Shown: piece after piece, positions 1 to 64,000 of the stretch
Position numbering within the stretch: the first letter of the stretch is position 1
Layout of the letters: each line of letters starts with the position of its first letter
DNA from: Eublepharis macularius
Lineage: Eukaryota > Chordata > Lepidosauria > Squamata > Eublepharidae
Assembly: GCF_028583425.1 (NCBI RefSeq)
Contig: NC_072791.1
Location: 196,950,311 to 197,014,310, forward strand
DNA length: 64,000 nucleotides
Direction: 5' to 3'
Made by a program: the position numbers and the translations under genes
The notes under the pieces: generated by a model
What the model saw: only the letters and a program-made list of their open reading frames with translations
Database searches by the model: none
What the model was told of the DNA's origin: nothing

Positions 1-130
1 GGCATCCTGGTCTTGCAGCTGTAATGGAGAGCCAAGCTGTAAAACCAGGACGCCTACACTTCCCATCAAAACTTGAGGTAAGCGGACAAGTGTCCAACCT
101 GTGTCAGGCGTCACTTGTAGCTTGGCTCTC
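1..130. mobile_element. MITE, right part, cut by window start
   Basis: This matches the right two thirds of the MITE at 54669-54875: both carry the phrase around TCCTGGTCTTGCAGCTG and end in a terminus reading CACTTGTAGCTTGG. The reverse complement of the end here begins GAGAGCCAAGCTACAAGTGA. The left terminus lies outside the window, so the target duplication cannot be tested. A 61-codon frame across it is not credible as a gene. Confidence 0.6.
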
Positions 131-1256
131 AGGCAAAAGCAAAAACGAGGTAGAACCTGGGCACTGTTTACTGCAGCTCAGGACAGCTGCTGTTCCATCT
201 TCTGGATGAAGAGGCAGGTTCCCTATTGCCTAAAAATCTGCAACGTCAGGCAGTCTTCATAAACTGCAATAGTCAGAAAAGAACTCACATAGAATGTCAA
301 CAGCTTTTAATTGTTAAAAAAAATTAGGAAGAAACAGTACATGGAGATAAACAGTAAAAAAAATAGCTCTGAAGACACAAATCACTCCTGTAAATGCACA
401 TGGTTGTTCATTATCTTGCAACTTGTTGTTCCAGTACATCATTGAAACTTGTGAATTTAATTAGCTTGAGAGGCATCCGTCTCCCTTCTAAGCACTGTAC
501 AAAGCTAGTCTTGACATTAAAGCAACATCCCATGTCCTTCCAGACAAATCAGATTTAGGAGGAGGTCTGATCTGTTCCCAGTAGGACAGAATACACATTC
601 TAAGAGCCACAAGAACACACAAATTCAAGATCCACTACCTCAACTTTACCAAAAGACCCTTAAAAATGTTGTGCAGGGATGCTTGAAAGGTAAAGCAGTG
701 TCTTTATAGCCTTAATTAATTCCTAGGCTTCATTCCAAAACCCTGAGACATGTCTAGAAAATATGTAAAAACTCTTTTTCCCTTGATAGCTAATGCTGGG
801 TTATAAACTAAGTCTTACGTAAAAGGCGGTCATTTTATGAAACACATTTCCACCTTTAGTAGCTATTTCCCTAAAAAGGTATGCTGCAGCAGTGACACGT
901 ACCTCCCTCTTTCTCCTACTTTACAACAAGCCAAGCAGTTCAGATGGGGAAGAGGAAAGATACAGGTAAGCCATTCAAATGAGTCGGAGAAGACAAGCTG
1001 CTGGCAAACAGTATTAACATGTCTGATACATCGTGCTCAGAGCAAACACAATGACCAAAGCAAACACCCTTCTATCATCCCAAGAAGGAGCACGTGGACT
1101 AAGCCCTCATCATCCAATATCTTTCAAGCATGCAGCAACATGATGAAAGAGAGGGTGGAACAATACAAGAAGTCATCTGCAATTATAAGGCAAAAATTTA
1201 ACCATGGTTCACAGTTCCCCTAAGAACACAGACAACTGTAGTGCTGCTGGTCATAG
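131..1256. other. STK39 intron 1, no feature recognised
   Basis: AT-rich unique-looking sequence. A 128-codon frame at 837-1223 has no recognisable domain and is taken as chance. Confidence 0.5.
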
Positions 1257-1660
1257 ATCCAGAGGAGTTAGCCATGTTAGTCTGTAGTAGTAAAATAGTA
1301 AAGAGTCCAGTAGGACCTTTAAGTCTAACCAACTTTACTGTAGCATAAGCTTTCAAGAACCACAGTTCTCTTCGTCAGGTGCAAGCGCTTCGTCAGATGT
1401 AGTGCTGCTGACAGTGATAGAGTCTCAAAAACCAATTGCCCAAGACAATGCAAAGTCATAGGATGATTGTGAAGTGCAGAGGGTTGTCAGCCTCCAGGTG
1501 CATCTAGGCGAAGAGAAATGCATCATGCATCTGATGCTATGCATCATGCTATGGCTCTCAAAAACTTGTACTACAATAAAGCTGGTTAGTCTTAAAGGTG
1601 CTACTGGACTCTTTACTATTTTGCTCCTACAGACTAACACGGCTAACTCCTCTGGATCTA
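1257..1660. mobile_element. Penelope-like terminal repeat, inverted pair
   Basis: Two copies of one repeat face each other. The left arm (about 1257-1390) reads on the minus strand and the right arm (about 1557-1660) on the plus strand. Both contain the run GGTTAGTCTTAAAGGTGCTA and a distal ACTAACACGGCTAAC motif. The same family recurs at 17155, 35876, 36345 and 42165. Assignment to Penelope-like elements rests on the hammerhead-ribozyme core carried by this family, a known property of Penelope-like terminal repeats. No reverse transcriptase is present in this copy. Confidence 0.55.
1341..1378 (-). ncRNA. hammerhead-ribozyme-like core
   Basis: On the minus strand the order is CTGACGA (1372-1378, fits CUGANGA), a stem II of GAGAAC/GTTCTT closed by TGTG, GAAA (1351-1354), then GCTTATGCTA. 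In that last block GC/GC forms stem III, the U pairs with the last A of GAAA, and A is the expected cleavage position. Stem I pairing is not convincing in this copy, so activity is doubtful. The layout is that of the minimal hammerheads known from Penelope-like elements. Confidence 0.55.
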
Positions 1661-2345
1661 TAGCCTCCAGGTGGTAGCTGGAGATCTCCCGGAATTACAA
1701 CTGATCTCCAGGCAACAGAAATGGCTGCTTTGAAGCAGCGGCGTAGCATAGGTTAGCGCTGCCCGGGGCCAGAGGGGGTGCCCTTGCCCCTAAGTGCACG
1801 TGCAAAGCGCACACGCGCTCCAGGCCCTGCGTGATGACGTCACTTCTGTGATGTCATCACGCAGGGGTGTGCCCCTGCCCTCCCAAGACAGCTTCCACCG
1901 TTCAGGCGGCTTGTCTCACCAACCCTTATCTCTTTGCCACAGCTGCCCGCTTCACCGCTGGGTGCCAAGCTGATGGCAGCAGCGCGGGCAGCTGAGGCAA
2001 AGAGGTAAGGGGCGAGGAGGCAAGCGCAACCTGAACTGCAGGAGCACTCTGGGGGGGCTGGGAGGCGGGCCGCCTGCCGCACTGCCTGTTGTGCTGCCCG
2101 GCTCACTGAGCGCTGAACTGGCAGCAGTGGTGAGGAGGCGAATGGGGGCACTCCCAGGGGGGCCATAGACATGCTGCCCCCTCAAAATTTTGCGCCCGGG
2201 GCAGCCACCCCCTGGCCCTCCCCACGCTATGCCATTGCTTTGAAGGGTGAACTGAGGCCCTCCCTTCCCCAAACCCTGCCATTTTCAGCACCCCCCCCCC
2301 CCGAATCTTCAGGAATTTCCCAGCCTGGACCTGGCAACTCTACTA
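1661..2345. repeat. Older interspersed repeat split by a hAT insertion
   Basis: The left part (about 1661-1735) reads GGAGATCTCCCGG...CTGATCTCCAGG and the right part (2246-2345) reads ...CAGGAATTTCCCAGCCTGGA. Together they look like one repeat interrupted at the hAT target site. A fragment of what may be the same family lies at 47215-47345. Superfamily not determined. Confidence 0.45.
1736..2237. mobile_element. hAT non-autonomous element, 502 bp
   Basis: Flanked by a perfect 8-bp duplication CTTTGAAG (1728-1735 and 2238-2245). The ends are inverted: CAGCGGCGTAGC at the left, and CAATGGCATAGC as the reverse complement of the right. The interior is GC-rich and has a strong hairpin near 1828-1863 built on GTGATGACGTCAC/GTGATGTCATCAC. 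No transposase frame. The 8-bp duplication and CA..TG ends define hAT. Minus-strand frames of 106-110 codons here reflect base composition. Confidence 0.85.
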
Positions 2346-3799
2346 TGGAAAGAGAAACAGGAGGTTCAGAAACTTGGCTGCTGGGCAGAAAGGAAAACCA
2401 GGGATGCTGACCAAATCACAAAACAGCTAAAGAAAATGGGATAAATGTACGCTGCATGCCGAAAAGAAAGGCACTTGACACATCAGTCTGAACCAACCAA
2501 CCCACCAGTTTACTCAACTGTCACAAGTGAAGGACCCTTTACCATCAATGCCATCTTCAGCAGATTTTTTTTAAAAAAACTTTGAGCAATATATGAAGCA
2601 CAGCATTAAAGAAAAGTCAAATGAAAAGTCTAGAGCAAATTTCTTGTTTCACTATTGAATTGTTTCACTTTTACAGAGGCAATTAAGACTTCTGATTTTT
2701 TATACTGTGCATCCCACACATTAATGGATTATTAAGATTTCAATACTTAACGGTTCTAGCTAACTTCCAAAAGAAGCAGCCCCATTCTAAGTCTTGCATT
2801 CATATCCCACATGGCAGAAAACAAGATTTCAGTGTATCTCAGCTTTCATTCCCTCCCCACTTCTATCAGCAATCAGCATTTCTGCTTCCTGTATTGCCCC
2901 TCACATTTTATTATTTGTTCCCTACGAGCTTCTTCTGCAATATTTTTAAGCAAGCATAGATAGTCACAGCACCATAATAAGTCTACTTCCTGGTAGTTCC
3001 AATATCCTCAGGGTGCAGGAGGCCAACAGACTCTTAACAATCACATCCATCAGAAATAATTCTTATACAGCAGGATGAAAAACACTGACTGCAAAAAGAA
3101 GACACTTGTAAATGAAGTATGGAAGGATACACCAACCTAGCAAACATTAATAGCCCACCTGTCTGTACAAAGCCAGTACTCAGGGTACAGCAACAAAGAG
3201 AAACAAAAATGAGCCAACAGTGTCAACATTTTAAAGCCCCTTGAAGCAATCCTTAGCTAGTTTTTTTTTTTAAACTCAGTCCAAGAGCAGGGGGAGGGCT
3301 GCACTCCCAATGTAAAAAGGTCATGAGAAATAGAGAGAACAGTGAAACGAAAGCAAGATGGAATAAAATTGATATAAGACTAAACAAGGCAAGTCCACAA
3401 AAAATACAACTTCACAGAGAAGATGCAAAAGTTCTCCTGAGTTGTGAAGTTCATATATGCTGACCAAGAGAAGTCGAGTGTAAAGGTTACCTGGCTCGAG
3501 ATCAGAGTCTCTCTCACACTGCATTTTTAATGGTCAATGCAATTCATGACAGTTTCTGTAAAGGGAAGTGTGTTGGTTAGACTACTTAAAATGCCAGCAC
3601 AAGAAACGGCCACCCAAAAGGCAAGCTATCCACAAATGTTTCTTTTGAACACTTGCTTTTCTAGACTGCATGCTGTTTGGAGAAGAGACCCATCTACCTG
3701 CACTCAGTATTAACAAACAGAATAAAACTCTAGTTTCCGTGTTTCAGTCATAACTATTGCAGCAAAAACTCCATGAATTTAGTCCATTAGAAAGTTACA
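2346..3799. other. STK39 intron 1, no feature recognised
   Basis: AT-rich sequence with short homopolymer runs. No gene, RNA or clear repeat was recognised. Confidence 0.45.
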
Positions 3800-4260
3800 A
3801 ATAACCTGGAGGCAAATAACTGGGGGGTAACTTCCCCCACCCAGCACTGACCCAATCCAGGCCATGTTGGCCCTTATCCAGGCCGAAACGGGCCAAAAAT
3901 TGCCATTTTGGGGCTGTTTCGGCCCGGATTGGGGCCAAAACAGCCGGGACTGGGTTTGTGCCAGGTGGGGAAGGCTTCCCCCACCCAGAACTGACCCAAA
4001 ACGGGCCCAAAATGGCCATTTTGGGCCTGTTTTGGCCCAGATCGGGGACGAAACAGCCGGGATCAGGTTGGTGCCAGATGGGGGAAGGTTCCCCTGCCCG
4101 GCACCAACACGATCCAGGCCATTTTGGCCCTGATTCGGGCCGTTTTGGCTCCAATTGAGGCCTAAATGGGCCTAAAGTCAGGTGGGTGGGGCCACCCGAC
4201 TTGGGCGAACTGCCAGAACGCCATTCCGGTGCATTCCCCCTCGAAATGAGCCCTGGAGGT
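3800..4260. repeat. GC-rich MITE-like repeat with CCATTTTGGGCC subrepeats
   Basis: The interior is built from reshuffled units such as CCATTTTGGG, GGCCAAAA and CGGCCC, as in the hAT family at 22059, 37167, 43060 and 44157. The right end GAAATGAGCCCTG matches that family's terminus. The left terminus is missing or degenerate. A weak 8-bp pair GGAGGCAA/GGAGGTAA flanks it but leaves poor ends. Frames on both strands here follow the subrepeats and are not genes. Confidence 0.5.
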
Positions 4261-6021
4261 AACACTCAAGATATTTCCACATTATTATTAATCATCTGTT
4301 GAGTCTTTATCTTGCTCTCCCTTTAGCAAAGTTTACAGCCTAATCTCTAATAAAAACAAAATAATTAGACAGAAAAGTAGGAGAAAAAGTTAGTAAACCT
4401 TTAGCACAAAGATACAAACCTATTGACACTATAATATATTAAAGATGATATTATGTTCTGTGTTAAAATGGGGAATGTATATTGAGCTAAGTGATAATCT
4501 TGCACAAAGGGTGAAAGAGCAGTTCTACATTTCGCAGACCAAGTAGGAAATGGGTTTTCCATTTGCCTTTCATCTAACAGTTATCACATCATCCTCATTG
4601 CAAAGTCCACTTCCTGTTTAAGCTAGGAAACATGCACAACTGCTCAGTTTCATCTATTGCTACCAGCAGGCTGGGCGAGTTCTGCATTTTCTTTCTTCAG
4701 ACCTTCACTCTACAGAGGAACTGCCGAATGTGAGAAAGATAACTATCTAGGAGAAGATTACACAAGCCTTTAATGCAACAGGAAGCTAATTTAGCATCTG
4801 CAGAGAAAGGAACCACTCATTACTGCTGAAACCGAAAGTTTTCTGTGCTCTCAATGTATGTAAGCTAGAAACTAGTGTTTGCTACAAACAGACTGGTATA
4901 TTGTCAAAAAAACCCTCTAATCGTTGGCCAAAAAAAAGTTTGGCCTCTCATTTGACTTGCTTGTTTGTACCTCCATTGGTTAGTCTGATTCAATTTATTT
5001 GTAGTACAATAGCTAAAACAAGGTTGAACACCTTGGGATATGATTTCCAATGAAAAAGAGAAGCCACTTACATCATACACATGTTGAAGGCACAGTTCTA
5101 TGCCTATGGTTGTGTGAAAGTATTCAAGGTTTCTTTCCTAGGCTGTGCCTCTTCAGGAAAACAACCTCATGTACACAAAACGTTTTGCCCCTCATCTGAA
5201 AGAAGAGGATTAAGAAGCCACTGTGCACCTTATTCAGGTAAGCCTTCCACACACACAGCCTTAGGCCACCTGCAGTAAAGACTCGGCTCTTCACAGTTAA
5301 CTGAAATAAGGTTTGACTTGCTGAATCAGAGGGTTGAAACCGGTGTGAAGAAAAATGTCTTGTCCCTTTAATAGAGGCTTAAGGTGTGGAAATTGATGCT
5401 TCACCTGAAAAATGATACTCAATTAATCCTATATTAAAAAGACAGGACATTTTTCTCCAAGCCAGCTGGCAACTCCATTTATAACTTAAGTAACAACATT
5501 GAACTTGCTTGATATGATAGAGGGGGGAAAAATATATGTTATGTATAAGTCAGGGCTTCTTTATTTGGGGGCTGGCTCCTAGGTCCAAACAAAAAAAAGG
5601 CAAGTCTCTAAATATTTCAAATAAATAAATAAATAAAATTACTGATGTAACATATAAAATGTGTGTTTGAATAAGGAGCATGGAGATACACACAATTTTA
5701 AGTAGTTGTTATTTTCCCCTCTTATGCTTATAATCTGATTTTTATCTTCTTTTACAACCTGTTTCACAGACTTTCTGGCCAAAATGCAGCTTCAGTAATC
5801 TGAAGTACTTCAGGTGAGTTGCCTTTTCTTCAATTTTTAAATGGCATATATTTAGTTAAATCTACAGCTGATATTGATTAAGTGTAGCTTTCATTAAATA
5901 TTGCTTCAGTAAGATCCGGGCAGGCCAAGTCAAGGCTATTGTTTCATGGATGATGTTGAATTTAACTGGTGTGATACCTGGAGCCCTTATTTTCCTTCTC
6001 AATTCAATATATTTTGTGAAG
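4261..6021. other. STK39 intron 1, no gene; short simple repeats
   Basis: AT-rich sequence with an AAAT run at about 5618-5637. Nothing else recognised. Confidence 0.45.
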
Positions 6022-6540
6022 GAAGGCGGCATGGTACAGCCTGATCTCGTCAGATCTTGCTAAGCAAGGTCAGTACTTGGATAGGTGACCACTAGAAATG
6101 GGCACAAACTGGGAAAATTCTGAACCGTGTGGTTCATGGTCCACAGTGTTTCACAAACCACAAACTTTCTCGAATTTGCCCCAGTTCGCAAACCAGTTCA
6201 TTTGGTTCGTGAAAATGTCACTTCCAGGTCAGCATTGCTTAGGAAACTGATTGATCGGCACCAGGCTGTCTGCAGTGATGAACTGAAATATGAACCAAAC
6301 TAAGCAGGTTAAAATTCATCATGGTTCATGAGAAATGAGCTCTCACAAACCACTGGTTCACAAACCACAAACTGGCCCAGTTCGTGACGAACTCTGGTTC
6401 ATATTTCAGTTTGTGCCCACCTCTAGTGACCACCAAGGAAGACTCTGCAGAGGAAGGTACTGGAAAACCAGCTCTGCTTCTCACTTTCCATGAAAGCCCC
6501 TTGCTGGGGTTAGCATAAGTCAGTTATGACTTGATACAGG
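6022..6540 (+). repeat. 5S-rRNA-derived SINE, interrupted
   Basis: The head resembles 5S rRNA: CCTGATCTCGTCAGATCT, GCTAAGCAAGGTCAG and GTACTTGGATAGG, the intragenic pol III promoter region. The body after the head includes ACCACCAAGGAAGACTCTGC. It is split at 6085-6092 by a hAT element that duplicated GTGACCAC from the 5S part. The start, reading GGCATGGTACAG, is divergent from functional 5S. This is a SINE3-type repeat, not a 5S gene. Confidence 0.7.
6093..6425. mobile_element. hAT MITE, 333 bp, in a 5S-SINE
   Basis: Perfect 8-bp duplication GTGACCAC (6085-6092 and 6426-6433). Ends are TAGAAATGGGCAC and ...GTGCCCACCTCTA, inverted with TAGAGGTGGGCAC. The interior repeats GGTTCATGG/AACCACAAACT motifs in both orientations. 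The same family sits at 45892-46258. No coding capacity. Confidence 0.88.
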
Positions 6541-6584
6541 AGAAGTGGGCTAGTTATTTCACCAATTTCCATCCCATCAGGAAA

Positions 6585-6812
6585 GCCAGTTTGGTGTAGT
6601 GGCTAAGAGCACGGGACTCTAATCTGGAGAGCTGGGTTTGATTCCCCACTCCTCCACTTGGCCAGCTGGGTGACCTTGGGTCAGTCACAGCTTCTAGGAG
6701 CTCTCTCAGTCCCACCCACCTCACAGGGTGTGTTTGTTGTAGGGATAATAATGACATACTTTGTAAACCACTCTGAGTGGGCATTAAGTTGTTATTGTTG
6801 TTATTATTATAA
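6585..6812 (+). repeat. tRNA-derived SINE with LINE-like tail
   Basis: The pol III A-box-like TGGTGTAGTGGCTAAGAG and B-box-like GGTTTGATTCCCC lie in the expected order. The body follows (GACCTTGGGTCAGTCACAG...CCCACCCACCTCACAGGG) and the 3' part reads TTTGTAAACCACTCTGAGTGGG with an ATT-rich tail. Related copies are at 23808, 28871 and 61809. Confidence 0.8.
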
Positions 6813-7141
6813 TGCATAGCCACTTCTGCAGAAGACAGAAAATAAGGGTTTCCCATACAGCTCAGATCAAAGAAGACTGTACATTTGACCACAACATGGT
6901 GTACTTTTACAGCAACCTCACCACTAAAATTATGTGCAACTGGAGCCACTCCCAGTAGCTCAAGGCTAGATTCCTTGCAAGACTCGAGATTTGTTCAAAG
7001 AATTAAAGTATTTTCACTGGTGGAAACAATCTGACATATTAACGATAAGAACTGGGATTAGATTACAGCAGAGCAAGCAGTAAAGCTGGGTAGCCAATTT
7101 TCCTGTAAACATTACAAGGCAGAAGCAATGAAGCAGTTGAA

Positions 7142-7405
7142 CTGTATTGTCAAAGGCTTTCATGACCGAAGAACGATGGTTGTTGTGGGTTTTCTGGGCT
7201 GTATGGCCGTGGTCTTGGCATTGTAGTTCCTGACGTTTCGCCAGCAGCTGTGGCTGGCATCTTCAGAGGTGTAGCACCAAAAGACAGAGATCTCTCAGTG
7301 TCACAGTGACACTGAAGATGCCAGCCACAGCTGCTGGCGAAACGTCAGGAACTACAATGCCAAGACCACGGCCATACAGCCTGGAAAACCCACAACAACC
7401 AAGCA
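7142..7405. repeat. Long palindromic repeat, Penelope-like hammerhead family
   Basis: Two near-perfect inverted arms (about 7165-7272 and 7308-7400) share AACCCACAACAACC, GGCCATACAGCC and GACGTTTCGCCAGCAGC. Read outward, each arm has a hammerhead-like core: CTGAAGA, or TCTGAAGAT in the other arm, then a perfect GCCAGC/GCTGGC stem, then GAAAC. The spacer is about 35 bp. Stem III and stem I are not clear. The arrangement parallels the inverted pairs at 1257 and 35876. Confidence 0.6.
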
Positions 7406-7935
7406 GTTGAACTATTTATACACCAGACAGTAGTAAGGCAGAGAGTAACTTCAGCTTCCTCTACACCCTACTCCCTTTTCACATGCAAAAAAGAGCCCTA
7501 TTTAAATTATGCATGTAAAGGCACACACGTATAGAAGCGAGGGCAAGATCATTCTGCAAAGCCTTGTCCGCTCATCTATATACGTTCATTCTAACCTGGG
7601 CATAGGGCGTACAGGTGCACCAACTCTGTCCATACAACTGGGAATCCTTCAAAAGTAGCAGTTCCCACAGGACGGTAGACAGATCCTGAGATAACTACTT
7701 GAACTCTCTTCACCCTGTTTTTACACATGCAAGAGGTGAATCAGAAGATAAAAATTAGCAGAAAAGGTAACCTACCACCCAAGCAAGATCAAATGACTCA
7801 TCCTCGAATGAAAGATAAGTGATCACGTTAACAATAACATGGCTCAGTCTCTAGTGATGTGGTTTGCAGTTGCACAAACAATGTGACCAGTGAATGACTC
7901 AGGATAGTCGGGAATGAGGCAAATGAGACACTCCG
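7406..7935. other. Unique-looking intron sequence left of DIRS
   Basis: No gene or repeat recognised. The final bases CACTCCG adjoin the DIRS left boundary. Confidence 0.45.
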
Positions 7936-7974
7936 GAAAACAGGGTTAACATACCTGTAACTTATGTTCATCGA

Positions 7975-8163
7975 GTTCTTCTGTGCTGACACACATGGGG
8001 ACTGCGCAGGCGCAGGCCAGCCGCCGGAGAATTTTCTAGAGCTTCCATGGCTCCGAAGGGGCCGTTTGTCGCGCGCCTCAGCGACCGTCTTCCCGCCCAA
8101 ACGGTCACGTGATCCTACAGCGACCAACGGCCCCTTCCCTCAGTTCTCCTTTGCTGCCGCTTG
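7975..8163 (+). repeat. DIRS inverted terminal repeat, left copy
   Basis: About 189 bp, inverted relative to 13840-14029. Shared landmarks are GTTCTTCTGTG, GGGGACTGCGCAGGCGCAGG, TCTAGAGCTTCCATGGCTCC, the GTTTGTCGCGCGCCTCAGCG block and ACGGTCACGTGATCC. The copies differ by a few substitutions and an indel near the inner end, and by CTGACACACA versus CCTCCACACA near the tip. Confidence 0.92.
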
Positions 8164-8262
8164 ACCAACACACTTCAGCCATAACACCTTAAAAACACCA
8201 ATATCCGTTACAGCCATCACAGTATTGTGCATTGGAGTTCACAGCGGGGTAGGAGGGAGGGT

Positions 8263-8353
8263 TGTGTGTCAGCACAGAAGAACTCGATGAACATAAGTTA
8301 CAGGTATGTTAACCCTGTTTTCATCTTCGTTCTTCTGTGCCTCCACACATGGG
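8263..8353 (-). repeat. DIRS internal complementary region
   Basis: 8263-8322 is the inverse complement of the left tip (7936-7993) and 8320-8353 of the right tip (about 14006-14038). The two halves meet at TTC (8320-8322), the complement of the boundary GAA. In DIRS-1 such a region brings the two ends together to template a circular intermediate. Position between the recombinase frame and the 3' terminal repeat fits the family. Confidence 0.88.
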
Positions 8354-8585
8354 AGTGTACCAAGCTTCACACAATAAGGAAGGCGGGGGTGAAGTCCAAC
8401 ACAATTTTATTGAACAAACAAGAACAACAATAAATAGATATGCATATATACATCTATGTAAAAAACTGTGTAAGGACACATAAATATTCAATATTTACAT
8501 ATATACACACCCCCAGGTACATATATACACACTGTCACTCAAGGGTACCCAGCAGGTACGCCAAGAAAGTCATTCCAAAACTCCC

Positions 8586-10151
8586 TCAGGAAAAAAGGGA
8601 GTGTAAGACAGCCTTGGCCACAGATACATCCTGCTCCGCATTGACATCAACGGCGTAATGCCTGACAAAGGTGTCTGCAGAGGACCATGTGGCTGCTTTA
8701 CAAATGTTAACCAGGGGCACCCCCCTGAGGAGTGCCGAAGAGGATGCTTGGGACCGCGTGGAGTGGGCTCTGACATGGAGCGGGCAAGCCACCCCTGCCA
8801 GGGAATAGGCCTTGCTAATGGCCGTCACAATCCACCTAGACAGGGTCTGCGAGGAAGCCCTGTTACCCTTGTCCTTGGCCCCAAAACATACAAACAGGTG
8901 AGGACAGGTGCGGAATTCCTTTGTCCTATCAAGGTAATAGGCTAGGGCCCTCTTCAAGTCTAGGGAATGGAGGGCCTTTTCCCCCTTAGAGGAAGGTTGA
9001 GGAAAGAATGCAGGCAGTGAGATATCCTGCGAGAGGTGGAAGGCGGACACCACCTTGGGCAGGAACCCGAGGCAGGGACGCAGGACCACCTTGTTGGGAT
9101 GAAACACAAGAAAGGGAGGGTCAGACCGCAGTGCAGACAGCTCACTGACCCTTCTGGCCGATGTGACGGCCACCAAGAATGCTACCTTGTAGGATAGCAT
9201 ATCCAAGGGGCAGGTAGCCATAGGTTCAAATGGAGGCAACATGAGACGTGAGAGCACCAAGGACAGCGACCACTGAGGCACTGGCGCTGACACAGGTGGG
9301 TAAAGATTGTACATGCCCTTAAGGAACTGGCGGGATTGTGGGTGAGAAAACACCGTAGCACCCTCAACTCGGGTGTGGGCAGCTGATATCGCTGCCAGGT
9401 GGACCTTGAGGGAGGAAGCCTTCAAGCCCAGGCCACGCAAGTGGCACAAATACTCGAACACAACCCCCAAGGGACTGTTGTCAGGCACCACCCCTCTGGC
9501 AAGTGCCCAGAGCTCAAACCTGCGCCACTTGGCCGCATAAGCGCGCCTAGTGGATGGCCGACGAGCATTCAGGAGGACCCTCTGTACCTCGTCAGTAAAG
9601 CCTATCGGGGAGGAACGATCCGCCAAGCCGTTAGGTGCAGCTTCCTGGGATCGTGGTGGACCAGGCTCCCGCTTAGGAGAAGGTCTTGCCGAGGGGGCAG
9701 ACTGACATATGTCCGTTGGGACATCCGCAGGAGCTTCGGGAACCAAACCTGCCGTGGCCAGAAGGGGGCCACCAGGATGCAGTCCGTCCCGTCCTCCTCT
9801 ATCTTGCACAGGACCCTGGGAATCAAGGGGAACGGAGGAAACATGTAGTGCAAGCCCTGCGTCCACGTAAACTGGAAGGCATCCCCAATAGAGAGGGGGT
9901 CGCTCCCTGCCCTGGAACAGAACGTGTGGGCCTTGGTGGTCGCCGCAGTGGCGAACACGTCTATCACTGGATGACCCCACATCCGGAAGATCGGCCCAAC
10001 GCACTCTCCGTTCAGTTCCCACTCGTGGTCTAGTAACGGGGCCCTGCTGAGGGCATCTGCCCGGGCATTGTCTGACCCAGCCACGTGTATAGCACGGAGC
10101 GACACGCCGTTCTTGATAGCCCACTGCCAAGTGAGTGTGGCTTCCCGGCAC
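8586..10151 (-). CDS. DIRS tyrosine recombinase (integrase-like)
   Basis: The open frame has 521 codons. The first 180 or so overlap the end of the RT frame in another frame and look low-complexity, so the functional start is probably nearer residue 180. No good ATG decides it, and translation may depend on frameshifting or re-initiation. From residue about 185 the protein shows an N-terminal SAM-like domain (RPSTRRAYAAKWRRF). The catalytic domain follows with a first Arg in TSARRVSEL (about residue 330), H-x-x-R in RAHSTRS (about 464) and the nucleophile Tyr in FVRHYAVD (about 498). All catalytic positions are present and the frame is unbroken. It would integrate the circular cDNA by strand exchange without an RNase-H-type integrase. 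This is the best evidence for the DIRS assignment. Confidence 0.9.
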   Translation of the reverse strand: MPGSHTHLAVGYQERRVAPCYTRGWVRQCPGRCPQQGPVTRPRVGTERRVRWADLPDVGSSSDRRVRHCGDHQGPHVLFQGRERPPLYWGCLPVYVDAGLALHVSSVPLDSQGPVQDRGGRDGLHPGGPLLATAGLVPEAPADVPTDICQSAPSARPSPKREPGPPRSQEAAPNGLADRSSPIGFTDEVQRVLLNARRPSTRRAYAAKWRRFELWALARGVVPDNSPLGVVFEYLCHLRGLGLKASSLKVHLAAISAAHTRVEGATVFSHPQSRQFLKGMYNLYPPVSAPVPQWSLSLVLSRLMLPPFEPMATCPLDMLSYKVAFLVAVTSARRVSELSALRSDPPFLVFHPNKVVLRPCLGFLPKVVSAFHLSQDISLPAFFPQPSSKGEKALHSLDLKRALAYYLDRTKEFRTCPHLFVCFGAKDKGNRASSQTLSRWIVTAISKAYSLAGVACPLHVRAHSTRSQASSSALLRGVPLVNICKAATWSSADTFVRHYAVDVNAEQDVSVAKAVLHSLFS

Positions 10152-11494
10152 AGGGCCATGGACACTGTGCCCCCCTGCTGATTCACGTAGTACATGGCAG
10201 TCGTGTTGTCCGTCTGCACCAAGACATGACGATTTCTCAGCAGTGCTGTAAGAGACACAAGTGCGAAACGAATGGCCCTTAGTTCAAGCACATTGATATG
10301 GAGGGTCTTTTCCCTGTCAGACCAGACATCTTGCACCGACACATCACCACAGTAAGCCCCCCATCCCAACAGAGAGGCATCAGTGGTAACCGTGATGTCA
10401 TGGTGTTGATACCCGAAAGGGGTCCCTCTAAACAAGTTGTCATCAGACAGCCACCAGTCCAAGGAGGAGAGGATGACCCTCGGGATAGAGAATTTGAGGG
10501 ACGGAGGGTGCAGTAGAGCATCATACCTCCGCACAAACCAGTTCTGGAGAGGGCGCATACGCAGCCTAGCGAAAGGCACCACAGAGGTGGCCGCTGCCAT
10601 ATGCCCTAGTAAGCACTGGATAGTGCGCACAGACTGGAACCGGTTCCTTTTAAACATGGACACTAGACCCCTTAGGGACCGAGCCCTCTCCAAGGGGAGC
10701 AGGGCCTTACCCTCCACAGAGTCCAAAAGCGCACCAATGTAGGACACCTTGCAGCTGGGCACCAGCTTGGATTTCTCCAAGTTCACCAGGAGCCCCAGGC
10801 GTTGGCAAGTGCTAAGTACCAAGCCAATGTCCTGCACCAGCCTAGACTCCGATTCGGCCACGATGAGCCAGTCATCGAGGTACGGAAAGATGGTACAGCC
10901 TTCTTCCCGTAGGAAGGAAACCACAGGGGCCACACATTTAGTGAACACTCGTGGGGCAGTGGACAGGCCAAAGGGGAGCACCTTATACCGGAAAACCCTA
11001 TGCCGGTAAACAAAACTCAGGTACTTCCTGTGCCCCTTCCGTATGCCCACGTGAAAGTATGCGTCTTTTAAGTCAAGAACCGCAAACCAATCCCCTTGCT
11101 TCAGTAAGGCGATCACCGCCGCCAACGTAACCATTTTGAACTTGGTCACCTTGAGGAAGGCATTAAGGCCCCTCAGATCTAAAATGGGACGTAAACCCCC
11201 ATCCTTCTTAGGGACCAGGAAGAACCTAGAGAAGAAACCCTTTACAGAGTCCTCATAGGGCAATTCTTCCACAGCACCCTTGGCCAAGAGCGACACGATC
11301 TCCGCATCCAGCTCGGCCATAGTGTTATTGACAGCTGTCAGGGGTGAACTGCATCTAGGCAGCTCAACGAACTCCAGCCCGTATCCCAGTTCAACAATAG
11401 TTAAGACCCATGAGTCAGATGTTATTGACTCCCACTCAGAGAGGAGTGGACTAAGTCTGTCCGAAAAGTTCGGGGATACGGCTGGCGCGACCCG
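9602..11494 (-). CDS. DIRS reverse transcriptase / RNase H / methyltransferase-like
   Basis: The frame is open from the codon after the gag stop (11495-11497) to 9602, about 630 codons. The first ATG is at 11320, but conserved-looking residues (ELGYGLEF) lie upstream of it, so the natural N-terminus is probably made by readthrough from gag. Motifs in order are FLVPKKDGG and LDLRGLN, WFAVLDLKDAYFH, LPFGLSTAP, and the catalytic YLDD (about 148 residues after the ATG). RNase H follows with TTDASLLGWGAY and LELRAI, and further on is a domain reading DVFATAATT, MFPPFPLIPRVL and LVAPFWPRQVWFP. That last domain is typical of DIRS polyproteins and has been compared with DAM-type methyltransferases. 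The C-terminus overlaps the recombinase frame by about 550 nt. No internal stop or frameshift is seen. Confidence 0.92.
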   Translation of the reverse strand, partial: RVAPAVSPNFSDRLSPLLSEWESITSDSWVLTIVELGYGLEFVELPRCSSPLTAVNNTMAELDAEIVSLLAKGAVEELPYEDSVKGFFSRFFLVPKKDGGLRPILDLRGLNAFLKVTKFKMVTLAAVIALLKQGDWFAVLDLKDAYFHVGIRKGHRKYLSFVYRHRVFRYKVLPFGLSTAPRVFTKCVAPVVSFLREEGCTIFPYLDDWLIVAESESRLVQDIGLVLSTCQRLGLLVNLEKSKLVPSCKVSYIGALLDSVEGKALLPLERARSLRGLVSMFKRNRFQSVRTIQCLLGHMAAATSVVPFARLRMRPLQNWFVRRYDALLHPPSLKFSIPRVILSSLDWWLSDDNLFRGTPFGYQHHDITVTTDASLLGWGAYCGDVSVQDVWSDREKTLHINVLELRAIRFALVSLTALLRNRHVLVQTDNTTAMYYVNQQGGTVSMALCREATLTWQWAIKNGVSLRAIHVAGSDNARADALSRAPLLDHEWELNGECVGPIFRMWGHPVIDVFATAATTKAHTFCSRAGSDPLSIGDAFQFTWTQGLHYMFPPFPLIPRVLCKIEEDGTDCILVAPFWPRQVWFPKLLRMSQRTYVSLPPRQDLLLSGSLVHHDPRKLHLTAWRIVPPR

Positions 11495-11497
11495 TCA
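11495..11497 (-). promoter_or_regulatory. In-frame UGA between gag and RT, possible readthrough site
   Basis: Minus-strand codons read CAG TAC TGA CGG GTC. The stop is in the same frame as both the gag and RT frames (177 nt, 59 codons, from the stop to the first RT ATG). UGA followed by CGG is a known leaky context in several RNA viruses. Alternatively it may be a CGA-to-TGA mutation in this copy. Sequence alone cannot tell. Confidence 0.6.
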
Positions 11498-13666
11498 GTA
11501 CTGCCTCCCGGCGCCCTGCTGGTCTTTCTGCTGGGCCGGTTGCTGTGCCTGACGAGGCTTGAAGGGCCGACGCCTCCTCTGCTGTTGTGCGGGAGGGTAA
11601 GGCCGCTGCTGGTAGGCAGGATACTGATGGTAGCCCGGCCGCTGCTGTTGGTATCTGCCCTGGTAGTGGTAAGGGCCAGACCTGGGAGCGTACCGTGACC
11701 TGGAGGAGGGCTTGTCCGCTGGAGCCAGACCCAAAGACCGCGCCGTCTGCCGGTCCTCCTTCTTTTTCTTCAGGGTCTCGTCGGTCGATTTGGAAAACAG
11801 CGAGTCCCCCTCAAATGGCATGCTCTCCACCCTGGAACGTACCTCTTGGGACAGGGCCGTAGACCGCAACCAGGAGTGGCGCCTGAGGACCACCGCCGAC
11901 GCCATACCTCTAGCAGCAGTGTCAGCAGCGTGGCTCCCAGCGTTCATCTGCTGCTTAGACAGCCTCACAGCCTCTGTCTGCAGCAGGGACACCACAGCTT
12001 TCTGCTCAGGAGGGAGGTCTCGTGTATAGGATGCCAACTTCTCCCAGAGGTACAGCTGGTACCCTGCCATGATGGTCTGATAGTTGGCAATCCTCAGACC
12101 CAGGGAAGAAACAATGTACTGGCGCCTGCCCATGGCATCCAGCTTCTTGCCCTCCTTATCGGCAGGCACCGAGGAGTGACCCGATCGCCTGGGGTTGAAC
12201 TCTTCTGTGACCAAGGAGGAAGGTGGAGGGTGTTTCACCAGTGCCGGCCAGGTACCCTGCTTGATTTTGTAGAGCTGCTCAATCCTCTTGGATGTTGGAG
12301 GCTGATCACAGGGCACCTGCCATACCTTCTCCACGATTTCCTCAATACCCTCGAGCATGGGGAAGCCAACGTACGCCGGGTTGTCCCCGTAAATGCGTTT
12401 GAGGAGCTTGTCCTTGGTCTGGGGGACTGCCGAAGAGATGTCCATCTCGAGAGCCTTGGCCATCCTTGCCATCTGGTCGGCGTAGATGCGGAGGTCCTCG
12501 AATGGCGAGTCCGCAGATGGCACTAGCTCCTCAGCCGGCGATGGTTCGGACCAGGACTCCGACTGGTAGTCGCCAAAGCTCTCCCCATCCTCCTCATCGG
12601 AACCGAGCTGGGATTCCGGAACCTGGAGCGGAGGGGGAGCCCACGCCGACCTCGATGTCGAAGGCCTCGGTTCCGACACGGAGAAGCCCGCAGGTGCCCC
12701 CTCCCATTGGCAACGGTATGGCGAGGGGAGGTAGGAAGCCTGCCGATGCCGGGACGCAGTTGACCGGACTGATCGGACACTGTCCCCGGAACCATGCCGC
12801 TCACGACCGGCCGGAGGTGGAGACGGACGGGCAGGCGACGGACGGCTCCGACGAGGAGACGGGCTCGGTTCCAGCCTCGGCGACCGAAGGGGAAGCGATG
12901 GTCGGCTCCGACGGTGCGGGCTCGGCTCCGGCCCCGACGAGAATTCTGCGGGCACCGTCTCGAAGGCCATCGGATCCGGCACCGGAACGGAGATGTCTTC
13001 TGGCTCCGGGGAGCCCAGATGAGGGGAAGGTGTGTGAGGAAGCACGATGACCTCCTCCTGAGGAGCGGGACGCGGCGACCGATGGTGCTTGGTCTTTTTC
13101 TTCTTCTTCGGTGGTTCCAAAGAAGACCTCGGAACCGACGCGCTCCTCGCCTTCGAAGGGGACCTCGGCTTCGACCTCTTAGGCTTCATCGGAACCGATC
13201 TGGACGTCGGTTCCGACCGGGGACTCGGTACCAGGACCCTCGGTTCCGACGTAGGTCTCGGATCCGACCTGGTAGATGACGCGCTACGGGGCGGCCGCAC
13301 CGGTCCCTGCGCTGGAGAGGTCGCTCTCGACGCCGAGGTACTCGGGGGACGCGGTTTCGACCCCAACCTCGCGGAGGCCACTGAGCCAGCTCTGGAATGC
13401 CGTTCGGCAGAGGGGCTTGGGCCGGCCTTGGAGGAGGGCAACGGAGCGCCTCCGGACATGACCTTCTGCCACAGGGAGGAGTTCAGTCGGGCCTTGCGCT
13501 CCTGCCGGGCCTTGCTGGTGAAACCCTGGCAAATTTTACAGGCCGTCACATTATGGGTCTCCCCCAAACAGAACAGGCACAGTTCATGGCCATCAGTCTT
13601 GGCCATTTTCGTGTGGCATTGGAGGCAATGCTTGAAGAGAGCCTCTGAGGCCATCTTCAGGGGCAC
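11495..13666 (-). CDS. DIRS gag-like protein, 723 aa
   Basis: First open frame after the 5' terminal repeat. The N-terminus has a Cys/His cluster (HCLQCHTKM, CLFCLGETHN, CKICQGF; residues about 14-48) that could bind zinc. Residues about 70-330 are very rich in Ser, Arg and Pro with Lys runs, as expected for a nucleic-acid-binding or nuclear protein. A more ordered part follows (about 380-600, including DQMARMAKALEMDI and KLASYTRDLPPEQ). A Gln/Arg/Tyr-rich tail closes the frame. The product probably packages element RNA. It ends at UGA, with the RT frame continuing in phase. Function is inferred from position and from DIRS family gags. Confidence 0.85.
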   Translation of the reverse strand: MPLKMASEALFKHCLQCHTKMAKTDGHELCLFCLGETHNVTACKICQGFTSKARQERKARLNSSLWQKVMSGGAPLPSSKAGPSPSAERHSRAGSVASARLGSKPRPPSTSASRATSPAQGPVRPPRSASSTRSDPRPTSEPRVLVPSPRSEPTSRSVPMKPKRSKPRSPSKARSASVPRSSLEPPKKKKKTKHHRSPRPAPQEEVIVLPHTPSPHLGSPEPEDISVPVPDPMAFETVPAEFSSGPEPSPHRRSRPSLPLRSPRLEPSPSPRRSRPSPARPSPPPAGRERHGSGDSVRSVRSTASRHRQASYLPSPYRCQWEGAPAGFSVSEPRPSTSRSAWAPPPLQVPESQLGSDEEDGESFGDYQSESWSEPSPAEELVPSADSPFEDLRIYADQMARMAKALEMDISSAVPQTKDKLLKRIYGDNPAYVGFPMLEGIEEIVEKVWQVPCDQPPTSKRIEQLYKIKQGTWPALVKHPPPSSLVTEEFNPRRSGHSSVPADKEGKKLDAMGRRQYIVSSLGLRIANYQTIMAGYQLYLWEKLASYTRDLPPEQKAVVSLLQTEAVRLSKQQMNAGSHAADTAARGMASAVVLRRHSWLRSTALSQEVRSRVESMPFEGDSLFSKSTDETLKKKKEDRQTARSLGLAPADKPSSRSRYAPRSGPYHYQGRYQQQRPGYHQYPAYQQRPYPPAQQQRRRRPFKPRQAQQPAQQKDQQGAGRQY

Positions 13667-13839
13667 GCGAAAGGAAGGTCAAAAACAGTCCGAGTCAAAT
13701 TACCGAGTCCACAACAAAGTCCAAAACGAGATCCGAAGAATAGTCGAGGTCACGAAGTCCGAAGTCAAAAGCCAAGCAATCAGTCAGAATAAAACACGAA
13801 GCACAAAAAAGCACAGAGCAACGAAGCTCACGTTCTCTC

Positions 13840-14029
13840 CAAGCGGCGGCAAGAAGAGAACTGAGGGAAGGGGCCGTTGGTCGCTGTAGGATCACGTGAC
13901 CGTTTGGGCGGGAAGACGGTCGCTGAGGCGCGCGACAAACGGCCCCTTCGGAGCCATGGAAGCTCTAGAAAATTCTCCGGCGGCTGGCCTGCGCCTGCGC
14001 AGTCCCCATGTGTGGAGGCACAGAAGAAC
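13840..14029 (-). repeat. DIRS inverted terminal repeat, right copy
   Basis: Partner of 7975-8163. On the minus strand this is the 5' terminus of the element. It directly precedes the gag-like frame (start at 13666), so the promoter is expected here; GC-box-like and CACGTGA E-box-like motifs are visible. No TATA box recognised. Confidence 0.9.
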
Positions 14030-14038
14030 GAAGATGAA

Positions 14039-16045
14039 CTACCTTTTCTGGGGAGATGGAGTATTCGCTCAGTATTAACTCGAATTAACAAGCCTCAGGT
14101 AAGAATCTGTTGCCACTTCTAAAAATGAAACCTTTCGAAACTTGTGAATTTTAAACTATTCCCTCTCACGGACTTATTCTACAACTCTAGCTGAAACGTG
14201 AAAACATTAGAACAAAGCCACAATTGCATTTGCAGTTTGAAAATACCTGTTAAGCATTACAAAGCATGTAAGATTCCTTCTATTCAAGAGACTGCATTAG
14301 CAGTGATTTTAACCTTTAATCCACTACTGTTCACCAGTATATAAACGTTATCACTGAATGTCCCCTAACTGGAAAATTAGGACATGAAACCAGCACTCAC
14401 AGTCCAGACAAGGCAACCCCATTTATATAGGCATATTTGTGACGCTTGCATACAAAACAGAGATCCCAGGCTTGAGGTCAATGAGAACCTTTTACCTGGA
14501 AGTAAAAATCTCAGATTTTACCTTCAGGGCAGGTTTTCTGCTGGCTGTCATAAGCCACTGAAAGTCGGGAAAAAGGACTGCCTGGAATTCTAATCCCCCT
14601 TCCTCCCCAGTTCTGAATGCTACACAAAATTTGTAGAGTTCTCCTTGGGTGAGCCAGATGACCCCTGTTGGAATCACTTCTTTAGAGGTTTAGAGGTTTT
14701 CTATCCACTACAGTTGTCAGTGGCAGATGGACTGATGGGATCATTCTTACAACATGGCGAATGAACCTGAATCGCTCCCTTTCATTTCTGCCACACTGTC
14801 ATCGTACAGCCAGTGCATTCTTCACTTTTTCCAATTCTCATTCCTTATTAGAACATGGTCAATTTTGCTTAATACTTACTGCTCAAAAAGAGTCCAACTT
14901 GGTTGTCCACATGGGGCAAAACTAGGCATCTCTTTCCCTTGGTCTTTACTTCTGCTCTACAGGCCCTTGACTTCTTTCCTCTGCCACCACCAGTCATATT
15001 CACAACATGCCCTACCTCCAATTATTCTTCCATCCAAATGGCAACAAGACTCTTAACGACAAGGAACATACACATGTAAACACAGACTATAAGAGAGAGA
15101 GGCCTTTCATAATGAGCCAAGTTTATTTCTGTCCATCCTCCAAATCTTAGAGAACATGAGCCTACTTCCTTCACCGTCCCTCACTTGCATATCCAGACAG
15201 AAGTGGGACTGATGGTTGCTCACCACCATAAGCAGACTAGATTCACGGTCGTGCTTTCTTAAGGGAAGCCTTTTGAAGGCATTCAAATAGATCTGAAATG
15301 GAGGGTGGGGACTAGGGAAATGGCTTTTTGATGTCAAAAGTACGGACTGACTCTGTATGTGTAGTTTTACAAAGGAAAGGCATTGCCTCAAGGTGGAAGA
15401 TGAGGTCTCTTGGACAAAATCCATTACCCTCTTCTCCTCTGCAGATTTTTGGTAGCATCTATTCCATCATGCCAGCAAAGTAGTTCAGAAGGAAAAAGAC
15501 AAACAGGTGCACTCCCGGATATGTGGGACATCAGCATTCGAGGTTTAAAATAAAATGCAGCTTAGTATTCTTGAAGATTTTCTTGCCTATAAGAATTCTA
15601 CCCAATACAGAGTGCCTCTAATTGCTCTTAGAAAACCCAAGATAAGAGATTAATGCTAGAATACTAGGTATGACTCAGGAGATTTGAAAGTATGGTCAGT
15701 CACTGGTGCAAGTTTATGGTAAATAGCTGGATGTCTAGTTTGACTGATGGAACATTTAGTTTGACAGGTATATATAGAAAATCCTTCTTTGGATTGTGTC
15801 TCTATCAGTTAATACATCGGAACATCTCTGTAATTCTTGCTTTTCCTAATGGAAAGAAAACTCCCAAGATTAAATACTGATTAAAGATGAGGAGAGCTGA
15901 ATACTGATGTCTCTTCTGCCTCACCTTGTTGCACCCTTTTGACTGATACACTTTTTATCCCCAGCCTGAAGCAAGGCCAAAGAGAGAAAAACTTCAACAG
16001 AACACAGTGAAGTGGCAACATTCAGTTCTCTTCATCCACATGTAC
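14039..16045. other. STK39 intron 1, no feature recognised
   Basis: AT-rich unique-looking sequence right of DIRS. Frames up to 105 codons show no domain. The DIRS right boundary GAA is followed by CTACC. Confidence 0.45.
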
Positions 16046-16229
16046 TGACAGAATCCACACGTCCTAGCATAGTGCTAAACTGTCGGAATGATAGTGTCTT
16101 CCTGGCGCGACTTCTGACATCATCGCACCACGATTCCGCTCTTGTGGCGCGATGACATCAGAAGTCACGCCAGGAAGACGCTATCATTCCGACAGTTTAG
16201 CACTATACCGGGACGTGTGGATTCAGCCA
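16046..16229. mobile_element. Palindromic MITE with Harbinger-like ends
   Basis: Long inverted arms (about 16050-16113 and 16165-16226) share TAGTGCTAAACTGTCGGAAT and TCTTCCTGGCG. The right terminus reversed reads GGCTGAATCCACACGTCC, which resembles the TIR of the autonomous Harbinger at 47757 (GGCCGATTCCACACTACC). The left tip is degenerate and no clean 3-bp duplication is visible. Confidence 0.6.
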
Positions 16230-16717
16230 AAGTTATTTATTCATGTCATTTTTAGTCTGTCTTTCTCTAGAAAGGATTCAAGGTGGGTCAAAGTCACTCC
16301 CATTAACCTCTGTATAGATGATTTCAAAAGACATACGAAGAGCAAAAATGGCCGCTGCCCCTCCAGTCACATCACATTTAGTTCCCCTCCCAGCAACCCC
16401 AAGTCACAGGCAAACAAATTTATGCCTTTTTAACACCACAATAATTAATCCTGAATAGTTTCCAGCTCTGGCTCACAATGGCACACAAAAGGAAGAGGAG
16501 GAGGGAGAGGTGGGGAAACAGCCCATCCAAAAAAGAGAAAGAAACAAAGGCAAAAGTAATTCTTTTTCTTACTATATTAACTAAAGAAGTGGGGATTCTA
16601 ACATGACTTAACAACTGAAAACGCACTACAGAGCAAGTCAATACTTCAGGAAAACTATAGACCAGCATGTTTGAATATACATTTGCCACAGAAGCCAAGG
16701 GAAGGAAAGGAAGAGAG
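16230..16717. other. Degenerate LINE-tail-like stretch and unique sequence
   Basis: TTATTTATTCATGTCATTTT followed by AGGTGGGTCAAAG resembles an antisense L2/CR1 tail (about 16232-16300). The rest is unremarkable. Confidence 0.3.
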
Positions 16718-17047
16718 CAGGGCCTTTTTTCTGGGAAAAGAGGTGGTGGAACTCAGTGGTGGAACTCAAGAATGCACAATAACGTCACTTTGCGTCAGCT
16801 GGAACAAGGGGGTAGTTTTTTAATGTCGAAATTGCCCTCGGCGAAAATGGTCACATGGCCAGTGGCCCCGCCCCCTGATGTCCAGACAGAGGGGAGTTTA
16901 GATTGCCCTCCACACCCTCGGCGGCGCGGAGGGCAATCTAAACTCCTCTCTGTCTGGACATCAGGGGGCGGGGCCACCGGCCATGTGACCATTTTTAAGA
17001 GGTGCTGGAACTCCATTCCACCGCATTCCCGCTGAAAAAAAGCCCTG
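16718..17047. mobile_element. hAT MITE family A, 330 bp
   Basis: Perfect 8-bp duplication GAAGAGAG (16710-16717 and 17048-17055). The left end reads CAGGGCC(T)6CTGGGAAAAG and the right end CTGAAAAAAAGCCCTG. The middle is a large hairpin (CCAGACAGAGGGGAGTTTAG and its complement). Sister copies are at 19008 and 20678. No coding capacity. A 122-codon frame spans the hairpin and is an artefact. Confidence 0.92.
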
Positions 17048-17154
17048 GAAGAGAGGCAAGAAATATCCCCTTCAGCATGAATTAACCCTTAACAAGCATT
17101 TGTTGTTCACACAGCTATACATAACGACACAAAAATCAAGTGTCATCTTACAGA

Positions 17155-17325
17155 CTGATGAACAAAATTTGTTCCAGCAGAGGTTTTTGCGAGCTCCAGC
17201 TCACTTCACCACCAGATGAAGCGAGCTCTGGTTCAACGAAAGCTTATGATGGAACATATTTTGTTCGTCTCTAAAGTACAACTAGGCTACTTGTTTTATT
17301 TTACCGCCACAGACAAACATGGCGA
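17155..17325. mobile_element. Penelope-like terminal repeat, inverted pair (degenerate)
   Basis: The plus arm reads CAGATGAAGCGAGCTCTGG, then CGAAAGCTTATGATGGAACA and a distal GACAAACATGGC. The left arm is a shorter inverted copy (GCGAGCTCCAGCTCACTTC). The hammerhead boxes are recognisable but mutated (CAGATGA for CUGAUGA). Confidence 0.5.
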
Positions 17326-19007
17326 CCTATCTAAAAAAACCTATAATGGTTTATCTGAAGCACTGATGGCCTCAGGTTGATGATTTTGATCAGCACCCAT
17401 TGACTTTGCATTACAGACAGATAAAGCCACGTAGTAACACATAAGATATGCTCCAAAAGTAATCTGATGAGGATTCAAGCTACCAAAGAAAAGGTCTTCA
17501 CTCTAATTTCAAAAAATCCATTATCTGTCTTCCATATTCTGACAGCCAGGGTAGTTACAGAAATGTCTGCCACGTGGTCTATTTTCCTCCAGGAGAGTCA
17601 ACATCAAGCATCCCTTGAGTGGCCCAAAAGTACTATCTGGTTCAGCCACTATACACTATACTATACAAATGCTATGCAGAGAATCATTCACAGGCCCGGT
17701 TTTTATAGACATTGAGATTGGAAATGTTATGAAAGGATAAATGTGCCCTCACAATAACAATTAAATCTTAAAATTATATCCCAGAAAGGGGATATATAAG
17801 TATATGGTTATCTATAAACTAACTGAAGGAAACTGCAGCCAAGCTTCAATTTGCCTTTTGGCCAAGATGTCATACAATGTGATTGATCATTATTATTTTT
17901 TTCCCCTTGGTGACTACCATCTCCATTATCCAGACTTTTGACCTGACTGGTGACTGGGCAAGAGCAAGCTTGGAAGGAAACTGCACCACCTAAATTCCAA
18001 TTGGGTTAAAAAAGAAATCCCGACGCTGCAGGAAAATCATGAAATTGTTAGCCTGAACTGGAGTGTTATTGCCAAGACTGGAACCCCGACTTGTGTCAAG
18101 AGACCCTGAAAGGCTCTGTCAGACGGTGTCAAGAAGCTCAGTTTTAGATCCATTCCCAGGACGGGAATGTCAAGGCTCTTTCTAATAGGATTAGTTAGCA
18201 GAATAATATTTTCTTTCGACTATACTGCCTAACTGATTTGTGTATCGATTGTCATGAAGATCTAGTTCTTGAACAGGATAGCTTTCCTTCTTGCCAAGAC
18301 TCAGCGCATATTAAAGAAGTTGCTTGATAATCATTTCAAGGAGACGAGGGAAGACACTGAGATACAGGCATTTAGAACTAGGTACATAAGCAGCTGGAAC
18401 ACAGAGTGCAAAATAAATACTGTACCTCTTAAATGATATGCCAAAAGACTATGAAATCTGAGTAAGCACCAAATATATATTTATAAAGCTCACGAATACT
18501 GGCATTTTCAGAAGATTAAAAAAAATCATGCCTTACTCTTATTTGCAGTGATGTCTGTTCATTAAATGCAACAAGGACGAGTTTTTATTGGGAAAACATT
18601 CCTGAAATAATGTTTCCTTTATAAAAACTCATACTAATGTCATTCTCTCTCCATTCCCCTGACAGAGGCTGTGGAAAAATACTAGCCCCTCCTTTAGTTA
18701 ATTAGCCTTCCAGGCTAACTGCCAATAGAAACCTCCTGCCTTTTTTTTCACTGGCATGGCTTAAAGTGTATAAAATGCACTATTAAGGTGGCAAGGGACA
18801 ACATTCTAGAAACTAAAAGTTTTTATCCTTTTCCATTCATCTGTTCATCATGAGAAAAAAAAACCCTCTCTCATTCAATTCATGAGAATGTTCCAATTCC
18901 CAGTGAAGAATTTGTTGTAATCTTCAACCACCAAGTTATTTCATACAAGGCAGTCCATGGAAGAGGATTTTTTGAGAGAAATCTGAATGAACACAATTAA
19001 ATAGAAC
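17326..19007. other. STK39 intron 1, no feature recognised
   Basis: AT-rich sequence without recognisable genes or repeats. Confidence 0.4.
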
Positions 19008-19254
19008 CAGGGCTTTTTTTCCAGGAAAAGAGGTGGTGGGACTCAGTGGGTTGCCCTCAGACAAAATGGTCACATGGCTAGTGGCCCTGCTCCTGATCTC
19101 CAGACAGAGGGGAGTTTAGATTGCCCTCCCTGCTGCTCAGCAATCTAAACTCCCCTCTGTCTGCAGATCAGGGGGCGGGGCCACCAGCCGTGTGACCATT
19201 TTTAAGAGGTTCCGGAACTCCGTTCCCCCGCGTTCCCCCTGAAAAAAAGCCCTG
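19008..19254. mobile_element. hAT MITE family A, 247 bp
   Basis: Perfect 8-bp duplication AATAGAAC (19000-19007 and 19255-19262), with the same CAGGGCTTTTTTTC and GAAAAAAAGCCCTG ends as 16718. It is shorter because part of the left arm is missing. Confidence 0.92.
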
Positions 19255-19262
19255 AATAGAAC

Positions 19263-20669
19263 TACCCGAGGAAAAAAAAAACATTTAACATAAAGAGCTA
19301 GACACCTTCCACACTAAAATACAGGGAATGGAGAATATGTTCATAGACATCAGCACAGCTTAGCATGGCTTATAATCATCAAGAGGCCCCATGGAACAGA
19401 AAGTGAAGTAATACAGCCCGATCATACTCTCTCCAGGAGGTGTTGCGGCCAGTTCCCTTTTTCTGAGCAACCACAGGCAGAAGAGCAGTTTACTAGAGCA
19501 GAACGGACTGTAAGGCTCCCAGGCAGACTTGATACCCAGCAGCCACCTCACTTCTTAAAACCCACTTCCCTACTTCTTTGTGACCCACATTTTCCTGTGT
19601 GTGTTGGCATCACACCACGTGACTCCTCACACAGCCCTTATTGCTTCCAAGTGACCAAGTCAAAAAATTCCAAGGGCATAAGCACCTGTCAAAGTAATGT
19701 GACACAATCTTCCTTTGTTCTGTAACTCAGTACTTCGTTCTCAGTACTGTAAATTGGGTATAGCAGATGATAGGATTAAAGAGAAGTCTAAAAAAAGGAA
19801 GCCAAATTTCTTTTTAAAAATAAGAGAACTGATCATGAAATCAATAGACTTTGTCTGGAGTAACTTTACACAGGGTTGCACGGTTAGTGTTATATGAACA
19901 GAAACTGCCGCTTTATAAACCACTGATACCTAGATTCACACATCACGTTTGCCATAGAAAATTATTTCCAATGACTAGCTTGGAGGTCTGAATCCAACAG
20001 CAATTTCCCCTCAGGGAAAGAATTTCCATCGGTGGAGTGTGTCTTTCCTATCTTCCCCCACTATACGTGCAGCCCAAAATGCTGGTCCTGAGGAACATGA
20101 GGGGGGAGTTGGAGGTGTCTGCGTCAGGGGAGAGGAGGATTATAAGCAAACATCAGCCCCCTCTCCCCCTTCCAGGAATGATGTCATCGTGCAGGCCCCG
20201 GAAGTGCTCCCAGGCTTCACACCAGGTCAATCTGGGCCCCCAAATGGGCCGAATGGGCCCGGAGCAATTCCCCCTCCTATGACAGATCTTTGGTAGGGGG
20301 AGGGGTGGAGGCAGAAAAACCATACTCCATGGATGGAAATTGCCCCATCGGTAGAGATTTTCTGCAGGAACCAAACCAATGTCACCTAGAAATCATTTAG
20401 CCGGATTCTTATGCGCGCATGGCACTTGCTCAGATTTTCACAAAGCAACTACAAATTTGAAGTTCTCTTACAACCTCAATTCCTGCATCTCATCATATAT
20501 CTCTTAACCCATAACTAAAAAAGTTGATAATCTAAGATAACAATATTATTTCAATCTGTTCATGGTAATTAATGAACTGACTGTTTTCCTAGGTTACAAA
20601 ACTGTTTATGGGTTTACTTATGTATTGTTATATTTGAAATAAAAGTTAATTAATAAAATTTGCTGTATA
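19263..20669. other. STK39 intron 1; GC-rich patch at about 20020-20345
   Basis: The patch has a weak inverted match between ATTTCCATCGGTGG and its mirror near 20330, so it may be an old MITE. No duplication was found. The rest is unremarkable. Confidence 0.35.
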
Positions 20670-20677
20670 CCTCATAG

Positions 20678-21004
20678 CAGGGCTTTTTTTCTGGGAAAAG
20701 AGGTGGTGGAACTCAGTGGTGGAACTCAGGACTGCACAATGATCAGCTTTGGGTCAGCTGGAACAAGGGAAGAGTTTTTTAAAGTTTAAATCACCCTCAG
20801 TGAAAACGGTCACGTGCCGATGGCCCCGCCCCGATCTCCAGAGAGAGGTGAGTTTAGATTGCCCTCCGTGCCACGCTGCGGCACACAGGGCAATTTAAAC
20901 TCCCCTCTGTCTGGAGATCAGGGGGCAGGGCCACCGGCCATGAGACCGTTTTCAAGAGGTGCTGGAACTCCGTTCCACTGCGTTCACACTGAAAAAAAGC
21001 CCTG
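20678..21004. mobile_element. hAT MITE family A, 327 bp
   Basis: Perfect 8-bp duplication CCTCATAG (20670-20677 and 21005-21012). Ends CAGGGCTTTTTTTCTGGG and CTGAAAAAAAGCCCTG. Third copy of the family within 4.3 kb. Confidence 0.92.
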
Positions 21005-21012
21005 CCTCATAG

Positions 21013-22050
21013 ATTATTCAATGGCAACAGCAACGTTCAATGGCAACACAGAATACAGGCAAAATAAGTTCCTTCCCTAGAAGGCCTACAAATATGCTGC
21101 ATGGCCAAGTCATGGGAGAGGTAGTATCAATAGCACAATACCCCACTGCGCATAGATACTCACAAAACAAAATCAAATGGACACCTGTCTGTTCTACTAG
21201 TCAACATGGACACATTCAGTGAAGTTTTTTTAAGAGAACTGTGCAGTATATTTTTGCCCCACGGTTCAGATCTGCCTCTTCCATTCTGCAAAAGTACCCT
21301 TAGCAGTACCCAAACCCTGTCACTCAAGGATAACATCTCACATGACGCTTGCTTCTCTGTGCCAACCAGATGGGATAATAGAGGAATGGCACATTTGTGG
21401 CATAAACCACAGCCTTCTGTGTCTTCTTTAGCAGGGATGTAGGCATATATACACATACTTTATAAAACAGAAGACATTTCATCAGTCTGAAAAAGACCTT
21501 AAAATAAACTTTCTTCCCAACAAACACAATTCTCCCATATCATCTGGCTTTTGTGTCTTCTGAGAACGTTCACAAGTCAGCATCTGTCCACAGAGAATTT
21601 GAGGTGTAATTAGTTTAATGAGATGAATCACAAGTTGGCATTAATCATGCAACAGGAATAAAACCAATATTAATTCAGTATGCAGGGTGCTCTCATAGTC
21701 AAGTCAGGTCAAACATCTAAGGAATAAAGTGTGACTGTGTTAACCCCACAGATGCCATAAAAATTAATCTGCCATCTAACTGATGAGCCACTGTTTCAAG
21801 TCTTCACTCAGGTGTCTTCCGGAACACTCTAGAGGGCACTAAAATTAGAAGCCCCTTTGGAAATGAAGCAACAAATATGACTATGAAGCACGTCTCTGCT
21901 CTCTCCATCTATTTCAAGCATTAAGGAGCCAATGTGGTTGTTCCACATTGTGTAGCAAGATGCATAGCAAGATGGCCTCACAACAGCATTTGACAGCAGC
22001 AGGAAAAAACACAGGCTATTGATATGAATACTGCTGCCTGTGCAGCTCTA
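21013..22050. other. STK39 intron 1, no feature recognised
   Basis: Unique-looking sequence. Frames on both strands at 21160-21530 lack any domain. Confidence 0.4.
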
Positions 22051-22058
22051 CCTACACT

Positions 22059-22545
22059 TAGGGCTCATTTTGAGGGGGAACGTGCAGGAATGCAGTTCAG
22101 GTAGTTCTCCAAAAAGGTCATGTCAGGTGGCCACGCCCACCTGATTTTTGGCCATTTGGGGCCCGTTTCGCCCAATTCGGGCCCTAAATTGCCAGGATCA
22201 GGCCCAAAACAGCCAGGATTGGTCCCAAAACGGCCAGGATCGGGCCTCTGATGGGTGGTGGATCACTCTCCCTCTCAGCAGTGGCCCAATCCTGACCATT
22301 TTGGGCCCCTTTTCGGCCATTTTCAGCCCCTTTTTGCCATTTTGGGCCCAATTTCGGCCCTGAATGGCCAGGATTGGGTCCAAAACAGCCAGGATAGGTG
22401 ATGTCGGGGGGTGGGGCATATGGAAATCAGTTATGCTAATGACACACTTCAGGTGATGGCAAGGGGTGTGGCATATGCAAATGAGTTGCACTAATGAGTT
22501 ATGCTAATGAGTTCCTGCAGCTCTTTTTCTACGAAATGACCCCTG
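22059..22545. mobile_element. hAT MITE family B, 487 bp
   Basis: The 8-bp duplication CCTACACT/CCTATACT (22051-22058 and 22546-22553) has one mismatch. The left end TAGGGCTCATTTTGAGGGGG and right end CTACGAAATGACCCCTG are imperfect inverted repeats. The interior is made of ATTTTGGGCC/GGCCAAAA subrepeats and, on the right, TATGCTAATGAGTT repeats. Its orientation is opposite to the copies at 43060 and 44157. Confidence 0.88.
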
Positions 22546-22553
22546 CCTATACT

Positions 22554-23249
22554 GGTCCTACTCTGAACACTACTGGCAGTGACTGACATTAAAGTGACTG
22601 CACCAAGCGTTAACACAATGTCCAGCTTCCAAAGTTATTTAACTTCATCTCCAACATCTACTCAAACACAGGCAAAAAGTCAACTACTTTCTATCCCTGA
22701 TTCTACCCCTCTATCCTTTCCCCTACCACAGCCACTGGCTTTCCAATCCTACTTACTAGCATTTCCCAGTTACAGATTTACTTCTTAACCATGAGATAAG
22801 CTATTTACCTCAATTATGTCATTCCGGGGCTATTATTCTGAGACAGCAATGCCTGCCTACATTAACAATGACCTCTAGGACACCAAGCATCTTTTTTTTA
22901 AAAAAAAATGGAGTATGGATACCAAAATGCAGAATATACACAGACCTCGGCTTGCATCAGCAAATGTATAAGCATTTAAGCCATTGCTTTCCTCAGCAAA
23001 ATGTACAACGGCGACTAACAGTGAAAGACTGCACCAGTCTTCTGCTTCTGTTTGTTTTGCTGAAAAAAGAATCAAACTGAAACACACATTATATTTCTTT
23101 TACAGAACTCAGTATATTTAAGGTTCCTATACGGGCACTGACTACACCCAAAACCGTAGAGCTTTCCCAAGGTTGCTGCATCATAGGCCCTTCAGTTCAT
23201 GCCTTACGGCCCTGGTATCCATCCATACAAGGTACGTATTTTGTAGGGT
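22554..23249. other. STK39 intron 1, no feature recognised
   Basis: No supported gene or repeat. Two opposite 70-codon frames at 22868-23087 have no domain. Confidence 0.4.
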
Positions 23250-23458
23250 GGGGCCATGGGTCAGTGGTAGAGCATCTGCTTGGCATGCAGAAGGTCCCAA
23301 GTTCAATCCCCGGCACCTCCAGTTAAAAAGATCAGGGAACAGGTGATGTGAAAAGGCCTCTGCCTGAGACCCTGGAGAGCCACTGCTACTCTGAATGGAC
23401 AATACTGACCTTAATGGGCCAATGGTCTCATTCAGTGTAAGACAGCTTCATGTGCTTG
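23250..23458 (+). repeat. tRNA-Ala-like SINE
   Basis: The first 72 bp or so fold like a tRNA: GGGGCCATGGGTCAGTGGT, AGAGCATCTGCTTGGCATGC and GGTTCAATCCCC-type B box (here AGTTCAATCCCCGGCA), closest to tRNA-Ala. The non-tRNA body CCTCTGCCTGAGACCCTGG and end AAGACAGCTTCATGTGCTTG follow. It is a retroposed SINE, not a functional tRNA gene. Confidence 0.75.
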
Positions 23459-23807
23459 TATCCATATACAACTGAAATACACACACACAAAGCAGCAACC
23501 CTCAGTCATTTAATGTTCAGGTGCTCCTTTACAGAACTGTGTATTCTGCTCATTAGTGATCAGTGTCATTTTACACTGGGAGGGAGAAAAGAGAAAGGAG
23601 CCACATATCTGCACAGTTGTTAAAAAGACAGAGACGTGAATCAGAAGTTCAAATTTCACTTCTGCCATGAACTCCTTAGACAGCCTTTCGCAAGCCACCC
23701 ATCTCCAACACGGGAGTAACCACATGGCCAGCCTTGTACATGTAACCCCCATGAGCTAATTGGTTTAGCCCAGTAGGGCAGAGTCAGCATCTGGAGCCAG
23801 GTGTCTG

Positions 23808-24062
23808 AGAGCCAGTTTGGTGTAGCGGTTAAGAGCACAGGACTCTAATCTGGAGAACTGGGTTTGATTCCCCACTCCTCCACTTGAAGCCAGCTGGGTG
23901 ACCTTGGGTCAGTCGCAGCTGCTAGGAGCTGTCTCAGCCTCACCCACCTCACAGGGTGTTTGTTGTGAGGATAATAATAACATACTTTGTAAACCACTCT
24001 GAGTGGGCATTGAGTTGTCCTGAAGGGCAGTACATAAACCGGTTGTTGTTATTGTTGTTGAT
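23808..24062 (+). repeat. tRNA-derived SINE with LINE-like tail
   Basis: Same family as 6585. A box TGGTGTAGCGGTTAAGAG, B box GGGTTTGATTCCCC, 3' part GTCCTGAAGGGCAGTACATA and a TTG-rich tail. Confidence 0.82.
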
Positions 24063-24445
24063 GTATGTGGACAATAGTGACTAAAAGTGGGGTGCGTTAT
24101 GTTTAGTTTGGTATTATTACTGGAAACATTATTCTTGCAGGACTGTAACTCCCAAGCTGAGAACAGAAGCCTGGCTTCCAGCTGCTTCGTAATCTGGAGG
24201 ACTGCGGCAAAGGACTCTAGCACTTGGTGGGATCCAAAAAGTTGGACCTTGCTTAACCTGAGTTGTTTTCAGTTACTTGACTGAACTTAAAAAAATTATT
24301 GGTCGCAAGTTTCTGTTTTTGTTGCACTTGAGTTTGGTTAGAAAAAATAGTTGTATTGTTCTCGTCGTGGAAAGGTTTGGGGTAAAGAAATGTTCTTAAC
24401 TTACATGTGTGTTACAAGTTTGGTTCCTAAAGGGGTTCCTAAAGT

Positions 24446-24500
24446 GGGGAATCAAACCCAGTTCTCCAGAGTAGAGTCCTGCGAGCAAACTGGCTCTCAG
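24446..24500 (-). repeat. SINE head fragment, antisense
   Basis: GGGGAATCAAACCCAGTTCT then AAACTGGCTCTCAG is the reverse complement of the head of the SINE at 23808. Confidence 0.65.
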
Positions 24501-25485
24501 AACCTATACAAAAAGAGGTTATATAAAGTCATACTAAGAATGACTGAGAATGTTTGTGATGCTCTTTGGAACATTTTGCAGTGCTACATAAATGCTCAGA
24601 AGTAAATGAGCATTGCCTCTATCATCCTCCTTCAAGCATATCACTGGTTATTCAGATTTCCACTTCCTTCCAGGTAAAGTCTTTCTTCACTGTTCTGCAA
24701 GATGATACAAACCACTGAGCTGATTTCAGAATAAGAGAGGCCATTGGAGATCAGCCACATGGATGCAAAATGGAAATGCTTCACAGGAAAACTACAAGAG
24801 CAATAAAAAGATATTGATTCCAGAACCCATCTGGCTTCCTCAAACAATAGAATTAGTAAAGGCGCTGCAGCTGGTTCCTAAGGCAGCTGTCCGGAAGAAG
24901 AATCCTGTCACGTTGGCCAATGCCAGACCTTGCAAAGCCAGTACTGCTCTAACCAAACAACTTTCACACTTGAACAGAGGTAGGATTTACATAAGCTAAA
25001 AGCTTGCATTAAATAACTACATCCAAATAGTGTTAATTGCCTATGTAAAATACAAATTGATTTATGTTAGTTATGTCAACAGCCGAACTAATCAAGGTGG
25101 AAAATATAAAATATTGTTAAATATATTCTTTTACTCTTTCATCTATCTATTGCATATATACTAAAGAGTAGGTACTTTACTACATGGGTCCAGTGACCCT
25201 GTAGACAGTTTCAGCTTGCATATCTCAGTTTTGGTTCACACAAAGATTCGAGAGATATGGGGAAGAGGAATGCTGAGTGTTATGTCATATTTACCCTTAG
25301 GAGTTATTTCTGTCTAGGCAGTCCAAGCCTGTGAGAGGAACCAAGATATACAAGACAAAAAGCACGGCCCACAGAAGAAGAGAAGACCCCAGGTCTCAAA
25401 TTATCTGGTGAAAGCCAACATAAGAAAGACACACTACTTTTCTCTACTTAATACATGAGATACAGTGTTTTTGAGTGTCATACTA
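24501..25485. other. STK39 intron 1, no feature recognised
   Basis: AT-rich sequence without a recognisable gene or repeat. Confidence 0.4.
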
Positions 25486-25585
25486 AGATCTGGGAGACCC
25501 AGTTTGAACCCCCATTCTGCCTTGGAAGCTTGCTGAGTAACCCTGAACAAGTCACACACTCTCAGACTAACCAACTTAAGGAATG
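25486..25585 (+). repeat. tRNA-SINE fragment, second subfamily
   Basis: GATCTGGGAGACCCAGTTTG...CTTGCTGAGTAACCCTGAAC...CTCAGACTAACC follows the layout of a MIR-like or tRNA SINE head and core. Similar pieces are at 32090 (antisense) and 62725. Confidence 0.5.
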
Positions 25586-25589
25586 ACTG

Positions 25590-26215
25590 CTCCCAGACTC
25601 ATCTAGGGGCCTGAGTTTGGGGCGATGCGGAGGAGGCGAGCGGGGAGGCGGCATGGCAGCCGCCATGTTGTGGAGGGGCGGGGAGTGACCAGGGGCCAGG
25701 TGAGCACGCACAGGCATATCCGGTGTAGGGCCCTGGTCTGAGAAGCTGGCCCACACCCCTCGGCACTTGGCCCGTGGTGGCATCCCACCCAGCCCTCCCT
25801 TTCATCACAACTTTGGAGTGAGTAGGCAGCGGATTGGAGCATTGGGCACCAATCCATTTGGGGGAAACAGGGCCCTCAGGCTCAGTTTCCCTATTATGGG
25901 GATCCCCATAAGGGGTCTGGGGAGTGAGGAATGGCCAGTGAATGCCCAGTCGGGGGCTGTCAGTCCGCCTCACTCTCAAGTGGCAGGGGATGATTCATAC
26001 AGGGGTGTATACTCAAGTGGCATCCCACCGGCTGTCATCCCATGGTTCCCCCCCCCTCAGGAGGGGTTTGAGCAGGGGGGTCATCGGCTTGGCAGGCGGG
26101 TCAGCCAATGCTCGGATCCGTGCCCTATGGATACCTTTGCTCCCTGAGCTGTAATCTCAATAAAGTTGTGGCATCTTTACCTCCAGCACTGTGTCCGTGT
26201 TTTTCTTGCCGTGCC
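25590..26215 (+). other. Unclassified GC-rich insert ending near AATAAA
   Basis: GC-rich block unlike its AT-rich surroundings, with AATAAA at about 26158 and a GT-rich run after it (CACTGTGTCCGTGTTTTTC). It could be the 3' end of a retroelement or an LTR. A 126-codon frame at 25767-26147 has no recognised domain. I cannot assign it. Confidence 0.35.
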
Positions 26216-26771
26216 CCCTTCCCGCTCTCCTCCCCCACTCAGCACTCGCCTGCAACTGTTTGTGAAGATTAAACAGAAGAGAGGAGAGAACAACCAACCA
26301 AAAAAAAATTATTAAGATTTTACTACGCCTGATTTTTCATGTTCTGATCTGGCAAGTTGAAAACAGTTTCTTTCACGATATTGCCTGCAAATTAGACAGG
26401 ATTTATTCTAAATTTTAAAAGAATTAAGTTGTGCTGCACATATGAATATTACTGGAAAACCAAAGAGGAAGAAAGAAGTCCTGAACAGATCTGATGTAAC
26501 GAGAGGGCCAGCAGTGGGGGCGGGGGGCGGGGGAGACCTGGGCCAGACTCAACAAAACCATAAACTGCAAGCCTATTTCAAGTTCATTTTCCTTCTAATA
26601 CATTCTGTCTATCACTCTCACGCACACACTTTTCAACTCCCCTCCCTCCAACACTTTCAGCTGTAAGAAGAGGATTCGCATGGCAGGTGTGCCATTTTCC
26701 CGGGGCTAAGAACAAATGAGTGTCAAACTGAGCTTGAACCCTCCAGGCACAGCAGCAACATTTCCTCTAAT

Positions 26772-26835
26772 TATTATTATTATTATTTATTCAATTTATA
26801 TACCGCCCATCCCAGGGGCTCTGGGCGGTGAGGAG
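26772..26835 (-). repeat. LINE/SINE tail fragment, antisense
   Basis: ATT-rich run then TCAATTTATATACCGCCCAT and GGGCTCTGGGCGGTG. The same block is nested in the hAT element at 43060. The TATATAAATT end type fits a CR1/L2-mobilised 3' end. Confidence 0.5.
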
Positions 26836-28320
26836 AAGGAAGACTCAGCACAAAGGTAAGCCGGAGTCACGGATTCTTTCCTCTCGCTTGGCCAGCATCA
26901 GCTCAGGGGAGCAAAGCAGGATCCCGTGACAGCTCTGCATCAGACAACATAAGTGTTTGCAAATTACAATTTTTTGGAAACTTTATCTAATGCTTAGGCA
27001 TCACAAAGAGATGAAGAGGGCACTGCTTTATACTTCAAAGTAATCTCAGACCTCACCTGAGCACAGTTACTTAATGCTTGTACAGTTGTCGGAAACGGAG
27101 GGGATCAAGGCTTAATCTAATTTTTAAGAAGAAATACAAACATCTGCTCCTCAAATGTTTGTTTCCAAGAGCATCACTAGAAAAGGGCCTGCTCCATCTT
27201 TAAATAGCATGCCCACTGAAAGAGCTACATCTTCTGAAGTATCCTCAGAAATCTTGACTATACGCCATTGATGAACATAATGCGGGAGGAGAGAGCTAGG
27301 TAATATAGCCATTATCCAATGTAAACAACAAAGATTTAAGATAGCCCTCTTGAACTGCTGTTTCAATCCAAAAGTGCTTCCTTTGGTCTCATGAATATAA
27401 CCTTTCCTATGCATCTAGCATGTATATTACATTCCATTTTCCTGCAAAGAGTTCCAAGATGGGCATACACAGTGTCCCCACTCTCAATTTGTCTTTGTAT
27501 AGGCAAAGAACATGTGGCTGCTCCAAGGCAACCCAGTGTGTAAGGGGTTGTGCAAGGGATTTTAACACAGACCCCAATCCAACACACCAACCCTTACCTT
27601 AGCACCTCCATACTAAACATGAAAACTGCAACTTCAATCCATTTCTGAAAAATAAAGCAGCAATACAATCTTTTAAACTTCTAAATCAAGTTGTTGCCAT
27701 CCTAAAGTTAACTGAATTGCATCCTAAAATGTACTTTTACCCATATGGCTTGGCCTTGTTCCAATGCATCAAAGCTAACTGTTGACGCTAAACCCTAGCA
27801 TGTAGCTCGGGAAGTATCACAACTCATAATACATATTGGCCGACAGGTAATCTTCCAGCCCCAGCTTAAACACAGGTGCTTGAGCAAATGAATCATTCCC
27901 ACCCCCCGCCCCAGTCGCTGCAGTGTGTTTAACCAAAGCCTAAAATAGAAGAGCCGCTGCCTCCTATTTAAGCTGTAAGTAACCTATGAGTCCGCTAACT
28001 GTATTAACAGCTCCCTAGGAGACATGGTTTAATCCGCAGGAGAAATCACTAACTCTTCAAGTAGCTACAGTGAACAAGGAACTGTTGCTGTTCAAAAGGG
28101 AAACTATTGGAAAAGAACAACTTGGAAAAACGGCCATTCCACTCTGGATTTATGAGAGGACTGTCGCTGCTCCTTTGTTCAGTTTGTGCTCTTGAGTTTG
28201 AGTCTGCTGCACAGTTTTAAGGCTCCTACATTTTCTGCAGACCACTAAAAATGAAGTTTAAAAATATCTCACAGCAATTAAAGAAGAATTCTAGGTATTG
28301 GTAGCCCTTTGGTAATTGCT
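26836..28320. other. STK39 intron 1, no feature recognised
   Basis: No supported gene or repeat. Confidence 0.4.
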
Positions 28321-28645
28321 TGTCAGGAAAGAGGCTCAGTGATTAAAATGTGGAATTCACTGCCAATATACATATTGGTTGCAACTATAAATGGCTTTTA
28401 GACAGTTTCATAGAGGAGAGGTCTATCAGTGGCTACTAGCCGTGCTGACAAAGGGGAGCCTCCACATCCAGAGGCGGTGAACCTCTGAATACCAAGGCCA
28501 GGAGGCAACTTCAGGGGAAGGCCTCAGCCACTATGCCCTGTTGTTGATCCTCTCTAGTAACTTTTTTGGCCACTGCATGAGACAGGATGCTGGACTAGAT
28601 GGGCCACTATGATCCAGCAGAGCTCTTCTTATGTTCAGTAAGGGC
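28321..28645 (+). repeat. CR1/L3-like LINE 3' end
   Basis: GAGGTCTATCAGTGGCTACT, then GACAGGATGCTGGACTAGAT and GATCCAGCAGAGCTCTTCTT form the characteristic 3' untranslated end of a CR1-clade LINE. No ORF remains. Confidence 0.6.
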
Positions 28646-28870
28646 TGCTCTAGAGGCTTTTTGCTTATAGCGATAACCAGTAATGTATCTATTGTTTTTG
28701 TTGCCAGAGTAACCTTTAGACTCTTTCCAGCTTTGCTTGACATCTACCAAAAGTACCCAGATATTTACAGGGTTAGGAGCCCAGGGATAGGTCCTTCACC
28801 TTTGTCCTTTCTTCCATTCCCCCCCTGCCCCCCGCACACACCATTTGCACTGATAGGGTCAACAATGAGT

Positions 28871-29112
28871 AGAGAGCCAGTTTGGTGTAGTGGTTAAGAG
28901 CACGGGACTCTAATCTGGAGAGCCGGGATTGATTCCCCACTCCTCCACTTGAAGCCAGCTGGGTGACCTTGGACTAGTCACAGCTCTCTGAGAGCTCTCT
29001 CAGCCCCACCCACCTCACATGGTGTTTTGTTGTGGGGATAATAATGGCATACTTTGTAAACTGCTCTGAGTGGGCATTAAGTTGTCCTGAAGGGCAGTAT
29101 ATAAATTGAATG

Positions 29113-29186
<74 letters not shown>

Positions 29187-29187
29187 G
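28871..29187 (+). repeat. tRNA-derived SINE with (TTA)n tail
   Basis: Same family as 6585, complete head and body. The tail expanded into about 24 TTA units (29116-29187), which is a likely polymorphic microsatellite. Poly-Ile/Asn frames here are artefacts. Confidence 0.85.
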
Positions 29188-29518
29188 ACTACACAAGGAA
29201 GGTTGCCCAGGGAAAATGTATGGGCCCAGAATAAATACTTGCCACCATATTGCATACAAACTGCATGTTTATGTTTTAATCAGCAGATATTTGTTTAATT
29301 CAAATGTGTTTCCTACATCTGGTCACAGGTCCACCGTTATCCAATATGAGAAATGAACACAATGACAGTGTGATTTGTCATAAGTCATTACACAAGCAGA
29401 ACAGGGAACAACTGGTACAGTAAAAGCTACCTGGAATTATTTTTGGAAGAATTTAATGCTTCTTGCACATTGACCTGTCGACCACGCTCCCATCAGAAGT
29501 TTAGGATTATTATAGTAA

Positions 29519-30055
29519 ATTCACAGAAACACAGAGTTGGAAGGGTATCCCCAAGGGTCATCTAGTCCAGCCCCCTTCACAACGCAGGAAATTCCCAGCT
29601 ATCCGCCCCCCCCCCACCTCAGTGACCCCTGATCTATACCCAGAAGGCAAAAAAACTCCAGGATCCCTGGCTACTCTGGCCTGGAGGAAAATTCCTTCCT
29701 GACCCCAATCACCATTACCCTGGGAATATAAGAAAGGGCCATGAAAGCCAAGCCTCAGCTCATCCCTTCATGCAGTCCCTCTCTTGATCTGTATATATTC
29801 AGATTCAGAGAATCATCACAGCTTTCAGATCACCGTCCAGCCTCTTCTTAAATACCTCCAAGGAAGGAGAGTCCACCACCTCCCGAGGAAGGCTGTTCCA
29901 CTGAGGAACCGCTCTGTCAGGAAGTTCTTCCTAATGTTTAGCCAAAAACATTTTGCTTTAATTTTAACTCATTGTTTCTGGTCCAACTCACTGGGGCAAC
30001 AGAAAACAACTCTGCTCCATCCCCTACGTGACAGTCTTTCAAGTACTTCTTATGT
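29519..30055 (-). repeat. CR1 LINE 3' end, antisense
   Basis: Begins TCACAGAAACACAGAGTTGG, the reverse complement of the CR1 end (CCAACTCT...ATTCTATGA) also seen at 60304. Further in, CTCCAAGGAAGGAGAGTCCA and AGGAAGTTCTTCCTAATGTT match the 3' part of the CR1 at 57600-60304. 5' truncated. Confidence 0.75.
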
Positions 30056-30577
30056 TCAGTAAAGGCTGGTCTACAGGCTGCTCTGCCAGGAAAAATCACT
30101 TTCACAGCACACTGCTAAAGTAGCCTGTGGTGCACAGGTCCATGCTACGGAACATTTGGGATCAGGACAATACGTTGTGCTTATCTGCAACAGTCGTTCA
30201 AAGCAATGGTTTTTGTTTCCTCTGGACTGAATTAAGAGCCTTTTGGAAGATGCTTAAGAAACTCACAATCTGAAGAAATATACGTGGATACGTTCATGGC
30301 AACACCATTAGGACCAGACATCCCTTTCACACGACACTGCTTCAATTAAGCGCCGATTAAAAATCCACAACCGATCTGCAATTAATGAACTGATTAATCC
30401 TATCGCTTAATGCTTTCAGCCCCAGTGCCTATCATAGCATCAGCATGGTACAAAGCACTCCAAGCAGCACTGAAAAGAAGCATCATTAAGAAGACTCCTG
30501 AGCAAAGAGAGGTCAACAGGGGCTGATTTATTTTAAAAGGTTCAGGATGTCTTGCGCCACACTTCCAGTGCCATCCC

Positions 30578-30655
30578 AAGCAGAGTTCCACCCTTCTAAG
30601 CCTGCTGACTTCAGTGGACTTAGAAGGGTGCGACTCTGCTTAGGATCGCACGGAT
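30578..30655. repeat. Short palindromic MITE
   Basis: CCCTTCTAAGCCTGCTGACT and its mirror AGTGGACTTAGAAGGGTG form a hairpin flanked by CAGAGTT/GACTCTG and a GGATCGCAC end. The same type is at 38411-38500. Confidence 0.55.
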
Positions 30656-30844
30656 CCTTATCCTACTTTTCAAGCACAAAGAAAATCCTTACATTGCATG
30701 AAGTTGAGTGAAGCACACTAAAAGTTAAGCTTGTCTTTTTTAAAAAATATATATATAGTTATATTAAGCAGGCTGGAATCAACCAGCTTTTCCCTTGGTG
30801 AAAGAGGGAGGAGCGAGTCTCCTCTGACTACCAAAAATGGTTTT

Positions 30845-31460
30845 TAATGAACTTTTATTAAAGTTTTTAACATAATTATAATTAAAAACCAAGGAAAGAA
30901 AAAGAGAATAAGGGAAAAAGGGAACAGAAAAAAGACACACACACATACATATAGTAGAAATATATACTAATTTCCCATTTGAAGAGGTCTATCAACAGTA
31001 CATATTCTACACCAAGTCTAACATTACCATTAGTAAATATTTCTCCTTTCCATCTACACATTCCTTTGCTCTCCTTAATCTTCAAAAGCACATATCATTA
31101 GTTCATCACGTTCTGTTTCATGCAAAAAATCTATAAGGGGTTTCCATATAACTAGATATCTCTCTTTGATGATGATAATGCGGCCTGCATAGACAAAAGC
31201 CATGGAGGACAGAGGCTCTAATAAGGAGGGAAACTGGGTGAGATGGAGCAAAAAAAGATGGATCCAACCCAGTATCCCTAAAGGGGTGTTTTTTAAAATG
31301 AAATCTGAATTTAATACAGGCCAAAAGTCTACATTCATAAACTGAGCCCATGATTCTTTATCAAACACTGAATTATAGGCTGCTTTTCTTCTACAAAACA
31401 AAGCAAACATACAAGCAAAACCCAGAGCCAATAATACCCAGCTTCTGAGATCAACCATTT
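30845..31460 (-). pseudogene. L1-like ORF2 C-terminus and 3' end, truncated
   Basis: A 127-codon minus-strand frame (31075-31458) ends ERYLVIWKPLIDFLHE, resembling the extreme C-terminus of L1 ORF2. It is followed by an A-rich 3' region with AATAAA (minus strand, about 30855). No RT motifs remain. Assignment to L1 is by resemblance only. Confidence 0.4.
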
Positions 31461-32089
31461 TATATACAACTCAATCCCATACTACATTGCATAAGCAATG
31501 AAGGTTTAGTTTAATGGATACTTTCCATCCCATCACGAAATACTGTTCAACCCAGCAACTTCCAATCCTTGCTACTGGAAAGTTCTGGGCACTTAAGTCT
31601 TCAAATAAGTGCTCTTTGCATAGCGTCCTCACATATGGAAAGCACGCCTCAAAAAAGAAATCCTTAATTTCTCAATTGTTCCCATCTAAGCAGATATACA
31701 TCCTGTAACATGTACATGAACACATTTAGATTTTGCTTCTAAGTTGAAGAATGGCCCTGTTTAGTCACAGGCTGGCATGCTTTCAATTGTTACAACAGCC
31801 AATTAATATGCATGCTTGTCCAAGAAATAAATGAATTAGAAAATTGAGGCCCAACTAAATGAGATGTCAGAGATTTTTGGTTGGATGCCCCAAAACTCTT
31901 TTTTAAGGTTAAAGTACAGAACACTCTCACTAACCTGGGATGAGGACATACTGCCATTTCCCCATCAGCTACAGCAAGCCACTATTCGCCAAAAAGGAGG
32001 GGAATGAGTTCTCCTATAATACTTGTCTTCTTCCTTGCTAGTAGCAGCATCGGAGGTGGCTCTACCCATCTGATTTCATGCCAGTGGCT
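31461..32089. other. STK39 intron 1, no feature recognised
   Basis: No supported gene or repeat. Confidence 0.4.
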
Positions 32090-32240
32090 GTGTATATGGT
32101 CTGTCCCTCTACTTTTATCCTCTTATAACCTTGTGAGATGAGTTAGGCTGACAGAGGGACTGACTGGAAGCCATGTGGATTTGAACCTAGAATTGCCTAT
32201 ATGATTTCATCCCTACACCATTCTAGCTCTCAAAGAGAAG
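32090..32240 (-). repeat. Old tRNA-SINE (MIR-like) fragment, antisense
   Basis: CCTTGTGAGATGAGTTAGGC, GGATTTGAACCTAGAAT and CACCATTCTAGCTCTC are in antisense SINE order. Diverged. Confidence 0.5.
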
Positions 32241-32339
32241 GCAGCAAAAGCAGAAAAAGTTACATTCCACCTATACCCGACTCACCCTGACCCAATGTGG
32301 GGGACACATACTGCTTTTTAATTTTATGCTTCTAGAGAT

Positions 32340-32545
32340 TGGTGTATCTGATGAAGTAAGCTGTGACTCACAAAAGTTCACGCTGGAATAAATGTTATTT
32401 AATGTGCCACTACCCTCCTGTTTTATTTTACTGTTACAGGGTAACGCAACTGGCCAGCTGGAATGCTCATCAGGAGACCTAGGGAGCAATCCTAAGTAGA
32501 TCTACTCAGAAGTAAGTCCCATGCTATTCAGTGGGGCTTAATTCC
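32340..32545 (+). repeat. Penelope-like terminus (single copy) and palindromic MITE remnant
   Basis: 32355-32450: CTGATGAAGTAAGCTGTGAC ... AATGTGCCACTACCCTCCTG resembles the family at 1257, with mutated GAAA. 32480-32545: CAATCCTAAGTAGATCTACT ... GTCCCATGC is a worn palindromic repeat. Confidence 0.4.
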
Positions 32546-32759
32546 CAACTCCATCTCTTCACCCTTAAGAAGCTTCAATTAAATCAGCATTTTTGTTGAC
32601 TTTAATTCAACAACATAAAAGTTGCTCTACCAATTGGAAAAAAAAGGGGGGGAAAGGAATTACTCCACTGAAACCCATTCAGATCAAAAGAACACAGAGC
32701 AGAATCTTGTACACGAGTAAGTCTGTTTTCAATAAGGCTTTCTCCCAAGTCTTAGCCAC

Positions 32760-34530
32760 CTGACTGTTATGGACCTGATATAAAAGAATTTTTAATTGAT
32801 CGTCATCAATGAGAATTATAATCAATGATTCTTTGCAGCAGCATAGAAACAAGTGTTCTAATTTCTACCACACAGCCTATCTTTTCTCTGCTTGAAAAGA
32901 GGCATATAAGTTCTAACTGGAGACCAATACCAGCTTGTCTGAAGTACTTATTCGCTTCTCCGTCCTAGTATGCCTCATTGTCACTTGACAGCTTCTACCC
33001 AAGTTGAAGCTCTAACCTCATTATAGTCCACAATGGCTTTCTCCATGACCATTTTCAGATTCGAACAAGGAATTACTTCATGGTCTCATTGAGAAACATC
33101 CCCTCCCCCTTTTTATTTTACACACCCAGCCTGTAGAAAAGTTGTATTTGACTTGGGGAGCTTGTATACCACATTCTGAACACCAACAGGTTCTAATAAA
33201 AGATATTTTCTGAGCGTCCCTGTGAATTCTCTCTACATATTCAAGATGTGTGTTTATGTAACAGTGTCTGAACAACTTATTCTGTTAATTAGATGTTAAA
33301 AAATAAAAGAACACAAACAGACAAAACAGTTTCACAAGGTGTTCTGCTCCTTTTCTCTCTTGATAACGCTCTAGCAGCCGCCAATGCATAACCTCATCTG
33401 CAGAACGCTCTCCTTCAAGTAAAAAATCTGTTACAGATTCCCATCAGAGCAGAAAACAGCATCGTTTAGATGCCTTCCACAGCATCCTTCAAATATCTGA
33501 GTGTCACTGTGGAAAAGCAGACAAAGAATAAGATAAAGATAGTAGAAAAAAATACAAGGAAGAATAAAAAAGGACTTTTTTCTTAACAATTGTTAACTTA
33601 AAAAAAAAAGAAGACAAGTTGCATACATTCAGTGTGATGTCTGTAAGGGAAATACATCTTTGCCCAAGTCAAAACGACACAGAGACAGCCAGCTCCCATT
33701 TTCATTATGCCCTTTTCAGACTTTCAGCAGTTGGTGGCCATCAATATTAAAACAACTGCAAGATGAACCTGAGGCGATGCAGCCAACTGGAGTTACAGCT
33801 GTTGGATGAGGCCTAGCTCGGCAATCATCTGTAGTCCTAGCTCTTTTGCTTGAAATTTCTATTATATTTGCTGGGTTTTAGCCAAGTTACCTACAAATCA
33901 ATTTGTGCACGACAAGCAGCATCCAAGCAATTCTACTTATTATGTTTGTTGAGAGACGTTATCATCAACAGCAATACAGGCAAGACAAGCATTTAGATCC
34001 CTTGTATTCTGCCAAAATCACTTTGCCATACCTTAATTTAGCAGACTAGGTCCATGGCCCTACATTAAACTGGGGAGGAAGGGGAGGTGAACTATAAAAA
34101 GAACTTTAAAAAAAGATAAGCTATCAGATAATATCAGATAATAGGATGTCATTCAAAGAACGCTACTGAAACGATTGAAGGCATATAAATTAAAGCAAAG
34201 GGGTGGGGCAGGGATTAAAAGATTTGGAGGTTAGGGAAGCCACGAAATCCATAATGCAGAGGGATTTTCAGGAAATTGTAACCTAAAAAGGTCTGGGGCT
34301 ATAAGCAAAATACTCGCTGCTGTACTAGAGAGTTTAGGGGAAAGGCAACATATTTTGTGTGACATTTTGCAACTCGAGGACGACAACAATAGCACAGCAG
34401 GAGTAAAAGAGAGTTGGAGACGCTGCCGCTTGAGAAAGCCCCCCCAAAGAAGTGCCATGGCAACTTGGAGCTCCCTGGTCCACAAGGCCACCACACTTTG
34501 AAGAGGAAACTCTGGGGACAGGGATGGGAG
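32760..34530. other. STK39 intron 1 proximal part, no feature recognised
   Basis: AT-rich sequence becoming GC-rich toward 34.5 kb. No further exon of STK39 was found anywhere in 1-35071. Confidence 0.45.
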
Positions 34531-34624
34531 CTGACACAGCATCCCTCAAGGCAAGCCGCCCCCCTCTCTGGAACTGCAACGGAAGAAAGGCTTGCAGGTG
34601 GGCGGGCGGTGGGAGAGCAAGATT

Positions 34625-34720
34625 CGGGTCCGGCAGCACCTCAGAGACCAGCTAAACTCCCAGGGTTGGCGCTCTGAACAGTCCGACTCAAGGCTCTCTT
34701 CTTCAGACGCGTTGAGAAGC
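34625..34720 (-). repeat. Worn Penelope-like terminus at the CpG-island edge
   Basis: GGGTCCGGCAGCACCTCAGA, GACCAGCTAAACTCCCAGGG and GGCTCTCTTCTTCAGACG follow the antisense order of the repeat at 42165 (GCCACCTTAGAGACC ... CTTCTTCAG). Heavily diverged. Confidence 0.4.
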
Positions 34721-35071
34721 GGCCGTGCGAAGAGTTTCGTCCAGCCACAAGGCATTGCAAGTCAGGGTCGAGTCAGAAGGGAGCTCTGACTCTGGGAAGC
34801 GCCACCCCCGGGCATCTCGCCGGCCTTCAAGGTGCTGCCGGAGCCGGGCGAAGAGAGAAGAGGAGGAGGCAGAGGAGGAACTCGGGTTTGCAGCACGGGC
34901 AGCAGACTGCAGTGCCGGGCGCATCCGCCGCAATGAGAGCCGCCGGGCTGGAGGACGCACTCCACACGCCGGTAGGCCCCAGGGCCGGCCGCCGAGGCAT
35001 CCCTCCTCCCCTGCTGCCCCACCCTGCCGCCCCCCCCCCCCGCCCCAGAGCCGCTCCCTTGCGCCACTGAC

Positions 35072-35288
35072 CGATCACCTCCTGCAGTTCGTAGGCGTCC
35101 CTGCAAATGGGCCAGACGACAGCCTGGGCGGCGGGCGCGGGAGCCGGGGCCGGGGCAGAAGCCGGCGTGGGCTGTGGCTGCGGCTGCTCGGGCGGTGGCG
35201 ACGGCTGCTGCTGCTGCTGCGGCTGCTGGGGCTGCTGTGGCGGCGGCGGCGGCTGGACGCGGAGGGGCGAGTCGCTCTGCTCCGCCAT
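35072..35288 (-). CDS. STK39: STK39 (SPAK kinase) exon 1, coding part
   Basis: STK39 encodes SPAK, a Ste20-type kinase that phosphorylates cation-chloride cotransporters under control of WNK kinases. Exon 1 encodes the variable N-terminus and the first residues of the kinase domain. The start ATG (35288-35286) has a good context (ATCATGG). The protein begins [11 protein letters not shown], runs through a Pro/Gln-rich tract and an Ala-Pro repeat (the PAPA box), and ends [18 protein letters not shown], which is near-identical to vertebrate STK39. The coding part is 217 nt and ends in phase 1 at a GTCAGT donor (intron from 35071). The paralogue OXSR1 lacks the PAPA box. The frame continues past the donor but loses similarity there. 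All other exons lie left of the window. Confidence 0.93.
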
Positions 35289-35875
35289 GATGCTGCTGCT
35301 GCTGGAGCGCCCAGGCGGCGACCTTCTTCAAAGTTCCCTGCCGGCGGCACCTTTCACCCTCCGCGGCGGCTCTGCTCCCTTCCTCCGCCCTCCGTCTCTC
35401 CCATCCTGCCTGCCCGCCTGCCTGGTGCGCGGCGGGGGAGGGAGCGCACCGAAGGGGCGGAGGCTGAAGCAGCCGCCACCGTTGCCGCGCTCGCGTCTGC
35501 CAAGCGGTCGAGCGCAGCAAGCCGCGAAGTTCGCGCTCCGGCGCCTTCACGTTGCTACACTGGAAGGTTTCGGCTTTTTTGACGCGTGCATGCAAGGAAG
35601 GGGCTGCTTTGGAGCCCGGGCGGTGTGGGGGGGAAAGACGGAGCTCTCGAGGCAGGCTTACGCGGGGACAGCGCTTAGTCCGAGCTCAGAGCGCCAGGCG
35701 GCATTTGCTTACCAAAAGTAACAGCAATAATAAGAGCAACAAGCCACATACTGAGGCGATACTTCATTGACTCTTCAATAAAATCGGCGTTGGTTAGGGA
35801 CCAAAAAATTCCAACTCAAAAATCTGGTGGACTGTGATAACATCACATTATAATGATAATAACAATAACAAAAAC

Positions 35876-36090
35876 AGTAAAGAGTCCAGTAGCACCTTTA
35901 GACTAACCAATTTTACTGTAGCATAAGCTTTCGAGAACCACAGCTCTCTTTGTCAGATGCATGGATCTGATGAAGAGAGCTGTAGTTCTCGAAAGCTTAT
36001 GCTACAATAAAGTTGGTTAGTCTTAAAGGTGCTACTGGACTCTTTACTATTTTGCCACTACAGACTAACACGGCTAACTCCACTGGATCT
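35876..36090. mobile_element. Penelope-like terminal repeat, inverted pair
   Basis: The best-preserved pair. The left arm (35876-35957, minus) and right arm (35965-36090, plus) share AAGCTTATGCTACA, GGTTAGTCT, GGTGCTACTGGACTCTTTAC and, on the right only, ACTAACACGGCTAAC. The two arms meet at an 8-bp spacer. Upstream and downstream are further copies of a GTGGACTGTGATAACAT-like local repeat (35830, 36180, 36305). Confidence 0.55.
35967..36004 (+). ncRNA. hammerhead-ribozyme-like core
   Basis: CTGATGA (35967-35973) is followed by stem II GAGAG/TTCTC (35975-35979 with 35986-35990, including a G-T pair), then GAAA (35991-35994). Stem III is GC-TTAT-GC, with U36003 pairing A35994 and A36004 as the predicted cleavage position. 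All conserved core positions are intact. Stem I pairing is poor because the inverted arm abuts the core. The opposite arm has CTGACAA, one mismatch from the core. Confidence 0.6.
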
Positions 36091-36344
36091 ATGACCATGG
36101 AAAACAACAAAAACAGTAACTCTTGGACAAAATCGGAGTTGTTTAGGGACCAAAAACTTCCAGCTCAAACGTCTGGTGGACTGTGATAACATGTAATGAT
36201 AACAACAATGCAGCATACTAAAAGGCGATACCTCACTGACTCCTAGATTCTTGGATAAGGTCTGAGCTGGTGACCGATCAAAAAAATACAGCCCAAACAT
36301 CTGGTGGACTGGGATAATATCACATAATAACAATAACTACAAGA

Positions 36345-36510
36345 TTTGGGTCCAGTAGCACTTTAAAGACCAACTAGATTTCCAGGGTATTAGCTTTAGC
36401 TCCCTTCAACTCTCAAAAGCTCATACCCTAGAAATCTTCTTGGCCCTTAAGGTGCTACTGGATCCAATTCCTGCTCTTCTGCTACAGGCCAACACAGTTA
36501 CCCACCTGAA
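36345..36510. mobile_element. Penelope-like terminal repeat, inverted pair (degenerate)
   Basis: GGTCCAGTAGCACTTTAAAG (antisense arm) and CTTAAGGTGCTACTGGATCC (sense arm) are inverted around AGCTCCCTTCAACTCTC. CAGGCCAACACAGTTACCC is the distal motif. Hammerhead boxes are eroded. Confidence 0.5.
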
Positions 36511-36879
36511 ACTAACAACAACATGCCACATGCGTGATACCTCGCTGGCTCCTGAATTCTTGGATAAGACCCCAGTCGGTGACAGACCAAAAAAATTCAG
36601 CCCAAACATCTGGTAGACTCTGATAACATCACATAACAATAATAACACATGAGCCCAGAAAGGAGAAAGGTGATGGGATTAGTTTAGAAGAAAGGCTAGC
36701 TACAAAAACTGTGACTCCGCACTCCTTCGTTACCCCAGGGCATATCCGCAAATCCGCAAAGGGTTCCTTCTTCAATCAGCCTCAGTAAAAAAACAGAGGG
36801 GTAAGGTATAGGTAGGTGACTGTGTTGCAGTGGCAAAATAGAAGAGGAATCCAGTGGTAAATTAAGAGACTAACAAAAT

Positions 36880-36970
36880 GTATTTCTTCCAACTCAGAAA
36901 AGCTCGTTCATGCTACAGTGCATTTTGTCAGGCTTTGAGATGCTGGCTGGACTCCTGCTTTATTTTACAG
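36880..36970 (-). repeat. Penelope-like terminus fragment
   Basis: GAGACTAACAAAATGTATTT and CATGCTACAGTGCATTTTGT ... GGCTGGACTCCTGCTTTATT resemble the same family. Diverged. Confidence 0.35.
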
Positions 36971-37166
36971 TGAAAAAGTGGCCCTTTCCTTCCATGTCAT
37001 CCTGATGGGTAAAGTAAGAAAGGATTGTCATCTACATCAGTATTTATAAATATAGAATCAGGGGGTGGTTGTTACTTCTTAGGTTATGTGGAATACAAGA
37101 GTTTGCACTTGCATCGTGTGTAAAATACTCCAAGGAGAGAACACCTTCATGTAGTATCGTCCTAGG

Positions 37167-37585
37167 CAGGGCTCATTTCGAGGGGGAAGGCGCAGGAATG
37201 CAGTTCCGGCAGTTCCTCAAAGAGGTCACATGTCAGGTGGCCCCGCCCCCTGACCTTCAGCCATTTTGGGCCTCTTTCAGCCTGGATTGAGGCCAAAACG
37301 GCCCAGATCGGGCCTCTGACAGGGGGTGGATCACTCTCCCACTCAGCAGCAGCCCGATCCTGACCATTTTGGGCACTTTTTCAGCTATTTTCAGCCCCTT
37401 TTTGCCATTTTGGGCCCAATTTTGGCCCTGAATGGCCAGGATTGGGTCCAAAACAGCCAGGGGGTGTGGCATATGCAAATCAGTTATGCTAATGACATAC
37501 TTCCGGTGATGGCAAGAGGTGTGTCATATGCTAATGAGTTATGCTAATGAGTTCCTCCAGCTCTTTTTCTACAAAATGACCCCTG
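37167..37585. mobile_element. hAT MITE family B, 419 bp
   Basis: Perfect 8-bp duplication GTCCTAGG (37159-37166 and 37586-37593). Ends CAGGGCTCATTTCGAGGGGG and CTACAAAATGACCCCTG. ATTTTGGGCC subrepeats and TATGCTAATGAGTT repeats as in 22059. Confidence 0.92.
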
Positions 37586-37593
37586 GTCCTAGG

Positions 37594-38410
37594 TATGTTC
37601 ATTAGAAAGTTAAGTCCCGCTCAGTTTGGTAGGACCTCAACTAAGCGTGCATAGGCTTCAAACCACCAATTTCAGCCATTCTGATTTCAGTTGTTTTATA
37701 TGAAACCTGTATATGTGCACAGTCAAATAATGGTCAAATGAAAGTAAGATACTGTGATGCTGAGAGAACATTTGCAACAAGATGTGTAACGTTCCCTATG
37801 TCAAATCTAGATCTGTATGACAAAGAACCAGAGAACAGGGCTCAGTACTCTGTTACCAGCTGGGTTTAAAATCTGGGCCTCTTAAATGCACAAAGCATTT
37901 GACTAGTGATGCTGGGGATTTTTAAAAATAATTTGGATACCATCACCTCTTAATATGGTAAGGACCTGACCCATTTTGAAATCAAGCCTTTATAACTTTT
38001 TCCATTTAATTTAGAGATGTGGAAATTCCCAAACTGTTCTTTATGTCAGTTGTGAAGTCCCTAAATATCCCTGGAAAATTGTTTGCAGGTTAGATGGATA
38101 GATCTCTTTTCCTTTATCCCTTGACACGAAGCATAATCTAGTCTAACAGCAATGAGTCATGATTTTAAAAATAGGGGGGCGGGGTTGAAAAGTGGTAGTA
38201 GTTCACATTACATTGTATTCACTTTCCTCTAAATATCCCGAGCCTAATTTTTAATTTCCTTGTATATTATCTTGTATATGTGCCTGTTATTTCTATATTC
38301 ATTCCAGGTTCTTTCCCAATTCTCATTTAAGTTTCTTTGTTGGCAGGTCTGGAATTAACAGTTATGCTAAGTATACTGTAGTAAAGATTATTAAACAATT
38401 TGGAGCTCCT
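37594..38410. other. Intergenic, worn palindromic repeat at its left edge
   Basis: 37600-37660 (TAAGTCCCGCTCAG ... AAGCGTGCATAGGC) looks like a worn palindromic MITE. The rest is unremarkable. Confidence 0.35.
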
Positions 38411-38500
38411 ACAGTACAGTTCAGAACAGAGTTACACTCTTCTAAATCTGCTGAAATCGATGGGATTAGAAAGGTGTAACTTCATTTAGGATTGCACTGC
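38411..38500. repeat. Short palindromic MITE
   Basis: CAGAGTTACACTCTTCTAAA and TTAGAAAGGTGTAACTTCAT form inverted arms around ATCGATGGG, with an AGGATTGCACTG end. Same family as 30578. Confidence 0.55.
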
Positions 38501-39189
38501 TGGTATGGTGCAGTTATTCACCGCTCCAAATGGGGCATTAATCTGTCTAGAAGAGTTGGAATATATGTTGTTGTTGTTGTTGTTGTTGTTAAAGGGTGGC
38601 TCTTTCAGCCAGTGCGAATCTGATTCTGGTGTTTCTGTTTTCAGGTATAACTCTGTAGTAGATGCTTACTTTTGTGTGCATAAGACATTGATTGTAGCAC
38701 TTCATAATTTGTAAAAAAAATTAAAGATGAGAAATATTTGAATCTTATTTAGAACTAGTGACAGAGCCTGTTGTGACATAATACGGTCCTGCGCCACATT
38801 GGGCCAGGCAGCCCCATGCCACAGGGGGCCTCTGGGCTGGGCTGGGCCACACTGCTGCACCTGGCCCTGAGGTGGCGGGAAGGCCGGGGGTTGCTGGCCT
38901 CCAGAAGGCCCAAGGCAGTGGGAAGGCCCAGTGCCGTGGCCTTCCCGCAGCTGCAGTGGGCCTTTCTGGGCCTCTTGAGGCCCCAAGTTAGTGGCAGGGA
39001 GGCAAACCGTTTTGCCCCAGATTCACTTCTCATCCTCGACTCGTCAGCAACACAGTTTGCCTTTTATGTCTTAGGATATGGTTTAGTGGTGATGTCCTTT
39101 TTATGTTTTAATATCGAATTTTTTATTCATACAGTGGTATGGGGCACAATACATGGGGAAAGTGGATAGTAATAACTTCTTCTGCACTC
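38501..39189. other. Intergenic; (TTG)n and a GC-rich patch
   Basis: A TTG microsatellite at 38562-38591 and a GC-rich block at 38785-39030 with GGCC-type short palindromes. A 117-codon frame over the block has no domain. Confidence 0.35.
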
Positions 39190-39560
39190 TAGCTAGAAGT
39201 CAGGGGCGGGCACCCACTGAAGCTGATATGCAGTAGATTCAAGACAGACAAGAATATTTTTCACACGATTCCTAATTAATTCATGAAATTCACTGCACAA
39301 AATATGTAGAGGGCCAGCCGATGGTTTAGAGGCCTTTAAAAGGGAATTAGTTTTATAGAGAAGAGATCCATTAATGCTGCTAGAAATTATGCCTTTAAAT
39401 GGGCCTCCAGATTCCAAGCCGGTGTTCCTCTCACTATCAATTGCTAGCAGAAAAAGCGGGGGAGTGGATCTCTGCCTCTTTACAGGCCTTCATGAGGCAT
39501 CTGATTAGCCACTGAGGGAAACAGGCTGCTGGACTAGATGGGCTATAGTTTGATCAGCAA
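39190..39560 (+). repeat. CR1/L3-like LINE 3' end, diverged
   Basis: Pieces in CR1 3' order: GTTTAGAGGCCTTTAAAAGG, CTTCATGAGGCATCTGATTA and CAGGCTGCTGGACTAGATGG. Compare 28321-28645. Confidence 0.5.
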
Positions 39561-39774
39561 GACTTTTCATACAGATTCATTTCCATGAGGGGCCACACAT
39601 AATGTAGGTGGATCCTTGAATTATGGCCCTCCAATCTTATGCATGGCTACTGCAGAATAAACCCAGGTGAAATCAGTGGATTTACTCTTGAGTAAGTGTG
39701 CATAGAATTGCAAACTTAGAAAGTCTAGGTATACTGCTGTCCACATATAAGCAGTTTCTAATGCTTAGGGAAAC

Positions 39775-39910
39775 TCCCGTCTATTAGGGAATGAAATCCT
39801 GCCCTCAAGTCATAGCTGGTTTATGGCAACCCCTCTGGTGGGGTTTTCATGGCACGAGGCGGTTTGCCATTGCGTGTCTCTGCAACCCTGGTCTTTGTTG
39901 GAGGTCTCCC
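39775..39910 (-). repeat. 5S-SINE body fragment, antisense
   Basis: GGTTTATGGCAACCCC, GGCGGTTTGCCATTGCGTG and GTTGGAGGTCTCCCTCATG match the body of the copy at 40262. The 5S head is missing. Confidence 0.5.
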
Positions 39911-40261
39911 TCATGAAGTGAGACTTAATTGAGGCTTTATGAATAATAACCTTGTGGTTTGTTTATAGAACAGCCTAATTCCTTGCTGATTCTGATGGGA
40001 TGCCAGCTCAGTTCTTTTTGTACTTTGCAAGGTGGAATATGTAGCCAGTTAATCCTCTTGTTGCACCTGCTTCTTAAGAATTGGGTGTCTATGTGTGTGC
40101 TCTTTCAGGTCAGCGCATAGTTCAGTAGCTTAGAACGGAGGCATATCTAGAGGAAGTATATCAAGCCATCTGAAGACAGTGCTTTGGGTCAGATTCTGTT
40201 TTGTTAGCTGGATGATAAACGGAAGTAGGAACTGTGCGTGAAAATGTTTTTAGCCCCATCC

Positions 40262-40465
40262 ATACTATTATGTGTGTGTGTGCTGCTTTCAAGTCATAGC
40301 TGACTTATGGCAATCCCTAGTGGGGGTTTTATGGCTATCAGAGGTGGTTTGCCATTGCTTGACTCTGCAACCCCAGTCTTCGTTGGGGGTCTCCCATCCA
40401 ATTACGAACCAAGGCCAACCCTGCTTAGCTTCTGAGATCTGAGAAGATCAGTCTCTTCTGGGCTA
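40262..40465 (-). repeat. 5S-rRNA-derived SINE, antisense
   Basis: The body (CATAGCTGACTTATGGCAAT, GAGGTGGTTTGCCATTGCTT) is followed by the 5S part in reverse: GTCTCCCATCCAATTACGAA and CCCTGCTTAGCTTCTGAGAT. Complements 6022 and 60700. Confidence 0.65.
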
Positions 40466-41039
40466 AATATAGCTATAATGTGGTTTGTGCATGTGCTTAA
40501 TTTTATGCCTTAGAGGGCATCTAAAAGGACCCTTCCATTTGTATATTATATATTCAACATCTGTGTAACCAGCTGAAATTAAAGAGGTGCATTTTCCTCA
40601 TTCACTCTTAATTTTGAACCCAATAACCATTTTTAAATCTGGCAAAACCATAATTTGTTATTCAAAGCTGTGGGGGCGAAGGGAATTATATATCAAATAT
40701 CATAAATGTTATTTGATTTTTAATGACCTTCATGATAGGAGAAAGGGGAATAAATTTAAACCTCTGCCTACCTTTTGCTATAACTTGGCCCTGAATAAAG
40801 GGGACAGATATTTGGAATTTTTTGAAATCCAGCCTGTGAGGTTAATGGATTTTTGCCATTTTTATAGCATGTTTACTTGTTTTTTCTGATCAGCCCTACA
40901 GATGGGGTTTATGTACATCATGGAAACGTTCTTTTATTGAAAATGTTTTTAGATAGATGAATATGTATTAAGAGAATCACAGCTCTCTTACTCTTCTTAA
41001 CTGATGGGCATATATCTCAAGACTGGGTGACCCCAGTGC

Positions 41040-41400
41040 TTAAGGAATCATGGCTTTAATCACTCAAAACAAGTTAGAGACGATGGGAATATTTCAGGAT
41101 GAATAACGCAACTGATGTTAACGCGGCAACAATATGGGAAGCTAGTAAAGCCTATGTCAGAGGAACATTATTGGAAATGATGCACAAAAGAAAAAAGGAA
41201 AGCAGGAGACTATAAAGAATATAACAGCAGGAGACTGTAAAGAATATAAAAGCAGGAGACTATAAAGAATATAACAGAAAAATTGAAGACATTGAAACAA
41301 GAACACAAAACCACTGGAGACAAGAAAATTTGAAGGAAACTCCATTCCTTGAAGTGAAAGAGAAAGAATCCTTCCAGAAATGCAGAGCTCCACACTTAGC
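41040..41400 (+). pseudogene. L1-like ORF2 fragment
   Basis: Translates in pieces as WEASKAYVRGTLLEMMHK, then an IEDIETRTQK-like Lys/Glu-rich stretch, resembling the linker between endonuclease and RT in L1 ORF2. Stops and a tandem duplication break it. AT-rich sequence at 40560-41040 may belong to the same copy but is not clear. Confidence 0.45.
41201..41276. repeat. Tandem repeat, three units of about 25 bp
   Basis: The unit AGCAGGAGACTATAAAGAAT plus ATAAC is present three times, with a G for A in the middle copy. Lies inside the L1-like fragment. Confidence 0.85.
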
Positions 41401-42164
41401 AGTAAGCAGTCACTGGATACAACCTGTTGTTTCCTCCATTTCACCAGTTAAATGAAGACATGGTGATGACCATAGGAAAGCAACCATTGGCTCTGTATTA
41501 TAAAATATCTGTTCCAGGGCCGCCAATTATTATTTTTCAATATGGCAACTTTTTGCCGTCCCTTTTCCATAATAATTTCTATATGGATCCTACTTCTATC
41601 CTACCACTCTCCTGAGCAGAGTTCATTTATTTATTTATTGAAATATTTATACCTTGCCTTTACTTTTGGGTGAAGTTTGAAGCCTTCCTGCAATCTAAGG
41701 AACCTTCCTCAAAATTAAGTGTCTCTTTCGTTGAAGGAAGAGCCCCTCAAATTGGAGGGAGTCTTTCCCAAACGGCTGGCCAAGTTTGTCCTCTGGCCTC
41801 TAGAGGTGTACTTCTGTGTCCAAAGTGCAAACTGATACCTCTAGGGTTAATGTACGCACAGGAATCTTTCTTCCTATCTATATCGGGTCCTATGGGGGCA
41901 CTGTTCCTTGTTACCAGGACGGGGGAGGGGACTTGATAGTGAAGGGAAATCTATCAACTCTCCCATGTTACAACCCAATCTAATGGAGAATTAACATTGT
42001 CTGACCAACCACAAAGAAATCACTTGAGCCAATTCATTTAATGATAATAAAAAAAGATTTACTATGGTAAGATAAACTTACAAAGGAAAAATGATAAATC
42101 ATAAATACAACCATTAATGCCAAGACTACAACAATTACAGAACAGCAATAAGGACACTCCGCTT

Positions 42165-42385
42165 CCAAGATCTGAGACCACCTTAGAGACCAACAAGATT
42201 TTCAGAGAGTAAGCTTTCGAGAGTTAGAGCTCCCTTCTTCAGTCATGTAGTCATGACTGAACAGGGGAACTCTGACTCTTGAAAGCTTACTTGCTGAAAA
42301 TCTTGTTGGTCTCTTAAGGTGCCACTGGACTCACATCCTGCTGTTCTACTGTAGACCAACACAGCTACCCACCTAAACTAATCAG
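42165..42385. mobile_element. Penelope-like terminal repeat, inverted pair
   Basis: The antisense arm (42175-42245) carries CTGAAGA on the minus strand (42236-42242), a GAGAG stem and GAAA (42215-42218). The sense arm (42250-42385) has CTGAACA, GAAAGCTTAC, GGTCTCTTAAGGTGCCACTG and CAGACCAACACAGCTACCC-like distal sequence. The arms meet at a short TCATGTAGTCATGA palindrome. Confidence 0.55.
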
Positions 42386-43059
42386 GCTTCCAATTTCCCA
42401 TAAGCAAGGCAGGTATAAATGCCAGTCTCTAACCTTTTAAGATGTAACACTAGGCTTTATCAAAACCATATACAAAAGCAAAGGAACAGAGTAGACACTA
42501 AAACAAATAGTAGAAAAACTACAACATATAAAGCATATGCAAAAACACCAATGTGGACCAGCTCACATTCCATAAGAAATAAAGATTTATTTCCACCATA
42601 CACCAATGTAAGTTCAACTGAGGCTCTGAATCGTGAGTTCTATAGTGTGTTTAATGTGGGTGCAAAAGAAAAACCATACAACCTGTCCTGAAGAAGGAAC
42701 GGATGGGATGCTCTTTGCTTTAAGTGACCAGTAAGGCAAAAACTATTCCTTTTGGGGTTACCTTTATACTTGGGCAACCTATGCACCATGTCAGTAGAGT
42801 TAATTAATATAGACACTTAGTATGTGTTGCTGTGTCAGTTACATATCTTGAGATAATTTGGGCTAAGATTGACAGTTGGGGTGTTTAGATAAGCAGCAGG
42901 AAAATGACCATAGGAACTGCATGGAGACAGAAGTCTTTGTACCTGGGGTTTGGCATGGAGACCGTTCAGTCTTACAACATAATGGTGTTAGCTATCTATT
43001 CTTAAATCTTCATGCCGTGGTGCAGGAAGGATGGGGGAGAGTGGAGCGATCACATCTCT

Positions 43060-43654
43060 CAGGGGTCATTTCGTAGAAAAAGAGCTGGAGGAACTCATTA
43101 GCATATCTCATCAGCATAACTTATTTGCATATGCCACGCCCCTTGACATCACCAGAAGTGTGTCATTAGCATAACTGATTTGCATATGCCTCACCCCCTG
43201 TCATCACCTATCCTGGCTGTTTTGGACCCAATCTTGGCCATTCAGGGCCGAAATTGGGCCCAAAATTATGTATTTATTTATTCAATTTATATACCGCCCA
43301 TCCCCAGGGGCTCTGGGCGGTGAACAGTTAAAATCGATAAAAACAAAAACTAAAATCAATATACAAATAATAAAACAAATTAACAAGGTGCAGTGGTGGG
43401 GAGAACCACCACAGTAAAAAAGGGGCTGAAAATGGCCAAAAAGGGGCCCAAAATGGTCAGGATCGGGCCACTGCTGAATGAGAGAGTGATCCACCACCAG
43501 TCAGAGGCCCAATCCAGGCCGTTTCAGCTCCAATCCTGTCTGAAACGGGCCCAGGATGGCCAAGAGTCAAGTGGGCAGGGCCACCTGACATGTGACCTCT
43601 TTGGGGAACTGCCGGAACTGCGTTCCTGCACGTTCCCCCTCGAAATGAGCCCTG
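43060..43654. mobile_element. hAT MITE family B, 595 bp with nested insert
   Basis: Perfect 8-bp duplication ACATCTCT (43052-43059 and 43655-43662). Ends CAGGGGTCATTTCGTAGAAA and CGAAATGAGCCCTG. Opposite orientation to 22059 and 37167. Interrupted at about 43268-43418. Confidence 0.92.
43268..43418 (-). repeat. LINE/SINE tail nested in hAT family B
   Basis: Relative to 44157, the extra sequence begins TATGTATTTATTTATTCAAT, holds ATATACCGCCCATCCCCAGG and GGCTCTGGGCGGTG, and ends in an A-rich part. Same repeat as 26772. Exact borders uncertain. Confidence 0.6.
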
Positions 43655-44156
43655 ACATCTCTGTTCACAGGCTGCTGAAGACCTCTTCGCTCTGTGTATG
43701 TGAGAGGGAAGGGGGTTGGCTGACTCCCCGCTCTGCTGCAGACCAACACAGCCAAAGCACTGCCAAAGCACCGGATTTTTCTGCAGATGCTACGAGCCCA
43801 TTTTTGGGGCATTGAGGAATAGCTCCAAGCATGCCCCGTTTCCCATTGCCCTTGTGATTGCATTGTGGACTGGGCTATCCCCTGGGGGTATCAGCTTCTA
43901 TATGGCGTTTTCTTAGTAGGCTTCTGTTTGAAACATCTTGGCATTCATACAGAATGGATGCTGGGACATCACAGTGGGCTACTTGGAGGATAGTAGGATC
44001 TATCCTGATATTAACTGTCAGAAACAAGGGTTTTTCCCCCCCTTCCATTGTTTCCCAAAGCTATTAAAAGCTGAAATAGATGTAATGGTTTTTTGTTTGA
44101 GGGTGGGATCCAGCCAGCTGTTTTGCTCAAGCTGAACTAGTTCCCCTCCTTATTAC

Positions 44157-44584
44157 CAGGGGTTATTTTGTAGAAAAAGAGCTGGAGGAACTCATTAGCA
44201 TAAGCATATGCCACACCCCTTGCCATCACCAGAAGTATAACATTAGCATAACTGATTTGCATATGCCACACCCCCTGACATCACATATCCTGGCTGTTTT
44301 GAACCCAATCCTGGCCATTCAGGGCCGAAGTTGGGCCCAAAATGGCAAAAAGGGGCTGAAAATGGCCGAAAAGAGGCCCAAAATGGTCAGGATTGGGCCG
44401 TTGCTGAGTGGGAGAGTGATCCACCACCCGTCAGAGGCCCAATCCAGGCCGTTTTGGCCCCAATCCCGGCTGAAACGGGCCCAAAATGGCCAAGAGTCAA
44501 GTGGGCAGGACCACCTAACACGTGACCTCTTTGAGGAACTACCGGAACTGTGTTCCTGCACATTCCCCCTCAAAATGGCCCCTG
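44157..44584. mobile_element. hAT MITE family B, 428 bp
   Basis: Perfect 8-bp duplication CTTATTAC (44149-44156 and 44585-44592). Ends CAGGGGTTATTTTGTAGAAA and CAAAATGGCCCCTG. Only 500 bp from 43060 and in the same orientation. Confidence 0.92.
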
Positions 44585-44592
44585 CTTATTAC

Positions 44593-45883
44593 AATGCTTG
44601 TCTCACACAGTTTTTGTCTAAGCAAGTCTCATGATCCCCAGCATAGCCTTTTCTATGCTGGGGATCTTTCTCCTCTCTTTTTTACCAGAAAACAACCTGG
44701 TTGAATCCAACCCTATATTTATTACTGTCTGCCTTTGTTAACTTTAATTTACTTATTTTTTTTAAAAAAAATGTATATGCCACCTTTCCACACAAAATAG
44801 GGTCCCCTATTTCTACTTGTACTTGCTCACAATTGCATATTCATTAAAAATGTAATACTTAAGTGGTGAAAGACAACTGTTTTCATTTAGCTTAGGGCCA
44901 ACAGATTTTTGAAGGTTATTTTAAAGTAACTCTGGACATTGTCTAGGGATCAGGAGGCTGAAGGGCACTGATGGAACAAATTATAAAAGAATGTTGGTTT
45001 CTAATAAAGCAGTTCATACACAGCAAGAGCCATTCTACAGCAGTGCCTATGAAAAGATTAATGATCTAAAGGAGGGAATTGGCATTGCTGTGTCAATCTA
45101 TCAAGGATTTATTAGCAAAAAAAAATAATTAGGCAAAGTAAAAATTCCTAGAAGTTTTCAGATGAAATACCACTTTATACGTGACAGCTTTGTGGGGGAA
45201 AAACCAGTTTCTCCACTTCAGTGCTTGTGTAGGCATAAGAGAATCCTAGCTGGGCACCGCTGACCTAAACCCTGTGTGGTTTTGCATTTTGACATCACTG
45301 CAGTTTCTGTGTTCTATATCTTGTTGGAGATTGGTCTACGCCTGTATCAGCAGAACAAATTAAACAGGTGTGAAGGGTTTGGGGTGCGGTGAGGTGAGGT
45401 GAGAAGCCTAAAGAATAGACTGTTAAAAATATATAGGTTGTTAAACCCTATATACTAAACCCAGGTACTAATTTTAAGTTGCAAGTGAACTTGTTGGATT
45501 CCTGCCTGTCATGCAGCTATTAAATGGAGTGAGCTCTTCTCAGGAGAAAATGTTAATCACTGCCCTTAGCATTTCTTCTTTTTCATCCTAGAGCATTCCA
45601 GCAGTTCACAAAGATGTACATCTTCAAGAATTCAGAAACAAATTTATCATAACAGTGTTCCTCAGGACTATAATGGCTCTGTAGACAAGAACAATAGAGT
45701 TCCATCATACAGACTACAGAACTATGATTTCAAAAAGTTTAGGGAAGGAATATAAATTTACCAAGTAACTGGTGTTCTTGGTTTGTTTGTTGTTTTGTAA
45801 TTTGAATTGTTTTGTCCTATTGTTGCCCCACTTTGTTCAAAGCAACTGACATTCAAAACATACCAGGAGAATCAACATGAAAA
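44593..45883. other. Intergenic, no feature recognised
   Basis: TTATTTTTTTTAAAAAAAA at 44755 may be a LINE-tail remnant. Nothing else recognised. Confidence 0.4.
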
Positions 45884-45891
45884 GCACCAAG

Positions 45892-46258
45892 TAGAGATCG
45901 GCATGAACCAGGAGAATTCCAAACCGTGCAGTTTGTGGTTTGTTGCGTTTCATGAACCATGAATTTTCACATTCTTGCCCCAGTTTGTGAACGGGTGCAT
46001 TCAGTTCATGAAAACGTCACTTCTGGGTCAACAAAAGGTCTGCAGAGAGTCCATCCCCCCACTCCCATTACCTAGGAAACTGATTGATTAGTGCTAGGCT
46101 GTCTGCAGTGACAAATTGAAATATGAACCAAATGAACTGGGCTAAAATTCGTCACGGTTCATGAGAAATGAACTCCCATGAACCACCAGTTTGTGAACCA
46201 CGAACTGGCCCAGTTCGTGATGAACTTTGATTCATATTTCAGTTCGTGCCGGCCTCTA
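45892..46258. mobile_element. hAT MITE, 367 bp, same family as 6093
   Basis: Perfect 8-bp duplication GCACCAAG (45884-45891 and 46259-46266). Ends TAGAGATCGGCATGAAC and GTTCGTGCCGGCCTCTA. Repeated GGTTCATG/GAACCACG motifs inside. Confidence 0.9.
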
Positions 46259-46266
46259 GCACCAAG

Positions 46267-47753
46267 TAAAAAATTTCAAAACAACCCATAGATGTGACCT
46301 GAGATAGAGCTGAACCAGAATAGCAGCACAAATCAGATCAAGACATATTCAAACAACCGCATGCCATAAAGACAGAAAGGGCTTTGGCCTGGTGTCTAAA
46401 CATCAGTAGTGATTATACTAGCTGAACTTTACAGAGGAGATTATTACAAAGATTATTTTCATTTGAGGCCCCTAGCCATAATAAAAAATAAAAAATGACT
46501 ATAGATGAAAACAAAATAAGGCTTTTAAAAAGAGACAATTAACTATTTAATAAAATTGAGCAGTCCGTACAGCGTATCAACAACCATATAATCAACAAAG
46601 TTACACTTTTGTCTATCTGTAACTGAAGATTATCCACCAAAGCAATTCATATTCACTGGGTTCTAAACAAGCCTAAAGTCTTATTGAAATGCATTCTGGC
46701 CTTTGAAAAAGGCTCAGACTATAAATATATGACATCTTGGGTCATATTAATTTGAAAGAAAGGTTTGATTTAATCTTAAATGTAACTACTTTTATCTGAT
46801 AATAAATTGTTTAATTTCCACATTTTATCAAATCTAATGCTGTTACATGTTAAAATAAATTCAATTACCATGGCCCTTGGGGTTAAAGATGCCCTTGTTC
46901 CAGCGTGGCCTATAATTCAAGTAAGTCCATAAGAACACTTTACTGGAAGAAGCCCCATGGTACTTATTTTTGCATAGACTAGTTTAGGATTGCCCGCTAT
47001 GTTGCCCAGCCAATGAGGCATGCCCTTGGGAGCCTTAAAAGAGGCTTCCCCACACAGGCATTAGCACTTTTTGGTACAGTTCATGTGCAGGTGGTATAAA
47101 CAAAACAAGCTATTAATTTCTGGCTGTCTTTGGAGCCAGGGTGGACTTGTTCAAATTATGGTAGATGTGGGCTGCCTAATACAAACATCTTATAATGTAG
47201 ATAAATAATTTAAATAGGGTTCCCAGGTCCCCCAGTTGGGGCGGGGGATCCCCCGCTCCCAGCCTCCACCCCCTGCTGCCTCTTACCTGGGTGGCAGGGT
47301 GGGGGAGGTGCATGGAACAGGAGCTCCAGAGCACACTCTGGAGTGGTCTGGAACCTTCAACGTTGCACCAAGAATTATGCAATCCCCAGTACAACAATGA
47401 AGGGAAAACCCCCACGAGAGGGGAGGTATTTTTGCTTAAAATTGGCAGTAGACCTATACAACTCATAGATCCAAGATGTATTTCTGCAACTAGAAGGTGT
47501 GAAAGAGTAGATAAGCTTGTTTCAACTCATGCAAACCTCAAGTTTTCCAAAAAGCTGAATGAGGATAAACATGAAGGCTCAGAATCAAAGGTTTCACAAA
47601 CTGATTCTGATTAGAAACTTGTGATGCTGGTACTTTTATTTTTAAATGTGACTAATTTCATACATAATTAAAATGCAATACTGTGTATGTTGATAACGCA
47701 CTGCTGAATAGTTCAATGCTTTACAGTGCAATCTATGAAGAGTTACTCCAGAC
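46267..47753. other. Intergenic; one repeat fragment at 47215-47345
   Basis: 47215-47345 (GGGTTCCCAGGTCCCCCAGT ... GGAGCTCCAGAGC) resembles the repeat split at 1661-2345. A 107-codon frame at 47291-47614 has no domain. The rest is AT-rich. Confidence 0.4.
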
Positions 47754-47756
47754 TAA

Positions 47757-47774
47757 GGCCGATTCCACACTACC
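47757..47774 (+). repeat. Harbinger left TIR
   Basis: GGCCGATTCCACACTACC, preceded by TAA (47754-47756). It is followed by about 395 bp to the transposase start, presumably holding its promoter. Confidence 0.92.
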
Positions 47775-48169
47775 TTAGCTCCCGCTTTTCTTGTGCACTG
47801 ATTGCTCCATCTGCTATTGCGCGTTCTTTGCTTGTTTGTTCACATCACCTTTAGAATAGCGCTTATCCTGCGCAATCCGTTGATCACATCCCCTTTCAAA
47901 AATACGGGTAAAGGGGCGGGACAAAACCAAAAGGCCCGGGTTATTTTTTTTTTTTTAAAAAAGGCAAATTTGACGCTATATCGACGTGTAATTATCTTGA
48001 AACAACGAATCCGCGTTCCCTTCCTTCCCTGTCATTGGTCAGTTTTCGGACCAGCCTCTTAAAAGGTTATTGGATCCCCGTGGAGGCGCCAAAATTTGAA
48101 CAGCTTTAAAATTGGACTGATAGTCATTCCTGTCTCTGTGGGAGTTACAGGTGACTTGGAGAGGGTAGG

Positions 48170-49760
48170 ATGGCACCCCGGGAAACGATCATTTTTCTGA
48201 TGGCTCATGTCCTTCTGATTATGCTCCGCTGCTCGACATTCATGTGCCTTTCCTATAAAAGGTACATCTGCAGGAGGAGACGTGCGGCTGCCAGATTGCT
48301 ATTTTTCAGAAACCGGCACTCCGCTTACCGCCGCTACCTTCGTGCACCACCTAGAAACAGGTTTCGGCGATGGTTTGCCTTGGCAGAACTTGAAGAGCCA
48401 CGGGAGCACTGGGTTTACCCACGAAGCCTCCACTGGTGGGATGCCATCGTTTTGGGCTACTGGGATGATCATTGTTGGATGGAGCGTTTCCGAATGTCCA
48501 AGCAAACATTTCTTGAGTTGGTGGAGGCTCTACGGCCACGTCTCGAACGTCAAACCACCACCATGCGTGTGCCATTATCCGTGGAGAGGAGAGTCGCCGT
48601 AGCGGTGTGGTACCTCGCCAACGGGTCAAGCTATCAGGTGGCGAGCGACTTGTTTGGCATCGGACGGTCCACGGTCGCATCCTCGGTAATAGAGTTCTGC
48701 TTTGCTGTGGAACTAGAACTTCTCTCGAAAACAATATGCATTGGTCCCGACGTTGGAAAGGTAGGTTGCACTGTGGAAAATTTTTTTTTTTTGTAATGTG
48801 ATGTCGTCCTTCCGACTTATCATTGTGCCAAAATCATATCAGTTGCTTTTATTTGACCATCCAAAAAATGTCTAGGTTCTGACTGGACAACTAGGAATCT
48901 CACACTTGCGCATTGATGTGCCTTACGCTGACAGATGCCCGTGAGCGTGGATATAATCTTGAATAACAATCACCTAAACTTCTGTGAGTGCTGTTTGAGT
49001 AACCCCAAAACATGTCTGATTAATTTATTTTCCTTTTTCGAAACAGATAATGGATGGCTTCGATCGCCTTGGATTTCCGCACTGCATAGGCGCTATAGAT
49101 GGCACCCACATTCCCATTTGCGCTCCGGGGGGAAGGCCAGATCAATATGGGAATCGGAAGAACTATTCATCCATTCTTCTTCAAGGAACTGTAGACTCAT
49201 CAGGACGCTTCATCGACGTGGAGGTAGGGTGGAGTGGGAAAAATCATGATGCCTTTGTCTTTACCCACTCCGCCCTCTGTATTGCCATGGATGCCGGCTC
49301 CCTGGTTCCTGGGAACCCTTGCCTGGATTTGGATGGTGTGGTGGTTCCACCGATCATCATTGCGGATGGTGCCTACCCCTTGCGTCCCTGGCTGATGAAG
49401 CCATACGGCCGGACAGCAGAAGCGGGACATCACCGAGACTTTGATAGGAGACTTTGCAGGGCTCGCAACAAGGTGGAATGTTGTTTTGGTCGTTATAAGG
49501 GGAGATGGCGTTGTTTGTCCAGGCGTCTGCAGGTCAGAGAACAAAATGTGGTCTCTGTTGTCACTGCTTGTGCTGTCCTACATAACTTGTGTGAGGAAAG
49601 GGGTCATCCGGTGTTGGGTGACCTGGAATCACCAGAACCCATTCGCATACAGGCTGATGAGGATGATGACATGGCCACAAATGGTGAGAATCTCGCAGCA
49701 GGAAAGGTAGTGCGGGAGGCCTTGGCAAGGTTCATGGCCGCCGCAGGATCAAGAGAGTAG
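48170..49760 (+). CDS. Harbinger DDE transposase (HARBI1-like), two exons
   Basis: Exons 48170-48760 and 49047-49760 join in phase 0 across a GTAGGT donor and a TTCGAAACAG acceptor, giving 434 aa. The N-terminus has an odd hydrophobic stretch (residues about 6-28) before a basic RRRR cluster that could act as a nuclear signal. A downstream start cannot be excluded. A helix-turn-helix follows (ANGSSYQVASDLFGIGRSTV, about 149-168). The DDE_Tnp_4 core has Asp215 in GAIDGTHIP, Asp304 in IIADGAYPL and Glu341 in RNKVECCFGRYKGRW, so the catalytic triad is complete. It also has the family's late AVLHN motif. The product would cut the element at its TIRs. AATAAA follows at 49866. No stop or frameshift is seen. 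Confidence 0.92.
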
Positions 49761-50561
49761 AGCTTACCATGCCACCAATGGATGTTTCAGAAATCCGATT
49801 GTGGTGGTCCTTTAAACGATTTTTTATTATTATCCTGTCACGAGCCCTTGCTGTGTTGGCTCAAAAATAAACCAAAAATATGTTTTTGGATCTCATTGTT
49901 GAACTGTTTTCTTTCTCCTGATCTAAAATAAAAAAATACACATCATCACAAGACCAGTGAACAATCAATAAATAAAACAAATCAGAAAACCATTATATTC
50001 CTCTTGCAAACAATTTAGTGCTCCACACATTGCCCTTTCCATTTTTAAAAAAAATATTGCAATCTTGCCCAGTCGATGTTGTTGTTCGTGGAGGTGCATC
50101 CTGGAGATCATGGACACTCAAAATCACACTCACCGGCACACAGATGGCCCTGTCTCTGAACAACCAATTCTGCTCCGGAATGTGCAGAGTGGACTCATAC
50201 ACAGCTAATCTGTTCACCCCGCGTTGGTTTAAGTCCTTCCCAGTGATGGTCTACAGGCTATTGTGTGGTCATTTCTCAGGGAACCTTACAAGGGTTATCA
50301 CCCAACCCTCACGTCACTCATTAATATGTTAAAAAAAAAATTCTTATCACTTGACACTGTCATTCCCATTGTCCACTTAATGCTTTCGTGGGTACAGCCG
50401 GGAAGCAAAGAGCGCGGGGTGGACACGGGTCCATTTAATAAAAAAAACGCCTCTAAGCCTCCGTCGTTAAGATTCTCCCGCGCAAATAACGGGCGCGTGT
50501 AGCCGCCGATCATGCGCGTTGAAGATTCATTACTGTGTCGACATACCGTCTCATTGAAATC

Positions 50562-53199
50562 ATGGCTTCAGGCGGGAAAGGTGTCTTTTGGAGGGACGAC
50601 GAGGTCCGTGCCCTGCTTAACCTGGTGCTCAGCTCGGGAAAGGCAGGAATCCTCATGAAGAGCACCCACCTTCCCAACAGGCAGCACTTCAGTCGGGTAG
50701 CCACTCGTATGCGTGAGGCCGGCTTTGAGAGGAACACCGAACAATGCCGGTCCAAGTTTAAGCGCGTCAAGGGGGCTTTCTACGATGCCTTGGAGTCCTG
50801 GCAAGGGATTCCAAGGCAGAGTGGGAAGCCCCCCTTTTTTGCCGAAATGATGAGGCTCTGGGAGGCAGCAGGGAAACCCAGCTGGAGGAACCGATATCAT
50901 GGTGGTGAGTTGAGGTCTCGATGATAAAATTATGCCTATGACAATTATGCTTGTGTTTTGATTTTGAATTTTTTTCAAGGACATTGAGCTGAGGAATTGG
51001 TGAGTGGTGGTCCAAAAACCGCAGATCTTGGACATTGTTCACTGCTGTGCCTGACCACCCTAGAAGCGGGTGTATGCTTGTGCTTTTTTAACAATACCGA
51101 ACCCTGTTTGAATGGCCAAACCGCCCCATGATAGCTCCCCATGGACAGGATGTTCAAGCCAAATTTGTTTCTCAAAACATCGATACTGTAGGACAATAGA
51201 ATTCACATTTGCAGACCACTCCACATAACCTCATGCATGCGTGTATTGGGGAAAAGCATTTGCTGATGTGTCAGTAAAGTTTTGATAGTATGATTACAAG
51301 GTTTTCATAGAGGCCATTTTATAAAAAAAGATATTTTCCTGATTTCCACAGCTGCTCTTAGGAGGAGAGATGAGCCGATGAGTCAACCTGAGGAGCCAGA
51401 GGGGGAAGCCTCCGATGAGATGGAGCACGCCAGTGCGGCAGGCTCCTCCCCTGTGAGCAACGTGGTGCACCAGGAGTTGGCACATGCAGGTGGGTGTCAT
51501 GAGGAGTATCATTGCATTATGCAGCATCTAAATAGCCATTCCCCTCCACCCACTTTGGGTGATGCCATCCAAGTGTCAAGAACATTCTGCGCCAAAGGCT
51601 GCCCTGGCATGATGTCAGGTGGCAGATTCTTTCAGTTTTGCATTCTCCACAGACCAACATCACCTGCAACGTGACCATTTTCCAATTTAAAGGAAAGTTT
51701 AGAGCAGACATGAGTTATCGAAAAGGTGACATCTTAGTGGTCTGCGGGCCAAGCTACACATGACGAATGACACTTGAATGGCAAGTGTATTTCTCCCTGT
51801 TCACTTGCCCTCCACTCAAACCACTCGCCATTCAAGTGTCATTCGTCATGTGTAGCTTGGCCCTGTGAAGCAACCTCATCCAAAGCATCACAGCACCGTG
51901 GTCCAAACAAGTGCTTACCGTCCACCATTCATAGATTCAAAAGACTGTTTCTTACAGTAAACATTGGTGTGACCACATTTTCCTGCACCGTCAAGACCGA
52001 GAATGTTTAAGGATGGCCCAAGTTTTCTCAAATCGTACTTCTCATAGTTAGATGCATGGTGTGCCAAAAAGATAAGGGCATGATATTGTAGTTTACAGAG
52101 GTGTTAATCTACTCTGCCATAACCTCTCCAGCTCAATATCAGAGTTTTTTCTCTTTTTACCACCATGCAACAAACTAAGAGAATTGTGATTCTCGAATGT
52201 GCACTCCACAATTTTATCACTTTGAACCCAAGGGCGCTTCCAGGATAAATGTTTATTGCTCCCAGGGTTAAACACCGCAAAATCATGTGGATTTCACCGA
52301 TTTGTGAATCAGGAAACTTTTGTCATTGCTGTGATAATGGAAATTGACTGTTTGTCCATCCAAATGCAACTGTAAACGCAATTTGAACGGCAGCATTGGA
52401 TCTCTTCACAGGAATCCAAACGCTGGCATTTGAATTCACAGGTTTTTTTCCCCCGGGCGCCCCTTCCTGGCACACACACACTGATGATATCTTGCTCTAT
52501 GTAGATCACCTTCAAATTAATCCCTCCTGTTTAAATTTTTTTCTCTAACCACGAAGGAGCCTCTCCAGACCTATATGGTCACCTATCCATACATGGATTA
52601 TCTCAAAATCTTAAACTGGTTTCAGACCCTCTGCGTTAGAAACATGCATGGCAACACTGGAGTGCGTGTCTCAAACTGTGTTCTCATATCTTGACTCACT
52701 TGAACCTTAATACAGAATTTTCTTTTAAATTTGGAAAACAATGTTTCATTTCTGATTGGCCATCAAGATGATGGTTAGATAACACCCTTAAAAATGATAT
52801 GTTTTTCTATTGTGACAGAGGAGGTTGGGGATCGTCCGGGTACATCGGATTCAACTCAAGCGGCTCCATCCACCAGTACAGCGCCAGAGACCGCCCCCCG
52901 CCGCCAGGGAAGAACTCTTGATGACCTATTTGCCTTGGTGGAGAGCATGGATGGGCGCACCTCTGCATCACGTGGGTTCAACTCTATAAATGTGCTTTGG
53001 AGAGCAGCCACAGTAAACAATGCAACCGCCTAAAAAATTCTTGTTCTGTTTAGTCAACAGCATCCAGAGACGTATGGCCACATACGAGGGTCGTATGATG
53101 CGCTTTGGCCGGAGGCTGGACAACATCGAAAGGAGGCAACGGGAGATGGAAGAATCCAGCTTGTCAGCCAGGGAAGCTCATGGCCAACAAAATCAGTAA
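50562..53199 (+). CDS. Myb/SANT-like protein 1 of the Harbinger, four exons
   Basis: Exons 50562-50904, 51352-51489, 52819-52971 and 53054-53199 join in frame to 259 aa plus stop. Every junction is GT-AG and every intron is phase 1. The start was placed at ATCATGG (50562); an in-frame ATG at 50535 is also possible. Residues about 8-95 form a trihelix-type Myb/SANT domain (FWRDDEVRALLNLV, HFSRVATRMREAGF, TEQCRSKFKRVKGAFYDAL). The middle is acidic and Ser/Pro-rich. The last exon is Arg/Glu-rich and probably helical (RMMRFGRRLDNIERRQRE). In related Harbingers such a partner binds the transposase and TIR DNA. A MITE sits in intron 2 and AATAAA at 53258. The exon model is mine and untested by RNA. 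Confidence 0.8.
51746..51863. mobile_element. Palindromic MITE, 118 bp, nested in Harbinger intron
   Basis: Arms GGGCCAAGCTACACATGACG and its perfect mirror extend about 40 bp each way, including GACACTTGAATGGC. It lies in intron 2 of Myb-like gene 1. Duplication unclear (TGC/TGT). Confidence 0.85.
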
Positions 53200-53437
53200 T
53201 TGTTGCCCTGGCATGAGGCATCAATCTTTCCCACCCCTTGAGTTTCTCTTTAGTTTCAATAAATCAAGAACTGTTAACGTTACCATTTGTCCCCTTGTTT
53301 ATTGATGTCTTGGCCGTCAGGAGTAAAACAAGTAGTGGCATTGAAAAACACTCCAATGTAATACAAACAACAGTGTAACAGTGAAAATGGGGAAACGGGA
53401 CCGTTAATTCAAACGGAAACATCTTAGTCCAGTAATG

Positions 53438-55780
53438 CTAAAGAGTCAGCCTTTCACGAGCCCTTCCAACGCATGCACGTTTTGCCGTGGCAGACCTAGG
53501 TGGGATGTTTTCTGAGTTGCTGTCACCCTTTTCACAAGCATTTGCTGACCTTCCCCGGTGCTGACTCACCAACATTTCCCCAAGTGTTTGGAGAGTGGTT
53601 ACTGCAGATTCCATTACATGCAGATTCTGCATCCACACATCCCTAAAATCATTTCTTTCCTTCCTGGTCTCCTCTAGGAACTCGACTTGCAACCTCCTTT
53701 CTTCTTCATGCCATTTGTTGCTATCCTTGCGGTCTATGCGCCATTCATTGATCTGTGCCTTGTGCTCTTCCCCTGACTGACTCATCATCTTGTCCGCCAC
53801 AGAAAACAGGCCAGCATTTCTTCTTCTTCTGGATCTAATGGCTGATAGGCGTGTGCCAGGTGATAGCTCCGCCACTGATTTCAAAGGTGATTCTGTGAAT
53901 TGATAAAAAGCCAAAAAAACATCAAAAAACAAACATAATCCAGAGCATGACATTGACTTTTCTGCACAGTTATTGTCCCTTGAGTGATCAATCAACAGAA
54001 TCTCGTGTGCAGTCCCATGCTGAGGATTTTTTTTTGGTCTCCTGCTGAGAATCAACACTCCTTGCCATGTTTAACAGACATGGTTTTTACATCTATGCCC
54101 TGGGGGGAGAAAAAACCTGTACAGTTGACGTTTTTTGCCTGATGTTACCCAAGGATTCAATCAATGTGAAGCTGATGTGAGGGTGCTGTTCATTTGGTCC
54201 ATAGTTCCGGCCAAGAAACTTTGGTGACTTCCCTTTTGACTCAAGCCAAAATTGGTACCAAGGGGACCCACCACCCCCCAAAACACACAATGACGTTAAC
54301 ATGACACTGCTGCCGGGGTTACATATCACGTCGCCAAGTTTAATTTAGCTTTATCTGCAGAAACAAATTTGAAAATTTGGTGAACAAACTCTTACTGATG
54401 GTAAACCATAGAGATGCTATGCGATTGCTAGCCCTTTATTTCGTTACCGAGAAAACATACCTTTGCTGCTGCCAAGACCAGATGTGCTGGAGCTGTTGTT
54501 GCTAATTGTTTCCTCTTGACCGTCAGGACACGGATCATCAGACTCTAGAAATAAAGGAGAGGTTTTCACAGATTTAATTGTGAGTTAAGTGGGTGGATTT
54601 GATGTCCTGGCATAAAACCAATTCCTGGCAGGATACAGAAGTTCACACAAACACAGGAAGGAAGTGGCTTAGGGTGAAGCTGCAAGCGACGCCTGACACA
54701 GGGCGGACACTTGTCCGCTTCCCTCAATTTCTGATGGGAACTGTAGGTATCCTGGTCTTGCAGCTGCATTGGAGAGACAAGCGCTAAATCAAGGAAGCCC
54801 ACTTCTCCCATCAAAAGTTTAGCAAGGCTAACAAGTTTGCAACCTGTCAGGCATCACTTGTAGCTTGGGTCTCAGGCTCTGCAATTTTCACAAATGAAAC
54901 AAAGCACAGTTTCTCAAACATTGAAAACATAACGTGTTTTCCTGAACACGTGGTCCAAACATGGATCCAATTGTGTTGAAGTGGTGTCCCATATCCTCAC
55001 GATTCTAGACTCCAGCTGTCTTTTCACCACGATAGATCAAAGAACACCTGCAACTAGATATAACTAATCAAGGTTAAAGGGTTAATCACTGCAATATATG
55101 GATGTTTTCCTATGAAACTCATCAAACTCACCTTTGTCTTCAAGGCCATCCACAGTGGCATCAGTGTCAATCTCTGCCTCAACCTCAGGTACATTCTCTC
55201 TCACACCTGTGTCAATTGAAAGAATGTCATGATATTACTTCATGCGTCTCTATAATGAGCACTTTTCAAACCTCCACAGTAAAAGTGGTTTTCACTCACC
55301 CACTTGGCATGGAGTGGAGCTTCTAATCTGTCCATGATCTATGGTGAAGAGGTCGTGCGAAAAAAGCTCCTCCGAGCCATCAGACACTGGACACGGGTCT
55401 CTCAATTGCCGCCCCAGGGACACAACGCCAAGACTTCTTGACACTCGTTTTGGTTTCACGCTTGCATCCCCCCGGAGAATGCTGTCAAGCTCCCTGAAAT
55501 ACGGGCAGGTAATGGGAGCATTTCCAGAGGTTGAATTGTGCGCCACTACCTTCTTGTAATCCAGTCTCATCGTTTTTGTTTTTGACCTGCACTCCATAGC
55601 TGTCCTTTTATGTCCCCGAAGGGCCATCTGGGCTGCAATGCGCTCGAAATAATCGATATTTCTATAGGAACTCTTCAGTGCTTCCTGTATTTTTTCCTCC
55701 CCCCAGAAGGAGAGGAGATCCAATATTTCCCTCTCCCTCCAAGCAATTCCACGGGAGGCGGCATGCCTATGTTCGCTCAT
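53438..55780 (-). CDS. Myb/SANT-like protein 2 of the Harbinger, four exons
   Basis: Minus-strand exons 55300-55780, 55132-55206, 54461-54544 and 53438-53892 join in frame to 364 aa plus stop. All junctions are GT-AG and all introns phase 1, as in the other Myb gene. Residues about 12-80 form a SANT domain of the type in vertebrate ZSCAN/MSANTD proteins (AWREREILDLLSFWGEE, YFERIAAQMALRGHKRT, ECRSKTKTMRLDYKK). An acidic Ser-rich linker spans exons 2-3. The last exon gives a long charged helical region (about 240-325: EWRIDRKDSNKWHEEERRL, LQTLGEMLVSQHR), probably a coiled coil for multimerisation, and a basic tail. It differs from Myb-like protein 1 in sequence and charge, so it is not a simple duplicate. 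Its 3' end converges on that of protein 1 within 240 bp. A MITE lies in its intron 2. Confidence 0.8.
54669..54875. mobile_element. MITE, about 205 bp, nested in Harbinger intron
   Basis: The left arm GAAGCTGCAAGCGACGCCTG and right arm CAGGCATCACTTGTAGCTT are inverted. The core is shared with the copy at 1-130. Lies in intron 2 of Myb-like gene 2. Confidence 0.75.
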
Positions 55781-56587
55781 CTCGACAATTTTGAAAATAC
55801 CTGACCTGAACTCCTGAGATCTCGTTCTAAGTGCTAGAACAGATTTATAGCTGAGGCTCCGTGCTCCGCTGCAGAATGTCTGTCAATAAAATGCTACCAC
55901 ATGCATTGGATCATGGGAAAGGATGGGAAAGTTTCCGCGGGAAGTAACGGTCAAGAAATGGCATGCCGCATGCGCAAGTTTGGACAGCAAGGATTGAATT
56001 AACGCCAATCCGAAACAGCGGTTCAATGGAACAACGACGACATTAGTGTTAATGTTAAAGGCATTCCAAGTGCACGTCAACGATGAACGCCAGTGAATGA
56101 AATCAACATGGGATGGGTGATCGGTCATGATGACCGGCCACATCATCCAAAGGCAGAGCTTGATTTTCTCTTTTGAAACTTGACCGCGGTGCCAAGTCCA
56201 GTGGCACAGGCCATTTCAAGCGTATCAAAAGCCATGAATGAGGTGTCACGAGGATGTCTAATAAACAGAGCTCATTGTTCCTCTGATATCGGAGGTCTGT
56301 CCGTTAAATTGATATGAGAACAATATGATGAGATGTCGACATATCGACACGGTAGTCTTTTATTTTTTAAAAAAGGGGTTGGAAAAAAGGCAGGGCAGGG
56401 AATTTGGGGGCGGATCAAGAGAGGGTGGGAAACCAAATGGGGCCGTTTATTCATAACAAGATAAACCGGAATGAAAGTGCAATGGGCTGTTGCGACGCGA
56501 TGCCGGTTTAATGACGTCATGGGAGATGAGTGTGTGAACCGATTAAAGTATGGCGCTGCAGAAGTGAAAAACTGCCGCAAGAAGAAC

Positions 56588-56605
56588 GGTAGTGTGGATT
56601 CGGCC
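56588..56605 (-). repeat. Harbinger right TIR
   Basis: Inverted partner of the left TIR with one difference, followed by TAA (56606-56608). About 800 bp lie between it and the start of the minus-strand Myb-like gene, with CpG-rich stretches that may be its promoter. Confidence 0.92.
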
Positions 56606-56608
56606 TAA

Positions 56609-57599
56609 GTCTATTTGCATTTTCTGTTTAACTATCAGAAATTAACATACATATGCTAAGGTGCATCAGCTAAGGGTGCATCAGCTTGCAGTTCTCTCCT
56701 GAGTAATGGGTGTATTTGTAGAATACCAAGGCATTTATCTCTTTTAAATTCCATAAATATATCAAATATTGCAGTTTTATATGCTAGGTAAGTTATATAG
56801 GATGCATTTTATGTTGTTAAATCAGTAACATTAGTTTAGGTTTGATAGGACACTAAGTACTGCATATATTTGAAAAAAACAAGGAAAACTTTTCTTCCTC
56901 CATGGCTTCAAAATGCAAAAATATTCTGAAATTGTTCAATTGTAATGCATCCAATCCTAGTAAAAAGAACAAGTGAAATTTGTTCATTTATCTTTATTTG
57001 AATGGATTTTACTGTACCTAAAGAAGAGTGTGCACCAATATTGATATCTCCAGTGATAATTACATTATGTTCTTGATCTTTCATAATTATCTTGATAAGA
57101 GTTCTTTAAGAACATATGATTTTAATAACCATGGCTAATAATCTATTAATCTTTTAAAGAATAATTCTCTACTTCTGTGATGGACTGCACTTTTTAAAAG
57201 CCTGGAAGTACCGTACAAACAGCTGAAGGACTGTTAAGGGTTTATCCCTTACCAACACAGAGAGCTTTGAGTGACAGGCTACTCCAAGGAATCTGACTGG
57301 ATAGTATAAACTGGAAAGAGGAGGGTCTGTTTTCAGCCCTAGCTGAGAGGAATCAAGTGTGAAGAGTTGGGAGATGGGAGTCCTAATGGAGAGCAGTTTA
57401 ACACCTACGGAACCAGGAAAAGTTGACAAGGAGGTTTGGGAAGTAGGTGCAGACTACTGAACAGAAGAGAGAACCCTCCCGAGAGCAAAATACCAGATAC
57501 AATCAATAAGATACTTGATACAGAGATAAGTTTAAAGTGCAAGGTGCAATAAATATGTGCAATACAATAAACAGAAGTGCTATGCTATAAATATGCTCT
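56609..57599. other. Intergenic, no feature recognised
   Basis: AT-rich sequence between the Harbinger and CR1. No gene or repeat recognised. Confidence 0.4.
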
Positions 57600-57732
57600 G
57601 GGAGGCAGTTGAAGACATTGGGGGCTCAGGTGGTATTCTCTTCTATCCTTCCAGTCATAGGAAGAGGAACACTCAGGGAGCAGACCATACTTGAGGTGAA
57701 TCGTTGGTTGAGATGGTGGTGCTGAGCCCCTT

Positions 57733-59823
57733 GTAGCAATTTCCTGACCTGCCTGGCCGATAACTTCCTTTTTCAAAAGGTGGAGGAAGCTACAAGGGGC
57801 TTGGCCATACTAGACTTGATATTAACCAACAGGGAAGAATTGGTAGATGAGATGAAGGTGGTGGGGATCTTAGGGGGAAGTGACCATATCCTCCTTGAAT
57901 TCCAGTTGCTGTGGGGGGCCAAGGAAGTTGGTAGCCACACTCGTAGGTTAGATTTTCGTAGGGCCAACTTCGATGAACTCAGAGGCTTGATGAGAGTCAT
58001 TCCATGGGGGAGTGTGCTGGAAGGGAAAGGAGCGAGTGATGGGTGGGCCCTTCTCAAACACGAGCTTCTGCAAGCTCAAGCCCTCACTATCCCAGCAAGA
58101 CGGAAACATGGTAAGGGCTCCAAGAAACCGATGTGGATGTACAGAGAGGTCCAGAATAAGCTAAGGGAGAAAAAGGAAATGTTCAGGAAATGGAGAGAAG
58201 GACAGGCCTCTAAAGAGGAGTATATGAGGGTTACTAGGTACTGCAGATCAGCCATCAGAGAGGCCAAAGCTCAGTACGAGCTGGGTCTGGCCAGGAGGGC
58301 TCGCTACAATAAGAAAAACTTCTACAGATATGTGAGAAGCAAACACAAGGTAAAAGAGGCAATTGGACCACTATTGGGAGTAGATGGAGAAACTCTGATG
58401 CAGGACAGAGAAAAAGCAGACAGGCTTAATGACTTTTTTGCCTCTGTTTTCTCCCTGCAGAACTCAGGCACATCTAGAGATAGTAGAAAATGTGGCAGGA
58501 CACCTGAGTGGCTAATTGACATTGACAGAGAGGTTGTGGAGAGGCATCTGGCTGCACTGGATGAATACAAATCCCCTGGGCCGGATGGGGTGCACCCAAG
58601 AGTGCTGAAAGAACTTTCTAGAGAACTGGCAGAACCCCTGTCCATCATCTTCAAGGCCTCCTGGAGGACTGGGGATGTGCCACAAGATTGGAGAAGAGTG
58701 AATGTTATCCCAGTCTTTAAGAAAGGGAAGAAGGATGACCCGGGAAACTACAGGCCAGTCAGTCTGACTTATGTTGCTGGGAAGATATTAGAACAGATTT
58801 TAAAGGGATCAATCTGTAAGCATCTGCAGGACCACTCAGTGATCTGGGGAAGTCAGCATGGTTTCCTTCTTTGATCGAGTGACCAGCTTACTGGATCGGG
58901 GGAACTCTGTTGATGTGATTTATCTGGATTTCAGTAAAGCTTTTGATAAGGTCCCCCATGACATTCTGATGAGCAAACTGGAAGACTGTGGACTGGACTA
59001 TAGGACAGTTTGGTGGCTAGGGAACTGGTTAGAGGACCGCACCCAAAGAGTGGTGGTCAACGGCTTTCATCGGATTGGAGGGAGGTGTCCAGTGGGGTGC
59101 TGCAGGGCTTGGTTTTGGGCCCAGTATTTTTATCAACGATCTGGATGAAGGAGTGGAAGGGATACTCATTAAATTTGCTGATGATACCAAATTAGGAGGA
59201 GTAGCAAACACCCAAGAATATAGAATTAATATTCAACAAGACCTGAATACTCTGGAGAAGTGGGCAGCTGTGAATAGGATGCAATTCAACAAAGACAAGT
59301 GCACAGTATTACATCTGGGCCACAAAAAATGGGAAGCACAAATACTGGATGGGGGATACACTTCTGGGCAGTAGTATATGTGAAAGGGATCTTGGGGTAA
59401 GAGTGGACTGTAAACTAAATATGAGCAGTCAGTGTGATGCGGTGGCAAAAAAGGCTAATTCAATCTTGGGTTGTATCAAAGGGGCCATAGCACCAAAATC
59501 GCAGGAGGTCATAGCCCCTCTCTATACTGCCTTGGTCAGGCTGCACCTGGAGTATTGTGTGCAGTTCTGGAGGCCTCACTTCAAAAAGGATGTGGACAAA
59601 ATTGAGAGGGTGCAGAGGAGAGCGACGAGGATGATCAGGGGTCTGGAGACTGAGCCCTACGAGGAAAGGCTGAGGGCCTTGGGAATGTTTAGTTTGGGGA
59701 AGAGGAGATTGAGGGGGGACATGATTGCTCTCTTTAAATATTTGAAAGGCTGTCATTTGGAGGAGGGCAAGGAGTTGTTCCAGTTGGCAGCAGAGGGTAG
59801 GACCCGAAGCAATGGGCTTAAAT
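57733..59823 (+). pseudogene. CR1 ORF2 (endonuclease end and RT), broken
   Basis: Frame 1 (to 58874) gives the endonuclease end (LAILDLILTNREELVDEM, GGSDHILLEFQLL), the linker, and RT motifs SPGPDGVHPRVLKEL, NVIPVFKKGKKDDPGNYRP and the start of the next motif. The frame then shifts near 58860 to DVIYLDFSKAFDKVPHDIL, again near 59090 to the catalytic FADDTKL block, and again near 59360 to the C-terminal GCIKGAIAPKSQEVIAP and TRMIRGLETEPYEERL region. At least three frameshifts make it non-functional. Full CR1 ORF2 is near 900-1000 codons, and the N-terminal endonuclease part is absent. Confidence 0.88.
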
Positions 59824-60069
59824 CAGGGCTGGATCGAGGGGGGGCAGGGGGGCTAGCCAGGGAGGGGGCACCGGGAGCAGCTGCCAGAGGGCGCAGGCAG
59901 CCTCGCAGCCCCCCGCGCTGCCTTTTGCCTGCCCTGCAGGACAGGGGGCGGCCGGCTTGCCGCGCACCCCCTGTCCTGCAGCACAGGAAAAAGGCAGCGC
60001 GGGGAGCGCGCGCGCGAGGTCGCCAGCCTAGGGTTGCCCTGGGCACAGGCAACCCTAGATCCGGCGCTG
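59824..60069. mobile_element. hAT MITE nested in CR1, 246 bp
   Basis: The ends CAGGGCTGGATCGAGGG and CAGCGCCGGATCTAGGG (right end reversed) match at 14 of 17. The 8-bp duplication GCTTAAAT/GCTTAAGT (59816-59823 and 60070-60077) has one mismatch. GC-rich interior with a hairpin around CCTGCAGGACAGGGGG. CR1 sequence resumes exactly after it. Confidence 0.88.
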
Positions 60070-60699
60070 GCTTAAGTTACATGCACAAAGGTACCGGCTG
60101 GACATTAGGAAAAACTTTTTCATGGTCAGAGTAGTTCAAAAGTGGAATCAGCTGCCTAGGGAGGTGGTGAGCTCCCCCTCACTGGCAGTTTTCAAGAAGA
60201 GGCTGGATGAATATTTGTCAGAGATGCTTTAGGCTGATCCTGCACTGGGCAGGGGGTTGGACTAGATGGTCTGTATGGCCCCTTCCAACTCTATGATTCT
60301 ATGAAATATCAAGAATAAATAATCATAAATGCGACATCCAAGATACAATGCAAAAATCTCCTAATCCCCCAAAAGCAAGGCTTCAATAATCCAATGATTT
60401 ATTTATTTATTATATTACATTTCTAAACTGCCCTCCCCGTCAGACGGGTCAATGATCAATATCTTCCATTGTTTCTCACTTAGGTCAGCAGGTAAGCGAA
60501 CAAGTCCAAAGCAGCTCTGTCCAAGATCATTAATATTTTTTCCATATTGCAGGTACAAAATCCAGGAGAGTCAAAAGAATCACACTCAATAGGACGCTAG
60601 CTGATGGCCAGTTTCATCAAACTTTCTCAAGCGTGTATCAAATAATAGTCGCCATTGATTCCATATATGCAGATCATGAATGTCTCCCATTAAAGCCAA

Positions 60700-60790
60700 T
60701 GACGGTCAGCTAGCGGCTCTCAGAAGCTAAGAAGGGTCAGTACTTCAATGAGAGACCACCAAAGAAGACTCTCTGGAGGAATTTCAATTC
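60700..60790 (+). repeat. 5S-rRNA-derived SINE fragment
   Basis: CGGCTCTCAGAAGCTAAGAA, GGTCAGTACTTCAATGAGAG and ACCACCAAAGAAGACTCT follow 5S internal promoter order as in 6022. Confidence 0.55.
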
Positions 60791-61625
60791 AATGTATTCA
60801 ATTTCTAGCCCTCCCTCCCTAAAAATGGGCTCAAGGAGGGTTACATCCGTGTATAAATACAAATAAAAACCACAATAAAATAACAGACATAAAATACAAT
60901 TAAAGTTACAGTTTCCAAGATGATACTCCATATCATCCCCCCCTCCTGATAGTGCAGAGGGAGGAAAGGAGGAAAGGCGGGAGCAACCATTCTGGTCAAA
61001 GTAACTCATATAGGAGGCCAAGATGACTATACAGCTCCTCTAACGAGACCAGTAGGGAGGCTCACCAGATGACACAAGAACAGCCTCCTCAACCATATGC
61101 CTAGCAGAACATCTCCGTCCTACAAGCCCGCTGAAAGGAAAGAAGATCTTGGCAGTTGCGAGAGTTCACAGACAGAGAGTTCCACAAGGTTGGAGCCAGG
61201 ACCGAAAAGGCCCTGGCTCTGATGGGGCCAGTCGAGCCTCCCCGGGGCCAAGGACCACCAGTAGTTGTTTGTCAGCTGATCTGAATACTCTTCAGGGTAC
61301 ATACGGTGAGAGGTGGTCCGGCAGGTATGTTGGTCCCAGTCCTCTCAGGGCTTTATAGGTCAAAACCAAAATCTTGACTCTGATCTGGCATTCCACAGGG
61401 AGCCAGTGTAACTGCTGCAAGATGGGAGTAATATGTGCCCTATATGGAGTACCAGTTAGGACACGCGCAGCAGCATTCTGGACCTGTTGTACTTCCAGAT
61501 CAGACCCAAGGGAAGCCAAATAACATGACTCCACATGTCCTCCTCCCTTGCAACACTGAGCAAATGAGCACTTTTTAAGATGAGTTTCCCTGATGTACAT
61601 CTGACTACGAATCTGGTCGTGCATC
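60791..61625 (-). pseudogene. L2 LINE ORF2 end and 3' UTR, antisense
   Basis: A minus-strand frame (61292-61624) reads VQNAAARVLTGTPYRAHIT, LQQLHWLPVECQIRVKIL and LTYKALRGLGPTYLPDHL, the conserved C-terminus of L2-clade ORF2. A frameshift continues at 61120-61302, followed by a 3' region ending in the TATAAATA-type tail near 60855. RT domain absent. Confidence 0.7.
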
Positions 61626-61808
61626 TATGACCAGTCAACTGTGGGGCGTAATGTGGAGCTTGGTCTTTAAATCCTTGTCAGACACTCTAACCACTGCTCC
61701 ACACTGTCTCTGCTAGCTCAGGGAAGTGGCTAAACCCCTTTGTTTTGTCACAGAGGGGATATTTCCCAGCCTCCCTCTCTGTGCTGCCTCCATGTTTCCT
61801 GCTTCTCA

Positions 61809-62066
61809 CAGAACCAGTTTGGTGCAGTGGTTAAGAGTGCGGGACTCTAATCTAGAGAACCGGGTTCGATTCCCCACTCCTTCACTTGGTGACCTTGGGC
61901 TGGGTGACCTTGGGCTAGTCACGGCTCTCTGGAGCTTTCTCAGCCCCACCCACCTCACAGGGTGTTTTGTTGTGGGGATAATAATGGCATACTTTGTAAA
62001 CCACTCTGAGTGGGCATTAAGTTGTCCTGAAGGGCGGTATATAAATCTGATGTTATTATTATTATT
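61809..62066 (+). repeat. tRNA-derived SINE with LINE-like tail
   Basis: Same family as 6585: TGGTGCAGTGGTTAAGAGTG, GGGTTCGATTCCCC and GAAGGGCGGTATATAAATCT, ending in an ATT-rich tail. A short internal duplication of GTGACCTTGGGCT (61892-61917) distinguishes it. Confidence 0.82.
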
Positions 62067-62810
62067 CGTTATTATGTGTAAACCTTTGCTTTCGTTGCAA
62101 ATGACAGAGGGACATTCTGGAGCTAATCTGGGCCAGGAGGCTCCGATTCCCTTCTCCCATCGCCCATCATCATTCTGGAGCTGGTGGCCAGCACTGAGGC
62201 TCCTAGTTCTATTCCCTGATGAGTCGTGTGTGGTGTGAAGCCTCCTTTTATAATTATAGAAGACACATGATCTGTTTTCCCCATTCTGCAATCCATGGGC
62301 TCTCGATACTTCTCCCCATGCATCTTGTACCCATCTCCTTCATTTTGCTTGGCCCTGTGCTCCTCGTGAGCCAAGCCAGGGCCCCTAGCCCTGGTCATGG
62401 CTTTGAATAGACTGCTGATGCCATTGAAACAAAAGGGAATTTGGAAAATCCCCCTCCTCATCTCCTCCTTCCAAGTTCTCCTCTTCCATTTTTTTCTTGA
62501 ACCAGTTCTCAACTGCTTTCAGTCCTGGATACAATGGCCAAGGACGGTTCTTCTGCATTGGCAGGCAGTGCTGGAGCAGGGGGAAGCTGCACAGCTTTCC
62601 TGCTCTGCATAGGGTGAGGGGTTCAGGGGGGGGAGGCTGGCCACAGGGACATGCCCAGGCATCTCTTGCTGTCATCTCTTCTCTGGCCTTCCTTCCTGAC
62701 CAGCCTGGTGCAGAGGTGACACTGTCCAACTAGGCTCTGGGAGACTCAGGCTCCATCTCCACTTTGCTCTGGAAATCTGCTGGGTGGCCTTGGACCAGTC
62801 CCGCTGTCTT
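62067..62810. other. Intergenic; SINE fragment at 62725-62805
   Basis: GCTCTGGGAGACTCAGGCTC ... GCTGGGTGGCCTTGGACCAG resembles the SINE fragment at 25486. Frames across 62123-62729 on both strands have no domain. Confidence 0.4.
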
Positions 62811-63184
62811 AGAGCCAAGCTCCACGAGATGAATTACACAAGGAGGAGCACGTGAAGGGAGTTGCAATGTTCGCTGGGAATCTGAGTTTTAAAAGAGATC
62901 GGAAGGCTTTGTCAATTTCCCCTCTCTACAGAGCCAGGGAGATCACTGCTCAGAGGGTTTGTTAATTTCATCTTTGCCTCCAGAAGGCTCTGCCAGTTTC
63001 ACCTCCCCTTCCAAGAGGTGAAGAGGAAATAAACAAATCTTCTGAACAGGGATCTCCCTAGCTCTGTAGAGAGGGGAAATTGACAAAGCCTTCCGATCTC
63101 TTAAAATTCAGTTTCCCGGCTAACATCGCAACTCCCTTCACGTGCTCCTCCTCGTGCAATTCGTCTCTCGTAGCTCAGCTCTCT
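62811..63184. mobile_element. Long palindromic MITE, about 374 bp
   Basis: Arms of more than 130 bp. Left AGAGCCAAGCTCCACGAGAT ... GGAGCACGTGAAGGGAGTTG ... AATTTCCCCTCTCTACAGAG is mirrored at the right with about 85-90 percent identity by eye. The ends resemble the MITEs at 51746 and 54669 (AAGCTAC..GACGAAT). No coding capacity. Confidence 0.75.
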
Positions 63185-63854
63185 GCCTAACCTTCCTCAT
63201 GTGAAGGAAATGGGAACAAAGGGAGCTGTGTTGGGCCTCCAATGGGGTTAGAGGCAAAGTGCAAATGAGGCACATAAGCATGGACCCAGTAAAAGCAGGC
63301 CACAAGAGCACAAGCCTTTCCGCACACCAGAGAGCAGAGGGTGTAGCCGCACGCCGGGGCCCCTACCCTCGAACAGATTGCAGATTGGTGCCATTTCTGC
63401 TGTTTGAGAACAAGGGAAAGAGGAGCGGGGAACATCATAACTCCCTTCATCATGTAACGCTTAATTTTAAATTACCAGTCTTTCAGAGATAATTACAGTG
63501 ATCCTTTAGTCTTTCCCAAAGCTGAAGAAAGAAAGCTGTCCCTTAATTAGTCACGCCTTAGACTTATCAGGTTCCTTTGTATTTGAATCTGCAGCTCTTA
63601 ACTTATGTATATTAACAAAATCAATCTTTACACATTTTTAATGCTGCACAGGTAGATCAGCAGTGCCTATACTTTGGAACGTCTCACAATTACAGGAGCG
63701 CCATCACAGTCAAACTGTGTTGAGCTGTTTTGAAAATATATCTACTTATTTATTTGCATTATTTATAGTCTGCCTTTTTCACTGAGACTCAAGGCACATT
63801 ACACGGTATAATTCAATACAATCAACAGCTGGGGCATTCAATAAACAATACTTA
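63185..63854. other. Intergenic; LINE-tail-like piece at about 63740-63835
   Basis: TTTATTTGCATTATTTATAG then TCTGCCTTTTTCACTGAGAC resembles an antisense LINE 3' tail. Otherwise nothing recognised. Confidence 0.35.
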
Positions 63855-64000
63855 TTGATTCTGCACATGTTGGATCATGCACTTCCGATCCTCTTTATAG
63901 ATAATTTGGAATTCATTTTTTTGTGTGCGGAACAAAAAGTCCACCTCAAACGATTGATAAAGTGCATTGAAAGTGCATTATCCAATGTGTGCGGAATCAG
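63855..64000. mobile_element. Harbinger-like MITE, cut or ending at the window edge
   Basis: The left end TTGATTCTGCACATGTTGGA and the reversed right end CTGATTCCGCACACATTGGA are TIRs continuing into ...ATGCACTT. The tip resembles the GGC(T)GATTCC ends of Harbinger MITEs. The right boundary and duplication lie beyond the window. Confidence 0.65.

What the first reader, a model, noticed from the sequence alone, without database searches (positions are those of the whole stretch)
47757..56605. Harbinger transposon with a transposase and two different Myb/SANT genes
Seen: 17/18 TIRs, a TAA duplication, a complete DDE triad, and three genes that stay open across eleven exon-intron borders checked by hand. 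Known: PIF/Harbinger elements typically encode one transposase and one Myb-like partner. Inference: the second, minus-strand SANT protein with a long coiled-coil tail adds a third component, perhaps a regulator, a second TIR/subterminal binder, or a scaffold. This is the strongest candidate for an undescribed mobile system in the window.
Basis: partly seen in the sequence, partly recalled or inferred. Interest (0 to 1): 0.88.

Follow-up and report, generated by a model that had tools for sequence, protein, structure and literature searches.

The report
Gecko Harbinger transposon with two Mybs
A recently active jumping gene of the leopard gecko carries not only its cutting enzyme but two different DNA-binding helper genes, and related families in the same genome carry the same three genes, whereas elements of this kind are usually described with only one such helper.

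Summary
47757-56605 is an intact PIF/Harbinger-type DNA transposon of the leopard gecko: 17/18 TIRs, TAA duplication, DDE transposase (434 aa), Myb1 (+, 259 aa), Myb2 (-, 364 aa), seven GT-AG introns. The host assembly holds 11 further end-to-end copies, 98.8-99.96% identical; all three genes are open in 12 of 12. Coding sequence is depleted of variants (20/3180 against 110/5669 sites); dN/dS against older copies is 0.24-0.50. The trio is not private to this family: 35 Myb1-Myb2 pairs lie within 15 kb outside it, 34 on opposite strands; transposase-Myb1 pairs are 33/33 same strand, transposase-Myb2 pairs 22/22 opposite strand. Order differs: T+ M1+ M2- here, T+ M2- M1+ in 14 of 15 other trios listed. 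The Mybs form separate clades. Capture in one copy and a nested element are refuted. Myb2's role is inference; I favour two trihelix adaptors serving one transposase. 58 of 98 transposase places showed no partner in capped lists, so universality is untested.

The parts
47757..56605 (.). whole element, 8849 bp, three-gene PIF/Harbinger-type transposon
   Evidence: TIRs, TSD, 11 other end-to-end copies
47754..47756 (.). left target-site duplication TAA
56606..56608 (.). right target-site duplication TAA
47757..47774 (+). left terminal inverted repeat
56588..56605 (-). right terminal inverted repeat
48170..48760 (+). transposase exon 1 (weak helix-turn-helix match, below the Pfam cut-off)
49047..49760 (+). 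transposase exon 2, DDE_Tnp_4 with D215, D304, E341 at 49098, 49365, 49476
50562..50904 (+). Myb1 exon 1, trihelix Myb/SANT domain PF13837
51352..51489 (+). Myb1 exon 2
52819..52971 (+). Myb1 exon 3
53054..53199 (+). Myb1 exon 4, helical tail (modelled on the relative P0030), stop
55300..55780 (-). Myb2 exon 1, trihelix Myb/SANT domain PF13837
55132..55206 (-). Myb2 exon 2
54461..54544 (-). Myb2 exon 3
53438..53892 (-). Myb2 exon 4, about 108-residue predicted helix, C-terminal motif and stop
51746..51863 (.). nested 118-bp palindromic repeat in Myb1 intron 2, not part of the transposon's own machinery
   Evidence: absent from the older C1 copies
54677..54877 (.). dispersed repeat in Myb2 intron 2
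   Evidence: 80-87% similar to window 1-134

Best explanation
This is an autonomous, very recently active PIF/Harbinger-type cut-and-paste transposon whose working gene set is three: a DDE transposase and two anciently diverged trihelix Myb/SANT proteins. Shown by sequence: three intact genes, TIRs and 3-bp duplications, 12 near-identical end-to-end copies, purifying selection on all three genes, and the same gene trio in other Harbinger families of this genome, mostly with the Myb order swapped. Inferred: both Mybs act as accessory DNA-binding subunits of transposition. In the likeliest version they bind terminal or subterminal DNA, associate through their C-terminal helices, and recruit and import one transposase; Myb2 may bind a different site from Myb1 or act as the scaffold.
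For: Copies and integrity. Selection: Tpase 8/1305, Myb1 6/780, Myb2 6/1095 variable sites against 110/5669 non-coding; dN/dS Tpase 0.24-0.39, Myb1 0.32-0.50, Myb2 0.29-0.36. Older copies with the same order. Another family (65% transposase identity), with transposase exon 2, Myb2 and Myb1 in order T+ M2- M1+: on L037. Genome-wide pairing. Separate Myb clades. Trihelix fold, nearest solved structure plant GT-1. Precedent that one Myb-like protein imports the transposase and binds the ends: passages of PMC9179366.
Against: No binding, interaction, expression or transposition data. Pair lists were capped at the best-scoring places: 58 of 98 transposase places showed neither Myb, 18 showed Myb1 only and 7 Myb2 only, and the query meant to fill the gap (P0008) did not complete. 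The reading frames of the other families were not checked for intactness. The structure models have low overall confidence (pTM 0.30 and 0.39). The dN/dS values use partly decayed copies: the C1:152.0 Mb transposase has a frame break, and F2.479 and F2.33 have 1 and 3 internal stops.
Confidence: 0.68

Rival explanations
1. Myb2 is a regulator carried by the element, not a part of the transposition machinery: a repressor of copy number, or an activator or anti-silencing factor of the element's promoters, while transposase plus Myb1 do the moving.
For: Myb2 is encoded on the opposite strand, has a long low-confidence, probably disordered middle, and related proteins exist in gecko genomes as what look like host genes (P0018-P0023), as expected of a transcription-factor-like protein.
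Against: Nothing here separates it from the accessory-subunit reading; the constraint on Myb2 is about as strong as on the transposase, which does not decide between them.
Confidence: 0.22
2. Myb2 was captured from a host gene by this copy or this family only.
For: Gecko proteins with a related Myb domain that look like host genes exist (P0018-P0023).
Against: 12 of 12 copies and older copies carry it; relatives sit beside transposases of other families at 16 of the 22 transposase-Myb2 pairs once the 5 window-family copies and 1 older copy are left out, and beside Myb1 in 35 pairs outside the window family; the host-like genes are only 39-40% identical.
Confidence: 0.03
3. The minus-strand gene belongs to a separate nested element.
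For: Two nested repeats do lie in introns.
Against: Same position in 12 of 12 copies with one outer pair of ends; same neighbourhood in other families.
Confidence: 0.01
4. Myb1 and Myb2 are recent duplicates within the element and redundant.
For: Both are PF13837 and align at 23% identity.
Against: They fall on the two sides of a split with 100/100 support, each side with several distinct sequences (4 Myb1-type, 14 Myb2-type rows).
Confidence: 0.06

Closest known systems
PIF/Harbinger elements with transposase plus one Myb/SANT protein (teleost families in PMC9179366, passages read; eukaryote survey PMC4482050, passages and section 8 read)
   Same: DDE_Tnp_4-type transposase, short TIRs starting with G, 3-bp duplication, Myb/SANT partner
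   Different: two anciently diverged Myb/SANT genes instead of one, the second on the opposite strand; duplications not restricted to TWA
NuwaI and NuwaII groups of the PHIS superfamily (PMC4482050, passages and section 8)
   Same: transposase plus Myb/SANT gene; TIRs starting GG as in most NuwaII; some duplications here are CWG as in NuwaI
   Different: duplications here are mixed (3 of 10 TWA, 2 of 10 CWG); two Myb genes; transposase not tested against Nuwa references
Harbinger-related PHISTA elements of rust fungi with three proteins (PMC12730594, passages read)
   Same: a PHIS element with a third protein
   Different: there a TET/JBP dioxygenase and a protein without Myb/SANT domain; here two Myb/SANT proteins
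Harbinger-Snek of sea kraits (PMC8437027, passages read)
   Same: recent burst of a Harbinger in a squamate, with variants that have lost parts
   Different: two proteins only, reported as horizontally acquired

Membership tests
PIF/Harbinger (PHIS superfamily) | DDE transposase of the DDE_Tnp_4 / HARBI1 kind | tested here: met
   PF13359 E 2.6e-31; triad; HARBI1-named relatives
PIF/Harbinger (PHIS superfamily) | short TIRs, 3-bp target-site duplication | tested here: met
   18-bp TIRs; 10 of 12 copies have a perfect 3-bp duplication, L010 does not match (TTG/CAG), L018 has lost its left end
PIF/Harbinger group in the strict sense | duplication is TWA (PMC4482050) | tested here: not met
   TAA, CTG, AAG, CAG, TTG, CTA, TAG, TTA, CAT, TTA: 3 of 10 are TWA, though 10 of 10 have A or T in the middle. 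I therefore file it under the superfamily, group unsettled
PIF/Harbinger (PHIS superfamily) | accessory Myb/SANT gene | tested here: met
   met twice: Myb1 E 1.1e-11, Myb2 E 1.3e-15 to PF13837
PIF/Harbinger (PHIS superfamily) | two genes, as most described autonomous members have | tested here: not met
   three conserved genes; usual rather than strictly defining, and this is the variant feature
NuwaI | duplication is CWG | tested here: not met
   2 of 10
ISL2EU | YqaJ nuclease as second gene | tested here: not met
   no such Pfam match in the three proteins
PIF/Harbinger (PHIS superfamily) | transposase and Myb bind each other and the ends | not testable with these tools
   needs biochemistry

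The most novel reading that the evidence does not exclude
Several Harbinger families of the leopard gecko share a three-protein transposition machine in which two different trihelix adaptors are both needed, for instance as a heteromer reading two sites or the two ends, and selection has kept the pair linked to the transposase through family divergence and a change of gene order.
Probability: 0.45. Interest if true: 0.78.

Novelty: new variant of a known kind. Interest (0 to 1): 0.63.

Why it matters
Harbinger elements are a standard example of a transposon that splits its work between a transposase and one Myb-like partner, and such pairs have been domesticated in hosts. A lineage that keeps two distinct Myb partners under selection, in more than one family and with shuffled order, offers 12 nearly identical natural copies with which to ask how import, end recognition and regulation are divided. 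It may also bear on where some Myb/SANT genes of geckos come from.

Tried and rejected
Rejected: host-gene capture in this copy, separate nested element, recent within-element duplication (see rivals).

Subterminal motif: TCGAC-type words near both ends and just before Myb1 are kept in two deletion derivatives of about 948 bp, but TCGAC, TCGACA and ATATCGAC are absent from the Myb2-Myb1 intergenic region of the other family; not used as evidence.

Gene numbers in NCBI names (P0036 and P0031 consecutive) were a lead only; the pairing was then seen directly in L037.

Foldseek gave no hit at E 0.001 or better for Myb2; the best were GT-1 (0.011), then Sap1. Myb1's model was not searched by fold. 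Three papers I wanted are not held (PMC3278475, 10.1093/molbev/msac173, PMC2290759), so anything about them is recalled. Ten paper searches showed no Harbinger with two Myb/SANT genes in the titles, abstract starts and passages that I saw; I opened 7 papers, none in full, and Repbase and closed papers could not be searched.

Left undone: genome searches with Myb2 P0008 (not completed) and with P0032 and P0006 (not asked), which would tell whether the transposase families near 66-69% identity to P0036 with 481- and 507-residue frames carry both Mybs.
Full report
WHAT IS THERE. The window encodes, at 47757-56605, an 8849-bp element with 18-bp terminal inverted repeats (17 of 18 identical) inside a TAA duplication. 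The flanks AGAC-TAA...TAA-GTCT make the target a near palindrome around TAA (pair I3). Recalled, not tested: the maize PIF target consensus has a similar CTTAG core. Spliced by enumeration of GT/AG sites in short stretches that I chose by eye, the transposase (48170-48760, 49047-49760; 434 aa) and Myb1 (50562-50904, 51352-51489, 52819-52971, 53054-53199; 259 aa) lie on the plus strand, and Myb2 (55780-55300, 55206-55132, 54544-54461, 53892-53438; 364 aa) on the minus strand. Other borders also give open frames (4 combinations in all for Myb2, 8 for Myb1); for Myb2 the chosen one equals an independent NCBI model exactly (P0001), and for Myb1 it has the same length as the relative P0030, 72% identical over 100% of the query. 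The window is from Eublepharis macularius judged by that identity; the assembly itself is unnamed.

DOMAINS. Transposase: DDE_Tnp_4 E 2.6e-31, triad D215/D304/E341. Myb1 and Myb2: Myb_DNA-bind_4 E 1.1e-11 and 1.3e-15. AlphaFold models (Myb2 = P0001 with 18 sequences; for Myb1 its 72% relative P0030 with 3 sequences) show an N-terminal helical domain, a low-confidence middle and one long C-terminal helix each: 225-332 in Myb2 and 194-253 in P0030; overall pTM only 0.30 and 0.39. The nearest solved structures are the plant GT-1 trihelix domain by sequence (E 2.3e-4 for Myb2, 0.0037 for Myb1) and by fold for Myb2 (E 0.011). A C-terminal motif (KR.CVGKAR.RLTL in the consensus) is recognisable in 10 of the 18 Myb2-type rows aligned; the other 8 are cut short there or diverged.

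COPIES. A search of the 2.24-Gb assembly with the left 744 bases scored 40 of 429 candidates, the window included. Of the 39 others I fetched 20, then one more (L036) and two short ones (L038, L039); 16 were not fetched. Eleven (L009-L019) run end to end, 98.8-99.96% identical, on C1, C4, C6, C7, C10, C13, C14 and C15; L018 lacks the first 5 bases. Ten of the 12 copies have perfect 3-bp duplications (TAA, CTG, AAG, CAG, TTG, CTA, TAG, TTA, CAT, TTA); L010 reads TTG/CAG and L018 has lost its outermost left bases. So the duplication is 3 bp with A or T in the middle, not strictly TWA. All three genes are open in 12 of 12 copies, and 84 of 84 introns keep GT-AG. Two copies differ by as little as one base, so the burst is very recent.

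SELECTION. Variable columns among the 12 copies: transposase 8/1305, Myb1 6/780, Myb2 6/1095, non-coding 110/5669; binomial p 3e-4, 0.02, 6e-4, all coding together 3e-7. Most of these variants come from one copy, L019. Against older copies (C1:152.0 Mb; two versions, F2.479 and F2.33, of one segmentally duplicated insertion on C1; C12:62.7 Mb) Nei-Gojobori dN/dS is 0.24-0.39 for transposase, 0.32-0.50 for Myb1, 0.29-0.36 for Myb2 (Myb2 not covered in C12:62.7, 236 of 365 Myb2 codons covered in F2.33). These numbers include neutral decay after insertion, so true constraint is probably stronger. The older copies carry the three genes in the same order with other repeats inserted. In C12:62.7 Mb homology stopped at element position 3711 in the 19.25 kb fetched, but one search lists Myb2 exons (93-94%) on the minus strand about 17-19 kb beyond that point, so Myb2 is probably not lost there; the stretch between was read only in part. 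A further copy, C28, was not fetched; searches list its left end and Myb2 about 13 kb apart on opposite strands.

OTHER FAMILIES. Protein searches of the assembly scored 98 transposase candidates of 2082 with P0036, 112 Myb2 candidates of 1963 with P0001 and 150 Myb1 candidates of 1816 with P0031. For the intersection I kept one row per copy: 98 of 167 transposase matches (exon-2 rows), 91 of 131 Myb2 matches, 150 of 150 Myb1 matches. Within 20 kb, 22 transposase-Myb2 pairs were found, all 22 on opposite strands with Myb2 downstream, against 0.16 expected for random places; 5 are window-family copies and 1 is an older copy of it. Within 15 kb, 33 transposase-Myb1 pairs, all 33 same strand and downstream (0.2 expected), and 35 Myb1-Myb2 pairs, 34 on opposite strands, one on the same strand 12.5 kb apart (0.18 expected); none of the 35 is from the window family, whose Myb1 did not reach the capped list. 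Random placement ignores clustering of repeats, but the orientation rule does not depend on it. In 26 pairs Myb2 lies before Myb1, head to head, 0.96-1.35 kb apart by match starts; in 8 the order is Myb1 then Myb2, tail to tail, 4.15-4.58 kb apart. Around transposases: T+ M2- M1+ 14, T+ M1+ M2- 1, T+ M1+ only 18, T+ M2- only 7, neither 58 of 98. The lists are capped by score, so absence from them is not absence from the element: the transposase-to-Myb1 distance is about 4.7-5.6 kb in 13 of 18 places where no Myb2 was listed, close to the 4.86-5.29 kb of 14 of 15 places where it was. Of 150 Myb1 places 35 had a listed Myb2 within 15 kb, and of 91 Myb2 places 42 had a listed Myb1 or transposase. 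One other element was read: L037, whose transposase is 65% identical (P0036), has exon 2 of the transposase, then Myb2 on the minus strand, then Myb1 on the plus strand; exon 1 was not found in the stretch, its ends were not identified and frames were not checked.

AGE OF THE TWO MYBS. A tree of 18 Myb domains splits 4 Myb1-type from 14 Myb2-type sequences with 100/100 support (rooted at the midpoint for drawing only); the profiles are related at 23% identity, E 7e-9. So the two are old paralogues or independent acquisitions of the same domain, not a recent duplication.

CIS SEQUENCES. Deletion derivatives keep both ends: L027 (1-752 and 8521-8849), L028 (1-804 and 8074-8849), one on C9 (1-602 and 8256-8849), L038 and L039 (1-368 and 8342-8849, about 948 bp). 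L038 and L039 share their flanks, so they may not be independent insertions.

HOW IT PROBABLY WORKS. Shown: gene set, integrity, copies, constraint, linkage. Established for relatives: the Myb-like protein interacts with the transposase, allows nuclear import and binds the ends (passage in PMC9179366). Inferred: here that task is shared by two trihelix proteins with helical tails. I put most weight on both being accessory subunits, less on Myb2 as a regulator.

COMPARISON. PMC4482050 (passages and section 8) says most candidate autonomous PIF/Harbinger, NuwaI and NuwaII elements have two ORFs; PMC9710019 (abstract) says all known PIF elements are marked by two genes; [quoted passage not shown] PMC12730594 (passages) reports three-protein relatives in fungi, without a Myb. 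My ten paper searches showed no Harbinger with two Myb/SANT genes in what I saw of them; Repbase was not searchable, so a description there is possible. Hence: new variant of a known kind.

Noticed in passing
51746-51863: A 118-bp almost perfect palindrome in Myb1 intron 2; the older C1 copies lack it (alignment breaks at element 3983/3988 and 4107), so it is a nested short element that hitch-hiked through the later burst.
   Followed up: partly
54677-54877 and 1-134: A dispersed repeat in Myb2 intron 2 with a second copy at the very start of the window, 80-87% similar.
   Followed up: no
16211-16228: A site matching the TIR with 3 mismatches on the minus strand, possibly an end of an old derivative.
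   Followed up: no
proteins P0018-P0023: Proteins of 374-544 aa from six gecko genera (named ZSCAN29-like, MSANTD7 or uncharacterized) carry a Myb2-type domain at 39-40% identity: a candidate host gene derived from this transposon lineage.
   Followed up: no
proteins P0025, P0026, P0029, P0058, P0068, P0069, P0073, P0076: Predicted squamate proteins that join RING or KRAB to a Myb2-type domain, and KRAB to a Harbinger transposase: possible repeated domestication of both partners.
   Followed up: no
L009-L019 flanks: Duplications of one family mix the TWA type of PIF/Harbinger and the CWG type of NuwaI; only the central A/T is constant in 10 of 10, so duplication sequence alone may not separate these groups.
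   Followed up: partly
L021-L025 with L029-L033: One old insertion of this family is present five times on C1 near both ends, with the same 8-base flanks in all five, pointing to segmental duplication.
   Followed up: no
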